Source: Saccharibacter sp. 17.LH.SD (GTDB lineage: Bacteria > Pseudomonadota > Alphaproteobacteria > Acetobacterales > Acetobacteraceae). From it: a stretch of 64,000 nucleotides of DNA. Position numbers and translations under genes: made by a program. Below the pieces are notes generated by a model. The model saw nothing but the letters and a program-made list of their open reading frames with translations, had not been told where the DNA came from and searched no databases. Below are positions 1-64,000 of the stretch, in pieces; position 1 is the stretch's first letter; every line of letters starts with the position of its first letter. The stretch covers positions 62,001 to 126,000 of the forward strand of contig NZ_WVHO01000010.1 of NCBI RefSeq assembly GCF_009834805.1, written 5' to 3'.

Positions 1-7
1 TGATTTA

Positions 8-949
8 TCATTTTTTCTTTTCCTTATCATCTTTGGGTTTCTCTTTAGGAACGTAGGCCGGGCTAACGTCGCTACGCTGACACTCTATATAAGTGAACCA
101 ATTTCCACCAGCAGGCCCATCTGGTTTGAAAGCAACTGGATCGGCAACTTCAGAGGTTAGGTAATAATCAATGCGTCTAGGCAGCCATAAACCATCGTAA
201 TTTTTATGTGGTGCTTGTATCTTTTGCCCATCTTGGTTCATTCCCGTACCGCCTTTTACCTGCCATGCGACTGGAATATAACGGCTATCAATACGAATAG
301 GCCTATAAAAAGAAAAATCAGAGCGAAAAAGAGTGAAAAAATTAATACCTTTTGGCGAATATTCTGGGTAACCAATCATTCCTGTAGTTGATGAAATAAT
401 AGGCGCATTCCTATTACTTTCATCAGTCATCTCATTATAATGAGGTCCCCATATATGTAATTCTCCCGTAGGGGCAGCACTGCCATTCTCTTCGGTCGCC
501 GGTAACGGAATATAGTCAAATGTTGATTTCACAGACGCAATAATTTTACTAATCTGCGTTAGAGCAGAACCTTCACTATAATGGTTGGTTAAAGTTCGGT
601 CTTTCCATCCTCCATGATCTACTAATGTTATGCCCGCCCTTTTACAGATATCAAACAAAAGAGAAGAAACAGAACCACGCCGACTATGGGGAGGAGATAG
701 AATATTTGCAAGTAATGTAATGATATTTGCTTGCACTTTAAGTGTGCCAGATCCTCCAGAAAAAGAAGCGAATGACTCAGTGATGACACCATAAAAAACA
801 GACACAAAGGTCTGCTTCCCTTCTTCTCCTGCTAAAACTGTAACAGTGGTTTTATAATAATCCCTTATCGTAACGATTTTCTCACCCATATTTTCCTTAA
901 CCAGCCACCATTTTATTTTCCTCTCTTTTGATCTATATAGAAAGTTCAT
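8..949 (-). CDS. Truncated baseplate-hub paralogue (array copy 1)
   Basis: The product is about 313 residues and matches the C-terminal two thirds of the full hub protein encoded at 3315-4466, from the shared motif KTTVTVLAGEEGKQTF to the lysine-rich tail (EKKK/DKKK). It lacks the hub N-terminus; instead there is a short unrelated-looking lead (MNFLYRSKERK). I chose ATG 949 because AGAGG lies 4 nt upstream; an in-frame ATG at 970 is possible. Its start is only 25 nt from the divergent start of the secreted-protein gene at 974, so there is no room for two ordinary promoters between them. The frame is intact, so it may be expressed, but it could equally be a relic of tandem duplication. Function unknown beyond homology to the tail hub. 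Confidence 0.6.
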   Translation of the reverse strand: MNFLYRSKERKIKWWLVKENMGEKIVTIRDYYKTTVTVLAGEEGKQTFVSVFYGVITESFASFSGGSGTLKVQANIITLLANILSPPHSRRGSVSSLLFDICKRAGITLVDHGGWKDRTLTNHYSEGSALTQISKIIASVKSTFDYIPLPATEENGSAAPTGELHIWGPHYNEMTDESNRNAPIISSTTGMIGYPEYSPKGINFFTLFRSDFSFYRPIRIDSRYIPVAWQVKGGTGMNQDGQKIQAPHKNYDGLWLPRRIDYYLTSEVADPVAFKPDGPAGGNWFTYIECQRSDVSPAYVPKEKPKDDKEKKK

Positions 950-973
950 GGAGCCTCTGGAAAGGAACACGCC

Positions 974-1639
974 ATGAAGAAAAGATTATTCGCCATTTCT
1001 ACCATGGCGCTAGCCTTAGTAGGGGCGGCGTGGCCGAACGTTGGGGCTGCACAATCCTATGATCAAATTAGAGCTATTCAACGTAGTAATGAGCTAAGAT
1101 ATGAGTCTGAGCTCCGTCAAATGGGGCTAGAAGCTCGCTTAGCGCATAATGCCATTTGGGCCATGAATAACGTGCCAGATTCAGCTTGTGCGACTACAGC
1201 AGGTATTCTCCTGATGGACTATGGCAAATGGTCCGAGAGTAAGATGAATAGTGACCGCATTGCCAATATGGAGGCTGGCGGCGTCTGCGAAATGAGAGTC
1301 ATCAAACGCCCTCCACCCAAAAAAGAACCTTATGATCCCAATACAGATTCTCAATACCAAGGTAAGCTCTTTTTTCAGAACCACCCTGAGGAGGCTTATG
1401 AAATTCTCCTCAAGGAAGGGGTGTCGCAGGAAGAAATTAATCACATTGCCATAATTTTTACACGTGAAGGCTATCAAATATCTGGATGTACAGCCCTTGC
1501 CGGCTTAATCATTTATCTTGCACGTGAAGGAAAAGGAGATACACCCCGCGAAGAAGACAGACCCCTTTACAGAGACAGCTTATACCAACTCACTGGTGAA
1601 CCTGAAAAAGTAGGATGTAATCCCAGGTATTTCCCTTAG
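974..1639 (+). CDS. Secreted cysteine-containing protein, array copy 1
   Basis: A 221-residue protein with a clear Sec signal peptide (MKKRLFAISTMALALVGAAW, cleavage probably near GAAQS). The mature part contains the motif LRQMGLEARLAHNAIWAM followed by conserved cysteines and LMDYGKW, and ends in a Cys-containing tail (CNPRYFP). The first 130 residues are nearly identical to the copy at 2637-3302; the last 80 differ more. AAAGG lies about 9 nt before the ATG. It faces the tail genes head to head at its start and tail to tail at its end (12 nt from the next hub copy). I do not recognise a family. Export suggests a periplasmic or extracellular role; any link to the tail particle, such as self-protection, is speculation. 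Confidence 0.75.
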   Translation: MKKRLFAISTMALALVGAAWPNVGAAQSYDQIRAIQRSNELRYESELRQMGLEARLAHNAIWAMNNVPDSACATTAGILLMDYGKWSESKMNSDRIANMEAGGVCEMRVIKRPPPKKEPYDPNTDSQYQGKLFFQNHPEEAYEILLKEGVSQEEINHIAIIFTREGYQISGCTALAGLIIYLAREGKGDTPREEDRPLYRDSLYQLTGEPEKVGCNPRYFP

Positions 1640-1650
1640 TCTATTATCTT

Positions 1651-2612
1651 CTATTTTTTCTTTTCCTTGTCATCCTTAGCTTTATCTTTGGGAATGTAGG
1701 CTGGACTTACATCGCTACGCTGACACTCTACGTAGGTAAACCAATTTCCTCCATCGGGACCATCTGGCTTGAAAGCGACGGGATCAGCCACTTCGGAGGT
1801 CAGATAATAGTCAATTCGCCTGGGAAGCCATAAGCCGTCATAATTTTTATATGGTGCTTGAATATTTTGCCCATCTTGATTCATTCCCTTACGACCTTTT
1901 ACTTGCCACGCACTTGGAATATAACGGCTCTCAATACGAATAGGCTTATAAAAGGAAAAATCAGGGCGGAAGAGAGTAAAAAACTTGATCCCGCTTGGGG
2001 AATATTCTGGGTAGCCAATCATTCCTGTAGCTGATGAAATAATAGGAATATTCGTATCATTTTTAATTTGCTCTTCGTCGTCTCGTTCTTCATTATAATG
2101 AGGCCCCCACACATGTAATTCTCCTATAGGAGAATTACTTTCGTTATTTTTTGTTACAGGAAATGGAATATAATTGAAGGTTGATTTTACAGCGGCAATA
2201 ATTTTACTAATTTGCGTTAAGGCTGTTCCTTCACTATAGTGGTTCACTAAAGTTCGGTTTTTCCAACCACCATGATCTACCAATATTATACCAGCCCTCT
2301 TGCATATATCGGCCAAGAGAGAAGAAACAAGGACAGATCCACGCCGACTATAAGGAGGAGAAAGAGTTTTTGCGAGTAAATTAATCGTATTAGCCTTTAC
2401 TTTAAAGGTACTGGACCCTCCAGAAAAAGAAGCAAAAGCCTCGGTAATAACGCCATAAAAAACAGATACAAAGGCCTGCTTTCCTTCTTCTCCCGTAAGA
2501 CCGTAACAGTAGTTTTGGAAAAATCCCTTATCGTAATGATTTTATCACCCACATTATCCTTGACCAACCACCATTTTATTTTCCTCTCTTTTGATCTATA
2601 TAGAAAGGTCAT
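1651..2612 (-). pseudogene. Frameshifted baseplate-hub paralogue (array copy 2)
   Basis: This copy aligns with the hub sequences at 8-949 and 3315-4466 over their whole shared length, but the frame breaks near 2494-2501. There the run that reads CCCGCCAAAACCG in the full gene is one base shorter (CCCGTAAGACCG). The frame changes inside the conserved TVTVLAGEEGK segment, so the upstream part ends in a spurious tail and the downstream 221 residues have no proper start. The start region (ATG 2612 with AGAGG upstream) matches copy 1. It is best treated as a broken duplicate. A sequencing error in the base run is the alternative. Confidence 0.7.
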
Positions 2613-2636
2613 GGAGCCTCTGGAAAGGAACACGCC

Positions 2637-3302
2637 ATGAAGAAAAGATTATTCGCCATTTCTACCATGGCGCTAGCCTTAGTAGGGGTAGCGTGGCCGA
2701 ATGTCGGGGCTGCACAATCCTATGATCAAATTAGAGCTATTCAACGTAGTAATGAGCTAAGATATGAGTCTGAGCTCCGTCAAATGGGGCTGGAAGCTCG
2801 CTTAGCGCACAATGCCATTTGGGCCATGAATAACGTGCCCGATTCAGCCTGTGCAACCACGGCTGGTATTCTCCTGATGGACTATGGCAAATGGTCCGAG
2901 AGTAAAATGAATAGTGACCGCATTGCCAATATGGAGGCCGGTGGTGTCTGCGAGATGAGAGTCATCAAACGCCCTCCTCCAAAAGAAGAACCTTATGATC
3001 CCAATCAAGACAGTGATTACCAAGGTAAGCTCTTTTTTCAAAATCATCCTGAAGAAGCTTATGAAATTTTTCTTAAAGAAGGCGTTTCACTCACAGAACT
3101 CAATAATATTGCCACAATTTTTACGCGTGAAGGCTATCAAATATCTGGATGTACAAGCCTTGCCGGTCAGATCATTTACCTTTTACGTAGAGGTAAAGGA
3201 GGCGTGCTTCGTGAAGGAGACATAGCTCTTTATGAAGATAGTCTGCACCGTCTAAAAAATGAATCTATAACGAGAGATTGTAATCCCAGGTATTTTCCTT
3301 GA
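2637..3302 (+). CDS. Secreted cysteine-containing protein, array copy 2
   Basis: A 221-residue paralogue of the product of 974-1639, with the same signal peptide and the same LRQMGLEARLAHNAIWAM motif. The DNA of the two genes is nearly identical for about the first 390 bp, at an offset of 1663 bp, then diverges. The C-terminal 80 residues keep a shared frame (FTREGYQISGCT, then YL.R.GKG, then CNPRYFP) with many substitutions between. That pattern, a constant 5' part and a variable 3' part, suggests duplication followed by diversification or recombination. The stop codon is 12 nt from the end of the full-length hub gene on the opposite strand. No recognised domain. Confidence 0.75.
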   Translation: MKKRLFAISTMALALVGVAWPNVGAAQSYDQIRAIQRSNELRYESELRQMGLEARLAHNAIWAMNNVPDSACATTAGILLMDYGKWSESKMNSDRIANMEAGGVCEMRVIKRPPPKEEPYDPNQDSDYQGKLFFQNHPEEAYEIFLKEGVSLTELNNIATIFTREGYQISGCTSLAGQIIYLLRRGKGGVLREGDIALYEDSLHRLKNESITRDCNPRYFP

Positions 3303-3314
3303 TCCATTCATTTT

Positions 3315-4466
3315 CTATTTTTTCTTGTCCTTATCGTCCTTAGGTTTATCTTTAGGAACGTAGGCTGGGCTTACGTCACTACGCTGACATTCCACATAGG
3401 TAAACCAGTTGCCTCCATCGGGGCCATCTGGTTTAAAAGCGACAGGGTCGGCGACTTCGGAGGTCAGATAATAATCGATGCGCTTGGGAAGCCATAAGCC
3501 ATCAAAATTTTTATTAGCTGCTTGAATCTTTTGCCCATCTTGATTAGTTTTCGCGCCCTTTACTAGCTGCCATGCTCCAGGAATATAAGCACTATCGATA
3601 TAAACAGGCTTGTAAAAAGAAAGATCAGGGCGAAAAAGGGTGAAAAAATTAATACCGCTTGGTGAATATTCTGGATAACCAATCATTCCTGTAGCTGATG
3701 AAATAATAGGAATATTTTGATCATTTTTAATTTGTTCCTCATCATCTCGTTCCTCGTTATAATGAGGCCCCCATATATGTAATTCTCCTATAGGAGAAAT
3801 GCCTTTATCGTTTTCTGTCAGAGGGAATGGAATATAATTGAAGGTTGATTTTACAGCGGCAATAATTTTACTAATTTGAGTTAAGGCTGTGCCCTCACCA
3901 TAATGGTTTGTCAGGGTTCGATTTTTCCATCCCCCATGATCTACCAATATTATCCCAGCTCTCTTGCATATATCGGCTAAGAGAGAAGAAACAAGGACAG
4001 ATCCACGCCGACTATAAGGAGGAGAAAGAGTTTTTGCGAGTAAATTAATCGTGCTGGCTTTTACTTTAAAGGTGCTGGACCCTCCAGAAAAAGAAGCAAA
4101 AGCCTCGGTAATGACACCATAAAAAACAGATATAAAAGTCTGTTTTCCTTCTTCTCCCGCCAAAACCGTAACAGTGGTTTTAGAAGGGTCCCTTAATGTG
4201 GCATTATTATCATCCACATTATTATCCTGAATATGGGACAACCGATCCATATAAAATTGTTGTATACCTTCAATCGTTAGTTCTAATTGTGCTCCACTTT
4301 TCATCCCCATTTTAGAAATATGCGCTTTGATACGATGGCCAACATCTAACGTAAGCGTTTCCCTTGAATTATCTAAATTGACCATATGGAAAATAACTTT
4401 TAGCTGTTTCCGAGAAAAAGAATTCGGTACAGCAGAGAGAGTCGTGCGTGGTTCATAATCACTCAT
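3315..4466 (-). CDS. Phage baseplate hub protein (gpD/gp27-like), full length
   Basis: A 383-residue protein placed directly after the baseplate plug gene, where contractile-tail clusters carry the hub that joins the tail tube to the spike. The N-terminal 110 residues (MSDYEPRTTLSAVPNSFSRK onward) contain a hub-like beta segment (MGMKSGAQLELTIEGIQQFY). The C-terminal part is the section repeated at 8-949 and 1651-2612. ATG 4466 is chosen because it overlaps the plug gene stop as ATGA; the frame is open further upstream, but that part is the shadow of the plug gene. The assignment rests on gene order and general resemblance to late-control protein D, not on a sequence match I could verify. Confidence 0.6.
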   Translation of the reverse strand: MSDYEPRTTLSAVPNSFSRKQLKVIFHMVNLDNSRETLTLDVGHRIKAHISKMGMKSGAQLELTIEGIQQFYMDRLSHIQDNNVDDNNATLRDPSKTTVTVLAGEEGKQTFISVFYGVITEAFASFSGGSSTFKVKASTINLLAKTLSPPYSRRGSVLVSSLLADICKRAGIILVDHGGWKNRTLTNHYGEGTALTQISKIIAAVKSTFNYIPFPLTENDKGISPIGELHIWGPHYNEERDDEEQIKNDQNIPIISSATGMIGYPEYSPSGINFFTLFRPDLSFYKPVYIDSAYIPGAWQLVKGAKTNQDGQKIQAANKNFDGLWLPKRIDYYLTSEVADPVAFKPDGPDGGNWFTYVECQRSDVSPAYVPKDKPKDDKDKKK

Positions 4467-4762
4467 GAGGAACGCTCCGTATAGATGAGCAAGTAACGGT
4501 CCCCCAACCCAGTATAATCTGGGTCTTGCGCCCCTTGCTGATCCACCACCATCAAAGTTCCTGGAAGTGGGGAAGCAGGGTTTTGCAAAATATCGACATT
4601 GTTCCGGCAAAGGCACCCGGAAACAATTGCATTTTGATTGACCCAAACATCAATATAAAGCCCCGTCGCCAGCTGACGCACCCAAAAACGACACGCTTGC
4701 CCGCTTAACGTGCATGAGGTTTCCTGAGAAGGCAGAGCATCCAATGGGATAGAATAAATCAT
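4463..4762 (-). CDS. Phage baseplate plug protein (DUF6983-like)
   Basis: A 99-residue protein with the layout of the baseplate plug family known from cyanophage Pam3-like tails: an N-terminal MIYSIPLDALPSQETSCTL, a central strand pair (LYIDVWVNQNAIVSG), and a C-terminal GTLMVVDQQGAQDPDYTGLG followed by RYLLIY. The DPDYTGLG.RY segment is the most telling part. In that family the protein closes the lower end of the tail tube in the baseplate. It overlaps the hub gene by four bases (ATGA), as expected of translationally coupled tail genes, and is 4 bp from the upstream baseplate gene. Confidence 0.75.
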   Translation of the reverse strand: MIYSIPLDALPSQETSCTLSGQACRFWVRQLATGLYIDVWVNQNAIVSGCLCRNNVDILQNPASPLPGTLMVVDQQGAQDPDYTGLGDRYLLIYTERSS

Positions 4763-4766
4763 CTTT

Positions 4767-5522
4767 TTATGACTTCGCTAACATGGTCGGTTGTGTGCTG
4801 CCATTATTTTGCACTGGTGCACCTTGTGGATATTGTGATTCACTATTCCTATTTCTAAACGACTGTGTACTTCGAACTTCTTGCATTGTTAATTGAATGG
4901 CCAGCATATCCACACCCAATTTAGGGCCATTAGGGTTAGCTATGCCGCGTTTCACTTCATATGCAATAATATTGGCGTTTCTATAAATTTTTTCCGGTGT
5001 CGAAACGTAATAAAGATTTGTATCTTGTACGAGGAAATCAAGCGCCTCAATAATCTGCCTTTTAATAGCGGGCGCCTCACGGCTTTTACCACGCAAAAAG
5101 AAAGGCAGAAGGTTTGCCCCAATATTCCCTGTGTCCGACCCATCACAAATCATATCAATGGTAATCGTATAAGGTGACATCACTTTGTTATAAGAAACAA
5201 ATGATCCATCCTCTTGTGGGGCCGTGCTGATGGCGGATTTTCTGGTAATATCCACATCGCCAACATGGGCCGCAGAAAGGATTTTACGGATTTTAACATT
5301 ATTGCCACTGCCGTCATTAAACTCCAGCTTTGTCCCATTGGCCGGCACGTTCGGGTTTGCTTGGTCTCCCTGCGCAATTTGTGTGTTAGATACCTTGTTT
5401 GAATTATCCGGCACGCGCGCAAAAACACCCCAATGTTTCGCACTGCGGGTAATGGCCCAGGCATCCAAAGCCTGCCCCCCAAAAGAGGTGAGGGTGCCTT
5501 CAAGTGATGAAAGTATTTTCAT
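4767..5522 (-). CDS. Putative tail/baseplate protein
   Basis: A 251-residue protein between the tape measure and the baseplate plug, on the same strand and 2-4 bp from each neighbour. In related contractile tails this position is taken by a distal tube or baseplate initiator protein (DUF6046-like in some phages). It has a hydrophilic, beta-rich composition, a central segment DVDITRKSAISTAPQEDGSF and a low-complexity C-terminus rich in Q, N and S. No signal peptide or membrane segment is visible. Function is inferred from position; I cannot name the family with confidence. Confidence 0.55.
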   Translation of the reverse strand: MKILSSLEGTLTSFGGQALDAWAITRSAKHWGVFARVPDNSNKVSNTQIAQGDQANPNVPANGTKLEFNDGSGNNVKIRKILSAAHVGDVDITRKSAISTAPQEDGSFVSYNKVMSPYTITIDMICDGSDTGNIGANLLPFFLRGKSREAPAIKRQIIEALDFLVQDTNLYYVSTPEKIYRNANIIAYEVKRGIANPNGPKLGVDMLAIQLTMQEVRSTQSFRNRNSESQYPQGAPVQNNGSTQPTMLAKS

Positions 5523-5524
5523 GA

Positions 5525-6904
5525 TTATTCCACAAAGAAATCAGGGGTGGAAGAAAATGCATTGGCCAATTTGGTGCGGATTGTATTGGCTGTTTCTTCA
5601 GGCGTGCCATTCGTGCCGGAAACATTAATCGTAATAACAGGAGAATTGGTCGTATTATTGGTGGTATAAGCGCGCTCTACTGCCGCCACAGAAGCTGAGT
5701 CAGACAATTGCGCCAGGCGGTCCACCATCATTGAATACAGCGTGTCCGCATAATGTTGAGAGTGGATCACTTTTTGCAGAGCCTCCTCACCCCCTAAGGT
5801 GGGCACCGTCTGGCGTGTTCCTGCACTGACAGAAGCCCCACCATTTCCCAATACGGAAACGGGGGGAGACACCGTGTCAGAGTACAGGTGAGACTGCACA
5901 ATATCACGAAGGGCTGCGAGAGAGGATTGGGATATATCACCCCTTAAATTTTCCCCAGAAAATGAGCCATTTCCCGCCTGGTTTAGCCCGGTTACTCCGC
6001 CATCTTGGAAGAGATGCGTGATCATACGGTTTGAGAGGCTGCCATCCCCACTACCAATCGCATGACGTAACCAATCAGCCAATGGGCGGTTCTGTTCCCC
6101 TGTCTCATGCAAGCCAGAAACAGCCTCTGAGGAGGTGAGGGAAGAGACAACACCACGCGCTGTTATCATGGCGGAAAGGGACGCTAAAAGAGCCCCATTC
6201 TCCCCACGCTCAAGCCCTTCTAAAGAAGAGACCGTCTCAAGAGAATTCAGTGCTTTTGCAAAATTGTCGAGTGATGGTTCAATATCCCGAAAAACCTTTG
6301 CCATAATGGCATCAGCCGTTTCCTGCAGTGTCGCCCAATCCACGCTCATCCGCGCTTTTTGCACCAGCTGCGTGTAGGATGGCGCTGTGACCAACGTCAC
6401 AATCCCAGCAGAACCACCAATGGGATGGAGGAGGGCGCTTTGCTGCTCCTGGCTCTGCTCTCTAAAGCGAGGGGAGGCATGGAGTTGGTCCAACACATCC
6501 CCACGCACACGCGCTGTATCATCCAACAGCTCCACCCCAAGCTGCTGTGAGGCCTGTGCGAGGGTCGCCCGCCCCTCGGAGGTTACCTTAAGCGCCTGGA
6601 GAGCGTAAAAGAGTGTATCCACATCCCCTGGCGCAACACCCACACTCTGCGCCGCCTGGCGTAATTGAAGAAGCGTCTGGGGAGCAATCTCCACAGAGCG
6701 CGCAATCTCCCCTAAAGAGGCCGTTACTTGCGTGATGTCATAAGACAATCCCGCAAGAGATTTCCCTCCCGTAAAGAGAGCCAAAGCCCCCATTGTCTCC
6801 CGCCGCAACGCTGCAAAACCATCCGCCTCTTGTTGGGCCGCATGGCTGAGAGCGCCAAAGTCTAGCCCTGGCGATGTTATGAGTTGATCAAGAATTGTTG
6901 CCAT
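5525..6904 (-). CDS. Tail tape measure protein (short)
   Basis: The product is about 459 residues, mostly alanine/serine/glutamine-rich helix, located directly after the tail assembly chaperone as tape measures are. I prefer ATG 6904, with GGAG seven bases upstream, over the in-frame GTG at 6910. The gene starts inside the -1 frame extension of the chaperone gene (which stops at 6888), the usual lambda-like arrangement. The C-terminus has an Asn/Thr-rich stretch (NNTTNSPVITINVSGTNGT), common near tape-measure ends. If tail length follows about 1.5 angstrom per residue, the tail would be roughly 70 nm, short for a myovirus; that is an estimate. Confidence 0.65.
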   Translation of the reverse strand: MATILDQLITSPGLDFGALSHAAQQEADGFAALRRETMGALALFTGGKSLAGLSYDITQVTASLGEIARSVEIAPQTLLQLRQAAQSVGVAPGDVDTLFYALQALKVTSEGRATLAQASQQLGVELLDDTARVRGDVLDQLHASPRFREQSQEQQSALLHPIGGSAGIVTLVTAPSYTQLVQKARMSVDWATLQETADAIMAKVFRDIEPSLDNFAKALNSLETVSSLEGLERGENGALLASLSAMITARGVVSSLTSSEAVSGLHETGEQNRPLADWLRHAIGSGDGSLSNRMITHLFQDGGVTGLNQAGNGSFSGENLRGDISQSSLAALRDIVQSHLYSDTVSPPVSVLGNGGASVSAGTRQTVPTLGGEEALQKVIHSQHYADTLYSMMVDRLAQLSDSASVAAVERAYTTNNTTNSPVITINVSGTNGTPEETANTIRTKLANAFSSTPDFFVE

Positions 6905-7115
6905 TGACACGCTCCACAGCCGCGACTTCCCACATCAACCACATATCTTCAGCATCATAGAGCGTTTTAAGCTCGTGCAGCGTGGCCATCTTTGCCCCCA
7001 GCACAAGGGCCATCGGGGCGGATAGATTTACGCATTTGGCGCTTGATGCTCGCTCTCTGGTGTTCTCAGTGCTTCGACCAGAGGATAAATTTGGGAAATC
7101 GCGGCCTTGAAAAAA
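6888..7115 (-). CDS. -1 frame extension of tail assembly chaperone (G-T-like)
   Basis: From the slippery heptamer at 7115-7109 the -1 frame is open without a stop to TGA at 6890-6888. It adds 73 residues to the first 129 of the chaperone, for a fusion of about 202 residues. The last 41 residues, from an ATG at 7013, look protein-like (MALVLGAKMATLHELKTLYD, then AEDMWLMWEV) and could also be translated separately. This is the layout of lambda G/GT, where a fraction of ribosomes slips back and makes a longer chaperone needed for tail assembly. The stop codon overlaps the tape measure start by about 17 bp. Expression by frameshifting is inferred from the heptamer, the open frame and the gene order. 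Confidence 0.6.
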   Translation of the reverse strand, partial: FFQGRDFPNLSSGRSTENTRERASSAKCVNLSAPMALVLGAKMATLHELKTLYDAEDMWLMWEVAAVERVNGNNS

Positions 7116-7495
7116 TCCACATTCAGCTTAAATGCCTCCGCCCGCAAAGCCGGTAGGGTCGTGGCATCACTAATATCAAGTTCAGTTAATTTACTTGCCT
7201 GCACCTCAGCATTTCCTGGGTCACGATCAATCATGACGCAGTCAAGCAGGCCCTGAAATGCCTTTTCACATTCATCATCTGTCAAATGGCCAAATAACGC
7301 CATGGATTGCCCTGCCAGCCCAGCAATTCCCACTTCAAGCGCTTCTTTTGGTGTACGGCTTCCAGCACGCGCAAGGGCGCGCACAATGTCGCGCGCCCAT
7401 CTGTCGGCCGTAAAGGCCGACATGCGGGTGATGATGAAGCGTTTTCCGGCATCCTCTCCCGTGGAGGGAGACCATTCCAATGACTTCATGACCAT
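7028..7495 (-). CDS. Phage tail assembly chaperone
   Basis: A 155-residue, helix-rich acidic protein between the tube and tape measure genes, the standard place of the tail assembly chaperone that coats the tape measure during tail building. Segments such as FTADRWARDIVRALARAG and the mixed-charge C-terminus fit that role, though no strict motif exists for the family. Codons 127-129 (GAT TTT TTC, 7117-7109) contain an in-frame T_TTT_TTC slippery heptamer that would let a fraction of ribosomes enter the -1 frame. The unshifted product ends SEHQAPNA. It is 3 bp downstream of the tube gene. Confidence 0.65.
   Translation of the reverse strand: MVMKSLEWSPSTGEDAGKRFIITRMSAFTADRWARDIVRALARAGSRTPKEALEVGIAGLAGQSMALFGHLTDDECEKAFQGLLDCVMIDRDPGNAEVQASKLTELDISDATTLPALRAEAFKLNVDFFKAAISQIYPLVEALRTPESEHQAPNA
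7109..7115 (-). promoter_or_regulatory. Programmed -1 frameshift slippery site
   Basis: On the minus strand the bases read T_TTT_TTC, in phase with the chaperone frame (GAT TTT TTC). This is a canonical X_XXY_YYZ heptamer. The -1 frame downstream is open for 73 codons. I did not model a stimulatory pseudoknot. Confidence 0.6.
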
Positions 7496-7498
7496 TCC

Positions 7499-7978
7499 TT
7501 ATAGCTCAGCCGAAAGAACATTTTCCCACTGCAAATGAGCCTGCAAATCCCCCAGCACATTGCCCTTAGGCGCAGGGAGCGGGTTATAATCGACCAATAC
7601 CCCGTTGATGAACGTGTATTTCCGGTTCAACCCTTTTAACGTCAATTCACCATTGAGCGTATAAACCGTCTGTCCCTGACGGGAAGCGGTAGCAACGGCG
7701 TCAAATAACGTAAATGTCCGTGAGTTAGGCGCAAAATTTAGCGTCATATCAAAGATGGAATTAACAAACCCACGGTTCAGCTTCCCATCAAGAGAAATCT
7801 GTGTTTCTGCTAAGGTAATCGGTTTAGACACCCAAGCCGAAGAGGTGGACCATCTATCCAAGATGATCGGCGCATTGAACAATGTCTGAACCGTCATAAC
7901 AAAAACGGCATCAGATGCTGTAATATGCGTTGTAACAGGCGTGGTGACGGGCTTTGTGACAGGCGTTGGAGTAGCCAT
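7499..7978 (-). CDS. Phage tail tube protein (DUF3277-like)
   Basis: A 159-residue protein immediately downstream of the sheath, the expected tube position. It has a Thr-rich N-terminus (MATPTPVTKPVTTPVTT) and a beta-rich body (WSTSSAWVSKPITLAETQIS; then GFVNSIFDMTLNFAPNSRTF). Size and order match the structural protein that follows DUF3383 sheaths in KPP10-like myoviruses. It would polymerise into the inner tube. The assignment is by order and general look. Confidence 0.65.
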   Translation of the reverse strand: MATPTPVTKPVTTPVTTHITASDAVFVMTVQTLFNAPIILDRWSTSSAWVSKPITLAETQISLDGKLNRGFVNSIFDMTLNFAPNSRTFTLFDAVATASRQGQTVYTLNGELTLKGLNRKYTFINGVLVDYNPLPAPKGNVLGDLQAHLQWENVLSAEL

Positions 7979-7980
7979 GA

Positions 7981-9144
7981 TTATTGTACCTCAATGCTCG
8001 CAAGGTTAATGGACTGGACAGACTGTCCATCGGTGTACCAAAAGCGGCATGGCGGGCTGCCGCGCTTTACGCGTGTGGCTGCAGGAGTTGCAGAAGCGTT
8101 AGGCTGGAAATACCAACCACGGGACTGCACCGTGCTGCTGATGGAAGACCCAGCCGTGCTATCAATCTGCTGCTGCTGTGCTTCTGTAAGCGTCACACCG
8201 GCACGAATAGCCCCAAAATTAACCGCCTGATTGATCGTATCCTGCACAGAAGCCGAGATCAGCGCATCACCCTGCGTGTTGTAGGGGATCTGCCCGACAC
8301 TGAGCAGAAGATTAATCAAATCAGCTTGGAAAGACGCATTCAGCCAAATCTGGTTAATATAGCTATCCGCCCAGAGGAACTGACCTGATACAGAGCCATC
8401 TTCAAGGAACTGGAAAGACCCTAGACCATTGGCATAAGCCCCATAGAAGGAATACCCCTTTTTCTGAAGCGTATCCGCATCCTGCGCATTGGAAACCGAT
8501 GGTGTAATCAAACCATTCTGGCGTCCTGCCAACGTGGTGCGACCATTCGTGGCATCAAAGTCCAGAGAAGCCATCCATCCCAAGCACAGAGCAGAGACGA
8601 GCGGGTCTTTATAAACAAGGGTTGTCCCCTCTAAAGACTGCGCCTTGAGCCATGTCCCAAAGCTCGCATTATTCTCAGCGGTTAATGCCTGCTCGTCCGT
8701 ATCCCATGGCACATACCAATAACGGTCAGCCTGGGCGCCCGTCCATTGCGCAAGAACTTGTTTCTGCGAGAATGAAGGCTCAAATGATGTCGTAATCCCA
8801 ACAAAATCCTGCACTTTGTTGATGACATCATTCATATAAGCAGCCATGTCTGCTTCACTCTCGGCACTAATGCCGGCGAAATAAAGCTTTGATGGTGTCT
8901 GGAGTGACCCACGATAACTGCTGAAATAAACAGCCGCCATCTGTGCTTCCACGCTCGCAGGCGTAAAAGCTTTTGCAACATCACTGCTCGATGTAAAAGA
9001 CTGAAAAGAACGATCCGCAATAACAGATGTATTATTAGTGACGATCAGGCCATTAATAAACGAAACCCCGCCAGCAGCTTCAAGTGCAGACGGGGTCACT
9101 TTGACCAGACGTGAAATGGGGATAGACCCCTGAAAAGTACTCAT
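7981..9144 (-). CDS. Contractile tail sheath protein (DUF3383 family)
   Basis: A 387-residue protein resembling the DUF3383 family, the sheath-like proteins of KPP10-type contractile phages. The N-terminus ISRLVKVTPSALEAAGGVSF followed by INGLIVTNN is typical of the family start. The middle holds a domain with PSKLYFAGIS and AYMNDVINKV, and the C-terminal part contains the conserved region around SVQDTINQAVNFGAIRAG. It overlaps the upstream neck gene by four bases and is 2 bp from the tube gene. The sheath would surround the tube and drive contraction. Confidence 0.75.
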   Translation of the reverse strand: MSTFQGSIPISRLVKVTPSALEAAGGVSFINGLIVTNNTSVIADRSFQSFTSSSDVAKAFTPASVEAQMAAVYFSSYRGSLQTPSKLYFAGISAESEADMAAYMNDVINKVQDFVGITTSFEPSFSQKQVLAQWTGAQADRYWYVPWDTDEQALTAENNASFGTWLKAQSLEGTTLVYKDPLVSALCLGWMASLDFDATNGRTTLAGRQNGLITPSVSNAQDADTLQKKGYSFYGAYANGLGSFQFLEDGSVSGQFLWADSYINQIWLNASFQADLINLLLSVGQIPYNTQGDALISASVQDTINQAVNFGAIRAGVTLTEAQQQQIDSTAGSSISSTVQSRGWYFQPNASATPAATRVKRGSPPCRFWYTDGQSVQSINLASIEVQ

Positions 9145-9725
9145 GATTGAGGTTCCGTTGTAGAGGTAACGATATCGGTTTTAATGACAGATTTCGCGGG
9201 AATATTCAGTTCAATGGCGCTTTCTACTGGCCGTATGATCTGAGTATTGACATTAAGCATAAGGTCTATTGACCAAATATTTTCGTCATTCTGCTTTGCT
9301 GTCATCACGGCATTTTGACGGGGGTTGGTTCCATAAAGCGGCGCTGTTTGGGGGAGCGCCCTTCTAAAAAACGTCACCGCGTCATCATCACACCAGACGG
9401 TATTGAGCTGCACCGCAGCATCTCCCGCACCGGCGCCGAAAAGCGTGATCTGTATCCCCATAATAAGCGGTTGAATAATCGTAACCGTTTGTTTGCCGTA
9501 CTCGTAAGCGTTGGTCGCTGTGCGTTCACGTGTCACCACTTTTACTGTCGCAAAAGGTGGTTCCGGAGATGACTCATCACCATGCGGATCTTGCTCAAGA
9601 GCCCAGCCAGAGGGAAGGGTGTCCATAAGCCAATCCCGCATCACCGCCAAAATTTGGGGCTCTGTCGGGGTTAGAAAAAGTGTGGATGTTGTTCGAGTGG
9701 CGGTGTTTATATCATTTTGCGCCAT
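9141..9725 (-). CDS. Phage neck/tail terminator protein (gp12-like)
   Basis: A 194-residue protein at the head of the tail operon. It resembles neck/terminator proteins that cap the proximal end of the tail (LIC_12616/gp12-like). A helix-rich start (PTEPQILAVMRDWLMDTLPS) is followed by beta segments (TVTIIQPLIMGIQITLFGAG) and a C-terminal region with NVNTQIIRPVESAIELN. Its stop overlaps the sheath start by four bases. Head-completion and capsid genes, which normally precede it, are absent upstream. Confidence 0.6.
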   Translation of the reverse strand: MAQNDINTATRTTSTLFLTPTEPQILAVMRDWLMDTLPSGWALEQDPHGDESSPEPPFATVKVVTRERTATNAYEYGKQTVTIIQPLIMGIQITLFGAGAGDAAVQLNTVWCDDDAVTFFRRALPQTAPLYGTNPRQNAVMTAKQNDENIWSIDLMLNVNTQIIRPVESAIELNIPAKSVIKTDIVTSTTEPQS

Positions 9726-10427
9726 TGGCCATTTCCCATTTCTAGTATGTCTCTGTGCGTCAGGCCGTTTTTGTTTTGTGGCAAACCAAGGCCGCCGTCA
9801 TGCTGTGCTAAGCACAACAGGGGTCTAAAATTGCTCTTAAATCACAGGGGGAGGGTGAAGGGCTTTTCCATCCAAAGCACATATTTTACCGCATGCCGGC
9901 ATGTAAGGAGCCGCGTCGTCACGTGAATGACAAACACACAACACCCGAACGTTACGATCGGCGCCCGAGGCAAACCATAGTGGGCTTGGGAAGTTCTTTG
10001 ATATAATCGGAGGGAAGAAGAACAGAGAAGGGGGGAGGGGGGAGCGCCTCAATCTCACACTCTGTGCAGAAAGCCGCTTTCACGAGCAATGCATAGAACA
10101 ACCGACTATATTTTTATAAGACCATAGATGTGGCACACATGCAAGTTCTTTTTTTATCAATATCGCAATTTTAAAAATAAATCTCCTCGCACCCATTGTA
10201 CAACACTCATCCTTCATTGGTGGTTAATTGATGGTTATTAAATAGAGACAGGACATTCTGTCACTTTGACATGACAGCGTGTCTTCATGACATGACAGAC
10301 TGTCATGAATAAAAGAGAGAGAAACATAACAAAATCCCCCACCGTAATGTCACAATGGGGGAAATATGGCTGTCATATTCATCTAAGAATCGACGTCTCA
10401 CTCGACGCCCAATAGACGAGACGAAAC
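9726..10427. other. Gene-poor stretch upstream of the tail operon
   Basis: About 700 bp between the tail operon and the end of the large secreted-protein gene. It holds one doubtful 73-codon frame on the minus strand (9837-10058, with cysteines near its end) and a cluster of TGACATGACAG-like repeats at 10267-10307, including a perfect inverted repeat. No head genes, RNA gene or clear terminator is seen. Confidence 0.5.
10291..10307. promoter_or_regulatory. Perfect 17-bp inverted repeat, candidate operator
   Basis: CATGACAG-A-CTGTCATG is a perfect 8-bp inverted repeat around one base. A second TGACATGACAG copy lies at 10268-10277, and a CTGTC half-site precedes it at 10258-10262. The cluster is about 550 bp upstream of the tail operon in the direction of its transcription. 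It could bind a repressor; no regulator gene is adjacent. Confidence 0.4.
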
Positions 10428-12722
10428 TTACCGGGTTAGGGTGTTATTTTGGCTGTCCGTCCATAAGCCCGCATGGGCATGCCAATAGACTTCTGCGCCC
10501 TGTACATGGTTTACAACGCAATCAGAGCACCATAGATGCGCACCATCCGTTTCATTCGCTGTCGGTAACCATGCCAAAACATAGGAAGCCTGAGCCAAAG
10601 CACCACCGCCAGGCGTGTTGACTGTCGTACTCCAATTTCCATTTCCATCCGCATGGAGACCAGAAACGCGGTTAGACCCATTTGTTCCCTGTAGATCACC
10701 ACTAACAGTAATCTGCCCCGCTTCAAGATGACCTGGGGACCCTGCGTTCGTTGTTAAAAGGACTGTCCCTGGGTCTGTCCCCTGCATCATCGCCGCAGGA
10801 ACGCCCTTTTGCCGCGGCCAGAAAATGAAATTTTGCCCATTCCCTAAACCCGCACCGCCAGAAAGAAAGGCCGTTCCATTAAAGATAGTCTGCCCAGAGA
10901 AAATCGCTTGGTTGGAAAAATTGGCTTGATTAGAAAATGCCGTCTGGCCTGAAAAAGTAGTTTGTTGAGAGAACGTCGCTTGGCCCGTAATAGCCGTACT
11001 TCCATCTCCATGAACCGTCAGCCCACAATTATGCGCGTAGCCACAAATCGACAAACCACCATATTGCCCAGCATAGTTCCATTCTAGATCTGCCTGTTTA
11101 CTCCCCCCTGGTTGACCTGTGACCTGGGCTGGGCCATCAACCGTTGTGCCAAAATGAACGACCGCTTCTTTCCATCCCCAATTTCTTGGGTCACTACTGC
11201 CAATAAATTCATCCCACAAGACCGTCCGCATGGTGTTCAGCCCACGAACGGGCTGGTCCCATTCTTGTGATGTCTGCCCAACTGTTGAAGGATTAATGCC
11301 AGAAGCACCCGCAACAGGGACATATACCCCATCACCATCAATATCCCAGTTTCCCGGGCCACCATTAAGCATCAGATGATGTTTGATTACACCGCCAAGA
11401 AAGAGCTCATGGCTTGCATCAGTCAATCTGTCGGGCTGGTTCCCCGCATTCATATTAATCCCACTATAGAAAATAGAATGCGGTTTAATCGAGCCTGGAT
11501 TAATCACATTAAGGTCAATCTCAAGAGGGGTAATCTGATGGATCAAAGACCCTGCTTGATCTCCATATTGGTTCCCATCTATTTGCGCGAACCAGTTATG
11601 AGCAAACTGAGAGCCCGCGGCACCACCCCCTAGAAACACAACAGGCTTTCCATAATTGGAGTAATCATGGTCAAGCATCTCAGCCTCTGTCGATGGGGTT
11701 TGACCATTAGCCCCCGTACCACCTCCAGGAACATCCCACTCAATCACATGAATAGCCGTGTCACCTGCCTTGGGCGCATCACTGACATAGCCAGCAAATA
11801 ACCGTCGAGTAGGCAGACCATCACCATTCCCGATCCCCGGTGCGATAAGAGGACTGTTTGAGTTTGTCGTAATATACATATTGGGATGAATCTGTGATGC
11901 TTGGGCTTCCGTTAAAGGCGCAGCAAGATGCACAGCAGCATGATCCCCAATGAGTGGATTATGCCCGTTACTTTTGGCACTAAATGTAATCACACCGCCC
12001 TGGTTTGTGTGCGTAAAACCGGAAGCAAACATGACATTCCATGCGCCGTTTTGAGACGACACCGACGTGACAGGCACATCCTGCAAGACGACGATATTAT
12101 TCCCATGTTCATCTCGATACGATGCTGTCGCGGTATAGGTGTAATGAGCAGTATCAAACACAACAGGCCCACCAATATGAAGGCGGTTTTGCCCTTGTGC
12201 CACAGAGGAATATCCAGTGCTATTCGTATAAGTAGCAGGGGGCGTATAGCCTTTTACATCCAGAATAAGACGTGCTCTCGTATTGCCATACAAGGTGCAG
12301 TTTGCAACGGTGTCAAACCCGCCCACATTCACCACACCAGGTGCTCCGCTCCATGGGTTTCCTTCAGAAACAGGGTTCTGTTGAGTGTAAGTTGACCCTG
12401 TATTTACGGCCAAACCACACCCGGTATTATAAGGACCGTAAGGGTCTGTCTGAATGAGCAGCTGCCGCGGGATGACAGAACCATCAGCACGGGCTTTCCA
12501 CCCTCCCAAAAGGTCACTCTCATAGCCGCGATTGGGATCAAACCCTCCTGGGAAATTATTCGATAGAAAATCACCAAAAGCATCGGCCGAAATCAGAGCA
12601 CTTTTTGTTGTCACGCTTGGCACCACGACAGCACCGGCCGCAAACGTATTATCACCATAGAGGGAACCTACAAAAAAAGCCGTTCCCATGAGCAACATGT
12701 TCAAAAAATGATTTGAACGCAT
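10428..12722 (-). CDS. Large secreted fibre-like protein
   Basis: A 764-residue protein with an N-terminal Sec signal peptide (MRSNHFLNMLLMGTAFFVGS, cleavage probably after NTFAA). The body is rich in Gly, Asn, Thr and aromatic residues and has no recognised catalytic motif. Around residues 590-630 there is a short-period repeat of the type xFSxQ (TFSGQTAFSNQANFSNQAIF), suggestive of a beta-helical or triple-stranded fibre stem. The C-terminus contains HLWCSDCVVNH followed by YWHAHAGLWTD, which resembles ends of phage tail-fibre or surface proteins in this bacterial family, from memory only. It could be an exported adhesin or glycan-binding protein. Transcribed alone, toward the tail operon. 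Confidence 0.55.
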   Translation of the reverse strand: MRSNHFLNMLLMGTAFFVGSLYGDNTFAAGAVVVPSVTTKSALISADAFGDFLSNNFPGGFDPNRGYESDLLGGWKARADGSVIPRQLLIQTDPYGPYNTGCGLAVNTGSTYTQQNPVSEGNPWSGAPGVVNVGGFDTVANCTLYGNTRARLILDVKGYTPPATYTNSTGYSSVAQGQNRLHIGGPVVFDTAHYTYTATASYRDEHGNNIVVLQDVPVTSVSSQNGAWNVMFASGFTHTNQGGVITFSAKSNGHNPLIGDHAAVHLAAPLTEAQASQIHPNMYITTNSNSPLIAPGIGNGDGLPTRRLFAGYVSDAPKAGDTAIHVIEWDVPGGGTGANGQTPSTEAEMLDHDYSNYGKPVVFLGGGAAGSQFAHNWFAQIDGNQYGDQAGSLIHQITPLEIDLNVINPGSIKPHSIFYSGINMNAGNQPDRLTDASHELFLGGVIKHHLMLNGGPGNWDIDGDGVYVPVAGASGINPSTVGQTSQEWDQPVRGLNTMRTVLWDEFIGSSDPRNWGWKEAVVHFGTTVDGPAQVTGQPGGSKQADLEWNYAGQYGGLSICGYAHNCGLTVHGDGSTAITGQATFSQQTTFSGQTAFSNQANFSNQAIFSGQTIFNGTAFLSGGAGLGNGQNFIFWPRQKGVPAAMMQGTDPGTVLLTTNAGSPGHLEAGQITVSGDLQGTNGSNRVSGLHADGNGNWSTTVNTPGGGALAQASYVLAWLPTANETDGAHLWCSDCVVNHVQGAEVYWHAHAGLWTDSQNNTLTR

Positions 12723-13082
12723 ATTTTTTCTCCAAAATAATCACAAAATCTAAAAATTTATACTTTGTAAGCTTACAATTATAATTTATTTATTTCTTGA
12801 TCGATACATAATAAATATAATATCAAATAACATTTTTGTGATTATTTTAATAAAAACATAAATGGAATTAACATTACATACCTAAATATATCAGGTAATT
12901 ACATTGGAACTGAGAAAATTTGTTGCTATTTCTTCCTAATACCAGTAAGGCCCCCTATAACTTTTTCTCACCCAATAATTAAGAGTGAAACGCTTTATGT
13001 ACTTGCCTACAAATTCATATAACGGCTAGGATACGAGTGGGTAACAGCAAGAATCTCCACTTTTATAAGGGGGAACAAGGGA
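12723..13082. other. AT-rich intergenic region
   Basis: About 360 bp of AT-rich DNA upstream of the secreted fibre-like gene (minus) and of a short open frame at 13083 (plus). It probably contains promoters for both, but I see no convincing paired -35/-10 or operator. Confidence 0.4.
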
Positions 13083-13199
13083 ATGACCGGTAGATTTATC
13101 CATTATTGGCGTGAAAGACCCTCTCGTCTTGTTGCAGCTATAGCCATGCTGTCTATTGCAGCGTTGCTCGTTCAGTTGGTGCATGACGCCTCTGTATAA
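13083..13199 (+). CDS. 38-residue single-span membrane peptide
   Basis: A short open frame encodes MTGRFIHYWRERPSRLVAAI and then a hydrophobic stretch (AMLSIAALLVQLV) ending HDASV. The layout is a basic N-terminus followed by one membrane helix, typical of small inner-membrane proteins. GGGGGA and AAGGGA lie upstream of the ATG. The gene is convergent with the MFS gene whose stop is at 13224, 25 bp away. No family recognised. The protein-like residue order and the ribosome-binding sequence are the reasons to call it. Confidence 0.45.
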   Translation: MTGRFIHYWRERPSRLVAAIAMLSIAALLVQLVHDASV

Positions 13200-13223
13200 C
13201 GAGTGCACAGACAACCACCGCCG

Positions 13224-14555
13224 CTAATGACAATGTCCCTCAGAAGAAGGGATAGTGGGCCATGAGTGATGGAGGTCATCAATCACGAAGGCATGTTTAT
13301 GACGTTTGTTATGAGCGCCCTGTAGATGGGCGTGCCCCTCTGGCAAATCGTTATGATCATGGAAGAGGTCGATCGGGTCATAAGCAGGCCAGATGCGCCA
13401 CGCCATAAGCACAGACAAAGCGGCAATCCCTGCCAGTAAAAGGGCAGACTTCTCCAACCCGAGGGAGGCGCCCACGAACCCGGCTAATGGATAGGCGATG
13501 AGCCAACAAGCATGGGATAATGCAAATTGAGCCGCAAAGACAGCAGGCCGGTCCTCTGCGGTTGAAGAGCGCCGCAATAAACGCCCCGAAGGCGTTTGCG
13601 CGACGGAATAACCAACCCCAAACACGCACCATAGCGGCAAAAGCCACGTATATGATGATACCGTAACGGAAAGAAAAGCGCTTATTGTGAGCACACCGGC
13701 ACCCAATAACATCACATTACGGTCATGAAGACGGTCCAATAATCGCGGGAGGCCAAAAGCCGCGACCATGGAGCCAGCCCCAAAGAAAGCTAATGCCAGC
13801 GCCGTCGCACTTTGAGGTAGCCCAAACTGCCCTTGCACATAGATCACAGTATTGACCAGCACAATCGAAGATGCTGCCGCCACAGCGAGATCAATCGCGA
13901 GCAACCCACGCAAACGTGGCGTCGCCAGATAGAGTTTCATGCCGCGTGTCATACGCGTAGCGATGCTACGTGGCTTGCTGGGTTTAGGGCTTGGCAACGT
14001 CACGGACATAACGAGGAGGGCAGATCCAATAAACCCAATAGCCGTCCCCACAAACAACATATGAAAAGAAATAACCGTCAGCAAAAGCGCCGCTAAGAGC
14101 GGGCTCACGACACTTTCCATGTCATAGGCAACACGAGAGAGAGACAAGGCATCCGTATAATGTCGCTCATCGGGCAGAATATCAGGGATTGTTGCCTGAA
14201 ATGTTGGCGTAAAAGCCGCCGAAGCCGCTTGCAAGAGAAAGATGAGAACGTAAATTTCCCACACTTCTGTCACAAAAGGCAAACAGGCCGCCACACCGCA
14301 ACGTACAAGATCAAGTATGACCAACATGTTCCGGCGGGGAAAGCGCTCGGCAAACGCAGCTGCAAGAGGCGCCACACCCACATAAGCGAGCATTTTAATG
14401 GCTAATGCTGTCCCTAAAACCGCACCTGCATGATGTCCTGCCAGTTGATAAGCTAGAAGCCCAAGAGCAACCGTCGCCAATCCTGTCCCGATAAGCGCAA
14501 TAACTTGTGCACTAAAGAGATGCCGATAGGTTCGATGTTGCAGAACTGCGAGCAT
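13224..14555 (-). CDS. MFS efflux transporter with histidine-rich tail
   Basis: A 443-residue major facilitator with about 12 hydrophobic segments and the MFS loop motif near ERFPRRN. The C-terminal cytoplasmic tail is rich in histidine (LFHDHNDLPEGHAHLQGAHN, then KRHKHAF and DDLHH), like the tails of NreB-type nickel/cobalt efflux pumps. Metal export is therefore likely but not proven; the core also resembles the EntS/NreB group, which includes siderophore exporters. It is transcribed alone, 74 bp from a divergent small secreted-protein gene. No metal-responsive operator is recognised in that gap. Confidence 0.65.
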   Translation of the reverse strand: MLAVLQHRTYRHLFSAQVIALIGTGLATVALGLLAYQLAGHHAGAVLGTALAIKMLAYVGVAPLAAAFAERFPRRNMLVILDLVRCGVAACLPFVTEVWEIYVLIFLLQAASAAFTPTFQATIPDILPDERHYTDALSLSRVAYDMESVVSPLLAALLLTVISFHMLFVGTAIGFIGSALLVMSVTLPSPKPSKPRSIATRMTRGMKLYLATPRLRGLLAIDLAVAAASSIVLVNTVIYVQGQFGLPQSATALALAFFGAGSMVAAFGLPRLLDRLHDRNVMLLGAGVLTISAFLSVTVSSYTWLLPLWCVFGVGYSVAQTPSGRLLRRSSTAEDRPAVFAAQFALSHACWLIAYPLAGFVGASLGLEKSALLLAGIAALSVLMAWRIWPAYDPIDLFHDHNDLPEGHAHLQGAHNKRHKHAFVIDDLHHSWPTIPSSEGHCH

Positions 14556-14629
14556 TGCCCAATCTCCTTACGTCCCCTTGTCAGCCCCCTTCATAGCGCT
14601 CATTATGGGAGAAGTGGAGGGATTACATC

Positions 14630-14977
14630 ATGAAGAAAATATTTCTCGTCATGTCTACATTCATTCTTATAGCCGCGGGAAACGCCAGCGCGCAGGACAC
14701 GCACCCACAAAAAGCACCGCCGCCCTCAATCACGACCATCTCTGCTCAAAATGAGCACTATCTCCAACAAATGGGCCTGACTCCTACAACCGCCAATAAC
14801 GCTATGTGGGCCATACAGCATAAGCCACATTCACAATGCGCTTTTCTCGCAAAAACGCTTATTGGGGATTATACCATCAGCCATGTCGCCCCAGATCTCA
14901 TTGATCCGAATGATGATGGTGAGACGGTGCTTAGAATTGAAAAAAGCCATATGTGCGACCGTGCCAACCTTCAATAA
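14630..14977 (+). CDS. Small secreted homologue of the array proteins
   Basis: A 115-residue protein with a Sec signal peptide (MKKIFLVMSTFILIAAGNAS, cleavage near ASAQD). Its mature part contains LQQMGLTPTTANNAMWAI and, further on, a cysteine, an LIGDY segment and a final cysteine. This lines up with LRQMGLEARLAHNAIWAM, Cys and LLMDY in the 221-residue proteins at 974 and 2637, so it appears to be a shorter member of the same unnamed family. It sits between the MFS gene and the siderophore operon (stop 13 bp from the operon end, convergent). Function unknown. Confidence 0.65.
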   Translation: MKKIFLVMSTFILIAAGNASAQDTHPQKAPPPSITTISAQNEHYLQQMGLTPTTANNAMWAIQHKPHSQCAFLAKTLIGDYTISHVAPDLIDPNDDGETVLRIEKSHMCDRANLQ

Positions 14978-14990
14978 GGTTGGCACTCAC

Positions 14991-15776
14991 TCACAGTGAG
15001 GTGGACGAGGCCTCTTGTGTTAAAGAACTACGATGGGTTTTGAGAGCACGCACAAGAAGGCCACGATCCTCCCCCGCAAGAAGGAAAGGATGGTTGCGCT
15101 CAGCCCAATAATGACGTTGCGCTTGATCTCGTGGGTTGGCGATAAAGGGCACGCGTGCGGCATCGCACATATCAGCCATTTTTTGAATCATTCGGACAGT
15201 TTTGGGATGAAAAGGGTCCGGTCCTAATCCAAGATCAAGCGCGAGATCAACAGCACCTTCTAAAATAGCAGCAATTCCTGGAAGATCCACAATATCGGGA
15301 AGAAGATTATAGGCGTCTTGTGTCTCAATCATCACAATCAGGAAGGGGCGCTGATTAACACGTTCTACATAATCATTTAAAGGAAGTGCCCCAAACCTCG
15401 TCACACGTCCCCCTGTAATACCACGCGTCCCATGAGGGGGGAAATGCGTAGCTGCAAGCGCACGACGAACACTCGAGAGGTTACGGCATTGCGGGAGCAC
15501 AATAGCATCAGCACCATGATCAAGCAGCCGACCAATACGTTTCACATCGGCATCAGGAACACGCACCCAAGGTTCAATTCCTGCATGATGGCACAATTCT
15601 ATAGCCCGTGCGATATCGGTTTCTGTTTGGAGCGTATGTTCCATATCCAAAATAACATAGTCATACCCAGCCGCCGCCATCATCTCACATAGTAAAAGAG
15701 ACGGAACAGAATTTAATAGCCCTGTTATGGGAGAACCATCATAGGTTTCCTGCAAAACAGAGTGAGAAGACATCAT
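14991..15776 (-). CDS. SbnG-like citrate synthase (HpcH/HpaI aldolase family)
   Basis: A 261-residue protein with a close resemblance to staphylococcal SbnG, which makes citrate from oxaloacetate and acetyl-CoA for staphyloferrin B. Shared blocks are GLLNSVPSLLLCEMMAAAGY, ILDMEH, the GGRVTRFG active-site loop, ILEGAVDLALDLGLG and a C-terminal AGEDRGLLVRAL. It is the last gene of the siderophore operon, overlapping the decarboxylase gene by four bases. A dedicated citrate source would make siderophore production independent of the TCA cycle. Known vibrioferrin operons, as I remember them, do not include this gene. Confidence 0.8.
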   Translation of the reverse strand: MMSSHSVLQETYDGSPITGLLNSVPSLLLCEMMAAAGYDYVILDMEHTLQTETDIARAIELCHHAGIEPWVRVPDADVKRIGRLLDHGADAIVLPQCRNLSSVRRALAATHFPPHGTRGITGGRVTRFGALPLNDYVERVNQRPFLIVMIETQDAYNLLPDIVDLPGIAAILEGAVDLALDLGLGPDPFHPKTVRMIQKMADMCDAARVPFIANPRDQAQRHYWAERNHPFLLAGEDRGLLVRALKTHRSSLTQEASSTSL

Positions 15777-16993
15777 ATCTTTTCCTCCCAGATCCGGTCT
15801 TTCTGAATAAAATAATGGTGCGGAGGAGGGTGCATTAAGAAATCATGATGCGAAATACTCCACCCATAGGCTCCTGCCATCGGTAGAAGGAACACATCAC
15901 CAGGGGCCAGAGCCTCTATTGGGACATGACGCGCCAACACGTCTTTTGGCGTGCATAATTGACCAGTTACGGTAACCTGTTGATGCGTTATGTCAGGGGG
16001 GCGTGACGCACGCACAACATGGATAGGGTGACTATGGGCTTGAGCGGACGGCAGACGAAAATGATGAGTCCCCCCACGCGCAATAGCAAACCACTCTCCA
16101 TAACTCTGTTTGAGGTCAATCACTTCCATCGCATAGACCCCACAAAAGGCCGTCATAAAACGCCCCACTTCGAAGCGAAAATGCCGTTCCCTTCGTTCGG
16201 TATTTGGGAGATTCTGGAGCATCTGGCAGAAGGAGGGCCAATCAAAATGATGGTGCGGCTCCTGATACGCAACCCCCATACCACCTCCCAAATTAATGAT
16301 CGGGGCATGAAAAGAAAGGCAATCTTCAAGTTCATTAATATGGCGAAGGAAGCCGCGTAACATGGCTCCATGCTCCGCAGCGTCACATTGATGTGACTGA
16401 GCATGAAGGTGCAATCCTTTAAAAGAGAGCCATTTTGAGTTCCGGATAACGGTCAGTGCTTGTTCAAAATGAGCCTCATCAATGCCAAAAGCACTCGGTG
16501 TCCCGCTCATAACAAGACGCGTAGCCGCTCCATCACCTCGCGGGAGGTTTAAACGCACCATAATAGGCGCGACACACTGTTTCTTCTCAGCGATGTCATG
16601 GATGAGCTCAAGCTCATGCAGGCTCTCAACATGAAGCGCCTCAATAGGCGGGAAGAGCGCCGCTTCCAACTCACTTTCTAACTTCCCAGGCCCGCCAAAG
16701 AGTAAACGAGCTTGTGGCTGGTAGCGCCGAATATGAGCCAACTCTCCTCCCGACGCGACTTCAAACCCATCACAAAGAGATGCCAACACGTGTAAGAGAG
16801 GTGGTGCGGCATTGGCCTTAACCGCGTAAAAAAGCTCGCAAAAAAGAGGGAGAGCATGCCGCATGGCTTGAACATGCCCAGCCAACGCATCGAGATCATA
16901 AAAATAAGCACATATCGGCTCTGATCGCTTGTGCATTTTATGGCGAACATGGCGAATAATCGTCGGTGTTGGCGTTGTATGAAGCGGCATCAT
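15773..16993 (-). CDS. PLP-dependent siderophore decarboxylase (PvsE/SbnH-like)
   Basis: A 406-residue fold-type III decarboxylase of the ornithine/diaminopimelate group. The PLP lysine is in FYAVKANAAPPLL, the phosphate-binding glycine loop in NLGGGMGVAY, the catalytic cysteine in GQLCTPKDVLA, and the C-terminal aromatic contact in GAYGWSISHHDF. PvsE (vibrioferrin) and SbnH (staphyloferrin B) act on a citrate-bound or free amino acid during NIS siderophore assembly. The gene overlaps its neighbours by four bases on both sides, so it is part of the siderophore operon. Substrate not determinable from sequence. Confidence 0.8.
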   Translation of the reverse strand: MMPLHTTPTPTIIRHVRHKMHKRSEPICAYFYDLDALAGHVQAMRHALPLFCELFYAVKANAAPPLLHVLASLCDGFEVASGGELAHIRRYQPQARLLFGGPGKLESELEAALFPPIEALHVESLHELELIHDIAEKKQCVAPIMVRLNLPRGDGAATRLVMSGTPSAFGIDEAHFEQALTVIRNSKWLSFKGLHLHAQSHQCDAAEHGAMLRGFLRHINELEDCLSFHAPIINLGGGMGVAYQEPHHHFDWPSFCQMLQNLPNTERRERHFRFEVGRFMTAFCGVYAMEVIDLKQSYGEWFAIARGGTHHFRLPSAQAHSHPIHVVRASRPPDITHQQVTVTGQLCTPKDVLARHVPIEALAPGDVFLLPMAGAYGWSISHHDFLMHPPPHHYFIQKDRIWEEKI

Positions 16994-18771
16994 GCGGCGT
17001 GCCTCACTGGGAAAGGGCTGGCAATGGAGACAATGTCAGCATTCTTATCCGCAACATGATGAAGTCGCGTCAGAAGATTTCCTTTGGCAGAAAGCGGCCG
17101 CCCGGCCAGAAGAGCCGACAACCACGCCGTATCGTACCCACGCTGTGTCAGTTGATAATGATGGTGATGAAGAACCTCCTCAACATCAGCCCATAACGTC
17201 TTTTCATCCATATCCGCAGCCCAGGCGATATGAAAAAGGGCTTCCGCCAGATGGTTTACAAATAAGCAATATTGAGTGCGATATTGACTTTTTTCATCAT
17301 CATATAGAAGAGACTCTCGAACATCCAAACTCGTGAGCGAGGTGAGGCTTTCTTCCCAATAGGAGCGAGAAAGCTTTGTCCCCTCCATATCGCGTATCCA
17401 CACACGGCATGGAAGACCACGATCATCCGTGCCAACAAGAACATTTTGCAAATGAGGTTCCATGATAATGCCATGGATAATATGAGCCTGTAAAATCCCC
17501 CCCGCAAGCAGATCAACATAGCGTGTTACCCAACGGCGCGCCGCTTGTTGAAGCGTCACACCTTCTGAGAGGCCCACCTGTTGCAGCAAGGAAAGGCAAT
17601 AAGGATGCCGATCTAGAGAAGCTGTTGGGGAGAAAAGCGCTAAAGCAACATGAGGCTTCGTCATAAGACGTTCTGATAAAGGAATGGATTTGCGATACAG
17701 AATACCAAAGCTTTCTGTGAGATGACGCATCGCCTGAACGTCACCATAGGAAGAAAAATCCAATGTGGTGGCCGAGGGTTCTTCCAGCACAGAAAAACCT
17801 GGGATTTCGCGCGAAATCGCCTTGAAATGAGGGCGTAAAATCTCTGTCAGCAAGACAGCACTTTCAAGCTCATACCAAGCATTTTTACGGACACAATTGG
17901 TTAAACGCACATGAAAAGAGAATTTTAAATGCTCATCCAATTCCGGGTGACACACCGTGCGAACAGAGGATGTGGAAAAGACCTCTTTCCCTCTCAAACC
18001 CACCGGAACAATGACACCCTCTTTTTGAGCCTGCTGAATAACAGGGTCTTGCAGAATACGCTCAACCTCCCAAGGGTGGCAGGGGTAAAGATCATCTTCT
18101 TCAGAAAGAAAACGGAGAATAGCGTTCTGATCTTCTCCTTGTTGCTTCACGAGATGGAGCGCAACACGAAACCAAAAGAGAGGAAAATGAGCTCCCGTTT
18201 CGGGAGAGGCCTGTAAAAGCGCTTCTTGGGGTACCCCTTGGCGGCTCTTCGGGGTCGGGTGTAGACTATGCCCCCAGACAAGCCCTTGCTCTGACATGAT
18301 AAGACTATCATCATGAGGATGTCCTTGCCGTTGATCCCATGATGTTAAAAATAATACGATATTAGAATGATTATTATTGAGTTGCTCCAAAAATTCATCA
18401 TGCGTACCGTGAGGAGCAAGTGTCTGGAGGAGAGCCTGCGCAAGCTCCATTAGGGATAAAACATCCCAATGAAGCTGTTCTTTTCGTTTAAGAAAAACAG
18501 GGCTGTTTATATGGCACCGTTTTAATGCGCTGACCCGTTCAACTCCACAACACGCCACTCCATCAGAAAGTGTTAGAAAGAGAAGATAAGGAGCATTACC
18601 ACGTAACGGAGGTGGAATAATATCTGCCTGTGCAGCCTCTATAATGTTGGCATGATGGGGCCACGCATATTCACGCAAAAAACAATTGACCAAACATTCA
18701 CTCTCATAGCGTTCTGCCGCAAGAGACATCGGATCAGAAGACGCATTGGGAAGAAACGAAAAGAGATTCAT
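16990..18771 (-). CDS. NIS siderophore synthetase (IucA/IucC family, PvsD-like)
   Basis: A 593-residue IucA/IucC synthetase, which uses ATP to join a citrate carboxyl to an amine or alcohol. Visible family blocks are GHSLHPTPKSRQG, the YPCHPWEVE segment, the STSSVRT nucleotide loop, KFSFHVRLTNCVRKN, and the C-terminal HGIIMEPHLQNVLV with RDMEGTK. Length is normal for the family. By operon position, after the exporter and before the decarboxylase, it corresponds to PvsD. Start ATG 18771 overlaps the exporter stop by four bases. Confidence 0.85.
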   Translation of the reverse strand: MNLFSFLPNASSDPMSLAAERYESECLVNCFLREYAWPHHANIIEAAQADIIPPPLRGNAPYLLFLTLSDGVACCGVERVSALKRCHINSPVFLKRKEQLHWDVLSLMELAQALLQTLAPHGTHDEFLEQLNNNHSNIVLFLTSWDQRQGHPHDDSLIMSEQGLVWGHSLHPTPKSRQGVPQEALLQASPETGAHFPLFWFRVALHLVKQQGEDQNAILRFLSEEDDLYPCHPWEVERILQDPVIQQAQKEGVIVPVGLRGKEVFSTSSVRTVCHPELDEHLKFSFHVRLTNCVRKNAWYELESAVLLTEILRPHFKAISREIPGFSVLEEPSATTLDFSSYGDVQAMRHLTESFGILYRKSIPLSERLMTKPHVALALFSPTASLDRHPYCLSLLQQVGLSEGVTLQQAARRWVTRYVDLLAGGILQAHIIHGIIMEPHLQNVLVGTDDRGLPCRVWIRDMEGTKLSRSYWEESLTSLTSLDVRESLLYDDEKSQYRTQYCLFVNHLAEALFHIAWAADMDEKTLWADVEEVLHHHHYQLTQRGYDTAWLSALLAGRPLSAKGNLLTRLHHVADKNADIVSIASPFPVRHAA

Positions 18772-19958
18772 GAAGGTGTCTTTCCTAAATTTTTCAGAGA
18801 CATTGTGAGCGGGATGGCCATAAGGCTAAGGATGGTGGCCGCACTGAAAGGGGATAAAATCCCTTGAGACTGAACAAAAATACCTGAGCTTATCCCCGCA
18901 GTCGCACCGGCCCATTTCCCCGCAGCATCAAAACGACTGAAAGCACGTCCCGCCCGGGAGGGGATGATCATACGGCTCAAACAGACATTCAGTCCCGTAA
19001 GCGCCATAACAAGACCCAGCCCCATGATGAGACGGAAAACACTGAGCAAGATGATGAGTTGCCAAGGGGGATAAAGGGGATAGAGCGCAAGGATAACGTG
19101 TCCCAAACAGGCTCCACCAAGTGTGAGCAACCCTAAAGGAAGAAGAAAACGGTACGTGCTGTGACGCAGCCAAGGAAGGCCAATCAAACACACAATATGT
19201 GGGAGGGCGTAGAGAAGACCCGTTTCTGTGCCCGAACCGATACCAAGCGTGGCACAGTAAGGCATAAAATAAGGGAATGTCAGAACGGGAGCCGCACTCA
19301 CCACTGCCTGAAGCATCAATAAGGCGGCCCAGTGCTTGACGGTTGTTGGTGGCTGCGTCGTGGATGATAGAGACGCATGATGATCTCCAATAATGGGATC
19401 AGCAGGGAGGAAGAACGTGCTCAAAAAAGCAATAAGCGGGAGTAACCCCAACCAAAGATAAAGACGTGTCCCTAAACCAAGATCGAGTAAGCAACCAATG
19501 CTTGCAGGAGCCATCACCATCGCCAAACGGGCGGATAATTGGGTCCCCGCTAGAATAGCTTGGATATAAGAACGGTTAATGTGCGTGGTGAGATAGGCAT
19601 TAGACGCCGCCATCGCCCCACCAAAGAACCCCTGCACCGCAAGCCCAAGGATGAAAACACCCAAATAGGATGTGCTCCCAGCCAGGGCAAACCCCAAAGC
19701 AAGGCCAAGATGAGCCCGCTGCAAAGAGCGCTTACGCCCATAATGGTCCGACACCCATCCCCAAAAAGGGGCAGCTAATGCTGTCATGATCGTCGGCAAG
19801 CAAAACAACATCCCAATAGCCCAATGGGGTAGAGCAGGATGCAGCATGGGCAAAAAGCGCGGGAGAAAGAGCGGCGCCCCCAAAACCGTAAAAGCCGACA
19901 GGAAATGCCCAGCCATAACCAAAAACACAAGGCGATGATGTGAGAGCAAGGGCATCAC
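18768..19958 (-). CDS. MFS siderophore exporter (PvsC/SbnD-like)
   Basis: A 396-residue major facilitator with about 12 membrane spans and the loop motif GWVSDHYGRKRSLQRA between spans 2 and 3. It lies inside the siderophore operon, 8 bp after the fused synthetase gene and overlapping the next synthetase gene by four bases. It is therefore most likely the inner-membrane exporter of the siderophore, as PvsC is for vibrioferrin. The assignment depends on context; the sequence alone only says MFS drug/metabolite exporter. Confidence 0.75.
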   Translation of the reverse strand: MMPLLSHHRLVFLVMAGHFLSAFTVLGAPLFLPRFLPMLHPALPHWAIGMLFCLPTIMTALAAPFWGWVSDHYGRKRSLQRAHLGLALGFALAGSTSYLGVFILGLAVQGFFGGAMAASNAYLTTHINRSYIQAILAGTQLSARLAMVMAPASIGCLLDLGLGTRLYLWLGLLPLIAFLSTFFLPADPIIGDHHASLSSTTQPPTTVKHWAALLMLQAVVSAAPVLTFPYFMPYCATLGIGSGTETGLLYALPHIVCLIGLPWLRHSTYRFLLPLGLLTLGGACLGHVILALYPLYPPWQLIILLSVFRLIMGLGLVMALTGLNVCLSRMIIPSRAGRAFSRFDAAGKWAGATAGISSGIFVQSQGILSPFSAATILSLMAIPLTMSLKNLGKTPS

Positions 19959-19966
19959 TAATGGCC

Positions 19967-22894
19967 TTAACTCTGGCTTTCTTTGAGGAAATTCGGTGCG
20001 CTATAGCCGTAAAATTTGTTAATATCGCTCACACCAAGCAATTCCTTAGGGAAGAGACTTCCCGCACTCATCAAATATTTTGCAGGAAGATAATCCGCCT
20101 CAAGGAGGAGGGCACGCGCATGCGCGGTGGGCCACCCCTCACGCTCTAACTGACTGAGAGTTATGTGGATTTCATCACGTAAGATACGAAAAAGCTCATG
20201 ACGTGACACATAACCAGCGCGAGCAATCATCTCGAAAGGTACAGCCAGACAAAGCTGTAGGGTAATCGTGCAAAACATCTCGCCTAATGCACTGTCATTC
20301 TCCGCCAGAAGACGTTGGTCACGAAGCGTATCAATTAAAGGCTCCACTTCTGGGCAGGCTTTAAGAAGCTGGTCCGACCAAAGACGCGCGGCATCATTAT
20401 CTTTCATTAAAAGACGTGGCGCTTCCAAAGCGCTGTATAACAGAACCGCATTCTGTTGATTGCTCTCCAGGGCAATCCCATAGTGAAGCCACAGACGAAG
20501 ATGCACTGTGAGAAAGAGCTGCGTGTACTGGCGCGCCCATTCCAGCCAGTCACCTCCATGAAACTGCTCAACAACCCACGCCACTAAAAGCCGTCCATCT
20601 GCTAATGGGCTTGTCAGCGCCGCAACGGGCACAGGGGTCGTGTGGCTCAGCTGTAATGGGTAATGGCGGACCAAAAAAGCAAGGCTTGGCATATTATGGG
20701 CGAAGCCATAGCGGCTTTCATCAACAAGGACGATGTTTTGCCGTAATTCTGGGTTTTGGTCTTGCAAACGTGCCAAAATTTGACTGACCGTATAGCCATC
20801 ATGGAGCGTTGTCGGCTTGATAAAGCGAATATTACGCGCCCCTAATGTCGCTATTTGTAAGGGGACTTTAATATGCCATGCAGGGTCCGCACACAGCGCA
20901 ACAGTGCGGACTGAAAGCGTAGGGGTCACTTCTAAAAAAGGACATGGCGCAGGATGAGCCGTTGCAGGCAGGACTTCACTCTCTTCATAGGTCGCCCATG
21001 TCAGCGGGTGAACAGGAAAGAGAAAATGCGTCGCCTCAAGTGACTCTGGGAGACCAACATCACGCATACGCGGCCAGAAAGGCGGAACACCCCCTTCTTC
21101 GTGACTATTAGACCGTGGGAAAGCGACCCAACGGAGGTAAAATTGAGGACAAAATTCTGGCGCGTAACGCGTAAGATCCTCAGAAGTGAAGCCATTTTTC
21201 GCACGGGCTGTCGGATAAAGCGGATGGTCTGTATAGCTGGCGATACGATCAATCCCGAGTAAACGTTGACGCCAATCCGAATGCGTTAAGGCATGGCTTA
21301 AACTTGGTAGATGTTTTTGTGCGGCTTCGTAACAATGCTGCGTATGGTTAATCGCACAGCGTATTTCATGACCATAAAGTGCAAAATTCTCCTGAACGAA
21401 TGGCGAAAGGCCTTCCGAAAGATGCGACAAGAAACTGTCAGCCTCTTGTTCCACGCACAGCTTCCCGTGACGATCTTGCCACCACCAATAAGGCTCATAC
21501 ATACGCCATGTCTGCATGAAATGTTCAGGCACAACATCAAGCCATAATGTCCCACCTGAAAGATGCTGAACACATAAGCGCCAAACCCCATCACGTGGGG
21601 AGGGGGAAATATCCCCTTTCGAGACAATCTGACAACAATCTTCCCTCAACGCCGCATCAAGAACACGACGAAGAATGGTAGAAGACGGCCCTTCAAAGGC
21701 CTGGAAAGACGTAAGACGAGGTAAAAAACGTCTTCGGAGCGAAGCAAGCGCTTCTGAGGTCGCCGCTGTTAAGGTAAGAATTCCGAGTGTATCTTTGTTT
21801 GAATGAGAGAGTTTAATCATCTCCCCTGTTGTTTTAAGGGAATGATAACGCGCCTCACCACCTGGTATTTTCTCGACAAATTCATCAGGAAGCACCATAA
21901 GACGCCCCGATTGTTCTGCAAGATGGTAGTAAATTGCACAATGGCGATCTTGAAGATGACGCGGTAAAAGCGGGCCGACAGGCTGGCCTAAATGGAGAGC
22001 AATAAGCCCCTCAAACCACGCACCATCGCACAGGCGATCAAGACAAAATTCACGACCATCCCCAACCGAGCGGTAATTAATCTCGACAAGAACAGGCCCT
22101 GAGAGTGTCGCAATAAATTCGCTATGACACACACCCAACCCAATACCAATTTTACGCAGTTGCTCGAGCGCTTTATGGCGATGATGACGGCTAACAGGGC
22201 CATTCCATAGAGCTGAACGTTCAATAAAATAAGGCGGGGGCGACAAGGTTACATCAAACCCACCAATAGCGTGTAAGTCCTGACCATCGCCCCATGTTTC
22301 GATCGTGAAAAGAGGGCCTTGAAGATACGCTTCTAACTGTAATGTTTGGGGACGACGCTGGATCATATCGTCTCGAAAAGCAATTAGCTCATCCACGGTC
22401 TCACAAAAACGTACATCAAGACTAGCAACCCCTTCAACGGGTTTCGCAACAATAGGGAAGGGGATATTCTCCGGCAGAGGGTCATGCGTCGCTAAGGTAT
22501 AGAACCAAGGCGTTGGAAGGCCCATTTTACGTAAATATTTCCGGGTTTCTCCCTTATGTTTTGCAATAAGACAAAGGCGCCAATCTTTCCCCGGAAGACC
22601 GAACCTAGCCGCAACAAGCGCTGTGCTGGTTTGGAGATGATCGCTATTTGATAAAACACCACGAGGCTGAATATGCTGGTCACTCAATGTGCGAATAACG
22701 GCCAGTGGATTAAAAACATCACAGCCTATAACCGTTGCGTCCTTAGGGGAGAGGGAACGCTGATACGCCGCAGGGTGATCTGTCAGAATGACAGGATGAA
22801 GACCAAATTTTCGGCAAACAGGGACAAGGCCTTGCGTTACAACAGGGTGCATCACATGAGCAAGAATGGTTAGAATCTCGTGCGATGAGGACAT
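19967..22894 (-). CDS. ATP-grasp / IucA-IucC fusion siderophore synthetase (PvsA-PvsB)
   Basis: A 975-residue two-domain enzyme. Residues about 1-400 are an ATP-grasp ligase (GETRKYLRKMGLPTPWF, FPIVAKPVEGVASLDVRF, LVEINYRSVGDGREF). Residues about 430-975 are an IucA/IucC synthetase with the blocks HFLFPVHPLTWATYE, TPTLSVRTVAL, a WHIKVPLQIATLGARNIR segment and HYGIALESNQQNAVLLY followed by MKDND. In vibrioferrin operons these activities are separate adjacent genes, pvsA and pvsB, in this same order. It is the first gene of the operon; AGAGG lies 7 nt before ATG 22894 and a Fur-box-like site is about 40 bp upstream. One continuous frame with no sign of readthrough. Confidence 0.8.
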   Translation of the reverse strand: MSSSHEILTILAHVMHPVVTQGLVPVCRKFGLHPVILTDHPAAYQRSLSPKDATVIGCDVFNPLAVIRTLSDQHIQPRGVLSNSDHLQTSTALVAARFGLPGKDWRLCLIAKHKGETRKYLRKMGLPTPWFYTLATHDPLPENIPFPIVAKPVEGVASLDVRFCETVDELIAFRDDMIQRRPQTLQLEAYLQGPLFTIETWGDGQDLHAIGGFDVTLSPPPYFIERSALWNGPVSRHHRHKALEQLRKIGIGLGVCHSEFIATLSGPVLVEINYRSVGDGREFCLDRLCDGAWFEGLIALHLGQPVGPLLPRHLQDRHCAIYYHLAEQSGRLMVLPDEFVEKIPGGEARYHSLKTTGEMIKLSHSNKDTLGILTLTAATSEALASLRRRFLPRLTSFQAFEGPSSTILRRVLDAALREDCCQIVSKGDISPSPRDGVWRLCVQHLSGGTLWLDVVPEHFMQTWRMYEPYWWWQDRHGKLCVEQEADSFLSHLSEGLSPFVQENFALYGHEIRCAINHTQHCYEAAQKHLPSLSHALTHSDWRQRLLGIDRIASYTDHPLYPTARAKNGFTSEDLTRYAPEFCPQFYLRWVAFPRSNSHEEGGVPPFWPRMRDVGLPESLEATHFLFPVHPLTWATYEESEVLPATAHPAPCPFLEVTPTLSVRTVALCADPAWHIKVPLQIATLGARNIRFIKPTTLHDGYTVSQILARLQDQNPELRQNIVLVDESRYGFAHNMPSLAFLVRHYPLQLSHTTPVPVAALTSPLADGRLLVAWVVEQFHGGDWLEWARQYTQLFLTVHLRLWLHYGIALESNQQNAVLLYSALEAPRLLMKDNDAARLWSDQLLKACPEVEPLIDTLRDQRLLAENDSALGEMFCTITLQLCLAVPFEMIARAGYVSRHELFRILRDEIHITLSQLEREGWPTAHARALLLEADYLPAKYLMSAGSLFPKELLGVSDINKFYGYSAPNFLKESQS

Positions 22895-22931
22895 AAGAAA
22901 GCCTCTGATAAAGAAGGGCTGTTATCACGTT

Positions 22932-22958
22932 AATAATAATGCGAATCATTATCATTAA
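22932..22958 (-). promoter_or_regulatory. Fur box upstream of siderophore operon
   Basis: AATAATGCGAATCATTATCATT closely resembles the 19-bp Fur consensus GATAATGATAATCATTATC. It lies about 40 bp before the ATG of the fused synthetase gene, where a repressor would block transcription when iron is plentiful. Confidence 0.75.
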
Positions 22959-23061
22959 CGCCATTAAAGACAACATCCTTTTTTTAGCAAGCGTAAATTT
23001 ATGCTTAAGACGCAACATAAGATCAGGATTACCGATAAGATCTAAAAAAATCAGATTGCAT

Positions 23062-23080
23062 TGTTGCGAATCATTATAAA
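23062..23080 (+). promoter_or_regulatory. Fur box upstream of siderophore receptor
   Basis: TGTTGCGAATCATTATAAA shares the GCGAATCATTAT core with the first site and fits a Fur half-palindrome. It is about 85 bp before the receptor start, so both divergent transcripts appear iron-regulated. Confidence 0.6.
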
Positions 23081-23165
23081 TTTCATCTAACTGAAAAACT
23101 TCGTTCCTCTTTCGTGATGAGGGACCTTTAAACAAGACGATAAAAATGACAGGGTTCTGCCAGGT

Positions 23166-25337
23166 ATGATACTCTTCCATCACCCAAGGGGATTAAGCCG
23201 TTTTTCTTTACTGGCAGGCACAACCCTTCTCCTCATACCGTTTTATAGTGCTTTCGCTGAAAGTAAAAAAACTCATCCTACATCCATCAAACAACCATCC
23301 AGCAAGGTAGAAAATATCGTCGTACAAGGAAGCGTCATTGGCCAAGCCACACGCGATGCTGTGCGTCATTATGCGGGTGGACGCAGCGTCATTAGCCGTC
23401 AGCAATTGCGCGAAGGGGCTATCCGCTCATTGGATGATGCCTTGCAGCGTTCTCCCAGTGTGAAGATTTTTGATGAGACCGGGACGGGAGCTTTGCCTCA
23501 AATCATGATGCGTGGCTTATATGAAAGCCGCAGTGGCCGTGTCCAAGTGCTGGAAGATGGCATTCCACTCGCTCTCGCACCTTACGGCCAGACCAGTATC
23601 TCTCTTTTCCCCATGACGATGGATATGGTGGACCATATTGATATCGTTCGCGGTGGGGCCGCAGTACAATATGGCCCCAACAATATGGGTGGGGTGATTA
23701 ATATTGTAAGCCGTCCTATTCCTAAAAAATGGACAACCAGCATTGGAGAACGCCTTCAAGTGGCAGGGAATAATGGCCACTCGCTTTTTAATGAAGATTT
23801 CAGCACAGGTGGGCATATAACAGAACGTTTTTCAGCCCAATTAGACGCTAATTTTCAAGACGGCCATCAATTCCGAGATTCCAACAGCCATACAGATGTT
23901 CACAATGTTCGCCTACGCACACGTTATGACATCACCGATGATGACCGCATTCTGACAGATTACGCCAATTATGCGATCAATACAGGGTTACCCGGCGCTT
24001 TAACCCCCGATCAATATCGCGAAGACCGCTATAAAGCGACCCGACCACTCGATCAGGTCAAAGGATCAACTAACCGTGGATCACTGATTGCACAGCATGA
24101 TTTCCACAAATGGGCTTTTTTAACGGGTGGACAAGCAACCATCACCTTCTTTGCCGATGAAGCAAAACGTAACTATACCAGCGGCATGGGCAGGACATCC
24201 GCCACAACGTGGGATTCCGGCTTAGCCCCACAAATGATGCAAACCGCCCCACGAAATTTCACCGTTTATGGTGTTCAGCCCCAAGTGGCTCTACGAACAA
24301 AGCAATGGGGTATTTCTCACGAAGTTAGTATAGGCGCCCGAGGGGTCTTTGAAACAATTGATTATAAGGTCAATCGACGTAATCCCATTCACTCTCCTAT
24401 GAAAGTCTTCCGTGATTGGAAGTTCAACAACAAAGCTTGGTCCACTTTCATTAGCGATAAAATGGGCTTCTTTCATGACAATTTGACCATTACCCCAGGT
24501 TTCCGCTTCGAGCATGTTGATGAAGCCTATACAGATCGCCGCACACATACACGTACAGGAAATGGCAATCGCGACATTCTTCCTGGTGTTACATTAGGCT
24601 ATAGCATCCACAAAACAGGCTATATCTTCTTTGACGCGCAAAAATCAATGCGGCCACCACAATCCACAGAGATTGTGTATGGGAATAGATTACGGTCTGA
24701 AAAAGCATGGAATTATGAGACAGGAGGGCGGTGGTTCCCTACAAACCGCACAACATTGGGCGTCACATTCTACCGGATCGATTTCCAAAACCAAATCAAT
24801 TATGACAGCACCATGGTCAATCCCTTGGGGACAGCCGGCGGCTATGTCAATTTAGGCGCAACACGCTATCAAGGCATTGAACTTACCGCTGAATGGTCGC
24901 CTAAATTCGTTCCAGGCCTTACCTTAAGTGGAAATTATTCCTTTCTCGATGCACGCCAAAAAGACGGTGCTCATGCCGGAAGGCGGGTTCCTTATACGTC
25001 CAAACATCAAATTACCGGAGATGTTCGCTATAAAAGGGGCAATACGATCTTCGATTTCAGCGGCTATTATTTCTCACAATCTTTTACAGACGCTGCCAAT
25101 ACCTCACAGGAAAGCCCCACTGGGTCTGTCGGGCGTGTGCCAGGTTATGTGGTGTTTAATACGCAAATCACCCACACATTCTATAAAAATCATAATGGCG
25201 TAAAGCTGGATGGTTCACTCGCCATTATGAATATGGGCAATGAGCACTATTATTTCAGAGGGATGGATACAAGCCCTTGGGGACGCGAACCAGCACCAGG
25301 GAGAACCTTCCAAATCGCCTCAAAAGTCACATTTTAG
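23166..25337 (+). CDS. TonB-dependent siderophore receptor (FecA/PvuA-like)
   Basis: A 723-residue outer-membrane receptor. An N-terminal signal peptide (FSLLAGTTLLLIPFYSAFA) is followed by a TonB-box-like ENIVVQG, a plug domain (RSLDDALQRSPSVKIFDETG, PQIMMRGLYESRSGRVQVLE, VDHIDIVRGGAAVQYGPNNM) and a 22-strand-type barrel ending in the aromatic residue F (GRTFQIASKVTF). There is no extra N-terminal signalling domain, so no FecIR-type surface signalling is expected. It diverges from the siderophore synthesis operon and has its own Fur-like site, making it the probable receptor for the ferric form of that siderophore. Barrel family resembles FecA, a citrate-type receptor. Confidence 0.85.
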   Translation: MILFHHPRGLSRFSLLAGTTLLLIPFYSAFAESKKTHPTSIKQPSSKVENIVVQGSVIGQATRDAVRHYAGGRSVISRQQLREGAIRSLDDALQRSPSVKIFDETGTGALPQIMMRGLYESRSGRVQVLEDGIPLALAPYGQTSISLFPMTMDMVDHIDIVRGGAAVQYGPNNMGGVINIVSRPIPKKWTTSIGERLQVAGNNGHSLFNEDFSTGGHITERFSAQLDANFQDGHQFRDSNSHTDVHNVRLRTRYDITDDDRILTDYANYAINTGLPGALTPDQYREDRYKATRPLDQVKGSTNRGSLIAQHDFHKWAFLTGGQATITFFADEAKRNYTSGMGRTSATTWDSGLAPQMMQTAPRNFTVYGVQPQVALRTKQWGISHEVSIGARGVFETIDYKVNRRNPIHSPMKVFRDWKFNNKAWSTFISDKMGFFHDNLTITPGFRFEHVDEAYTDRRTHTRTGNGNRDILPGVTLGYSIHKTGYIFFDAQKSMRPPQSTEIVYGNRLRSEKAWNYETGGRWFPTNRTTLGVTFYRIDFQNQINYDSTMVNPLGTAGGYVNLGATRYQGIELTAEWSPKFVPGLTLSGNYSFLDARQKDGAHAGRRVPYTSKHQITGDVRYKRGNTIFDFSGYYFSQSFTDAANTSQESPTGSVGRVPGYVVFNTQITHTFYKNHNGVKLDGSLAIMNMGNEHYYFRGMDTSPWGREPAPGRTFQIASKVTF

Positions 25338-25369
25338 GGTAGGGGAGAGCGACATCTGATACGCCTCAA

Positions 25370-26122
25370 CTAAATGATCGAAACAATGTTGATATTTTTC
25401 TGACATGAGAGCGATTTAACCATGGGCCCATGATGATCCGCACCTGTAACAATAACGACACGTTTACAAAAATGCGTAACAAGAAAATTTATAATATTAT
25501 CGGATAGTTTCATGTCTCTTTCTGTATAGAAATCAGAGAGCTTCTGATATTCGGTTCCTGCGGTAAGTTTTTTAAATACGGCATAATATGATGCCGCAAC
25601 GCGATCATAAGAACCATCCATCATCTGAGGCAGCGTTGCTCTTTGAGCTATCGCTAACTGTTCTCTTGAAAGTTTTTGAGACTGCAAAAGTAGAGGATTT
25701 GTCTTAAAATAACTGTCCACAGAGCGTTCAAGAATTTTAATCTCACTTCTTTTTCTCCACCAATCATCGGGGACAGGACGTCCTGCAAGATCATCCCCCA
25801 ACCAGTCAAACCCAAAAACATGTGGCGCATAATGATGAAACAACTCGATCATTTCCTGGGGATAATTATCGCCAAGGTAATGATCCCCTAAAGCCAAATC
25901 CTCTTGCCTTATTTCCACCCCAACGAATTGCGGACGAAAATTGTCAACAGCGCGATATAAATCATCATAAGTATAATGTTTATTGACTCGATGAAAATGG
26001 TGCAAAGACGGAATAACAAGCACATCCGTTTTGTGTACCGCCTCCTGTGCCCAAAGAGACGATGGCGTGCTTACCGCAAGAGCCATCCCCATGAAATGTC
26101 GTCTATCAATATTGAGCATCAC
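25370..26122 (-). CDS. Exported DUF5694/TraB-like protein
   Basis: A 250-residue protein with an N-terminal export signal containing twin arginines (DRRHFMGMALAVSTPSSLWA), so Tat export is possible. The mature part has spaced polar motifs: VIPSLHHFHRVN, FVGVEIRQED and VIVTGADHHGPMVKS. These resemble the metal-binding His/Glu motifs of the TraB/TIKI-related families such as DUF5694; I recall the pattern but cannot confirm it. It is convergent with the receptor gene (33 bp apart), and no operon partner is evident. Confidence 0.5.
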   Translation of the reverse strand: MMLNIDRRHFMGMALAVSTPSSLWAQEAVHKTDVLVIPSLHHFHRVNKHYTYDDLYRAVDNFRPQFVGVEIRQEDLALGDHYLGDNYPQEMIELFHHYAPHVFGFDWLGDDLAGRPVPDDWWRKRSEIKILERSVDSYFKTNPLLLQSQKLSREQLAIAQRATLPQMMDGSYDRVAASYYAVFKKLTAGTEYQKLSDFYTERDMKLSDNIINFLVTHFCKRVVIVTGADHHGPMVKSLSCQKNINIVSII

Positions 26123-26260
26123 TATTGTACTTTCGTATGCGACGTATCACGGAAAATTCCTATTTTTTACTCTTCACAAAACACGAGTAGATATACCTAC
26201 AGACAAAATATCTCATTCCTTTACAGAAACAAGAGAACTCCTAAATTTTTATAATAATCT

Positions 26261-27112
26261 CTATTGTTCATTGGAGACCTTCTGCAAAAAATCCTGCGCT
26301 TGAGTATCACCTTGACCGGCAGATTTTATCATATATTCAATCGCTTTTTCATTGTCTTGTGTTACTCCCCAGCCGAATTCATACATTAATCCTAGCTGAT
26401 ATTGAGCTTTTGCAGATCCAGCACTTGCCGCTTTTTGATAATAGCCAAAAGCTGCCCCATAATCCTTCTGCAGGCCTAAACCCATTTCATACATAGACCC
26501 CAACTGATATTGGGCTTCTTCATCTCCGTTATCTGCGGCTTTCTGATAATATTCAGCCGCTTTCTGGTAGTCTTTTGGGAAACCTTTACCCCATAAATAC
26601 ATGGAGCCTATTTGATATAATGCCTTTTTATAGCCACCAGCGGCAGCTTTTTGATAATATTCAAAGGCTTTCCCATAATCATTAGGAACACCTAAACCCG
26701 CCGCATACAAACTCCCAATATTATACCATGCCCCAGCCTCTCCATTTTGTCCCGCTTGTTGATAATACTCGAATGCTTTTTTGTAATCCTTTGAGACACC
26801 TAGGCCCGATGTATACATCCATCCTAGCGTAGCTTGCGCTGTCGCATAGTTTTGATCAGCAGATTTTTTCAAATATTCAATAGCTTTCTCATAATTCTTG
26901 GGGACACTAATACCATTTAAATAAAGCAATCCCAATAAATATTGCGCTTTTGGGTACCCCTGATTGGCTAATTTTTCAATATTTTCTCTTTTTTCATTCG
27001 TAATGATGGAAGAAGGATTGTCCTTATTCACAGAAGGTTCGCTCTTTGCCGAAACCAACGAAACTCCAAGAATAAGCAAACCAGTAGCAATATGTTTGTT
27101 CATCTTCATCAT
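26261..27112 (-). CDS. Secreted Sel1-repeat protein
   Basis: A 283-residue protein with a signal peptide (MMKMNKHIATGLLILGVSLV) and six to seven Sel1-like repeats of 36 residues, each with the pattern A.Y.LG.MY..G.GV..DY.KA.EYYQKAA (for example KALYQIGSMYLWGKGFPKDY). Such repeats form a helical solenoid for protein binding; in secreted bacterial forms they often act in envelope or host interaction. It is 6 bp downstream of the small protein gene at 27119 and may share its transcript. Confidence 0.8.
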   Translation of the reverse strand: MMKMNKHIATGLLILGVSLVSAKSEPSVNKDNPSSIITNEKRENIEKLANQGYPKAQYLLGLLYLNGISVPKNYEKAIEYLKKSADQNYATAQATLGWMYTSGLGVSKDYKKAFEYYQQAGQNGEAGAWYNIGSLYAAGLGVPNDYGKAFEYYQKAAAGGYKKALYQIGSMYLWGKGFPKDYQKAAEYYQKAADNGDEEAQYQLGSMYEMGLGLQKDYGAAFGYYQKAASAGSAKAQYQLGLMYEFGWGVTQDNEKAIEYMIKSAGQGDTQAQDFLQKVSNEQ

Positions 27113-27118
27113 CCCATC

Positions 27119-27454
27119 TTAATAAGATGTCTTTGTGCCAACCTTATCTGTAGATGGGTTCCGGTTGCCTCGCACGCTCCAATTATCTTGTTTGGTAGAG
27201 TCTGGATTTGTCGCATGATATCCTCTCACATAGGTGCCATCTCTGCGAGTATATCCTGATGTATAATGCTCACCAGCATATGAACGATAGGAATAAGCGC
27301 GAGGGGATGAGGAGCGATATGCTCTTGAGGTGTGACTATGTAATGAATAATGGCCCGGCCGTCTTCCTCGCGCTGAAGCATGGGTCATAGCCGATGAGAA
27401 CAGCGCAACAATCATGATGGAAGAAATAACAATCCCAATAAATCGGCTCATCAT
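27119..27454 (-). CDS. Small secreted protein with RDGTYV..NPDSTKQDN motif
   Basis: A 111-residue protein with a signal peptide (MMSRFIGIVISSIMIVALFS), a Ser/Arg/Tyr-rich middle, and the C-terminal block YTRRDGTYVRGYHATNPDST followed by KQDNWSVRGNRNP and GTK. This block recurs in many small secreted bacterial proteins of unknown function, as I remember. It precedes the Sel1 gene by 6 bp on the same strand. Confidence 0.65.
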   Translation of the reverse strand: MMSRFIGIVISSIMIVALFSSAMTHASARGRRPGHYSLHSHTSRAYRSSSPRAYSYRSYAGEHYTSGYTRRDGTYVRGYHATNPDSTKQDNWSVRGNRNPSTDKVGTKTSY

Positions 27455-27574
27455 TTATATTACCTTTTATATTTAATCATGAATATAGACAGTTAATTAC
27501 GGCTCCTTAAAGTAATTTATTTCATAAACTCATGTTTTTTCCACTCACATCAAAATAACATGCCTTCATAAGAT

Positions 27575-28669
27575 TTATGACAATGGCTGTTTTATCCCTC
27601 GGCAGAGCAGAAAAAGTATCGGGCAGAAACACAGCATCACACCCCAAATGCCGGAAGAACTCCCTGTCCTATCGTGAAGAAGGCCGCCAAAATAGGGCAT
27701 ACAGGCTGCAATAATATACCCACCACCTTGAACAAACCCAATAAGGCGCGCCATGTCTCCCGCATTCTTTGAATAATCTGCCGTAATAACAAGGCTCAAA
27801 GGGAAAAGAGCTCCAACCCCAAGCCCCAAAAGCACGACTGTTGCCCCATACCATGCCGGAAGCACCAACATCGTGATAATTCCGACAGCAAGAACCATTG
27901 TGGATATAACAAACAGTGGGCGTCTGTCCCGAAACTTTCCAAGTGCGAGAGAAACAATAAAGCCTGCCACAACCTCTATCGCTGTCAAAGTTGCTAAGAG
28001 ATACCCTGCCTTACTTTCTGGCCATCCCTGTCTGACATAAAAGGTAGGAAGCCAAGCCAATATCAATGTATATGCAGCTGTTCCAATCCCGAAGATGGTC
28101 ATTAACCGCCACGAATACCCATCAATGGGGCTCTTCGGAGCATTATCGGAAGCCTCTTGAACATTCTGTATCCTCAAATAAGGCACAGAAAACCATACAC
28201 ATAAAGCGATGAGCGAAAGCCATCCCCATGATGAAAGAGCATGGCGCCATCCACTCCATTGGGTGAGGGGGCTCGCCAACGCAGCCGATAAGGCCGCACC
28301 CATCATAATACTCGTGCTATAAAGGCTCATAACAACACTGCTAGAGCGCCTAAATTGAGTTCTAATGAAAACGGGGATTAAGATTTGCTCAAGTGCCACC
28401 CCAATACCACATAGGAAAGCTGTTGCGATAAGACTATCACCATTTCCATCAATCCCTCGCAGGAATAAGCCTCCACTAATACAGATTAAACCGATGATAA
28501 TTCCTTTATTCGTCCCCAGGACATGTTGAATTTTGCCACCAGCAAGAGAGAGAATACCCATTAAGACGATAGGAATGGTCGAGAGCAGCCCAACTTGCTG
28601 ATCACTCATGGCTAAGCTACGTTTAATCTCCACAACCAACGGTGAGATAGAGGCCAAACATGGTCTCAA
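27575..28669 (-). CDS. CynX/NimT-family MFS transporter, 5' end truncated
   Basis: At least 364 residues matching cyanate/nitroimidazole-type transporters: GLNLRPCLASISPLVVEIKR, ALEQILIPVFIRTQF, AYTLILAWLPTFYVRQGWPE. The normal start of the family is a few hydrophobic residues before LNLRP. Here the frame runs upstream into the antisense of a MarR-like gene (RRRRDVIAAGLNLRP) and lacks an ATG; the nearest start is a TTG at 28669 inside the first membrane span. A deletion has probably fused its 5' end to a divergent gene. It may be non-functional. Confidence 0.65.
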   Translation of the reverse strand: MRPCLASISPLVVEIKRSLAMSDQQVGLLSTIPIVLMGILSLAGGKIQHVLGTNKGIIIGLICISGGLFLRGIDGNGDSLIATAFLCGIGVALEQILIPVFIRTQFRRSSSVVMSLYSTSIMMGAALSAALASPLTQWSGWRHALSSWGWLSLIALCVWFSVPYLRIQNVQEASDNAPKSPIDGYSWRLMTIFGIGTAAYTLILAWLPTFYVRQGWPESKAGYLLATLTAIEVVAGFIVSLALGKFRDRRPLFVISTMVLAVGIITMLVLPAWYGATVVLLGLGVGALFPLSLVITADYSKNAGDMARLIGFVQGGGYIIAACMPYFGGLLHDRTGSSSGIWGVMLCFCPILFLLCRGIKQPLS

Positions 28670-28679
28670 ATTGAGGCCT

Positions 28680-28916
28680 GCTGCAATGACGTCACGCCTT
28701 CGTCGTCTTGCCGATGCGGGTTTTATCGAGCGCTTCCAAAATCCAGCCGATAAACGAGGCTATTATGTGCGCCTCACAGAGAAGGGAAGAAAAGTGATGA
28801 AAGACATTATACCCCTTCACATCGACAATGAACGTCAATTATTATTAGCCTTATCCCAGGAGGATCAACACACGCTCAACAGGCTATTGAAACGCCTAAC
28901 GAACCATTGGGCATAG
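28680..28916 (+). pseudogene. 5'-truncated MarR-family regulator fragment
   Basis: The frame ending at 28916 encodes the C-terminal half of a MarR-type regulator: LRPAAMTSRLRRLADAGFIE, then the wing RFQNPADKRGYYVRLTEKGR, then a helical dimerisation end. The first half, with the N-terminal helices, is missing; sequence upstream of about 28680 belongs to the CynX-like gene on the other strand. An ATG at 28608 would only give an artificial lead. The residual piece probably cannot dimerise normally. Confidence 0.7.
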
Positions 28917-29266
28917 AAAGGTCTCTGCCGCTGCCTAATGTAGTTACTCGACTATCAAAGATATCCCTCTCTCCATAAAATAGAGATAGTATAAAATATT
29001 AGTATAAACATTGGTTGCGCCAAGGTGGATCATGGATCAACTCAATGAGACACAAGATAACGTCTGACCATGATATAATGCTGTTCTTCCATTAGAAGAA
29101 TACGTCGTCCGTGACTTCACTCATATCTCTATATTAATCACCAATAATGAATTTATGCTTTAATTGACCGTATAAAAATGTCCATAAATTATACGAAAGT
29201 ATCGTATAGAATTATTATCGATATCGAAATATAAATAAGACAATTTTACAAACAGGAACCCTTAAT
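28917..29266. other. Intergenic region with candidate operator
   Basis: About 350 AT-rich bases upstream of the MFS gene at 29267. Contains an 11-residue frame at about 29032 with no support and the inverted repeat at 29190-29208. No RNA gene recognised. Confidence 0.4.
29190..29208. promoter_or_regulatory. Inverted repeat TATACGA-N5-TCGTATA
   Basis: A perfect 7-bp inverted repeat with a 5-base spacer, about 60 bp before the MFS start. Size and symmetry suit a MarR- or TetR-type dimer. The nearest regulator-like sequence is the broken MarR fragment 270 bp upstream. Confidence 0.45.
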
Positions 29267-30457
29267 ATGACGATCGATCGAATAAAAAGTGATGTGATAA
29301 TATGTTGCGTCGGGTCATTTATTAATATTATTGCCATGACGGTCATCATGCCTTTTCTCCCTGAATTTATCTCCACTATGGGGCATTCAGGCGGTATCTC
29401 GGTCTTGGTCTGGTCGTCTCTTTGTTACTCGGCCACATTTCTCACCGCAGCGCTTCTCGCTCCCTTATGGGGGAGGCTTTCGGACCATTATGGATCACGC
29501 CTTAATCTTATTCGGGCAAGCATCGGGATGCTCATCAGCATGACGCTGACGAGCTTTGCCCAGACACCGCTTGAACTTTTCATATGCCGTGCATTGGTCG
29601 GTGTTGCAGGGGGATATACGTCCGGTGCAGCCATTTTAATTGCCAAACGAACAGGCGGAAGAGGCGGCCTCTCACAAGGGGTTCTCTCATCAAGCATTTT
29701 ACTGGGGAGTTTGATCGGCCCACCCGCAGGCAGTTGGCTTGCCTTAAAGGTCGGCATGGCGGGATCGTTAAGAATAGCCGCCTTGATGATTTTCTTTAAT
29801 TGTGTTGCGACCTATTTTCTCGCCAAGGATACAACCATCTCCTCGCGTAAAAAGACGCGTTCAACGGCTAATACAGCTGATCTCTCCTTTTCAATTGTTT
29901 ATCTGACGGTCATCGCTGTTGTGATGGCCGCCAGTATCTCATTAGAACCGATGATCAGCACATATGTAAAACTTTACAGCCATACACAGAATGTTCTTCA
30001 AGGCGCAGGTTTGGCACTTTCAGCCATTGCCGTAGCAAGCATTATATCCGCAACCTTATTGGGCTATCTTGGTGACAAGATAGGGTATAAAATTGTCATC
30101 ATTATCAGCCTCATGGCAGGGGCTTTTGTTTTGATTTTACACGCCTTCGCCCAGTCCGTATGGCAAATTGTAGCGGTTCGCTTTGCCTTAGGGCTCGCCC
30201 TGGGCGGCATTATTCCATGCGTTCGCGCTTATATAAAGTCAGTCGCTAAACCTGACCATATAGGGGCTCTTATTGGTTTAACGACATCGGCTCAATATGT
30301 TGGTCAAGTCGTCGGCCCTGTCAGCGCTGGCTTTATCGCCGCTCAATGGACTCTTAATATCGTTTTTTATAGCACGAGCCTCTGCGTCTTGGCCGCCGCT
30401 TTGTTCGTTTGTTTTAGTCAAACAGAAAGATCTGATACAATAACTCATGAACAATAG
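29267..30457 (+). CDS. MFS multidrug-type transporter
   Basis: A 396-residue major facilitator with about 12 spans and the drug-exporter loop motif LWGRLSDHYGSRLNLIRA. TetA/Bcr-like architecture: VGVAGGYTSGAAILIAKRTG in span 4-5, and a second-half loop LLGYLGDKIGYKIVIIIS. Substrate unknown. It is transcribed alone behind a candidate operator and followed after 44 bp by a repeat-protein gene. Its overall plan resembles the exporter at 18768 in this window, but it sits outside the siderophore cluster. Confidence 0.75.
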   Translation: MTIDRIKSDVIICCVGSFINIIAMTVIMPFLPEFISTMGHSGGISVLVWSSLCYSATFLTAALLAPLWGRLSDHYGSRLNLIRASIGMLISMTLTSFAQTPLELFICRALVGVAGGYTSGAAILIAKRTGGRGGLSQGVLSSSILLGSLIGPPAGSWLALKVGMAGSLRIAALMIFFNCVATYFLAKDTTISSRKKTRSTANTADLSFSIVYLTVIAVVMAASISLEPMISTYVKLYSHTQNVLQGAGLALSAIAVASIISATLLGYLGDKIGYKIVIIISLMAGAFVLILHAFAQSVWQIVAVRFALGLALGGIIPCVRAYIKSVAKPDHIGALIGLTTSAQYVGQVVGPVSAGFIAAQWTLNIVFYSTSLCVLAAALFVCFSQTERSDTITHEQ

Positions 30458-30501
30458 AGAAGGGACTTCCCACATTCTCGATCTGTCCAGGAGATAGAGA
30501 C

Positions 30502-31011
30502 ATGCTATCCATCAACACTATTCTGTCATCAGTTCCCTTATTTCTTCTCCTACTATGCTCACCCTCTCTAGCGCACGCATCCAATGGCCCAAGTGGAGCG
30601 TTAAATCGTGGTGCTCTTCGAGGGCAAAATGGTGGTTATCTCGGCCAAATCGATCGTTCCGGCACTGTGACAGGGCAGAATGGCGGCTATCTCGGCCAGA
30701 TCAATCGCTCTGGCACTGTGACAGGACAAAACGGCGGCTACCTCGGTCAGATCAACCGCTCTGGCACTGTGACAGGACAAAACGGCGGCTACCTCGGTCA
30801 GATCAACCGCTCTGGCACTATGAGAGGGCAGAATGGCGGTTATCTCGGCCAGATCGACCATTCCGGCACTGTGAGAGGACGAAATGGTGGCTATCTCGGC
30901 CATATTGACAGTGCGGGAAATGTGAGGGGACAAAATGGCGCGTATCTAGGCCACGTCCCCCCAGGGAATAACGCCGCTGGATATGGATTGATAACCCATC
31001 AGTTCCAGTAA
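30502..31011 (+). CDS. Secreted 17-residue-repeat protein
   Basis: A 169-residue protein with a signal peptide (MLSINTILSSVPLFLLLLCS, cleavage near AHA) followed by six full copies and one partial copy of a 17-residue unit, GQNGGYLGQINRSGTVT, from about residue 41. The unit looks like a short beta-blade or beta-flower repeat (G.NGGYLG.ID..G.V), a motif seen in small secreted bacterial proteins. A GGAGATAGAGAC leader precedes the ATG. It could be surface-exposed; no enzyme motif is present. The nearly identical 51-bp DNA units make copy number prone to change. Confidence 0.75.
   Translation: MLSINTILSSVPLFLLLLCSPSLAHASNGPSGALNRGALRGQNGGYLGQIDRSGTVTGQNGGYLGQINRSGTVTGQNGGYLGQINRSGTVTGQNGGYLGQINRSGTMRGQNGGYLGQIDHSGTVRGRNGGYLGHIDSAGNVRGQNGAYLGHVPPGNNAAGYGLITHQFQ
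30622..30960 (+). repeat. Tandem 51-bp coding repeats
   Basis: Six complete 51-bp units plus a partial seventh, all in frame. Units 2-4 are almost identical at DNA level, and the later ones drift (GRNGGYLGHIDSAGNVR). Confidence 0.85.
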
Positions 31012-31023
31012 CCGCTTATAGGA

Positions 31024-32115
31024 TTATGATGCCGACGCCGTGTGCCACTCACGGCGCTCTTGCTCTGTGAGTGGAAGCGCAACCGTCTCCCCATTACGAA
31101 AGGATGTTTCTCCCGCTTCAATAACGGCCATTACTGCCAAGGCCTCTATGGGGCGGACTGGGTTTTCTTCTCGCTGCGCTAACGCGGCCGCAAGATGGGT
31201 ATAATAACGCCGCTGATCCCCCTTAAGGGCGGTTTCACGTGTTACAGGCTGATCTTTCTTGTAAATCACGAGGGGATCAGGATCGTCTCCCCATCCGACT
31301 GCACCTGGTGTCATCCCTTTAAGAAGTTGAGGCTCTTGTTGGTCCGGCTCTTGCTTGACAAGACTTCCTTCCGTGCCATGAACCACAAACCGTGCAGACC
31401 CACCTAATGTCAGCTTACTGCTTTGCAAAATGACGCGCTTCTCACCATAGGAAAGGATCGCATGCGCCCAATCTGGCGTTACAGAATGGGCACGTTGTTT
31501 CGCAAGCGAGAGCGTGACATTATCCGGTAAACCAAAAAGTTGGAGCACTTGGTCAATCAGATGAGGGCCAAGGTCAAACCATACACCGCTTCCGGGTAAA
31601 TTTTCTTCGCGCCAACGTTGCCGAACCTGAGGAGAAAACCGATCTATCTTTGACTCAAAATGCGTCACCTCACCAACAAGGTTCTGCTGAAGAGCCTGTT
31701 TAATTGTAAGATAATCACTATCCCAACGGCGGTTCTGGAACACACTTAACAGGCGCTTTGTCTCACGAGCGGCAGATAACAGCTCGCGGGCTTCCTTAAG
31801 ATCTAAGGTAAATGGTTTATCGACAACAACATGCTTTCCCTTGCGCATGGCTTCTTTTGCCAGCGGCGCATGCGTCACATTGGGCGTTGCCAACACAACA
31901 AGGTCAATCGTTTCATCGTCAATCAACCGCTCCGGCGTGTCATAAACCGTCACATGCGGCAAATCCGCATGCACTTTAGAGGCATCACGCGAAGACACAG
32001 CCACTAATTGCAATTCAGGCACAGATTGGATCAAGGGAGCATGAAAGGTTTTTCCAACAAAACCATATCCAATAAGCCCTACACGAAAATGAGATGTCAT
32101 CATGGAACCAGTCAT
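31024..32115 (-). CDS. Gfo/Idh/MocA-family oxidoreductase
   Basis: A 363-residue NAD(P)-dependent sugar-type dehydrogenase. The N-terminal Rossmann loop is VGLIGYGFVGKTFHAPLI, the family's lysine-proline motif is VDKPFTLDL, and the C-terminal domain contains FDLGPHLIDQVLQLFG with the conserved histidine. Similar to the YdgJ/scyllo-inositol dehydrogenase group. The true start may be a methionine a few codons in (MMTSHFRVGLIG). Stands alone; ends 12 bp from the convergent repeat-protein gene. Substrate unknown. Confidence 0.8.
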   Translation of the reverse strand: MTGSMMTSHFRVGLIGYGFVGKTFHAPLIQSVPELQLVAVSSRDASKVHADLPHVTVYDTPERLIDDETIDLVVLATPNVTHAPLAKEAMRKGKHVVVDKPFTLDLKEARELLSAARETKRLLSVFQNRRWDSDYLTIKQALQQNLVGEVTHFESKIDRFSPQVRQRWREENLPGSGVWFDLGPHLIDQVLQLFGLPDNVTLSLAKQRAHSVTPDWAHAILSYGEKRVILQSSKLTLGGSARFVVHGTEGSLVKQEPDQQEPQLLKGMTPGAVGWGDDPDPLVIYKKDQPVTRETALKGDQRRYYTHLAAALAQREENPVRPIEALAVMAVIEAGETSFRNGETVALPLTEQERREWHTASAS

Positions 32116-32270
32116 CTATGTGTCGATTAAAGCTGAGAACCTATACCATGCCGATAAAAGATGGCTTATCTAACCTTTAATTTAATCCTGATCATTCAGA
32201 TGATACCACACCACACCTGAATGGCCCTTATAAGCTCAATAATTACGTCTAATATTTTTGTCTAAACCAC

Positions 32271-32300
32271 CTTGAAAAAGGGAGAAATCTACCAAAATAT
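32271..32300 (+). promoter_or_regulatory. Heat-shock (RpoH) promoter of hsp20
   Basis: CTTGAA at 32271-32276, preceded by TCTAAACCAC, and CCAAAATAT at 32292-32300 fit the sigma-32 consensus elements with a 15-base gap. Confidence 0.55.
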
Positions 32301-32306
32301 ATCTTG

Positions 32307-32379
32307 TTGGTCGCCTGGTGAGGGGCCAGCAATTCGACACGTCTTGTGTCCATGTTGCTCAGTGAAGGAGGATATGGTT
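32307..32379 (+). promoter_or_regulatory. ROSE-like RNA thermometer in hsp20 leader
   Basis: The predicted 5' leader can form three hairpins: GTTGGTC with GGCCAGC (7 bp, two G-U), GACAC-GTCTT-GTGTC, and a last one in which CATGTTGCTC faces the Shine-Dalgarno stretch GGAGGATATG. A TTGCT opposite AAGGAGG is the hallmark of ROSE elements before alphaproteobacterial small heat-shock genes. Confidence 0.6.
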
Positions 32380-32862
32380 ATGAGAAGTACCGTTGATTTT
32401 TCTCCCTTATTTCGGTCGAGCGTAGGGTTTGAGCGTATCTTAAATGCTCTAGAAGGGTCTAATCGCCTTCAAGCAGAAGATAATTGGCCGCCTTACGATA
32501 TTATGAAAACCGGTGAGGATGATTACCGGATCGAGATGGCTATTGCTGGGTTTAAGGAGAGTGACCTTACCCTTGTGCAAGAAAGAAACGTGCTCGTGGT
32601 TGCAGGACGCAAGACCGGAGAACCACAGGAAAACGTTGAATATCTACATCGCGGTATAGCGGGGCGTGAGTTTGAACGGCGCTTTAACTTGGCCGATCAT
32701 ATGAAGGTAATACGTGCCTGTTTCGAAAACGGTCTGCTCACGATTACCTTAAAACGTGAAATTCCAGAAGCGATGAAGCCACGGCATATTGAGATTATGT
32801 CGGCTCAAGCGCCTTCTCGATCTGACACGGCGAAAATTGAAGCAAAAGAAAAGGCCGGTTAG
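32380..32862 (+). CDS. Small heat-shock protein, Hsp20/IbpA type
   Basis: A 160-residue alpha-crystallin-domain chaperone that holds unfolding proteins. PPYDIMKTGEDDYRIEMAIA begins the domain, AGFKESDLTL follows, and FERRFNLADHMKV and the closing motif ENGLLTITLKREIPE finish it. The C-terminal IEI-like segment (HIEIMSAQ) stands for the oligomerisation motif. ATG 32380 is chosen because AAGGAGG sits 8 nt upstream; an ATG 6 bp earlier is too close to it, and the longer upstream frame is the leader. Controlled by a heat-shock promoter and probably a thermometer. Confidence 0.9.
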   Translation: MRSTVDFSPLFRSSVGFERILNALEGSNRLQAEDNWPPYDIMKTGEDDYRIEMAIAGFKESDLTLVQERNVLVVAGRKTGEPQENVEYLHRGIAGREFERRFNLADHMKVIRACFENGLLTITLKREIPEAMKPRHIEIMSAQAPSRSDTAKIEAKEKAG

Positions 32863-33200
32863 GCTTTAAGAATTGAGGAAGTATGGAGCTCGGTTTGTCT
32901 CAATAGACAAGCCGGGTTACCTATGCCGTGTTTGTTCCATAGCTCCAGCCCACAGAGCTGTGCTTCATATGCTCCCACTTTTGAACGGACCAGAAGCGCC
33001 ATTGATCTTGACCTGCTGTCACTCCGCACGAGTGAGGCCATTCAACGCGTTTTCAGACAATCCCTTATAACGCAAACTATGCAATAGAGCTGAATAAAGC
33101 GAGACGTCAGCATACACACCATAAGGATATAACGCGTGCTATAGGTGGAGCCACCGAAATACCCTAAACTGTTCCCATCAAGGCAGAAGGAAACATCAAT
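32863..33200. other. Intergenic region with hairpin
   Basis: About 340 bp. A 10-bp stem with a CAAT loop lies at 32891-32914 (CGGTTTGTCT / AGACAAGCCG) without a T-run, so it is not a classical terminator. Otherwise no feature is seen. Confidence 0.5.
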
Positions 33201-34523
33201 ATGCACGACATCATGTGTCCACACTGTAAAAAAGCCTTCAAAATTGATGAAGCTGGGTATGCAGATATTCTTAAGCAAGTGCGTGATAGCGAGTTCGAGC
33301 AGCAGTTAGAAGAACGGTTGAGATCTGCGGAGAAGGACAAAAAAAACGCACTCGACCTAATGGAAATGAAAATTACCAGCGAAGTTCAGAGAATTGCGTC
33401 TGAAAAAAATGCTGAAATTCAAGAATTACAATCAAAGCTTCACGGCAGCGAAACTGAGAAAAAATTGGCCGTCAATGAGGCATTAAGTAAAATAGAAAGA
33501 GATCGGGATGCCCTGAAGGTGGCCTTGGAAAGAGCCGAACGAGAGAAAGACATTGCCTCTCAATTGGCCGAAGCGAAGCGTCAAAAAGATGTGCAACAAG
33601 AAGCCACGATGAAGGACGCCGAGATCTCACGTTTGCAAATCATACTCAAAACCGCAAAACTTGAAAAAGAATTGGCGGAAAGTGCGCTAAAAGATAAGTA
33701 CGAGACTCAGATTAAAGATCGCAATGAGATTATCGAACGACTGCGTGATATGAAGGCACGATTATCGACCAAGATGATTGGTGAAAGCCTCGAACAACAT
33801 TGCGAGACTGAGTTCAACCGCCTTCGCGCAACGGCTTTTCCTCAAGCTTACTTTGAAAAAGATAATGACGCACGCACTGGTAGCAAAGGGGACTATATCT
33901 TTCGCGATAGTGATGCTTCGGGTACCGAGATCGTCTCCATCATGTTTGAAATGAAAAATGAAAGTGACGAAACCGCCACGAAGAAGAAAAATGAGGATTT
34001 CCTCAAAGAACTTGATAAGGATCGCCGTGAGAAGGGATGTGAATACGCCGTGCTCGTCTCTCTGCTTGAACCAGAAAGCGAGCTCTATAATTCAGGCATC
34101 GTGGATATGTTCCATCGTTATCCAAAAATGTATGTCGTGCGGCCCCAATTCTTTATTCCCATCATTACGCTATTACGTAATGCCGCCATGAAATCTCTTC
34201 ATTACAAATCAGAATTAGCGTTAGTGAGAGCACAAAATGTGGATATTACTAACTTCGAAACGAAACTTGATGAGTTCAAAAATGCTTTTGGGCGCAACTG
34301 GCGCCTCGCTTCTGATGGGTTTGAAGAAGCCATCAAACGTATAGATGAGGCCATAAAAGATTTGGAAAGAACAAAATCAGCCTTACACAAATCTGCAAAT
34401 AATCTCCGAATTGCGAATGACAAAGCGGATGACCTCACCATTAAAAAGCTAACGCGAGGTAATCCCACAATGTCATCTAAATTCGCTGAATTAAAGCATC
34501 AGAACAATAAGGAAACGGAATAG
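33201..34523 (+). CDS. DUF2130 coiled-coil protein
   Basis: A 440-residue protein starting with a short zinc-ribbon-like segment ([16 protein letters not shown]), then about 140 residues of charged coiled coil, then the DUF2130 core around residues 190-340: [42 protein letters not shown] and [20 protein letters not shown]. The D...E.K arrangement (GDYIF, then FEMKNE) resembles a PD-(D/E)XK nuclease core, which has been suggested for such proteins; I infer it only from the spacing. It stands alone with a good AAGGA near its start. DNA-related role possible but unproven. Confidence 0.75.
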
Positions 34524-34642
34524 ATTATATTCTTAGCGTGTCTAATCTGAGGGGATAGAGCCAAGTTTGCCGCTCTATATAAACCAGGCTACTTATCCTA
34601 TAGCTATGACTCGAAGAGAGCAGGGGCCGTTATAATCATGCG

Positions 34643-35047
34643 TCAACATTGGCGTTGATAAAGAAAGGCATTGTCCGGCTGTGGCATACCAAGTGCTTTA
34701 TAGAAAGACACAGCCCCTGGAGAAGCAAGCAGGAGACACATTGTTTCCGGCCCCGCATGCTCTCGTGTCGCTTCAATCAATCTTTTACCAATCCCTTGGC
34801 CTTGATAATGTATATCAACGGCAAGATCAGAGAGATAACAGCAATAAGAGAAGTCTGTAATTGATCGTGCAACACCAATGATTTTCCCTTGATGCGTAGC
34901 ACTAATGAGTAAGTCCGAATTTTTAATCATTCGTTCAAGACGTTCAACATCATCCACAGGCCGTCGAGCTCCCAACCCTGATGCTATAAGCACGGACTGA
35001 AAATCAGCAACATTCACATTAGTTACACGTTTGATTTCAATATTCAT
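34643..35047 (-). CDS. GNAT-family N-acetyltransferase
   Basis: A 134-residue acetyltransferase. The acetyl-CoA loop is in LSDLAVDIHYQGQGIGKRLI, with the typical Q-G-x-G-I-G. The following AGPETMCLLLASPGAVSFYK and LGMPQPDNAFLYQR complete the fold. Substrate unknown. It is transcribed alone on the minus strand. Confidence 0.8.
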   Translation of the reverse strand: MNIEIKRVTNVNVADFQSVLIASGLGARRPVDDVERLERMIKNSDLLISATHQGKIIGVARSITDFSYCCYLSDLAVDIHYQGQGIGKRLIEATREHAGPETMCLLLASPGAVSFYKALGMPQPDNAFLYQRQC

Positions 35048-35189
35048 TGTTATTCCAATATGGTTAGATTTTTCTCTAAGAGTTAACTCTGCCTTCTTGA
35101 GGATTATTTGACAATCATGAGTGACCTAAATCAGGGCGTTTATATATCAACAAAGCTCCTAAATACTTATAGACACCCAACCAAAACAT

Positions 35190-36584
35190 TTAAATTTTCC
35201 TATGACGAACCTCAATAACCGTTCTCTTGTGAGAGATCTCCTCTATCATTCGATCGAGTTTTTCAGTGTTTTTGTCATCCAAATTGGCATCCCATTCATC
35301 TAAAAGAATGTATTTAATGCTCGGATCTTCCAATAATACATATAGTTCTCTTCTTTTTCGTTCCCCTGTTGATAAGCCATGGTCACTTTCTAGAGCTACA
35401 AGAACATCAGACGTAGCGGGGAGGTAAAAAGCATCAGAGCCCAAATAATCCTTCAATTTTAGCAAGAGCGTTGTTTTCCCTGCTCCATTTTGGCCTTTTA
35501 TAAGATATCTTCCCACACTACCTTTTTTTATGAGAGTAGCGATCTCTAAAAAAATATTCTTTAACGAAATGGATTCTTGATTAAAATAAATGTGAATCAG
35601 ATTATACGATATATTGTTTTCAGGATATTTTTCATGATCAAAAAACGTCTTTAAAACCGTAAGTCTACCAATATACTTACTTGATGCGAAAATAAGCCCA
35701 GAAAAATCAACAAGCATTGTCAATAATTGAAAAATTCTAGGAGATGAAGCGAATAGAACACCCAAATAGGCAATATGACCTCTATGCGTAAATATAAGAT
35801 ATGTCATTGCCAACGTCGTAGGAAGCAAACTGATCATCGCCATTGAACAACCAGAAAATCCTCTAAAAATTTCTTCTTTTTTAAAAAGGACAAGAAGTTT
35901 CTCAAACTTTGCTTCAAATAAGTCTAACCAAAATGTATTTGAAAGACGATTGCCAAGCGTTATATGAGGCCAAATTGTGAAAGCATGTGCCGTTAAATCG
36001 ACACGCGCCTTTTCCGTTAAGGTTGTTCTGTATTTCGCCAATCCAGAAAAATAGACATTAAATAAAACACACCCTAGTAAACTCACACTATACGATAATG
36101 CGATTAAAGGAGAGACAACAACAGCAACCGCTATCATCGTCATGATGGAATTAAGGCCACGTCCTAAAAAATTTTGGATGTACAAACACCCATCTATAAT
36201 CAGAGAAGGACCCGTATTTGCAAATATGGCAGATTTTGACTTTCCAATGTCTATTCTGCTGAAATCTTTTGCTGTGTAAGGGGAATAAGGGATGGCACTC
36301 CTTTGGAAGGAACCAATAAGATCTATCGCCCAAACATCAAAAAAATAACGTGAAATAAATCCAGGAATATACGGAAAAACTAACGCAACAATGTACGCTT
36401 CAAACCAGAACAAGACATTAGAAGAACCAAGAGTTAACTCTGAAACAGATTTTTCAAGAAAAAATACGGACAAAGCGACAACAATTTGTTGTACAAACAA
36501 GCTGATAAGCCCTATTAAAAAATTCTTATTTTTAATAGAAGCCCTTTTATAGAGGGTTTTCCCATCGAGAATAGTCATTGTCAT
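35190..36584 (-). CDS. AT-rich ABC half-transporter
   Basis: A 464-residue protein with an N-terminal membrane part of five to six spans (about residues 20-300) and a C-terminal nucleotide-binding part. Walker A is KGQNGAGKTTLLL, the signature is LSTGERKRREL, and Walker B is YILLDEWDANLDD, with a switch histidine in EVRHRK. It is shorter than typical 570-600 residue half-transporters. Its DNA is clearly AT-richer than the flanking genes, and codon choice differs, suggesting transfer. No substrate peptide, modification enzyme or partner gene is adjacent. Might export a peptide or be an orphan defence or immunity element; both are guesses. Confidence 0.65.
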   Translation of the reverse strand: MTMTILDGKTLYKRASIKNKNFLIGLISLFVQQIVVALSVFFLEKSVSELTLGSSNVLFWFEAYIVALVFPYIPGFISRYFFDVWAIDLIGSFQRSAIPYSPYTAKDFSRIDIGKSKSAIFANTGPSLIIDGCLYIQNFLGRGLNSIMTMIAVAVVVSPLIALSYSVSLLGCVLFNVYFSGLAKYRTTLTEKARVDLTAHAFTIWPHITLGNRLSNTFWLDLFEAKFEKLLVLFKKEEIFRGFSGCSMAMISLLPTTLAMTYLIFTHRGHIAYLGVLFASSPRIFQLLTMLVDFSGLIFASSKYIGRLTVLKTFFDHEKYPENNISYNLIHIYFNQESISLKNIFLEIATLIKKGSVGRYLIKGQNGAGKTTLLLKLKDYLGSDAFYLPATSDVLVALESDHGLSTGERKRRELYVLLEDPSIKYILLDEWDANLDDKNTEKLDRMIEEISHKRTVIEVRHRKI

Positions 36585-37031
36585 TCCAAATAAACGATTT
36601 TTATATGAGAATTTCTCTCAAATAAGAGAAATTCCTATCAATTCATTTGAAAATGATCTCTAAACCGGCGTAAAAACAACCTCAGATGACGTCGCTAACA
36701 CTATCAAACAGCCGGTAATATTCTGCGTTTCTTCAATAAGTTTTGGGGCGAGGGAATACCCCTTGGCCCTTACAGCACAACTCCATAAATTTCCGATAAT
36801 TATAGAGCTGCCTTCAGACATCACGTCCCCTCATAATGGCGTTGCATCGCCAATTGTTACTCTTTCAAAAAGAAATTATTCTGTCAATAATGATCCGACA
36901 TGTATGTTTTTATGCTAGCCCTACAAGTTACAACCACTCTATGAATGAAGCACTGCGCGTTATCATCCAATTTCCAATTTAAAAGTAAGAAACAGAGCGC
37001 AGGACCCTGGAGAAGTAAGCATCCTCATCCC
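36585..37031. other. Intergenic region between ABC gene and ada
   Basis: About 450 bp. A 10-bp inverted repeat (GAATTTCTCT-CAAATA-AGAGAAATTC, 36609-36634) lies 25 bp upstream of the ABC gene and could be its operator or a leader hairpin. Presumably also carries the ada promoter. No gene seen. Confidence 0.45.
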
Positions 37032-38120
37032 ATGACGAACTCAGATCAACCTCCTCAGGATACAGCACATGATCCCCGTTGGGCGAGGATCATAACTCGC
37101 GATAAAAGAGCGGATGGCTCGTTGTGGTACTCTGTTTCCACAACCGGTGTATATTGCCGTCCATCTTGTCCTTCCCGCATGGCTAACCCTAAAAACGTCA
37201 CCTTGCATGATACGTTAGAAAGCGCACAAGCAACGGGATGTCGCCCCTGCAAGAGATGCCATCCCAATGGATGTTCACCCGATGCGATCACTATAGCTCT
37301 TATCGAACAAGCCTGTCGTCAGATCGAAACATCAGAAGAAATACCCTCACTACAAGCGCTTGCGGCGTCAGTTAGACGCAGCCCAAGCCATTTCCATCGC
37401 CTCTTCAAAGCCCAAACAGGCCTTACGCCAAAAGCCTATGCCAATGCGCATCGTGCGCGTAAAGTTCGCGATGGTTTAAGCCATGGTGCTAAAATAACTG
37501 ACATTCTCTATGAGGCAGGCTTCAATTCCAACGGCCGTTTCTATGGCCAATCCTCCGCCATGTTAGGCATGACGCCAAACCATTATAAAAAGGGCGGTCT
37601 GAATGAAGTCCTTCATTTTGCCGTCGCTCAATGCTCACTCGGTGCCATTCTCGTTGCCTCAAGCGAAAGAGGAGTAGCATCAATCTTGCTTGGCGATGAT
37701 CCAGAGAGACTTGTACGAGACCTTCAAGATCAATTCCCCAAAGCAGAACTGATCGGCGCTCATGCGGACTACGAGCAGAAAGTCGCCCACGTCATCGGCT
37801 TTATCGAGGCACCTAATACAGGACTCAATCTGCCGCTTGATGTACGCGGAACCGCCTTTCAGCAACGTGTCTGGCAAGCCTTACGTGATATCCCTGCAGG
37901 GAAAACAGAGAGTTATGCGGATATTGCTCGAAGGATCGGCCAGCCCACAGCCACACGTGCCGTTGCTGGGGCCTGTGCGGCTAATCCGATCGCTGTCGCA
38001 ATCCCATGCCATCGTGTCATTCGCCAGGATGGCTCTTTGTCTGGTTATCGATGGGGGGTTGAACGCAAGCGTCATCTCTTATTACGCGAGGCTAAAACTA
38101 TAGAAGAAACAAACTCATGA
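37032..38120 (+). CDS. ada: Bifunctional Ada methyltransferase/regulator
   Basis: A 362-residue Ada-type protein. The N-terminal domain has the four zinc/acceptor cysteines (TTGVYCRPSCPSR and GCRPCKRCHPNG), the middle an AraC helix-turn-helix (SHFHRLFKAQTGLTPKAYAN), and the C-terminal domain the O6-methylguanine acceptor site (NPIAVAIPCHRVIRQDG). It repairs methylphosphotriesters and O6-methylguanine and, once methylated on the N-terminal cysteine, activates the adaptive response. ATG 37032 is chosen because upstream codons lack similarity; its ribosome site is weak. It is the first of four overlapping genes, all of the alkylation response. Confidence 0.9.
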   Translation: MTNSDQPPQDTAHDPRWARIITRDKRADGSLWYSVSTTGVYCRPSCPSRMANPKNVTLHDTLESAQATGCRPCKRCHPNGCSPDAITIALIEQACRQIETSEEIPSLQALAASVRRSPSHFHRLFKAQTGLTPKAYANAHRARKVRDGLSHGAKITDILYEAGFNSNGRFYGQSSAMLGMTPNHYKKGGLNEVLHFAVAQCSLGAILVASSERGVASILLGDDPERLVRDLQDQFPKAELIGAHADYEQKVAHVIGFIEAPNTGLNLPLDVRGTAFQQRVWQALRDIPAGKTESYADIARRIGQPTATRAVAGACAANPIAVAIPCHRVIRQDGSLSGYRWGVERKRHLLLREAKTIEETNS

Positions 38121-38833
38121 CCGATAATACTCTGTCCTCACATATTGATGCGTATGATTGGCCTGCATTCTCTGACGACATTAATCGGGAAGGGTGGGTT
38201 ATTCTGCCCAATCTCTTTATGCCGCATGAATGCCAGGCTCTGATAGACCTCTATGGACCAACAGACACCTTTCGTAGCCATGTTCGTATGGCTCATCATG
38301 GCTTTGGGCGTGGTGAATATCGCTATTTTTCCTATCCGCTCCCCCCATTGGTTGAAACCGCAAGGCGTGCGCTTTACGCACATCTCGCGCCCATTGCTAA
38401 TAGCTGGAACGACCGTATGGGGATTAAGGCACATTTCCCCAGAGACCATGCGGCATTTCTGGACCGCTGCCATGAGGCGGGCCAACCTAAACCAACACCT
38501 TTGCTGCTAAAATACAAACAAGGGGACTATAATTGCCTGCATCAAGATCTCTACGGAGAGCATGTTTTCCCGCTTCAGGTGGCCGCGCTCCTTTCTGAGC
38601 CTGGTGAAGATTTTACGGGTGGTGAGTTCATATTGACTGAGCAAAGACCCCGCATGCAATCACGAGCCAGTGTTGTCTCTCTTAAAAAGGGAGATGGTGT
38701 TTTGTTTGCCGTTAATGACCGTCCACATCGAGGCCCCAGAGGCGATTATCGTGTTAAAATGCGGCACGGCGTCAGCACAATACGTTCTGGATCGCGCCAC
38801 ACAGTGGGACTTATCTTTCATGATGCAGCCTGA
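38117..38833 (+). CDS. 2OG-Fe(II) oxygenase (Oxygenase-NA family)
   Basis: A 238-residue 2-oxoglutarate/iron dioxygenase with the facial-triad motif NCLHQDLYGEHVFPLQ and the second half FTGGEFILTEQRPRMQSRAS, ending GDYRVKMRHGVSTIRSGSRH. It belongs to the family often found next to ada and alkB in proteobacteria (PF09859, from memory). The target is not established; by context it probably reverses or senses alkylation damage. ATG overlaps the ada stop by four bases, so the genes are coupled. Confidence 0.8.
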   Translation: MTDNTLSSHIDAYDWPAFSDDINREGWVILPNLFMPHECQALIDLYGPTDTFRSHVRMAHHGFGRGEYRYFSYPLPPLVETARRALYAHLAPIANSWNDRMGIKAHFPRDHAAFLDRCHEAGQPKPTPLLLKYKQGDYNCLHQDLYGEHVFPLQVAALLSEPGEDFTGGEFILTEQRPRMQSRASVVSLKKGDGVLFAVNDRPHRGPRGDYRVKMRHGVSTIRSGSRHTVGLIFHDAA

Positions 38834-39464
38834 TCTCTTTGCTGATGAAAGACGCACCCTTCCACTTGGACCTGACGCCGCCCTTTTAGGAGGGTTCGCC
38901 ACGGAAAGCGCTGAGGCCCTTATCAGCCATATTCAACACATAACCGCCTCTTCTCCATTCCGCCATATGGAGACACGCAGCGGGAAGCGTATGTCCGTCG
39001 CCATGTCCAACTGTGGCTCTTTAGGGTGGGTGTCGGATCGCTCAGGATATCGCTATGACGCTTTAGACCCCCTAACAGGGAATCCCTGGCCACACATGCC
39101 GCGTTTATTTCGTGAGCTCGCTGAACATGCGGCACGTAGCATCGGGTTTCACAATTTCACGCCAGAGGCCTGTTTGATCAATCAATACCGTCCAGGGGCA
39201 CGACTATCTCTCCATCAGGACATGGATGAACAAGACCGCACAGCACCTATCGTGTCCGTCTCCCTCGGTCTACCGGCGACATTCCTATGGGGCGGGCACC
39301 ATCGCGCATGCCGGCCGAAAAGATATTCTCTGATCCATGGTGATGTTGTCGTGTGGGGAGGGGCCTCTCGCATGATTTTTCACGGCATTGATGTTCTAAA
39401 AGAGGGGAAACATCCTCTTACGGAAGATGTTCGGTTTAACCTCACATTCCGGAAAGTAAGATGA
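38823..39464 (+). CDS. alkB: Alpha-ketoglutarate-dependent DNA dioxygenase AlkB
   Basis: A 213-residue AlkB protein that oxidatively removes methyl groups from 1-methyladenine and 3-methylcytosine. Iron ligands are in LSLHQDMDEQD and SRMIFHGI; the 2-oxoglutarate arginine motif is VRFNLTFR. The MPLFADERR-like start (MQPDLFADERRTLPLGPDAA) fits family N-termini, so the start is 38820 or 38823, overlapping the preceding gene by about 11-14 bp; the longer frame from 38670 is a shadow of that gene. Third gene of the ada operon. Confidence 0.9.
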   Translation: MQPDLFADERRTLPLGPDAALLGGFATESAEALISHIQHITASSPFRHMETRSGKRMSVAMSNCGSLGWVSDRSGYRYDALDPLTGNPWPHMPRLFRELAEHAARSIGFHNFTPEACLINQYRPGARLSLHQDMDEQDRTAPIVSVSLGLPATFLWGGHHRACRPKRYSLIHGDVVVWGGASRMIFHGIDVLKEGKHPLTEDVRFNLTFRKVR

Positions 39465-40048
39465 ACAATCACCCATATCGTTGCGCCTGGGCACAGACCG
39501 ACCCCATAATGCGTGACTATCATGATAAGGAATGGGGCATACCCATTCGAGACAGTCGTACACTCTGGGAAAAGCTCATTCTTGATGGCTTCCAGGCGGG
39601 ATTATCCTGGCGTATCATTTTGTTAAAGCGCGAAGCATTCCGCGAGGCTTTTGACGGTTTCATCCCTGAAAAAATCGCACGTTACGGAGAAGATGATATC
39701 AAGCGGTTGCTTGGAAACCCCAATATTGTTCGCTCATCTGCCAAAATACGCGCAGCCATCAAAAATGCAAACGCCTATCTCGCCATGCAAGAACATGGTG
39801 AAGACTTCGCATCATTTATTTGGAATGAAGTCGGCAATAATCCCCTCAAAGGAGACGGCACAGGATCGACCACACGCTCCCCTTTGGGCGACAGGCTTTC
39901 AGCCGCCTTGAAGAAACGCGGCTTTAGCTTCGTCGGGCCCATTATCGTTCACGCCTGGTTGCAAGCTACCGGCGTGATCAATGACCATGAAGATCGTTGT
40001 TTTCGTTCCGACTCCCTTATAAAAGGAAACTTCATTACAATCTTCTGA
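39461..40048 (+). CDS. tag: DNA-3-methyladenine glycosylase I
   Basis: A 195-residue TagI glycosylase, which excises 3-methyladenine. Typical blocks are YRCAWAQTDPIMRDYHDKEW, LDGFQAGLSWRIILLKREAF, and a C-terminal region with GFSFVGPIIVHAWLQATGVI and HEDRCF. The zinc-binding Cys and His residues of the Tag family fall in the first and last of these. ATG overlaps the alkB stop by four bases. Last gene of the adaptive-response operon, adding base excision to the direct-reversal enzymes upstream. Confidence 0.9.
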   Translation: MNNHPYRCAWAQTDPIMRDYHDKEWGIPIRDSRTLWEKLILDGFQAGLSWRIILLKREAFREAFDGFIPEKIARYGEDDIKRLLGNPNIVRSSAKIRAAIKNANAYLAMQEHGEDFASFIWNEVGNNPLKGDGTGSTTRSPLGDRLSAALKKRGFSFVGPIIVHAWLQATGVINDHEDRCFRSDSLIKGNFITIF

Positions 40049-40069
40049 AAAGACACGCAAAGAAGCGTC

Positions 40070-41020
40070 TTACCCCTTAATGAGGCTGATCATCTTTGAT
40101 ACCGCCACTTCTGCTTCGGGGGAAGGGAAGACAGCCCAAATATGGCACTGTTCAGGAAATTCAAAGTAATTTACAGGAATATTCTCATCTTCAAGTCGAG
40201 CAACTAATTTGCGACTATCAACAATGAAAATATCGTTCGTGCCCTGAAAAATGGAAATCAATGGAAGTTTCTCAAAATTTCCATATTTCGGGCTAACTTT
40301 TGGGTTTTTAGGGCTTAGATCACCCGCATAGGCAAGACCAGCTTGCACAAGGCCACGCGACCCCAATAGATGATCACGGTCCTCAACAGCATCAATCTCC
40401 AAGTCGTTGAGTGTGACATCCAACCATGGAGATAAAACAATTACTTCCTTAGGAAGAGGTTTATTCTCATCACGCAATTTCTGAACCAAGCCGAGGCTCA
40501 TGCCACCGCCAGCAGAATCTCCCATCACAACAATATCATGATGCGCGTAACGACGAACAGTTTGGTCATAGGCTTCTTCAACGACCGCATAGGCCTCAAG
40601 ACATTTTGCCTTTGGCGCCAAAGGGTAGTCTGGAACAACAAGAATTGCATGCGTTTCGCGGCATAAATTTTCCAAAAAATCCCAATGTGGACCACTAATA
40701 TTCAGCAGGTAACCACCACCATGAATATAGAAAATAACTTTATCCGAAGGATGTTCCTTAGGCGTAAAACACCATACATTTCTGCCTTGTATGTGGTCCG
40801 TAGTCAGATCACAAAAATCCGTTAAACTATCTGAAATGGCCGCAGGCACCGTAATATCATCTGTTCCGGCTATCTTTTTGAGAAAATCTGAATCAGCATT
40901 ATTTGAAACAATGGCAGAGAATAAACCTTTGGCACCCATTTCAAATAATTTTCCCTGGAATTCACGAGATTCCTGGCTTACTTCCGCATCATGAATATAG
41001 CGAATGCCGCGATGACTCAT
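40070..41020 (-). CDS. Alpha/beta hydrolase, HSL-type esterase
   Basis: A 316-residue cytoplasmic esterase/lipase. The oxyanion-hole motif is IYIHGGGYLLN, the nucleophile elbow MGDSAGGGMSLGL, the acid residue lies in ISIFQGTNDIFIVDSRKL and the histidine in PEQCHIWAVFPS. These are the marks of the hormone-sensitive-lipase family. Substrate unknown. Convergent with tag (22 bp between the stops) and not in an evident operon. Confidence 0.8.
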   Translation of the reverse strand: MSHRGIRYIHDAEVSQESREFQGKLFEMGAKGLFSAIVSNNADSDFLKKIAGTDDITVPAAISDSLTDFCDLTTDHIQGRNVWCFTPKEHPSDKVIFYIHGGGYLLNISGPHWDFLENLCRETHAILVVPDYPLAPKAKCLEAYAVVEEAYDQTVRRYAHHDIVVMGDSAGGGMSLGLVQKLRDENKPLPKEVIVLSPWLDVTLNDLEIDAVEDRDHLLGSRGLVQAGLAYAGDLSPKNPKVSPKYGNFEKLPLISIFQGTNDIFIVDSRKLVARLEDENIPVNYFEFPEQCHIWAVFPSPEAEVAVSKMISLIKG

Positions 41021-41233
41021 CTTTATTTCTTTCTGTATCTAAAGACATTAATCACAATGCCACGTTAGCGGATGGACCGCTCACCCTAGGCGCATTCCCT
41101 TTCAAAAATCAACGTATCCTCACCTTAGTTTTCTTTTCAATTAACAAGAGCATATTTTACCGTAAAAGAACACTATATCCTTTTTATTAATAAATTTTTT
41201 GTAGAATATCTGAAGTAAATAAGGAGTCTATCC

Positions 41234-41641
41234 ATGAAACGTCCTTTAATAGCTCTTGTCATGGTGTCTGCCGTGATGATTCTACCCCTTTCGGCCAAAG
41301 CGCAGTCAGATAATGACCAAACCGAAGCCCTCTTGCGAGCTATGCAAGCCACAGCCAATCAAGACGAGGCAGAAAGCACAAAAAAAAGTGCTCAGCTCAA
41401 CAAGGCTGTCAATGAGAAAATCACTGGTATTTTAAAGTTCTATAAAGGCCCCCAAACGAGGGCCGCCTTTAAAAAAGCTCTCCATGCATGGCTCGTCTAT
41501 CAAAAAGCCATGGGAGAGGCTGTCGAAATCTCCTTCGCGGAAGGTGGAGGTCACGGAGGCCCGGCTGCTGCAACACATTGTAACCTGATGACAGAGGAGG
41601 ATTTTTTAAAGACGTTGAATGAATTTCTCGCTAGTGACTAG
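41234..41641 (+). CDS. Secreted LprI/DUF1311-like protein
   Basis: A 135-residue protein with a signal peptide (MKRPLIALVMVSAVMILPLS, cleavage near AKAQ). The mature helix-rich part has the LprI/DUF1311 pattern ALHAWLVYQKAMGEAVEISF, then a glycine run GGGHGG, a conserved cysteine (THCNLM) and a final TEEDFLKTLNEF. The family includes lysozyme inhibitors and other periplasmic proteins. A larger protein of similar look is encoded at 53153. Transcribed alone. The family assignment is a pattern match by eye. Confidence 0.6.
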   Translation: MKRPLIALVMVSAVMILPLSAKAQSDNDQTEALLRAMQATANQDEAESTKKSAQLNKAVNEKITGILKFYKGPQTRAAFKKALHAWLVYQKAMGEAVEISFAEGGGHGGPAAATHCNLMTEEDFLKTLNEFLASD

Positions 41642-41913
41642 ACATCTCGCCACTTGCCTATCAAACCCACCATGCCATCTTCGTCGATGCGGGAATGGCA
41701 TGGGTATCGCCTATTAATACTCAGTTTTAACGGGGCAGGGGACAGCGTTTTACATTCTCAACACCAAGCCTCGTAACGATTATATCCTACAGCCTTTAAT
41801 CTTATAAGTCCTGGTGTTTCTCAGCATTATCTTATTGAAGATTTTTATATTTTCCTTAAAACTTGGGTCCTTCTTACTTTCCTCATAGAATATTGACCCG
41901 GTAGAAAACAATC

Positions 41914-42576
41914 ATGTTCTCACCCCAGCGTCCTTGGAGTTATTGGCGTACAGAGCGCCCTCTTGTTCGAGAAATGAGCCTTGGGCGCGGAACATCACTG
42001 GCTCTTCCCATCCATTTCCATACAGAAGATCAAATTTCTTTGGTCCTAGCAGGGTGTCGTTTTTTCAATTTCATGGGGGAATCTGTCCCTGTCTTTGCCC
42101 GACAAGCCATAAGGATTCCAGCTGGAATACCCCATTCATCACGTGACTGTGGTGATGAAACCCTTTGTATCAACCTCTATAATCACCCTGGCTTCTACCA
42201 AGACCCCAGCGATATCGCTGCACTCCTTCGTGACATCGTTAATGAAGACCCCATATCAATTGTACAACATCCATTCATTTTGACTGCAAAACTTCTCACG
42301 ATACTCCCCGGCGATCCATCACGGGTCATAGATCATGCTCGCTCCCATAATATGAGCCGTGAGGGATATTCACGCCGCTTTCGCCGACATTATGGAATTT
42401 CGCCGCAAAATGCCCAAATTCTCAGTAAACTTAATACCGCCAAAATACTCCTTCGCGATGGTCATAATCTGGCCGATACAGCCTTTGCAGCAGGCTTTTC
42501 CGATCAAAGCCATTTAGGGCGCCTATTCCGCCGCACGTTCGGCACAACCCCAAGATGCTATCAAAAAGGCACTTAA
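41914..42576 (+). CDS. AraC-family transcriptional regulator with cupin domain
   Basis: A 220-residue regulator. The N-terminal cupin has HFHTEDQISLVLAGCRFFNF and IPAGIPHSSRD; the C-terminal double helix-turn-helix has MSREGYSRRFRRHYGISPQN and LADTAFAAGFSDQSHLGRLF followed by RTFGTTPRCYQ. It probably senses a small molecule. Downstream on the same strand are the broken DMT-type transporter and the DapA-family gene, its likely targets. Confidence 0.8.
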   Translation: MFSPQRPWSYWRTERPLVREMSLGRGTSLALPIHFHTEDQISLVLAGCRFFNFMGESVPVFARQAIRIPAGIPHSSRDCGDETLCINLYNHPGFYQDPSDIAALLRDIVNEDPISIVQHPFILTAKLLTILPGDPSRVIDHARSHNMSREGYSRRFRRHYGISPQNAQILSKLNTAKILLRDGHNLADTAFAAGFSDQSHLGRLFRRTFGTTPRCYQKGT

Positions 42577-42642
42577 TTTCTCATCGAACGCAGTCACATT
42601 CGTTCTATAATCCGCTTCCTGTGGTGTTTATCTTCCCTTGGT

Positions 42643-43119
42643 ATGAACATAGCAGCCTCTTTCATTCCTTGGATAGCATCGTGCCTGCTCATCACCGGAG
42701 CAGGCGCAAGCCTCACCCTCCAACAAGTCCTGAATACACGCCTACGCGCTGAACTGATGTCACCATGGTGGGCAGGTGCAGGAAGTTACCTTGTCGGAAC
42801 AGTACTGATGGTCACCATCGCTTCCACCAGTACCTGGCTTCATCCAAGCCAAAAGTCATTATGGGCGCTTATCCGTTACTCATCCCCAATATCATGAGGA
42901 GGGGGAGTTTTCGGGGCCATCTTCGTCGCTACCGGAATTCTCATAGTACCGCGCATGGGAGCCGCTACTGTTTTGGCTTTTATCGTCGTTGGTCAAATGG
43001 GTGGTGCCCTCTTATTCGATCATATTGGCTTTCTAGGGATCCCCATCCATCGTCTTGATGCTGTCCGGGTCATCGGTGCGCTCATGCTCATCTTAGGCGT
43101 GGTGCTTGTACGTCACTAA
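42643..43119 (+). pseudogene. DMT-type (DUF606/YdcZ) transporter broken by TGA
   Basis: Reading through one in-frame TGA at 42895-42897 gives a 158-codon DUF606-like small membrane protein: MNIAASFIPWIASCLLITGA at the start, and after the stop GGGVFGAIFVATGILIVPRM, ATVLAFIVVGQMGGALLFDH and ALMLILGVVLVRH at the end. The stop falls where family members have tryptophan (PW-GG), so a TGG to TGA change is the simplest cause. Four membrane spans would be expected in the intact form. Located between an AraC regulator and a DapA-family gene. Confidence 0.8.
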
Positions 43120-43156
43120 AAAATAACATCTGCTATAACTATGGAGAGATTACCCA

Positions 43157-44062
43157 ATGAGTATCATTTTCAAAGGCTTAAGCGCCTTTCCCATCACGCC
43201 TCTCACTGATCGTGACATCGACGAAGCGGCGTTCATCCACCTCATCACACGTCTGACGAATGCTGGTGTGGATTCCATTGGTGCTGCAGGCTCTACGGGA
43301 AGCTACCCCTTTATGTCACGGCAAGAGCGAGCACGCGTTGCTCAGCTGGCGGTGAAACATGCAGGAGAGACACCTGTTCTCGTTAGCATCGGAGCTATTC
43401 GCTTACGCGACGTCCTGCAATACGCAGAAGACGCTCAAAAAGCTGGTGTAAAAGCTCTGCTTTTACCGCCTATGTCTTACATGCCGCTTCGTGAGGAAGA
43501 GGTTTTCGCATTATATGAAACCGTTAGCCAAAATGTTTCTGTCCCCATCATCATTTATGATACACCAGGAACAACACAATTTCACTTCTCCGATGAACTA
43601 ACACAACGCATCGCGAGGCTTCCGCACATTTCATCAATCAAAATCCCCAGTGCGTTCCCAACACCTGATGCAGCCTTAGAGAGGTTAAAACGCTTTAGGG
43701 AAGGGGGAACACCTTCCTCTCTCACGCTAGGTGTCAGTGGAGACCCCACAGCAGCGGAAAGCCTTATGGCGGGCGCTAAGATTTGGTATTCAGAATGGGG
43801 TGGCCTTTTCCCCAATCTAGCACGCGCCCTAACCGATGCTGCCATCACCCATGATAAAGAACGTGTGGCATCTATTCAAAAAACCTTCCACCCCTTCTGG
43901 GAAATGAGCCACCGCTATGGAGGCTCCCTCCGCGTTATTGCGTCATGCGCAGAAATAATGGGCCTCACAACTCAGCCTTGCTTGCCACTTCCCCTGCAAG
44001 GCGTATCCGAAAAAGACCGTGAAACCCTCGCTCAACTCATCAAAAGCCATCAACCATCGTAG
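43157..44062 (+). CDS. DapA/NanA-family aldolase or lyase
   Basis: A 301-residue class I aldolase of the dihydrodipicolinate synthase family. The substrate carboxylate loop is IGAAGSTGSYPFMSRQERAR, the tyrosine in PIIIYDTPGTT and the Schiff-base lysine in SSIKIPSAFP. The active-site G-S-T-G-S is typical of family members other than DapA proper. It might act on a keto acid; the neighbours (regulator, broken transporter) suggest a small catabolic unit. A strong hairpin follows the stop. Confidence 0.75.
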   Translation: MSIIFKGLSAFPITPLTDRDIDEAAFIHLITRLTNAGVDSIGAAGSTGSYPFMSRQERARVAQLAVKHAGETPVLVSIGAIRLRDVLQYAEDAQKAGVKALLLPPMSYMPLREEEVFALYETVSQNVSVPIIIYDTPGTTQFHFSDELTQRIARLPHISSIKIPSAFPTPDAALERLKRFREGGTPSSLTLGVSGDPTAAESLMAGAKIWYSEWGGLFPNLARALTDAAITHDKERVASIQKTFHPFWEMSHRYGGSLRVIASCAEIMGLTTQPCLPLPLQGVSEKDRETLAQLIKSHQPS

Positions 44063-44076
44063 AGAGAGTGCGATAC

Positions 44077-44108
44077 GTCCTGGCCAGAGTGATCATTCTG
44101 GCCAGGAC
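44077..44108 (+). terminator. Strong hairpin after DapA-family gene
   Basis: Perfect 12-bp stem GTCCTGGCCAGA / TCTGGCCAGGAC with an 8-base loop. The following ATATTTCT is only weakly T-rich, so termination strength is uncertain. Confidence 0.6.
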
Positions 44109-44141
44109 ATATTTCTGGTCCAATAATCTGCCTCATTTTTA

Positions 44142-44559
44142 GGGTCTGTTAGAGTTTAAAGAATAACGTTTCTTCTCATATGGAAGGGGTTAATGTAATG
44201 GAGAGTGTCATTTTTGACAGAATGTGGCTCTGCCTTAATTCCTTGTTTCTTGATTGAAGAGTATCACCATCTGAGACGAACTATTTCAGCCATTTCTTCG
44301 CGTCATCAGAATAACACGAAATAGCGTGCCATTCCTTCCAACCTAGGGCCTTGGTGGCTGGCTGCCCAATTGTTTATCCGCTGGTCGAAACAGAGTGTCT
44401 AGCAGAAGCTTCTTCATCATCTTAGCAAAGCTGATCCAGCTTTGAGTATGATTTGTTTTGGTAGAACTGTCATACATGCCTACCAAAAAATAGCTTCATC
44501 TTTCATATCCGTGTTCTACACTACTGCTTCAGTTGACTACCTCAAATTCTAACAGAACC
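44142..44559. mobile_element. IS5-like insertion sequence remnant
   Basis: Bounded by 16-bp inverted repeats that match at 14 positions (GGGTCTGTTAGAGTTT and AAATTCTAACAGAACC), flanked by TA on both sides. Inside, one plus-strand frame near 44403 encodes LLHHLSKADPALSMICFGRT followed by VIHAYQKIA, like IS5-family transposases (DP.LS.I..D.T.I.AHQ). Stops interrupt every frame, and the element is only about 418 bp, half the normal size. A deletion derivative. Confidence 0.65.
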
Positions 44560-44685
44560 TAATCACAGTCTCTCCATACAACGCTCTTTTATGAGAACAG
44601 CACCTTGAGGAGGAAAGGGAGGCTCTCGAACAAGAGCCTTTCCCATAAGGTAACTCATACAAAATATAAGATAGATTTATTTATA

Positions 44686-45150
44686 TTAAACATTTTGTGA
44701 TTTTATATAGTTATATTTCATATTTTCATCTGCAAGATCATTCAAGCAATAATTTATATAGAGAACGTTAAATAAAATTGTGTAAAAAGAGTTCATTTTA
44801 TATGAAAATCCAAGCTCTTTTACTGAATAAATTTCTATCTCTCTTTTTGCTTGAAATGACCAATAGGCGAACATCCCCCACAATACGAAAGAAAGCAATT
44901 GCAATAGAAGTCCGATAAAAGCATTTCTATTGAATGTATTTTCTCCCGAAAGTAATATATAAAAAGAAGTTATTACTTGCAGAGTAATCTTAAATTTCTC
45001 AGAAGAAATTTTTTCTCCAGAGAATGATTCTATGAGAGATGTCATGACTGAAATTCTCTCGAGAGAGAATATGCTTAGCGTAACGAGATTCAATAACAAA
45101 AATTTGCCTGTTCCAAGGTTGTTTTTTTGTTTTATTTCTTCTGGAAGCAT
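44686..45150 (-). CDS. AT-rich membrane protein (DUF4234-like)
   Basis: A 154-residue protein with three to four hydrophobic segments (FLLLNLVTLSIFSL, LQVITSFYILL, FIGLLLQLLSFVLWGMFAYW, SFYTILFNVLYINYCLND). The pattern LLNLVTL at the start and the final span with N.CLND resemble the DUF4234 family of small membrane proteins. Strongly AT-rich codon use, unlike neighbours, and it adjoins an IS remnant, so it may have been acquired. Function unknown. Confidence 0.5.
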   Translation of the reverse strand: MLPEEIKQKNNLGTGKFLLLNLVTLSIFSLERISVMTSLIESFSGEKISSEKFKITLQVITSFYILLSGENTFNRNAFIGLLLQLLSFVLWGMFAYWSFQAKREIEIYSVKELGFSYKMNSFYTILFNVLYINYCLNDLADENMKYNYIKSQNV

Positions 45151-45600
45151 TAATTTTCTCTCTATTGCGTCATTATCGTTTTGAATATGTACTAAGTTCT
45201 TAAGTTATGCACGATATTTTCTTGAAAAAATCTCGAGAACCATATCCATCTACAGGCGGGTTAATGCAATGCATCCCTGGCAAAAAGATGATCATTTTAA
45301 CGCTTCCTTCACATCATAAAGGGATCTCTCAATAAGAGCACAAACTCAAAAGCACTCTTAACCCTATGCATAGTTAGAGGAAATGACGCAGAGGATAAGG
45401 TCACGAAAATATATGACCTTAAGGGAAATTTCTGCGAGAAGGCCAAAGCATCAAGTATATTAAATTAGAAATTTGTGCCTAAAAAGTCACAAATTATGAT
45501 TTATTTACAACATCCATCCATAAAACACTCAAAAAAAATATTGCGTTCTGATAATCATACCCACCCCAATTACCTAATATGCGGAATTTATAATCTAATA
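45151..45600. other. Intergenic region with inverted repeat
   Basis: About 450 AT-rich bases. AAGGTCA-N10-TGACCTT at 45397-45420 is a perfect 7-bp inverted repeat about 180 bp before the outer-membrane protein gene. No gene recognised; a longer in-frame lead from 45475 lacks a signal-peptide look and is not used. Confidence 0.4.
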
Positions 45601-46554
45601 ATGGCCTTCTCCTTCGTTCTTAAGATTGTGAATAGTTGTCTGCTTTCAACGTTATTCTGTGGCTCAGCTTTTGCTCAATCATCCTCAATGCCCTGGTATG
45701 ACCTCCCTTGGCTAGGCACACCTAAGAAAACCACTCCTGTCATCGCTTCGGAGCGTGAAATCTCCATCATGGGGGATGGAATGCTCGGAAATTACAAAGA
45801 ATTCCCCCGGCATAACCCGTACGCTCGATATCAACCGCATGATCGTGAGCTGGGTTGGACACCAGGGCTAACGGTTAAAGGCTCTATAATCTTTGATTTT
45901 TATCAGTTGCACGATCTTTATGTGAGTGGACAAGGCAACTTCGATATTGGTCACGTTTCTTACCACGGGGCCTGGTCTGATCGCCTCGGCTACGGCGGGG
46001 CATCCAATACTCAGACCAATCAACAAAAAGCATATGGCCAAGGAGAACTTGGGAAAGCGTGGCGCTTAACTCATAATCTACTCTTAATTACAGCGTTTCA
46101 GGGAGGATATGGCTACTGGTATCGCAGCATAAATAGTGGGCGTAGCAGCGTTTACGGATATCCTGGGATCAGTGTCCATGTTCATGGCTATGATGAGCGC
46201 TATCAATATGATTGGGTGGGTGGCGCTGTCCATCTTGATTATGCCATCACACCACGCTTTGTGGCTAAATTAAATGGCTTCGTAGGCAGTACTTTTGGTG
46301 CACATATGGACGCTGGCAATGCGGAACGTCAATTTCATCTTGGGAGCCGCTTCCGCTATGAAATTGGCGCAATGCTTGATTACCGTCTCACACAACGCTG
46401 GCACTTATTGGCAAACATTGATTATCAAGATGTCAAATTTGGTTCCTCTTCCCCCGTTCGCGCACGAGGAGGACGTCATGCCGGTTATCTATATGAACCG
46501 AGCAGCATGACACAACAGCTTCATATTGGCTTAGGTGCTGGCATCAGTTTCTAA
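45601..46554 (+). CDS. Outer-membrane beta-barrel protein
   Basis: A 317-residue protein with a signal peptide (MAFSFVLKIVNSCLLSTLFC, cleavage after SAFA) and alternating beta-strand pattern to a terminal phenylalanine (LHIGLGAGISF), as in porin-like barrels. Aromatic-rich strands such as LLLITAFQGGYGYWYRSI and YDWVGGAVHLDYAI are typical. It resembles the omptin/OmpW-like small barrels only generally. I chose ATG 45601 because the predicted signal peptide starts there; an ATG 126 bp upstream would add a non-hydrophobic lead. Function unknown. Confidence 0.65.
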   Translation: MAFSFVLKIVNSCLLSTLFCGSAFAQSSSMPWYDLPWLGTPKKTTPVIASEREISIMGDGMLGNYKEFPRHNPYARYQPHDRELGWTPGLTVKGSIIFDFYQLHDLYVSGQGNFDIGHVSYHGAWSDRLGYGGASNTQTNQQKAYGQGELGKAWRLTHNLLLITAFQGGYGYWYRSINSGRSSVYGYPGISVHVHGYDERYQYDWVGGAVHLDYAITPRFVAKLNGFVGSTFGAHMDAGNAERQFHLGSRFRYEIGAMLDYRLTQRWHLLANIDYQDVKFGSSSPVRARGGRHAGYLYEPSSMTQQLHIGLGAGISF

Positions 46555-46573
46555 AATCATCTCTTAAATTTAC

Positions 46574-46603
46574 CAAAAAAGGCCGGGATGCAGCGTCCCG
46601 GTC
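46574..46603 (-). terminator. Rho-independent terminator
   Basis: On the minus strand GACCGGGACGCTGCATCCCGG closes as a hairpin (CCGGGA/TCCCGG) and is followed by CCTTTTTT. It lies about 225 bp beyond tRNA-Cys on the same strand and is probably the end of that transcript. Confidence 0.7.
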
Positions 46604-46828
46604 ATCCTCAGTATAGAGCTCGTTAGCCCACCTTTTAACCCTAACGTCAAATACCCCTTGAATACACCACAAGTCGGTATCAACCAAAACGGGCATGATA
46701 CCCCAAAATATCCCCAAACTCACGGGATGTAACGCTATTTTGTGGGAGCCATCGGAGGGTATGAAACTCAAAAAACGGGATTTTTTAGTGGGTTTTAGGA
46801 GTTTTCGGGGGGGAGTGATAACCACGCC
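46604..46828. other. Possible integrase-site relic beside tRNA-Cys
   Basis: The 225 bp directly 3' of the tRNA gene contain several GGGGTATC-like motifs on the minus strand (near 46698-46705, 46651-46658 and a GGTATGAA-like one near 46756). Such spaced motifs often flank tRNA-borne integrase attachment sites. No integrase gene remains. Confidence 0.3.
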
Positions 46829-46902
46829 TGGAGGTCCGAGCGGGAATCGAACCCACATACACGGATTTGCAGTCCGCTACATAGCCATTCTGCCATCGGA
46901 CC
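46829..46902 (-). tRNA. tRNA-Cys (GCA)
   Basis: The minus strand reads GGTCCGATGGCAGAATGGCT, then GGACTGCAAATCC with anticodon GCA, then the T arm GGGTTCGATTCCC. The 7-bp acceptor stem GGTCCGA/TCGGACC closes it, with the cysteine-specific discriminator T followed by encoded CCA. Confidence 0.95.
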
Positions 46903-46921
46903 TCTAGGCGTGGACGACGCC

Positions 46922-46950
46922 CTTATGGACAGTTTGTGCCGGATGGTCAA
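46922..46950 (-). promoter_or_regulatory. tRNA-Cys promoter
   Basis: On the minus strand TTGACC (46950-46945), 17-base spacer, CATAAG (46927-46922), ending about 20 bp before the tRNA 5' end. Good sigma-70 spacing. Confidence 0.6.
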
Positions 46951-47067
46951 GGGGGAACTTTTATAACGGAAAAGATTTTTCTTTCGTGAAGAAAAACGAT
47001 AGTATAACAAACAAGCACGGGTGGTTCAGCCATTCTGTTTTCAGATAATTGCAGGTAGCTGATCGTG

Positions 47068-48558
47068 ATGGGCACAGAACATTTTTACTCTTTTAAAACA
47101 CGCTGGACGTTCCCCCTCGGTATAGGTGTAGGGGTTGCATCATCACTGATACCTTCAGTTTCTTTTGCCCAAAAATATGATGGAAGTGGGTCCCCCAATT
47201 TTGTTCCTCACACATTGCGTGAGGCGATGGCGGCGGCCTATCTTACCAACCCACAACTGCGTGAAGAACGTGCTCGGCTCCGTGCGGTTGATGAACAAAT
47301 GCCGGCAGCCCAAGCCGGATGGCACCCGACCATTCAGGGCACGTTGGGGCTGACCTATTATAAGGGAAACTCTAACTATACCAACAACACGCCTATCGGA
47401 AATGGGCAGTCAATCGCAGTCCCCAACACGCAGCGCTATAGCAGCACGGGATATACCGGGGGCGTCACCCTGACCCAACCCATCTATCAAGGTGGGAAAA
47501 CCGTTGCCAATATCCGAATGGCAAAAAACCAGATCATGGCTGAGCGTGCTCGTTTGATCGCCATGGAACAGCAAGTCTTACTCAGCGTTGCCAATGCTTA
47601 TATCGGCGTTGTGGAAGATGAGCAGCTTCTGCAAATCAGCATCAACAACGAGCGTGTTCTCCGGCAGCAGCTCGATACAGCCAATCGCCGCTTCCGCTTA
47701 GGGGAATTAAGTCGAACCGACGTCGCACAAGCACAAGGCGCCTTAGCTTCCGCCTCAGCTCAAAGGCAGCAAGCAGAAGGGACGTTACAATCAGCCCAAG
47801 CCACTTATATGCAACAAGTAGGCATTGCCGCGCCGCCTAATCTTGTGCCGCCTCAACCTCTTGATCTTCCTGTGAAAGAGGAGCGGGAGGCCGTTGCAAT
47901 GGCCGTTCATAACAACCCTAATGTTGTTTATGCGCTTTTCACTGAAGCTCAGCAGAAGAGTAATATCTCGACCCAAATGGCAACCATTTTGCCCAAGATT
48001 TCTGCCGTACTCGGCTATCAACATACGAAAGACCAAGCAGCCGAACATTCACAGCAAGATTCCAAATACGCAGAGCTCCTCTTTCAAGTGCCCATTTATC
48101 AGGGAGGGGGAGAGTATGCCAGTGTCCGTCAAGCACGCCAAAGTGCTGAAAGTGCGCATCACGAAGTGGATGTACAGCGCCGTGTCGCCTTACAGCTTGC
48201 CTCTTCTAACTGGCAAAATTACCAAGCCTATAAAGATTCCATGAAAAGTAACCGCATCGCTGTGAAGGCGGATATCGCTGCTCTTGCAGGGGTGGAGCGT
48301 GAAGCCCTCTTGGGGACGGCCACAACCCTATCTGTCCTTCAGCAGCAGCAAACACTCTTGCTCGCTCAGCAAGCACTCGTTCAGACAGTTGCGTCACTCG
48401 TGAGCTCTACTTACACTATTGCCTCCGCCATTGGCCGTTTAACGGCGGTAGATCTCAGGCTTTCCGTGCCGCTCTATGATGAAAAAGCCTATTATAAAGC
48501 CGTCAAGAACCGTCTGTGGGGGATCAGCGATTACGCTGTGAACGAGCCTGGTCGATAA
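47068..48558 (+). CDS. TolC-family outer-membrane efflux channel
   Basis: A 496-residue outer-membrane factor of type I secretion or RND efflux. Signal region PLGIGVGVASSLIPSVSFAQ is followed by a repeated TolC fold: FVPHTLREAMAAAYLTNPQL, GVTLTQPIYQGGKTVANIRM, NRRFRLGELSRTDVAQAQGA and, in the second half, LLFQVPIYQGGGEYASVRQA. ATG 47068 is preceded by an in-frame GTG at 47065; either could serve. It lies alone between tRNA-Cys and valS. No inner-membrane pump partner is adjacent. Confidence 0.85.
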   Translation: MGTEHFYSFKTRWTFPLGIGVGVASSLIPSVSFAQKYDGSGSPNFVPHTLREAMAAAYLTNPQLREERARLRAVDEQMPAAQAGWHPTIQGTLGLTYYKGNSNYTNNTPIGNGQSIAVPNTQRYSSTGYTGGVTLTQPIYQGGKTVANIRMAKNQIMAERARLIAMEQQVLLSVANAYIGVVEDEQLLQISINNERVLRQQLDTANRRFRLGELSRTDVAQAQGALASASAQRQQAEGTLQSAQATYMQQVGIAAPPNLVPPQPLDLPVKEEREAVAMAVHNNPNVVYALFTEAQQKSNISTQMATILPKISAVLGYQHTKDQAAEHSQQDSKYAELLFQVPIYQGGGEYASVRQARQSAESAHHEVDVQRRVALQLASSNWQNYQAYKDSMKSNRIAVKADIAALAGVEREALLGTATTLSVLQQQQTLLLAQQALVQTVASLVSSTYTIASAIGRLTAVDLRLSVPLYDEKAYYKAVKNRLWGISDYAVNEPGR

Positions 48559-48645
48559 AACCTTACACCAAGCCTATCGGCTTTCGTAAGAAAAACCGAT
48601 ATTATACAGACCACATAGCGTTATTATCTTATCATCTGGGACATC

Positions 48646-51339
48646 ATGGCCGAGCAAAATACATCTACTGCCCCTCTCGAAAAAACGTTTAACCCCAGCC
48701 AATATGAAGCGCCTCTCTATCAACATTGGGAGGAGAGTGGGGTCTTTACCGCTCATCCAGAAAAAGAGGGCCGTGCCTTCTCCATTATGTTCCCGCCACC
48801 AAATGTGACAGGAACACTCCATCTCGGGCATGCGCTCAACTTCACCTTGCAGGATATCCTTATCCGCTGGCAGCGTATGAACGGTGCGAATGTGCTGTGG
48901 CAGCCCGGAACCGACCATGCCGGTATCGCAACCCAAATGGTGGTTGAACGCGCGTTGGATAAAGAAGGCATCAGCCGCACGGCGCTCGGCCGCCCTGGAT
49001 TTATTGACCGCGTCTGGGATTGGAAAAAAGAATATGGCGGCACCATCGTCCGCCAGCTTCGCACCCTTGGCGCCTCGGCTGATTGGTCACGTGAACGCTT
49101 CACGATGGATGACGGTCTCTCCAAAGCTGTCCGTAAAGTCTTCGTTCAGCTCCATAAAGAGGGGCTCATTTACCGTGACCGCCGTCTCGTAAACTGGGAC
49201 CCAGCCTTCCGTTCTGCGATTTCTGACCTTGAGGTCGAAAATCGCGAAACAAAAGGCTCCATGTGGTATATTCGCTATCCGCTGGATGATGGCCGCACCA
49301 TCACTATTGCCACGACACGCCCTGAAACAATGCTGGGTGACGTCGCTGTAGCGGTCTCACCGGAAGATGACCGCTATCGTGATATGATCGGCCAAGAGGT
49401 CACACTTCCACTCACAGGGCGCAGAGTGCCTATCATCGCCGATGAGCACTCAGACCCCGAAAAAGGCACAGGGGCGGTTAAAATTACCCCTGCGCATGAT
49501 TTTAATGACTTTGAGGTGGGTAAACGCCACAATCTCGCAGCGCCCACCATTCTTGATGAAGGTGCGCATATTTGGCTTGATGACATTGAATCAGAAATAA
49601 AAGTCGTAGAAGGCCTTGCGGACCCAGCCTTTGTCCGAAGCCTTGCCGGCATGCATAGAGACGAAGCGCGTAAAAAGATTGTTGCTGAACTTGAGCGGCT
49701 GGAATGGCTTGAGAAAATAGAACCCCATACATTACAAGTACCGATTGCAGAACGTGGTGGTGCCATTGTAGAGCCACGCCTGACGCTGCAATGGTATTGT
49801 GATGCCCCTAAGCTCGCAGGCCCCGCTGTTGAAGCGGTCCAGAATGAGAAAATCGTGTTTGAACCCCGCCAATGGGAGAATACCTTCTTCGCCTGGATGC
49901 GGGAACTACAACCGTGGTGCATCAGCCGTCAGCTTTGGTGGGGACATCGCATTCCCGCTTGGTATGGCTCCGATGGTCAGACCTATGTTGCCGAAACAGA
50001 AGAAGACGCACAAGCTCAAGCGGGGGAAGGGGTCATTCTCACACAAGATGAGGATGTGCTCGACACATGGTTCAGTTCAGCTTTGTGGCCTTTCTCAACC
50101 CTTGGTTGGCCTGATAATACTGAGGCCTTAAAACGCTATTATCCAACCAGTGTTCTCGTTACAGGGTTTGACATCATTTTCTTCTGGGTTTCCCGGATGA
50201 TGATGATGGGCCTCCATTTCATGGGAGAGGTTCCTTTCCATAAAGTCTTGATCCATGGCTTGGTACGCGATGAGAAAGGGCAGAAAATGTCCAAATCTCG
50301 TGGCAACGGCCTGGACCCGCTCGAGCTTGTCTCAGAATTTGGGGCTGATGCGGTGCGTCTTGCCATTTGTGCAGGGGCAGGGCTAGGACGTGACATTAAA
50401 CTTGGTCGTGGCCGCGTTGAAGAACATCGTGCCTTCATCACCAAACTCTGGAACGCTTCGCGCTTCCTACAAATGAATGGTGCCGCACCTGCCGCACAGT
50501 TTGACCCAACACAGGTCAAAGGCACACTTTCACGTTGGATCATACAAGAAGCCCGACAGGCCACAGAAAACGCGCAAGCGGCTCTGCAAGCTTCGCGCTT
50601 CGATGATTACGCTCGTTGCTGCTATCACTTCGTATGGAATATTTTCTGCGACTGGTTTGTTGAATTTGCAAAACCTATTTTCAATGCTGGCGGAGAAGAA
50701 GCCGCTGAATTGAAAGCGGTGAGTGCCTATGTTCTCGGCATTATTTTGCGCATGATGCAGCCCGTTATTCCATTTGTCACAGCGACACTCTGGCAAAAAC
50801 TGGGTTATGAAGGGGAGTTCGCCACAACTTCCTGGCCCATCGTGCCATCTATAGCTGAAGCGCAAAAAGCGGCTGATGACGTCAATTGGTTGGTACGCCT
50901 CATCACAGAAGTGCGTGTGGTGCGGTCTGAGATGAATGTGCCGCCTTCCCAAAAGGCGCCGCTTTTATTCCGTGATGCTAAGCCTGAAACCATTGAGCGT
51001 GCTCAACAATGGCATGAGGCCATTAGCCGCATGGCTCGTGCGTCCGAGGTCAGTGCGCTGACAGGTGAAGCCCCACATATGGCAGCGCAGATCGTTTTGG
51101 ATGAAGCGACGATCTTCCTGCCACTTGAAGGTGTCATTGATCTCGATGCGGAACGAAATCGCCTCCGTAAAGAAGTGACACGCCTTGAAACAGAGATCGA
51201 AAAAGTAACGAAAAAACTCAGTAATGAGAATTTCGTCTCGCGCGCAAAACCTGAAGTGGTACAGGAAAACCGCGACCGCTTGAGTGATTTCGAGCACGAA
51301 CTCACACGCCAAAAAGCGGCTCTCGCGCGTTTAGACTAA
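48646..51339 (+). CDS. valS: Valyl-tRNA synthetase
   Basis: An 897-residue class I synthetase that charges tRNA-Val. HIGH motif in PPPNVTGTLHLGHALNF, editing (CP1) domain with TTRPETMLGDVAVAVSPEDD, KMSKS in GQKMSKSRGNGLDPL, and the C-terminal coiled-coil arm RNRLRKEVTRLETEIEKVTK. Full normal length. Start codon ATG 48646 opens the typical N-terminal EKTFNPSQYEAPLYQHWEES. An 18-bp perfect hairpin follows its stop. Confidence 0.95.
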   Translation: MAEQNTSTAPLEKTFNPSQYEAPLYQHWEESGVFTAHPEKEGRAFSIMFPPPNVTGTLHLGHALNFTLQDILIRWQRMNGANVLWQPGTDHAGIATQMVVERALDKEGISRTALGRPGFIDRVWDWKKEYGGTIVRQLRTLGASADWSRERFTMDDGLSKAVRKVFVQLHKEGLIYRDRRLVNWDPAFRSAISDLEVENRETKGSMWYIRYPLDDGRTITIATTRPETMLGDVAVAVSPEDDRYRDMIGQEVTLPLTGRRVPIIADEHSDPEKGTGAVKITPAHDFNDFEVGKRHNLAAPTILDEGAHIWLDDIESEIKVVEGLADPAFVRSLAGMHRDEARKKIVAELERLEWLEKIEPHTLQVPIAERGGAIVEPRLTLQWYCDAPKLAGPAVEAVQNEKIVFEPRQWENTFFAWMRELQPWCISRQLWWGHRIPAWYGSDGQTYVAETEEDAQAQAGEGVILTQDEDVLDTWFSSALWPFSTLGWPDNTEALKRYYPTSVLVTGFDIIFFWVSRMMMMGLHFMGEVPFHKVLIHGLVRDEKGQKMSKSRGNGLDPLELVSEFGADAVRLAICAGAGLGRDIKLGRGRVEEHRAFITKLWNASRFLQMNGAAPAAQFDPTQVKGTLSRWIIQEARQATENAQAALQASRFDDYARCCYHFVWNIFCDWFVEFAKPIFNAGGEEAAELKAVSAYVLGIILRMMQPVIPFVTATLWQKLGYEGEFATTSWPIVPSIAEAQKAADDVNWLVRLITEVRVVRSEMNVPPSQKAPLLFRDAKPETIERAQQWHEAISRMARASEVSALTGEAPHMAAQIVLDEATIFLPLEGVIDLDAERNRLRKEVTRLETEIEKVTKKLSNENFVSRAKPEVVQENRDRLSDFEHELTRQKAALARLD

Positions 51340-51342
51340 AGA

Positions 51343-51386
51343 CATCCATGATAGCGGAGATGTAAGAATCTCCGCTATCATGGATG
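51343..51386. terminator. 18-bp perfect hairpin after valS
   Basis: CATCCATGATAGCGGAGA pairs without mismatch with TCTCCGCTATCATGGATG across an 8-base loop. A weak T-run follows. Lies between convergent valS and padC. A related imperfect hairpin is at 53042-53086. Confidence 0.65.
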
Positions 51387-51425
51387 GTTTCCCTGGTAAC
51401 GACCGCATATAAGGGCGGCATTATT

Positions 51426-51956
51426 TCAATTCCGGCGTGCGGCGTAACCCTCTGGGAGTTCGGAAGCAGCGCAGGAAATCACGCTTTCATCATTGGGTGA
51501 GCAGCTTTCTAGAAAGCTAATTGTCGCGAATTCATCAATAACCAATTTAGGGTAGGTTGGGCCCGCATCGCGATAGGCTAACATCTGGTCAATGTGATCA
51601 TTCTGAAAACATACGGTCTTTTTAGGATCAAGCGCCACCCATCGTGGGAAGAAAATAACACCATGCAGTTTGCGGTCTGCAAGATTCACCGCAACACTCA
51701 CGGTCGTCCCCGTTGGTTCATCCCAGGAAATCTTATAAATATCTGTTCCTAAACGAACAATATGCGCGACCTGGTCACGCACCCAACGCCCTCCGACCAT
51801 TCCGCTATGAATGCGATAGTCAATGGTCCGATCATTCTTCACATATATCTCATATTGCCAGCCATTATCGTATGTATAGATAAAGTGGCGACCGACGAAG
51901 TCAGTTAGCTCTTCAGGTTTGGTTGATTCAAAGTCATTGGACATCGTCTTTTCCAT
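51426..51956 (-). CDS. padC: Phenolic acid decarboxylase
   Basis: A 176-residue phenolic acid decarboxylase (or 172 from the second ATG), converting ferulic, p-coumaric and caffeic acids to vinyl derivatives. Family blocks: FVGRHFIYTYDNGWQYEIYV, IDYRIHSGMVGGRWVRDQ, ISWDEPTGTTVSVAVNL and FFPRWVALDPKKTVCFQND. This is a detoxification trait for plant-associated bacteria. A LysR-type regulator gene diverges from it 117 bp away and probably responds to phenolic acids; the more usual regulator in other groups is PadR. Confidence 0.9.
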   Translation of the reverse strand: MEKTMSNDFESTKPEELTDFVGRHFIYTYDNGWQYEIYVKNDRTIDYRIHSGMVGGRWVRDQVAHIVRLGTDIYKISWDEPTGTTVSVAVNLADRKLHGVIFFPRWVALDPKKTVCFQNDHIDQMLAYRDAGPTYPKLVIDEFATISFLESCSPNDESVISCAASELPEGYAARRN

Positions 51957-52073
51957 TCATACTGTTACATCACCAGAAAAACATCGAATAATGTGAATGA
52001 AAAGCGCAATTTTTCACGCTATATGATCGAATAATCCGATAGGAATGCCAAATTCTACACATTAAGGGTCTCT

Positions 52074-53009
52074 ATGAACCGTCTTCCACATTCCACGATT
52101 GAACAATGGGCTGTTCTCCGCGCTATTGTCGAACATGGCGGTTTCGCTCAGGCCGCTGAAGCACTCCATCGAAGCCAATCTTCCGTAAGTTATGCGATCG
52201 TCAAGTTGCAGGAACGTCTCGGCGTTAAGCTGCTCGAACACCAAGGACGGCGGGCCGTACTCACCATGACAGGAACGGCACTTCTCGCAGAAGCTATTCC
52301 ACTCATTGATGAGCTAACACGCCTCGAAGAGCGAACGCACTTGATCGCAAAAGGCGATGTCTTACATATCCGTTTGCTGGTCGATAGTGTCTTTCCAAAA
52401 GATCGGTTATTCGACGCACTACAGATATTTGCGACACGTCATCCCCATATCGAGATTCACTTACGTGAGACCGTTCGGCAAACTATACGTGAAATACAGG
52501 ATGAGGAATTTGACCTTGCCATTCTCATCGCTGAGCCAGGCGCAAAGTTAATCCAACCAATCGCTCATGTTCCGCTCATCGCCGTTGCCCACAAAGATCA
52601 CCCTCTGACACAGGCCACGCAGCCTCCCAGCAAAGTCCTACTAGCGCGTTATGCACACGTCGAAATTCGTGGAATGGAAGCCGTCGGGATGTCTGTTATA
52701 GAAGAAGGAAAAATATGGCGCATGAATACTGTTGAAACAGCGATCGAAGGGGTAAGGCGAGGCTTATGCTACGGATGGTTACCTTATCATCTTATTGAGC
52801 ATGACCTTCGAGATGGGATACTTGCTCCTTTACCGCTTAACGTCGGAGGAACACGTCATATCCCCCTCGGATTATTAGTCAATGAACATAAGCTGATGAA
52901 TGGCCCATCAATCAAAACGCTAGCATCACTTCTATCAACCGACACAACAAAGGGTACAAAGAGCAACGCATTAAATTATAACGATATAATAACAAATATC
53001 CATCTATGA
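52074..53009 (+). CDS. LysR-family transcriptional regulator
   Basis: A 311-residue LysR protein. N-terminal helix-turn-helix: IEQWAVLRAIVEHGGFAQAA followed by EALHRSQSSVSYAIVKLQER; C-terminal ligand-binding domain with VLHIRLLVDSVFPKDRL and a typical effector cleft. It is divergent from padC, the usual arrangement for regulator and target. A T-N11-A type site may lie in the 117-bp gap (ATGATCGAATAATCCGAT region), though I did not define it exactly. Confidence 0.85.
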   Translation: MNRLPHSTIEQWAVLRAIVEHGGFAQAAEALHRSQSSVSYAIVKLQERLGVKLLEHQGRRAVLTMTGTALLAEAIPLIDELTRLEERTHLIAKGDVLHIRLLVDSVFPKDRLFDALQIFATRHPHIEIHLRETVRQTIREIQDEEFDLAILIAEPGAKLIQPIAHVPLIAVAHKDHPLTQATQPPSKVLLARYAHVEIRGMEAVGMSVIEEGKIWRMNTVETAIEGVRRGLCYGWLPYHLIEHDLRDGILAPLPLNVGGTRHIPLGLLVNEHKLMNGPSIKTLASLLSTDTTKGTKSNALNYNDIITNIHL

Positions 53010-53152
53010 CCCGCGAATGATCACGTCAATTACTTGGGAAGCCTCATAAGTTATAGCGAAGATGAAAAAATATCTCCGCTATGAGGATAGTTGTCTCTAA
53101 TCTACTTTTATAGCGGTTCTTTCGATCATTTCATACGAAAGAAGAGACTCTT

Positions 53153-54193
53153 TCAATGTGCCATAGACTCCAACATTTTCGCACGCTCCATACTGATCCA
53201 TGCTTCAGCACCTTGTTTACCCCAAGCGGGGTATACTTTTTCAGCGAAATCGCCCCAAGCGTCTCTATAACGTTCCCACGTTTTCTGTGTTTCTGAAATA
53301 CCATTCCATTCAATTGTACTATTAGGAATGACACCTTCTTTTTTAAGCTTTGCGAGAGAAATTTTCATGATTGCGTTGCTTTTAATGATGTCTTTTTGAG
53401 TATATTTTGGGAAATCACTCCGTTGCAAACGTATTAGTAACGCAACAAAATTTTTCTTCTGATTTTCTTCAGCTTCAATAGTTTCACTTGCTCTATCTGT
53501 TCCCGTGAGGTCAACCTCATTTTCTGAGGTTTTTTTGGTCCATTTTTTCTGCTTCTCCAACACATTTTGAAATGATTTTTGAGCGTTTGGAGAAAGTTTT
53601 TTTTGAAAATCTATGATACTTCTATCGAGTTCAACATCTTGCAGCCTCGCATGATGAGAAGAACATATTCCTCCTACGTAACCACTTGTTGCCCCATCAC
53701 AGAAATCGAAAGGTCGTGTTGATGGCTTATATTGGCGTGCACGTAAATCCTCAAGACGTTCGGTTTCTTCAGCAGGAGCCCAAGAGGATAAGCATGCTAG
53801 GTGCATGGCATAAGGAATATTTTTATGCACTCCGCGCCCATTTGCGTAAATCATCATTAATATATGTGAACCGGAAAAGCCATCCGGTGTGCCATTATCT
53901 TTCTCAGAACGTTGTTCAACGAAAGCGCAAAGCCGAGCCTTTATAGGGTCTGCGGGCTGACCAATTCCATAATACAGACTCTCACTATCACAATGCTCAA
54001 GGAGCTTTTGATCCGTTTTGTTAGGCAAGTCAGATAAAGGAGGGTTTACCGTACGGACTTGTGCACATAGGCTTTCAACTTGCGCATCAGACAATGTATT
54101 TAAATCATCTGCTTGTACATCTTCTATGCAGAAGAACGCATATATAACTGGGATAATGCACAAAAAAATTCGTTTTATCATTGGCCAACACAC
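53153..54193 (-). CDS. Secreted LprI/DUF1311-like protein, long form
   Basis: A 346-residue protein with a signal peptide (MIKRIFLCIIPVIYAFFCIE), a middle part with several cysteines and EYRG-like polar repeats, and a C-terminal segment KTWERYRDAWGDFAEKVYPA that carries the W.RYRDAW pattern of DUF1311/LprI proteins. It is AT-richer than its neighbours. The N-terminal start at 54193 (MCWPMIKR) or the second methionine MIKR fits. Similar in spirit to the shorter protein at 41234. Transcribed toward the LysR gene end; function unknown. Confidence 0.55.
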   Translation of the reverse strand: MCWPMIKRIFLCIIPVIYAFFCIEDVQADDLNTLSDAQVESLCAQVRTVNPPLSDLPNKTDQKLLEHCDSESLYYGIGQPADPIKARLCAFVEQRSEKDNGTPDGFSGSHILMMIYANGRGVHKNIPYAMHLACLSSWAPAEETERLEDLRARQYKPSTRPFDFCDGATSGYVGGICSSHHARLQDVELDRSIIDFQKKLSPNAQKSFQNVLEKQKKWTKKTSENEVDLTGTDRASETIEAEENQKKNFVALLIRLQRSDFPKYTQKDIIKSNAIMKISLAKLKKEGVIPNSTIEWNGISETQKTWERYRDAWGDFAEKVYPAWGKQGAEAWISMERAKMLESMAH

Positions 54194-54292
54194 TGAATAT
54201 CATAGAAGATCCGACAATAACCCTTACAAGGCTCAGTCATACCTTCTTAAAAAAAGAGGGAGGACACAAGCCCTCCCTGACGATATGTTTCT

Positions 54293-56149
54293 TTATGATC
54301 GTTTCTTAACGATAATTTGGGATAAATCACGCACCGCCCCATGGGCAGCACTTGTGGTCATAGCACCATAGGCTTGCAACGCAACGGAAACGTGACGTTC
54401 ACGCTGTGGCTGCCAAGCCTCATCGCCTTTAGCCTCCATAACCGCCCGGCGCTTTTTCAGCTCACTCTCAGACACCGCTAAATGCAACCGACGCGCAGGA
54501 ATATCGATCTCAATCTTATCGCCTTCTTCAATAAGACCAATTAATCCACCCTCTGCCGCTTCAGGAGACATATGACCGACCGATAAACCGGAGCTCCCTC
54601 CTGAAAAACGACCATCCGTGATCAACGCGCAGCTTTCACCCAACCCCATCGACTTTAAATAGCTGGTTGGGTAGAGCATCTCCTGCATGCCTGGCCCACC
54701 TTTGGGGCCTTCATAGCGAATAACCACCACATCACCAGGGACAATTTGTTTTCCTAAAATCGCGTTCACAGCACTTTCTTGACTGTCAAACACCCGGGCA
54801 CGCCCCTGAAATGTCAAAATATGGTCTGCCACACCAGCCGTTTTCACAATGGCACCTTCTTCAGCCAAATTGCCGTAAAGAACCGCCAATCCACCATCCT
54901 GTGAAAAGGCATGTTCGCGCGTACGGATCACACCCTTTACCCGGTCTGTATCCAACTCTTTATAATGACTATCTTGAGAAAAGGCTTGAACCGTCCGCAC
55001 GCCTCCTGGGGCCGCGCTAAAGAGAGATCGCGCTTCATTCCCTCCTTGCAGAATATCCCATTTCCGCAAAGAGTCCGCCATCGTCGCGCTATGTACTGTT
55101 GGCACCTGAGTCTCGATCAATTCCAGGCGCGACAATTCTGCCAAAATAGCCGGAATTCCTCCAGCACGATGCACATCTTCCATATGCACATCGGCCTTCG
55201 CCGGAGATACTTTGCACAGATTGGGGACATGACGCGACAAACGATCAATATCGTTCATATGAAAATCGACACCAGCCTCACGCGCCGCCGCTAAAAGATG
55301 CAGTACCGTGTTGGTGGATCCTCCCATGGCAATATCCAACGTCATCGCATTTTCAAAAGCCGCTTTTGTTGCAATGCCACGGGGAAGGGCCATTGCATCA
55401 TCTTGCTCATACCAACGGCGTGCTAGCTCAACGCTCAATCGTCCTGCTTCTAAAAACAACTCACGTCGTGCCGCATGGGTCGCCACTAAAGAACCATTAC
55501 CAGGAAGGGACAAACCAAGCGCTTCCGTGAGGCAGTTCATGGAATTAGCTGTAAACATCCCTGAGCAAGACCCACATGTCGGACATGCTGACCGTTCCAC
55601 GAGTTCAGATTGCTCATCACTCACGCGCTCATCAGCGGCCGCGACCATGGAGGTTACAAGATCCGTAGCTTGCACCACACCATCCATATCCGTACGTCCT
55701 GCCTCCATAGGCCCACCAGAGACGAACACAGTCGGGATGTTAAGCCGCAATGACGCCATCAACATGCCAGGCGTGATTTTATCGCAATTGCTGATGCAAA
55801 TCAGCGCATCCGCACAATGCGCATTCGCCATATATTCAACGGAATCCGCAATCAGTTCACGCGAGGGGAGGGAATAGAGCATCCCACCATGCCCCATAGC
55901 GATCCCATCATCGACAGCAATCGTATTAAATTCACGTGCAATCCCGCCCGCTTCTTCCACGGCCGAGGCCACTAACTGCCCCATATCTTTCAAATGCACA
56001 TGGCCTGGCACAAACTGGGTAAAGGAGTTCGCGACCGCGATAATTGGTTTGCCAAAATCTTTTTCTTCCATGCCGGTTGCCCGCCAAAGAGCCCGCGCCC
56101 CCGCCATATTGCGGCCATGGGTGCTGGTGCGTGATCGGTAAGCCGGCAT
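54293..56149 (-). CDS. ilvD: Dihydroxy-acid dehydratase
   Basis: A 618-residue IlvD, the third step of valine/isoleucine synthesis. The [Fe-S] ligands are in [20 protein letters not shown] and [19 protein letters not shown]. The C-terminal [20 protein letters not shown] carries the serine that acts as base. Start [20 protein letters not shown] matches the family N-terminus. Transcribed alone. No obvious attenuator was recognised upstream. Confidence 0.95.
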
Positions 56150-56320
56150 GAGAAACCTCGTTCAATCCTATGAAAAACAAACAGTGTTGGAAATAATCAT
56201 AAACATAACCAACAAAAATTGAAAGATATGGAAAGCACTTCTTCTTCCCCCTAGCGATTCATTTTTTTATCAACCATATGGAGACAGTACGAAATGTCAT
56301 TCTAAGGTAGGACGATTATT

Positions 56321-56854
56321 ATGGCTGAAACCTCATCTATTCTTCTCGGTGGCGGATGCTTCTGGTGTGTCGAGGCGGTTTTTGATGGCTTGAAAGGGGT
56401 TTATTCTGTAAAACCCGGCTATGCTGGCGGGCATACAGACCATCCTACCTATAAAGAAGTCTGCACCGATAAAACGGGCCATGCGGAGGTCGTGGAAGTC
56501 CGCTTTAACCCAGAAGAAATTTCGTTAGAGGATCTTCTCCGCGTTTTCTTCACAACACATGACCCCACACAGCTAAATCGCCAGGGAGGCGATGTCGGGT
56601 CCCAATATCGGTCCGTTATTTTTGGTGATGCTGCTCAACAAAAAATCGCCCATCACGTGCGCGATGCCATAGAGGCAGAGAAAATTTGGAACGCCCCCAT
56701 TGTCACGAAAATTGAAGGGCCAGTTACCTTTTGGGAAGCGGAAGAAAGCCACCATCATTATTTTGAACGCAACCCAGAAACGGCCTATTGCTCCGCTGTT
56801 GTGGCACCCAAAGTCGCGAAAGCACGCAAAATGTACCGTGACCGTCTGAAGTAA
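56321..56854 (+). CDS. msrA: Peptide methionine sulfoxide reductase A
   Basis: A 177-residue MsrA that repairs oxidised methionine. Catalytic motif GGGCFWCVEAVFDGLKGV, the second half YAGGHTDHPTYKEVCTDKTG and the conserved GSQYRSVIF are present. Start MAETSSILLGGGCFWC is normal. Ends 17 bp from the convergent ABC ATPase gene. Confidence 0.95.
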   Translation: MAETSSILLGGGCFWCVEAVFDGLKGVYSVKPGYAGGHTDHPTYKEVCTDKTGHAEVVEVRFNPEEISLEDLLRVFFTTHDPTQLNRQGGDVGSQYRSVIFGDAAQQKIAHHVRDAIEAEKIWNAPIVTKIEGPVTFWEAEESHHHYFERNPETAYCSAVVAPKVAKARKMYRDRLK

Positions 56855-56870
56855 TCAGCCCTCGTGGAGG

Positions 56871-58193
56871 TTACTCATCCTGCTCGAGTAAAAACCGGTC
56901 TGTATCTTCATCATAGCTGAAGAGATTAGCATAGCGCGCCCAGGCAATAGCCGTGTTCAATGTCTGGCGCGCATAATTCTCAGACATGGTATTCTCGAGC
57001 AATTTACGGAAACGATCAGCATCCACCATGTGGCTAGGACGTTCGTCCAAAACCCCGCGGATATTTCTCAATAGTGGGAAAGCGTGAAGTAGAGCAGAGC
57101 GCATCAAGTCACGGCGTGCGTCAGCATCCCCTGCGATAAAGGTTTGACCAGCACTGGTGAGAAGAATATCGCCATCCTCCAGCTCGGCTAGATCTAAAAG
57201 TTCCAACGTTTCGCCAATAGGGAGCAGATCATCCAATGTCATCTGAAGATGTTGGGCCAGTTCTGGCAAGTCCGCTCGGCCAGACCGTGGCTTGGCCTCT
57301 AGAGCCTCTAGAAGTCCAACCAAAAGCTCAATCGACAAATCAGGCAGAGTGACAGAAACCACATCCTCCTCAGCACTCGCACGGCTTTCGGGAGAGGCTA
57401 ACAAATCTACTTCTGAAACAATGGGCGCCCGGCGGGTCATTAATGTGTAAATCTGATCCACAAAATGCCGAAACTCAACATCCTGCCGGTTACGCGGATG
57501 AGGGAAGGGCACGGGGATTTCATGCGTCACACGCCCTGGTGAAGACGAGAAAAGCAAGATACGGTCACACATCAAAACCGCTTCTTCAACAGCATGTGTG
57601 GCCAACACCATAGCTTTTAGAGGGGCAAGACGCTTCTCGCTCCATAATTCAATAAGATCCGTGCGGAGATTTTCTGCACTGAGCATTTCAATATCGTGAA
57701 AAGGCTCATCAAGAAGCAAAATTTCTGGCTGCTGAGCGAGAGCGCGTGCAAGGATAGCGCGCTGCTGCATAGCTGCTGAAAGCTCACGTGGGTAAGCGCT
57801 CTCATAGCCATCCAAATCCATAATTTCGATAATGTTGTCGGCAATCTCCTTGCGCTGCGCCACGGGCAGACGCCGAGCTTCAAGGCCTAAAAGCACATTT
57901 TGTTCAATCGTCAACCAGGGGAACAAAGCATCATCATGAGAGATAGTCGCAACACGTTCAAAATCCTGCGGTTTTGCTGGGTGACCAGTCCAATAAACCG
58001 TACCGCGCAGGGGGGGTTTTAACCCCGCCATAATCTCCATTAAACTTGACTTACCCGACCCAGAACGCCCCACAAGGCCGAGAATTTCACCCTCTTGCAC
58101 GTTCAAACTGACGCAATCAATAATGATCAATTCTTGAGGGCGCGCCTTGTCAAAAGCCTGCGAGCATTCTTGAAGGCGAAGAATATTAGTCAT
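56871..58193 (-). CDS. ABC transporter ATPase with AAA-associated C-terminal domain
   Basis: A 440-residue ATPase of the nitrate/sulfonate/taurine importer group. Walker A GRSGSGKSSLMEIMAG, signature ELSAAMQQRAILARALAQQP (the usual LSGG is LSAA) and Walker B ILLLDEPFHDIE are followed by a second domain (residues about 285-440) of the AAA-associated type. It overlaps the permease gene by four bases. No substrate-binding protein gene is in the cluster, so the substrate is not inferred. Confidence 0.8.
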   Translation of the reverse strand: MTNILRLQECSQAFDKARPQELIIIDCVSLNVQEGEILGLVGRSGSGKSSLMEIMAGLKPPLRGTVYWTGHPAKPQDFERVATISHDDALFPWLTIEQNVLLGLEARRLPVAQRKEIADNIIEIMDLDGYESAYPRELSAAMQQRAILARALAQQPEILLLDEPFHDIEMLSAENLRTDLIELWSEKRLAPLKAMVLATHAVEEAVLMCDRILLFSSSPGRVTHEIPVPFPHPRNRQDVEFRHFVDQIYTLMTRRAPIVSEVDLLASPESRASAEEDVVSVTLPDLSIELLVGLLEALEAKPRSGRADLPELAQHLQMTLDDLLPIGETLELLDLAELEDGDILLTSAGQTFIAGDADARRDLMRSALLHAFPLLRNIRGVLDERPSHMVDADRFRKLLENTMSENYARQTLNTAIAWARYANLFSYDEDTDRFLLEQDE

Positions 58194-59728
58194 GGTGATA
58201 CTCGATATTTACGAGAGAAACGAAGCTGCAGCGGCACTATTACAGCGTGACGCACCCCAAAAGCCAGCAACGTCATCAAAATAAGTAACGCTGCTTGCTT
58301 ACCAAAAGACGATAGCTGGAACGCCGAGAATAAAAGGTTCCCTAGGCCAGTGGAAGACGCAGCGCGAGGGGCAATCATCTCCGCTAAATAAATCTGGTTC
58401 CATAAGAGAGGAAGAAGCACCGACATGCTCCGCAAAAGGGGCGGTAAAACAAGTGGTATACGGACATAACGCCACGTCAGTAGGGAAGGGAGATGCAGGC
58501 GCTGCGCCGTTTGATAGAGCCGTTCCCGTGGGCCATCATCCTCTCCTGAGAGAAAAATCCCCCAGCCTAATGCCCCTTGCATACTCACAATCATAAGAGC
58601 CGTTATCCCCCAAGGAGATAAAAACGGGTCACATAGAAAAACGGGAATGAGCACACAACCGCTGCACAACAAACGGAAAAGGCACCGCTTTTCGGGGCGT
58701 ACCCCCACCAGTGCGCCTCCCAAAAATCCCCATAGGATAAAGCAGGGAAGGAGGACCGCCAAAACATGCAGCACACTCTGCCATAACGCAGGAATAACTC
58801 GATACCAGGGGTGAATAATCACCAGAATTACAGCAAAGCTAACCCCTAAAGCACCCCATACTCCCAAAAGCCGTGGCTCCTGCCACCAGGGAGATCGCCC
58901 TTCCTCCGTCCGTGCTGCCCGTGTCGGTGCCAATACATGCGCTTCATAGCGTTGTGCCCGCCATAAAAGTGGCACAATAAAAGCATGCTGACACAACGCA
59001 ATCATGACGGCTGTAGCGAGGAATATTTCCCCCAAAAGAACACCCTCATGTGCTCGGTCCGCCGTAATAAGTTGTGCACCAATCCCTACAGAAAATTTCG
59101 GCCCTTCCACAACAGCAATAATGGCTTGCGAACCGATAAGACGTACCCAGAAATCTGGAATATCGCGCACAATGGCACGCATTAAACGCGGCACAGCAAC
59201 CGGAATTTGTAAACGCCAAAAACACTGCCACGGTGTCATACGCAAGGCACGCGCACTCCGTACGAGGGACAGAGGAATGGTCTCTTCTTCCTCTAAAACA
59301 GCGTGAATCGCCTGGGCACAAACGCTAAAAGCAGCTACTAAAATGCACCCTAGAAAACTAGGGCAACACCACATCACAAAACCAACCCAACCCAGGGCCG
59401 GTACATCAATAAGGAGGGTAATAAGGGAACGAACAATACGGCGCAAAAACCGCGAAGAAGCAACAAGAGAAAAGACGAGAAGACTGCCGCATCCCGCTAG
59501 TGTAAAGGCGAGAAAACTTTGCATGAGCGTCGGAAGAAGAGCGCCCCAAAAAACAGAGCTCCCCATCCATGCAGCAAAAGAGGGAAACACCCATCGGGCC
59601 ACACATAGAAGGAGCCCTAACACATACAGGCAAAGCGCTACACCACTCCCGTAATGCATAAGGAGCCCACGGGAGATCTTACCTTCCACCCACGATAACC
59701 ATGGAAGTAGAGAGAAATGTCCCCTCAT
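58190..59728 (-). CDS. ABC transporter permease, two-part
   Basis: A 512-residue inner-membrane protein with about 12 hydrophobic segments, roughly twice the usual size of a BPD-type permease, so it looks like two permease domains in one chain. The EAA-like loops are VRSARALRMTPWQCFWRLQI in the first half and LYQTAQRLHLPSLLTWRYVR in the second. Upstream of the ATPase gene by a four-base overlap. With that ATPase it forms an importer-like pair missing a binding protein. Confidence 0.75.
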   Translation of the reverse strand: MRGHFSLLPWLSWVEGKISRGLLMHYGSGVALCLYVLGLLLCVARWVFPSFAAWMGSSVFWGALLPTLMQSFLAFTLAGCGSLLVFSLVASSRFLRRIVRSLITLLIDVPALGWVGFVMWCCPSFLGCILVAAFSVCAQAIHAVLEEEETIPLSLVRSARALRMTPWQCFWRLQIPVAVPRLMRAIVRDIPDFWVRLIGSQAIIAVVEGPKFSVGIGAQLITADRAHEGVLLGEIFLATAVMIALCQHAFIVPLLWRAQRYEAHVLAPTRAARTEEGRSPWWQEPRLLGVWGALGVSFAVILVIIHPWYRVIPALWQSVLHVLAVLLPCFILWGFLGGALVGVRPEKRCLFRLLCSGCVLIPVFLCDPFLSPWGITALMIVSMQGALGWGIFLSGEDDGPRERLYQTAQRLHLPSLLTWRYVRIPLVLPPLLRSMSVLLPLLWNQIYLAEMIAPRAASSTGLGNLLFSAFQLSSFGKQAALLILMTLLAFGVRHAVIVPLQLRFSRKYRVSP

Positions 59729-59769
59729 AGCTTACCCATGGATATTCGGTCGCCCATCGTCTTTCAGCC

Positions 59770-60231
59770 TTAATGCCCAGTACTGCCAAACCCATCTTGC
59801 CCACGGGCCGTCTCCTCCAGGCGGTCACTTTCCTGCCAAACGATTCGAACCACAGGAGCCAGTACACCCTGGGCAATCCTCATGCCTCTTTCAATAGTAA
59901 AAGCCTCATGCCCGGCATTCATCACGATGACTTTAATCTCACCACGATAATCTTCATCAATCGTTCCCGGGGCATTCGGCAAGGTAATTCCATGTTTGAG
60001 CGCAAGCCCTGAGCGCGGGCGTAGTTGCAGTTCATACCCTGGAGGCAGAGCGATACATAACCCTGTCGGGACTAACACCCGCTCCCCTGGCGCAACATGT
60101 AAAGGCTTCTCCACCGCAGCAACAAAATCCAACCCCGCAGCACCCGCTGTTGCATACTGGGGTAGGGGAAGCCCTTCAGCGTGCGCAAGACGCTTTAACG
60201 ACACAGCTACATTGGACATGGAAGAAGACAT
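59770..60231 (-). CDS. dut: dUTP diphosphatase
   Basis: A 153-residue dUTPase that keeps uracil out of DNA. Five family motifs are visible: [55 protein letters not shown] and the C-terminal arm [10 protein letters not shown]. Start chosen at ATG 60231; the next gene upstream, coaBC, ends about 8 bp away, so the two are likely one operon. Confidence 0.95.
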
Positions 60232-60238
60232 GTAATTT

Positions 60239-61435
60239 CTACTCTTTAAAAAGATCAGACGTTAGGTAACGAGAAACTTTATCGGCCAAACGCATCGCGA
60301 GCACTTTCTTATCCATCACAGGCCAGGTCTCATAGCCTTCTTGATCGAAGAGATAGACCTGGTTTGTCTGGCCTCCAAACGCATATTGGCTCACATCATT
60401 CGCCAAGAGCCAATCGCACCCCTTGCGCAAACGCTTTGCACGCGCATGATCAAGAACGTTCTCCGTCTCTGCTGCAAAACCAATCACCAAAGGCGGGCGC
60501 TGCTCATGATGGCTTAACGTGGCAAGAATATCGGGGTTTTCCACCAATTCAAAAGTTGGTGGTTGGTCCCCTTGCTTCTTCATCTTCTCTGTGGCTTGAG
60601 AGCGCGGGCGCCAATCGCTCACCGCCGCGACACAAACCGCCACATCCACAGGCAAGAGTGCCTCACAGGCTTGTGCCATCTCCACAGCCGTTTGCACATC
60701 AATACGCGTAACCCGAGGCGGCGTTGGTAAAGAGACGGGACCACTCACCAGTGTAACCTCAGCACCATAATAAGCCAGCGCTTCTGCAACGGCATAACCC
60801 TGCAAACCTGACGAGTGATTGGACAAAAAGCGTACTGGGTCCAAGGGCTCAACCGTCGGTCCCGCCGTCACAAGCACTCGCTTCCCGCGTAGTGACTGTG
60901 GCGGATTAAGACAGTGCTGCACAGAAGCAACAATGGCCTCAGGCGTACTCAGCCGTCCCACACCTTGCTCGCCACAGGCCATACTACCCTCATCCGGACC
61001 AACCAAATGCACCCCACGTTGACGCAGGAGGGCAAGATTCTGCTGCGTAGCCGGATGCTCCCACATACGCCAATTCATCGCAGGGGCGAGTAAAATAGGC
61101 GCTGTCGTGGCCAATAAGAGGGTTGTTGCCAAATCATCAGCCAACCCCTGAGCCATACGCGCCATAATATGCGCTGTAGCTGGGCACACAAGCACAAGAT
61201 CAGCTGCACGTGCTAAGGCGATATGCCCGATCGTGCTCTCTTGAGCCGGCTCAAAAAGCGTCTCGTGCACGAGCTCGGCACATAAAACCTCAAGCGACAA
61301 AGGGGTAATAAATTCCTTTGCAGCCTCGGTCATCACAGGTGTTACATCCATACCTTGCTGACGAAGCAGCCGTGCAACATCTAGAGCACGATAGGCGGCA
61401 ATACCGCCACTCACGATCAAAAGAACGCGAGACAT
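60239..61435 (-). CDS. coaBC: Phosphopantothenoylcysteine decarboxylase/synthetase
   Basis: A 398-residue bifunctional CoaBC (Dfp) for coenzyme A synthesis. The N-terminal flavin decarboxylase has [20 protein letters not shown], the active His in PVSG-like region and [19 protein letters not shown]; the C-terminal synthetase has [20 protein letters not shown] and the nucleotide site in [15 protein letters not shown]. Three bases after ubiE and eight before dut on the same strand. Confidence 0.95.
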
Positions 61436-61438
61436 GTG

Positions 61439-62227
61439 TTAAAGCCGCCACCCCGAATGAATCGCAACAATACCACCCGAGAGATTGCGATATTCAACCC
61501 GCTCCAATCCCGCTTCACGCATCATCTCCGCGAGCGTCTCTTGATCAGGGAACATACGGATACTCTCCGCCAAATATTGATAGCTCTCTGAATCCCCCGC
61601 GATCATTTTCCCCATACGTGGCAGAACCTTAAAAGACCACGCATCATAAAGAGGGGCGAGCGCTGCAATATCTACTTTTGAGAATTCAAGGCAGAGGAAG
61701 CGACCTCCCGGCTTCAAAACACGCCGGACTTCACGCAAAACAGCACTTTTATCAGTACAGTTGCGTAACCCAAATGCCATTGACACACGATCCATGGACG
61801 CATCAGGGAAGGGAATTTCTTCCGCATCCACGACAGTCACACCCATACGGTCAATCAGCCCGGCCTTAATCGCGCGTTCACGCCCTACTTCCAGCATCGC
61901 TTCATTGATATCAGACAAAATAGCGTGACCACCGCCATGCTTCAGCCAACCAAACGTGATGTCACCCGTACCACCGGCGAGATCAAGCAGCTGATAGTGC
62001 GGACGCGGCGAGAGCATCGTGATGAAAATATGCTTCCATACCCGATGGATCCCCAACGACATCGCGTCATTCATGACATCATATTTACCCGCAACACTTT
62101 CAAAAACGTGGCGGACCATCGATTTTTTCTCATTCCGGGGAACATCACGATACCCGAAATCAATAAAATCATCCTCTGACTCTGTCGAAGAGGAAGACGA
62201 AGGGTGAGGTTTAGCGCTATCAGTCAT
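61439..62227 (-). CDS. ubiE: Ubiquinone/menaquinone C-methyltransferase UbiE
   Basis: A 262-residue class I SAM methyltransferase of the quinone pathway. SAM motif LLDLAGGTGDITFGWL, then VDAEEIPFPDASMDRVSMAF and the C-terminal EYRNLSGGIVAIHSGWR typical of UbiE. ATG 62227 (MTDSAKPHPSS) is preferred to an upstream frame that overlaps mutM. Divergent from mutM, whose start is 31 bp away, so the two promoters overlap. Confidence 0.9.
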   Translation of the reverse strand: MTDSAKPHPSSSSSTESEDDFIDFGYRDVPRNEKKSMVRHVFESVAGKYDVMNDAMSLGIHRVWKHIFITMLSPRPHYQLLDLAGGTGDITFGWLKHGGGHAILSDINEAMLEVGRERAIKAGLIDRMGVTVVDAEEIPFPDASMDRVSMAFGLRNCTDKSAVLREVRRVLKPGGRFLCLEFSKVDIAALAPLYDAWSFKVLPRMGKMIAGDSESYQYLAESIRMFPDQETLAEMMREAGLERVEYRNLSGGIVAIHSGWRL

Positions 62228-62257
62228 AAATCCACCATTACCGTATTGCCGACGATT

Positions 62258-63109
62258 ATGCCAGAACTGCCCGAAGTTGAAACCATTATGCAAGGAATGC
62301 GCCCTGCCTTAGAGCAAAGATTCCTTCAAAAAGTGCAGGTCAATCGCCCTGATTTGCGCCGGCCATTTCCTGCACATTTAAAAGAAACCCTGACACAACG
62401 CCGCATTATTAAGCTCTATCGCCGTGCAAAATATATTCTTGCGGACCTCGAAGGGGGATGGACGCTCCTCATCCATCTCGGCATGTCAGGGCGGATCTTT
62501 ATCGATCCACCAGGTCACCCGATAGAAGAGCGTCGCCACGAACATGTCGTGATGATCACCGATGAACATACACGCCTCGCTCTAGTTGACCCGCGGCGTT
62601 TCGGAATGGTTGACCTCTTCCGCACAGAGGAGGCTGCCCATTACCCTCCGCTGGCCTCATTAGGGATCGAACCACTCGACGATGGCGCTTTAACTCCTGA
62701 ACATCTCAAGCACGCCCTTGGGAAGAGCCTTACGCCGATCAAAAATGCGTTACTGGATCAAAAACGCATTGTTGGTCTGGGAAATATTTATGTGTGCGAG
62801 GCGCTTTTCCGTGCCTCTATTCATCCAGCCCGTCCAGCCACACAGCTCACCAACAAAGAACGTGAACGCCTGTGCATGATTATACCGGAGATCCTGCATG
62901 AAGCGATCAAAGCGGGAGGGTCTACCCTACGTGATTACGTTACAACGGACGGTGAAAAAGGCACCTTCCAAACCATGCACCAAGTCTATGGGCGGGAAGG
63001 GGAGGAATGCATCTTTTGCGCACAACATCATAAGAAGACGGCTTTGATTATGCGAATCACCCAATCAGGGCGTTCTACTTTCTTTTGCCCTCAACATCAG
63101 AGAAAATAG
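62258..63109 (+). CDS. mutM: Formamidopyrimidine-DNA glycosylase
   Basis: A 283-residue Fpg that removes 8-oxoguanine. The catalytic N-terminal proline (MPELPEVETIMQGMRPAL) requires the start at 62258; the frame upstream is not protein-like. The helix-two-turn-helix lies around KNALLDQKRIVGLGNIYVCE and the zinc finger at the C-terminus has CIFCAQHHKKTALIMRIT and FFCPQHQ. Complete and normal. Confidence 0.95.
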   Translation: MPELPEVETIMQGMRPALEQRFLQKVQVNRPDLRRPFPAHLKETLTQRRIIKLYRRAKYILADLEGGWTLLIHLGMSGRIFIDPPGHPIEERRHEHVVMITDEHTRLALVDPRRFGMVDLFRTEEAAHYPPLASLGIEPLDDGALTPEHLKHALGKSLTPIKNALLDQKRIVGLGNIYVCEALFRASIHPARPATQLTNKERERLCMIIPEILHEAIKAGGSTLRDYVTTDGEKGTFQTMHQVYGREGEECIFCAQHHKKTALIMRITQSGRSTFFCPQHQRK

Positions 63110-63218
63110 CCCTGTTCTTTTGGCGAAAATGGCATAACAACGCTTGACGAAACCCAGATCTCAGAGTAGAGGGCAGGCAATAATTTAGAGAACTGTCTGC
63201 AGGAAAAACGGAAGACCC

Positions 63219-63491
63219 ATGGCAAATAACCCTTCAGCTCGTAAACGTATCCGTCAGAATGAGCGTCGTCGTGAGCGCAATATCGCTCGCCTTTCCCGTA
63301 TGCGCACCTTCATAAAGAATGTTGAAAAAGCTATTCTGTCAGGTGACAAAGAAGCAGCTGCAACCGCTTTCCGTGCAGCACAACCAGAGATGCAACGCGC
63401 TGCTGGCAAGGGTGTTATTTCACGCAACACAATCGGCCGTAAGCTTTCCCGTTTGTCTGCGCGCATCAAATCTCTTTCTCAGGCAGCCTAA
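63219..63491 (+). CDS. rpsT: 30S ribosomal protein S20
   Basis: A 90-residue basic protein matching S20, which binds 16S r[23 protein letters not shown], a middle helix [20 protein letters not shown] and the final [20 protein letters not shown]. Start ATG 63219 has a GGAAAAACGGAAG leader. Followed by two terminator hairpins and then dnaA. Confidence 0.95.
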
Positions 63492-63515
63492 TTTTTTAGG
63501 GATTCTACCTGGAAA

Positions 63516-63570
63516 AAAGCGGCTTGCATAAAAGCCGCTTTGGGCGCGCCTTCTGGGCGCGTTCTTTTTT
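63516..63570 (+). terminator. Tandem terminators after rpsT
   Basis: First hairpin AAAGCGGCTT / AAGCCGCTTT (63516-63541), then CGCGCC/GGCGCG with TTCTTTTTT (63545-63570). The second is a classical rho-independent terminator. Confidence 0.85.
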
Positions 63571-63761
63571 AGACACCAGGTCGTTTAACGTGCAAGGTGG
63601 CTTTTCCTTGCCTCCTGGGAGAGAGAGGTTTTATGCTTCTCCTTTGCTCACCACATGGTGAAATGTTGCTAACCTATTGACCACATCGAACAGAGTAAGA
63701 AAGACAGCCATCCGCTTTTCTTTCGATGGAGCGAGTCACAAACAAGAAACGGAGACCGGAA

Positions 63762-64000
63762 GTGGAAAACGCTCAGTCCCTGGACGCTGCTGTCACCTCT
63801 TCTGAGACCGCTCTTTTAGAGGCTACTTGGATACGCATCCGCGACCGTCTCAAGACGGAGGTCGGCGATGTGGAATACCGCACGTGGCTCCAGCAAATTG
63901 TCCTTGGGCCACTTGATGAGGATGAAATTGTTCTATTTCTTCCCTCTCGCTTCTTGCGTGACTGGGTCCGCGGGCAATATGGGGAGCGGCTACAAACCCT
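63762..64000 (+). CDS. dnaA: Chromosomal replication initiator DnaA (5' part)
   Basis: The window ends inside this gene; about 79 residues are visible. The GTG start at 63762 has GGAG seven bases upstream. The N-terminal domain I is recognisable: WIRIRDRLKTEVGDVEYRTW, LQQIVLGPLDEDEIVLFLPS and RFLRDWVRGQYGERL. No strong DnaA-box cluster is visible in the 190 bp before it. rpsT-dnaA adjacency is common in acetic acid bacteria. Confidence 0.9.
   Translation, partial: MENAQSLDAAVTSSETALLEATWIRIRDRLKTEVGDVEYRTWLQQIVLGPLDEDEIVLFLPSRFLRDWVRGQYGERLQT

Follow-up and report, generated by a model that had tools for sequence, protein, structure and literature searches.

Tandem secreted-protein genes and truncated hub copies in a contractile-tail cluster of Saccharibacter: a possible array of protection genes against incoming tails

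The window analysed here is a stretch of 64,000 nucleotides (C10:62001-126000, where C10 is contig NZ_WVHO01000010.1) from the 2.1-Mb genome of the bee- and flower-associated Saccharibacter sp. 17.LH.SD; its left flank, C10:46001-62000, is denoted L005. Across the boundary between the two lies an array of four genes for a secreted-like protein, S1 to S4, alternating with three 5'-truncated copies of a baseplate hub gene (hub-delta1 to hub-delta3), with the intact hub gene at the end. The order is spike (-), S1 (+; L005 13658-14323), hub-delta1 (-; L005 14336 to about 15260), S2 (+; L005 15323 to window position 3), hub-delta2 (-; window 8-895), S3 (+; 974-1639, 221 aa), hub-delta3 (-; 1651 to about 2560), S4 (+; 2637-3302, 221 aa) and the full-length hub (-; 3315-4466, 383 aa). 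The repeat analysis gives a unit spacing of 1643-1664 bases, and the distance from one S gene to the next is 1651-1665 bases. A preliminary description of the window had recognised the unit of a minus-strand 5'-truncated hub and a plus-strand secreted-protein gene followed by the full hub, and had predicted a further copy to the left because the TGA at window positions 1-3 looked like the stop codon of another secreted-protein gene. The open reading frames, repeats and flank sequence bear out this layout: the TGA is the stop codon of S2, and the flank adds two S genes and one truncated hub.

All three truncated copies lack about the first 80-100 residues of the hub. Hub-delta2, located by a genome search with the hub protein and contained in an open reading frame at 8-970, corresponds to about hub residues 82-383 in an open frame with 77% identity to the full hub, and hub-delta3, supported by open reading frames and the same search, is 89% identical over residues 102-383 and is the one copy that also carries a frameshift, close to its 5' end. 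The displaced ends are alleles of one hub, 77-89% identical. The junctions between truncated hubs and the leaders of the following S genes were defined by alignment: that of hub-delta2 and S3 (880-1000) is nearly identical to the other two, including that of hub-delta3 and S4 (2545-2660). S2 to S4 each stand behind a truncated hub, and the spike-side leader belongs to S1 only. Promoter scans across the array gave chance-level results. A transcription terminator shared by S and hub had been considered as the cause of their co-duplication and was dropped, since the 12 bases that separate S4 from the hub form no hairpin.

The full hub matches PHROG 196 (E 4.3e-30) and Pfam E217_GP41 (28.6 bits against a gathering cut-off of 27), and the spike carries the GpV apex motif. 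Past the hub, the next genes encode a 99-aa baseplate protein, a Dit-like protein, the tape measure, a chaperone, the tube and the sheath, the last of these present in a single copy in the genome. The tail cluster is bordered on both sides by host-type genes; homologues of terminase and portal are found tens of kilobases off (C10:17.7-20.1 kb) or on different contigs, with host genes between them and the tail cluster. As judged from its gene content, the cluster encodes a contractile tail and, at this locus, no head, and is tailocin-like. It resembles R-type tailocins and E217-like tails in its gp41-like hub, GpV-apex spike, sheath, tube, baseplate J protein and absence of head genes, and differs from them in the S array and in carbohydrate-active genes of the tail-fibre type. 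Within the run of tail-fibre-like genes, a protein of glycosyl hydrolase family 32 is encoded at L005 4494-6116, which suggests fibres that may target carbohydrates. Just outside this run lies a gene for a pectate-lyase-like secreted protein (L005 114-1652). A gene next to the tail cluster (window 10428-12722) encodes a protein of 764 aa whose N-terminus has a signal-like stretch and which had no match in the Pfam scan; a distant relative of it (27%) borders another tail cluster (L042).

The S proteins belong to a previously unrecognised family of helical proteins that have two cysteines and are probably exported. Their N-termini, judged by eye, resemble Sec signal peptides, from which we infer export. 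The invariant residues include G51, W62, P68, S70, C72 and C105 (S4 numbering). An AlphaFold2 model of S4 (mean pLDDT 79.6, above 90 in domain 1) consists of two successive helical bundles; a three-part S from Bombella gave a poor model (pLDDT 61.5). Register and predicted helices speak for the second half of S being a repeat of the first, but the profile search was not significant; in the two-domain g94 proteins the repeat is significant. In S1 to S4 and the Bombella forms of 346-356 aa, helical repeats of greater divergence come after the first domain; most prophage members have one domain, and the members from genus g94 have two clear ones. The family profile matches S3, and a single-domain paralogue of 115 aa is encoded in the window beyond the tail cluster (14630-14977, plus strand; profile match E 6e-35). 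For S and 40 family members, scans against Pfam and PHROG returned only chance-level matches, the PDB sequence search found no relative, and Foldseek (PDB, BFVD) and VIA-align searches with the S4 model yielded generic helical matches and no convincing fold match. Viral-contig scans with the hub of the window and S4 gave no match, and no S was found in phage and plasmid collections. In profile searches of 397 Acetobacteraceae genomes, the S domain was detected in 18, from 5 of the 102 genera (one of them weakly); the carriers are mostly Saccharibacter and Bombella.

Over most of the unit, differences between the copies of the array amount to about 5-40%. Near identity among units is seen at the junctions and in most of S domain 1, the exception being domain 1 of S2. 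The constant first half and variable C-terminus noted earlier hold for S1, S3 and S4 (dN 0.005-0.010 in domain 1 and 0.21-0.31 in the C-terminal half, where dS is 0.7-0.9) and do not extend to S2, whose first half differs as well (dN about 0.29). The synonymous divergence of the first half is about threefold lower than that of the second (Fisher p 0.001-0.017), which implies that recombination homogenised one block of S and preserved old diversity in the other. Of the two roles first proposed for the repeat, diversification agrees with this contrast and with the recurrence of amplification at other breakpoints (see below), and a pure dose effect does not fit copies that are diversified rather than identical. 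The same divergence, the position of the locus inside a 461-kb contig and the recurrence of the layout in other genomes, including another genus, leave next to no room for an assembly artefact, even if some Bombella assemblies do break within such arrays.

The S genes are open and under purifying selection, and so is the history recorded in the hub pieces: dN/dS among them is 0.12-0.15 at dS 0.4-1.06, even when one truncated copy is compared with another (Fisher p below 1e-25). Because this holds between two truncated copies, each probably diverged within a working hub and was truncated later. Duplication in situ followed by decay would not yield such divergence. Alternatively, selection might act on the truncated copies themselves, against which the decay of the hub pieces in Bombella argues. 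Among the four S-hub pairs, the divergence of the variable S half showed no covariation with that of the hub.

We compared the locus with one genome per species of the relatives, in particular the congeners Saccharibacter sp. EH611 and S. floricola and the genus Bombella. In these, S lies on the strand opposite to the tail operon, mostly convergent with the spike or hub, and genes for BRO-N proteins and for other secreted proteins often adjoin it. S stands beside tail hub or spike genes at most loci, in many of them next to the spike rather than the hub. Bombella sp. ESL0385 reproduces the layout of the window (spike, S352, hub-delta277, S346, full hub), differs from it in the breakpoint and in the form of S, and also has two unlinked arrays of S genes and hub pieces. 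B. saccharophila has an orphan S-S-S array in which the hub ends have shrunk to 56-77 residues. In the unlinked Bombella arrays the hub pieces are short or frameshifted and S is intact; residues 30-120 of the Bombella array proteins are 98-100% identical, and the middle repeat contains a stretch at 41%. The related Bombella tail cluster tested lies in a full prophage with major head protein, portal and terminase. In the hub, the breakpoint falls at about codon 70-83 in the window, at codon 86 in the Bombella prophages and at about codon 312 in the orphan array of B. saccharophila; since the breakpoints differ between arrays, separate amplification events are the simplest explanation.

These comparisons bear on the strongest rival explanation, under which S was simply amplified and diversified in tandem for a periplasmic task unrelated to tails, with the hub 3' end carried along as a passenger, being the next sequence downstream of S and a source of homology for unequal exchange. 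The variable breakpoints, down to a hub part of 56-77 residues in B. saccharophila, would suit it, as would the S genes that occur without any tail gene near valS: one orphan site, with no tail cluster nearby and with an outer-membrane efflux gene and valS downstream of it, is common to Bombella and genus g94 (L076, L078, L085, L086). Nevertheless, S is tied to tail hub or spike genes at most loci, and the truncated hubs show separate functional histories that simple duplication in situ would not lead one to expect. We regard this explanation as rather unlikely.

In B. intestini and B. favorum, S is accompanied by accumulated spike copies and fragments instead of hub pieces. In Bombella and relatives, S genes alternate with a pair of full-length spike genes and with short pieces of spike (L080 7690-11233, L083 6315-9850, L081 6613-9063); from these sequences, the spike appears to have been displaced in the same manner as the hub. 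Such accumulation of spike fragments and of other secreted-protein genes in the gap between hub and spike could also mean that the gap is a recombination hot spot and the array a by-product retained by chance, and the decaying hub pieces of Bombella would be in line with this. It is, however, improbable, given that the S frames are open under purifying selection, that arrays recur with different breakpoints and that S has been kept in every Bombella genome (11 of 11). Scarcely more probable is the proposal that S is a phage-borne moron, serving host association or lysogenic conversion, whose secreted product works outside the cell instead of on phage tails and varies through its interaction with the insect host or with competitors. 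The signal-peptide-like N-termini, the restriction of the carriers to insect- and flower-associated genera and the presence of further secreted-protein genes in the same gap accord with it, but S has no toxin, adhesin or enzyme match, and neither its displacement together with hub 3' ends nor its amplification at the hub would be explained.

Two further observations concern neighbouring tail clusters. A second contractile-tail cluster of Saccharibacter sp. EH611 contains, within a different tail operon (L036 4149-7901), a pair of S-like genes whose first parts are identical and whose C-terminal parts diverge; two unrelated genes lie between them. In Gluconobacter, the interval from baseplate to hub in related tail clusters (L111, L112, L114, L118) holds genes other than S; many of these are on the opposite strand, and some encode signal-like N-termini. 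From gene order, the insertion of such genes into related tail operons looks general.

For the growth of the array we infer the following route. A cassette would consist of an S gene together with the 3' part of the hub gene with which it arrived. If DNA from a related tail recombined into the hub gene, the 5' end of the resident hub would gain a new 3' end together with the new S adjoining it, and the previous 3' end with its S would be pushed off the operon and retained. One end of the recombination would be homologous, inside the hub, and the other illegitimate, so that older copies lack the hub 5' end and keep their own S.

Rhs, CDI and T6SS systems already show a genomic logic of this kind, and where such displaced arrays have been studied well, the small gene that is retained is an immunity gene. 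This is the case for the T6SS immunity arrays of Vibrio cholerae, for which the same displacement model, acting on 3' ends of effectors and of VgrG-3, has been described (PMC5361080). As in the present array, the conserved 5' end of the tip gene is fixed there, old 3' ends are displaced with their small neighbours, the small genes are retained, and the arrays are amplified and mosaic. Here, in contrast, a baseplate hub of the phage type, lacking a toxin end, acts as the tip gene; the small gene converges on it, and such arrays are carried by tailocin-like clusters or prophages. Rhs loci and the orphan modules of CdiA-CT/CdiI similarly line up several 3' fragments, each accompanied by a small gene, after a single full-length gene; they differ in that the hub end here has no toxin domain, the displaced ends are alleles (77-89%) rather than unrelated domains, and S has a signal peptide-like N-terminus. 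Of the features by which immunity arrays are recognised in these systems, displaced 3' ends behind a full gene and retained orphan small genes are present, and a toxin domain is not: in Pfam and PHROG scans the hub 3' end matched hub profiles only.

A second analogy is offered by Spackle (gp61.3) of phage T4, a periplasmic helical disulfide protein that blocks the T4 tail (PMC7677548). Like S, which is predicted to be helical and is probably exported, it is a small all-helical two-cysteine domain of a phage-type element; Spackle acts on the tail tip in the periplasm, as S may do. Unlike Spackle, S occurs in variable multi-copy arrays and multi-domain forms, has no sequence match in the PDB, and its structure comparison gave only generic helical matches; furthermore, Pfam scans of the hub and spike found no lysozyme domain.

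The best remaining reading of the role of the secreted protein appears to be protection against tails. Once exported, S, with a constant domain 1 and a variable later part in its helical two-cysteine architecture, would bind the hub or spike, its putative targets, of contractile tails entering the periplasm, and the protection would cover the tails of kin and of related phages. The analogies with V. cholerae and Spackle make it most likely in our view, together with the adjacency to the hub and spike genes, the existence of orphan arrays and the evidence for selection; the signal-peptide-like N-terminus, the position opposite the tail operon and the persistence of intact orphan S arrays away from tails also favour it. 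Several observations count against it: the hub 3' end has no recognisable toxin, hub and spike have no lysozyme domain, the variable S half does not track hub divergence in the four pairs, many loci pair S with the spike and not the hub, S2 to S4 stand behind a truncated hub and not behind the spike-side leader of S1, and there is no fold match to any known inhibitor. On balance, we assign a probability of roughly 0.48, just short of even, to the reading in which the headless contractile-tail cluster bears an array of displaced cassettes, with protection genes whose products act in the periplasm and bind incoming tails. More tentative is the extended proposal of a heritable archive of anti-tail proteins, in which cassettes labelled by the hub end of their source tail are stacked by repeated displacement and the variable second domain would confer immunity to contractile phage tails and tailocins.

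The use of a displaced array at a phage-type tail hub, with an unnamed protein family, appears to be new. The available parts of two papers on Bombella genomics and prophages (PMC9147383, PMC12282179) do not mention an S array, and we found no description of one in the open-access literature; an earlier report elsewhere is possible. If S blocks contractile tails, the strategy of the Rhs, CDI and T6SS immunity arrays would be extended to the tail tips of phages and tailocins, by an unnamed protein family for which no known fold relative was found here. The hub piece in each cassette would make the specificity of S for tails directly testable, and the finding could bear on how tailocin producers escape killing by the particles of their kin. 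That similar arrays appear to have been built separately in related bacteria suggests that they may serve as a stockpile of shields against tail-based attackers.
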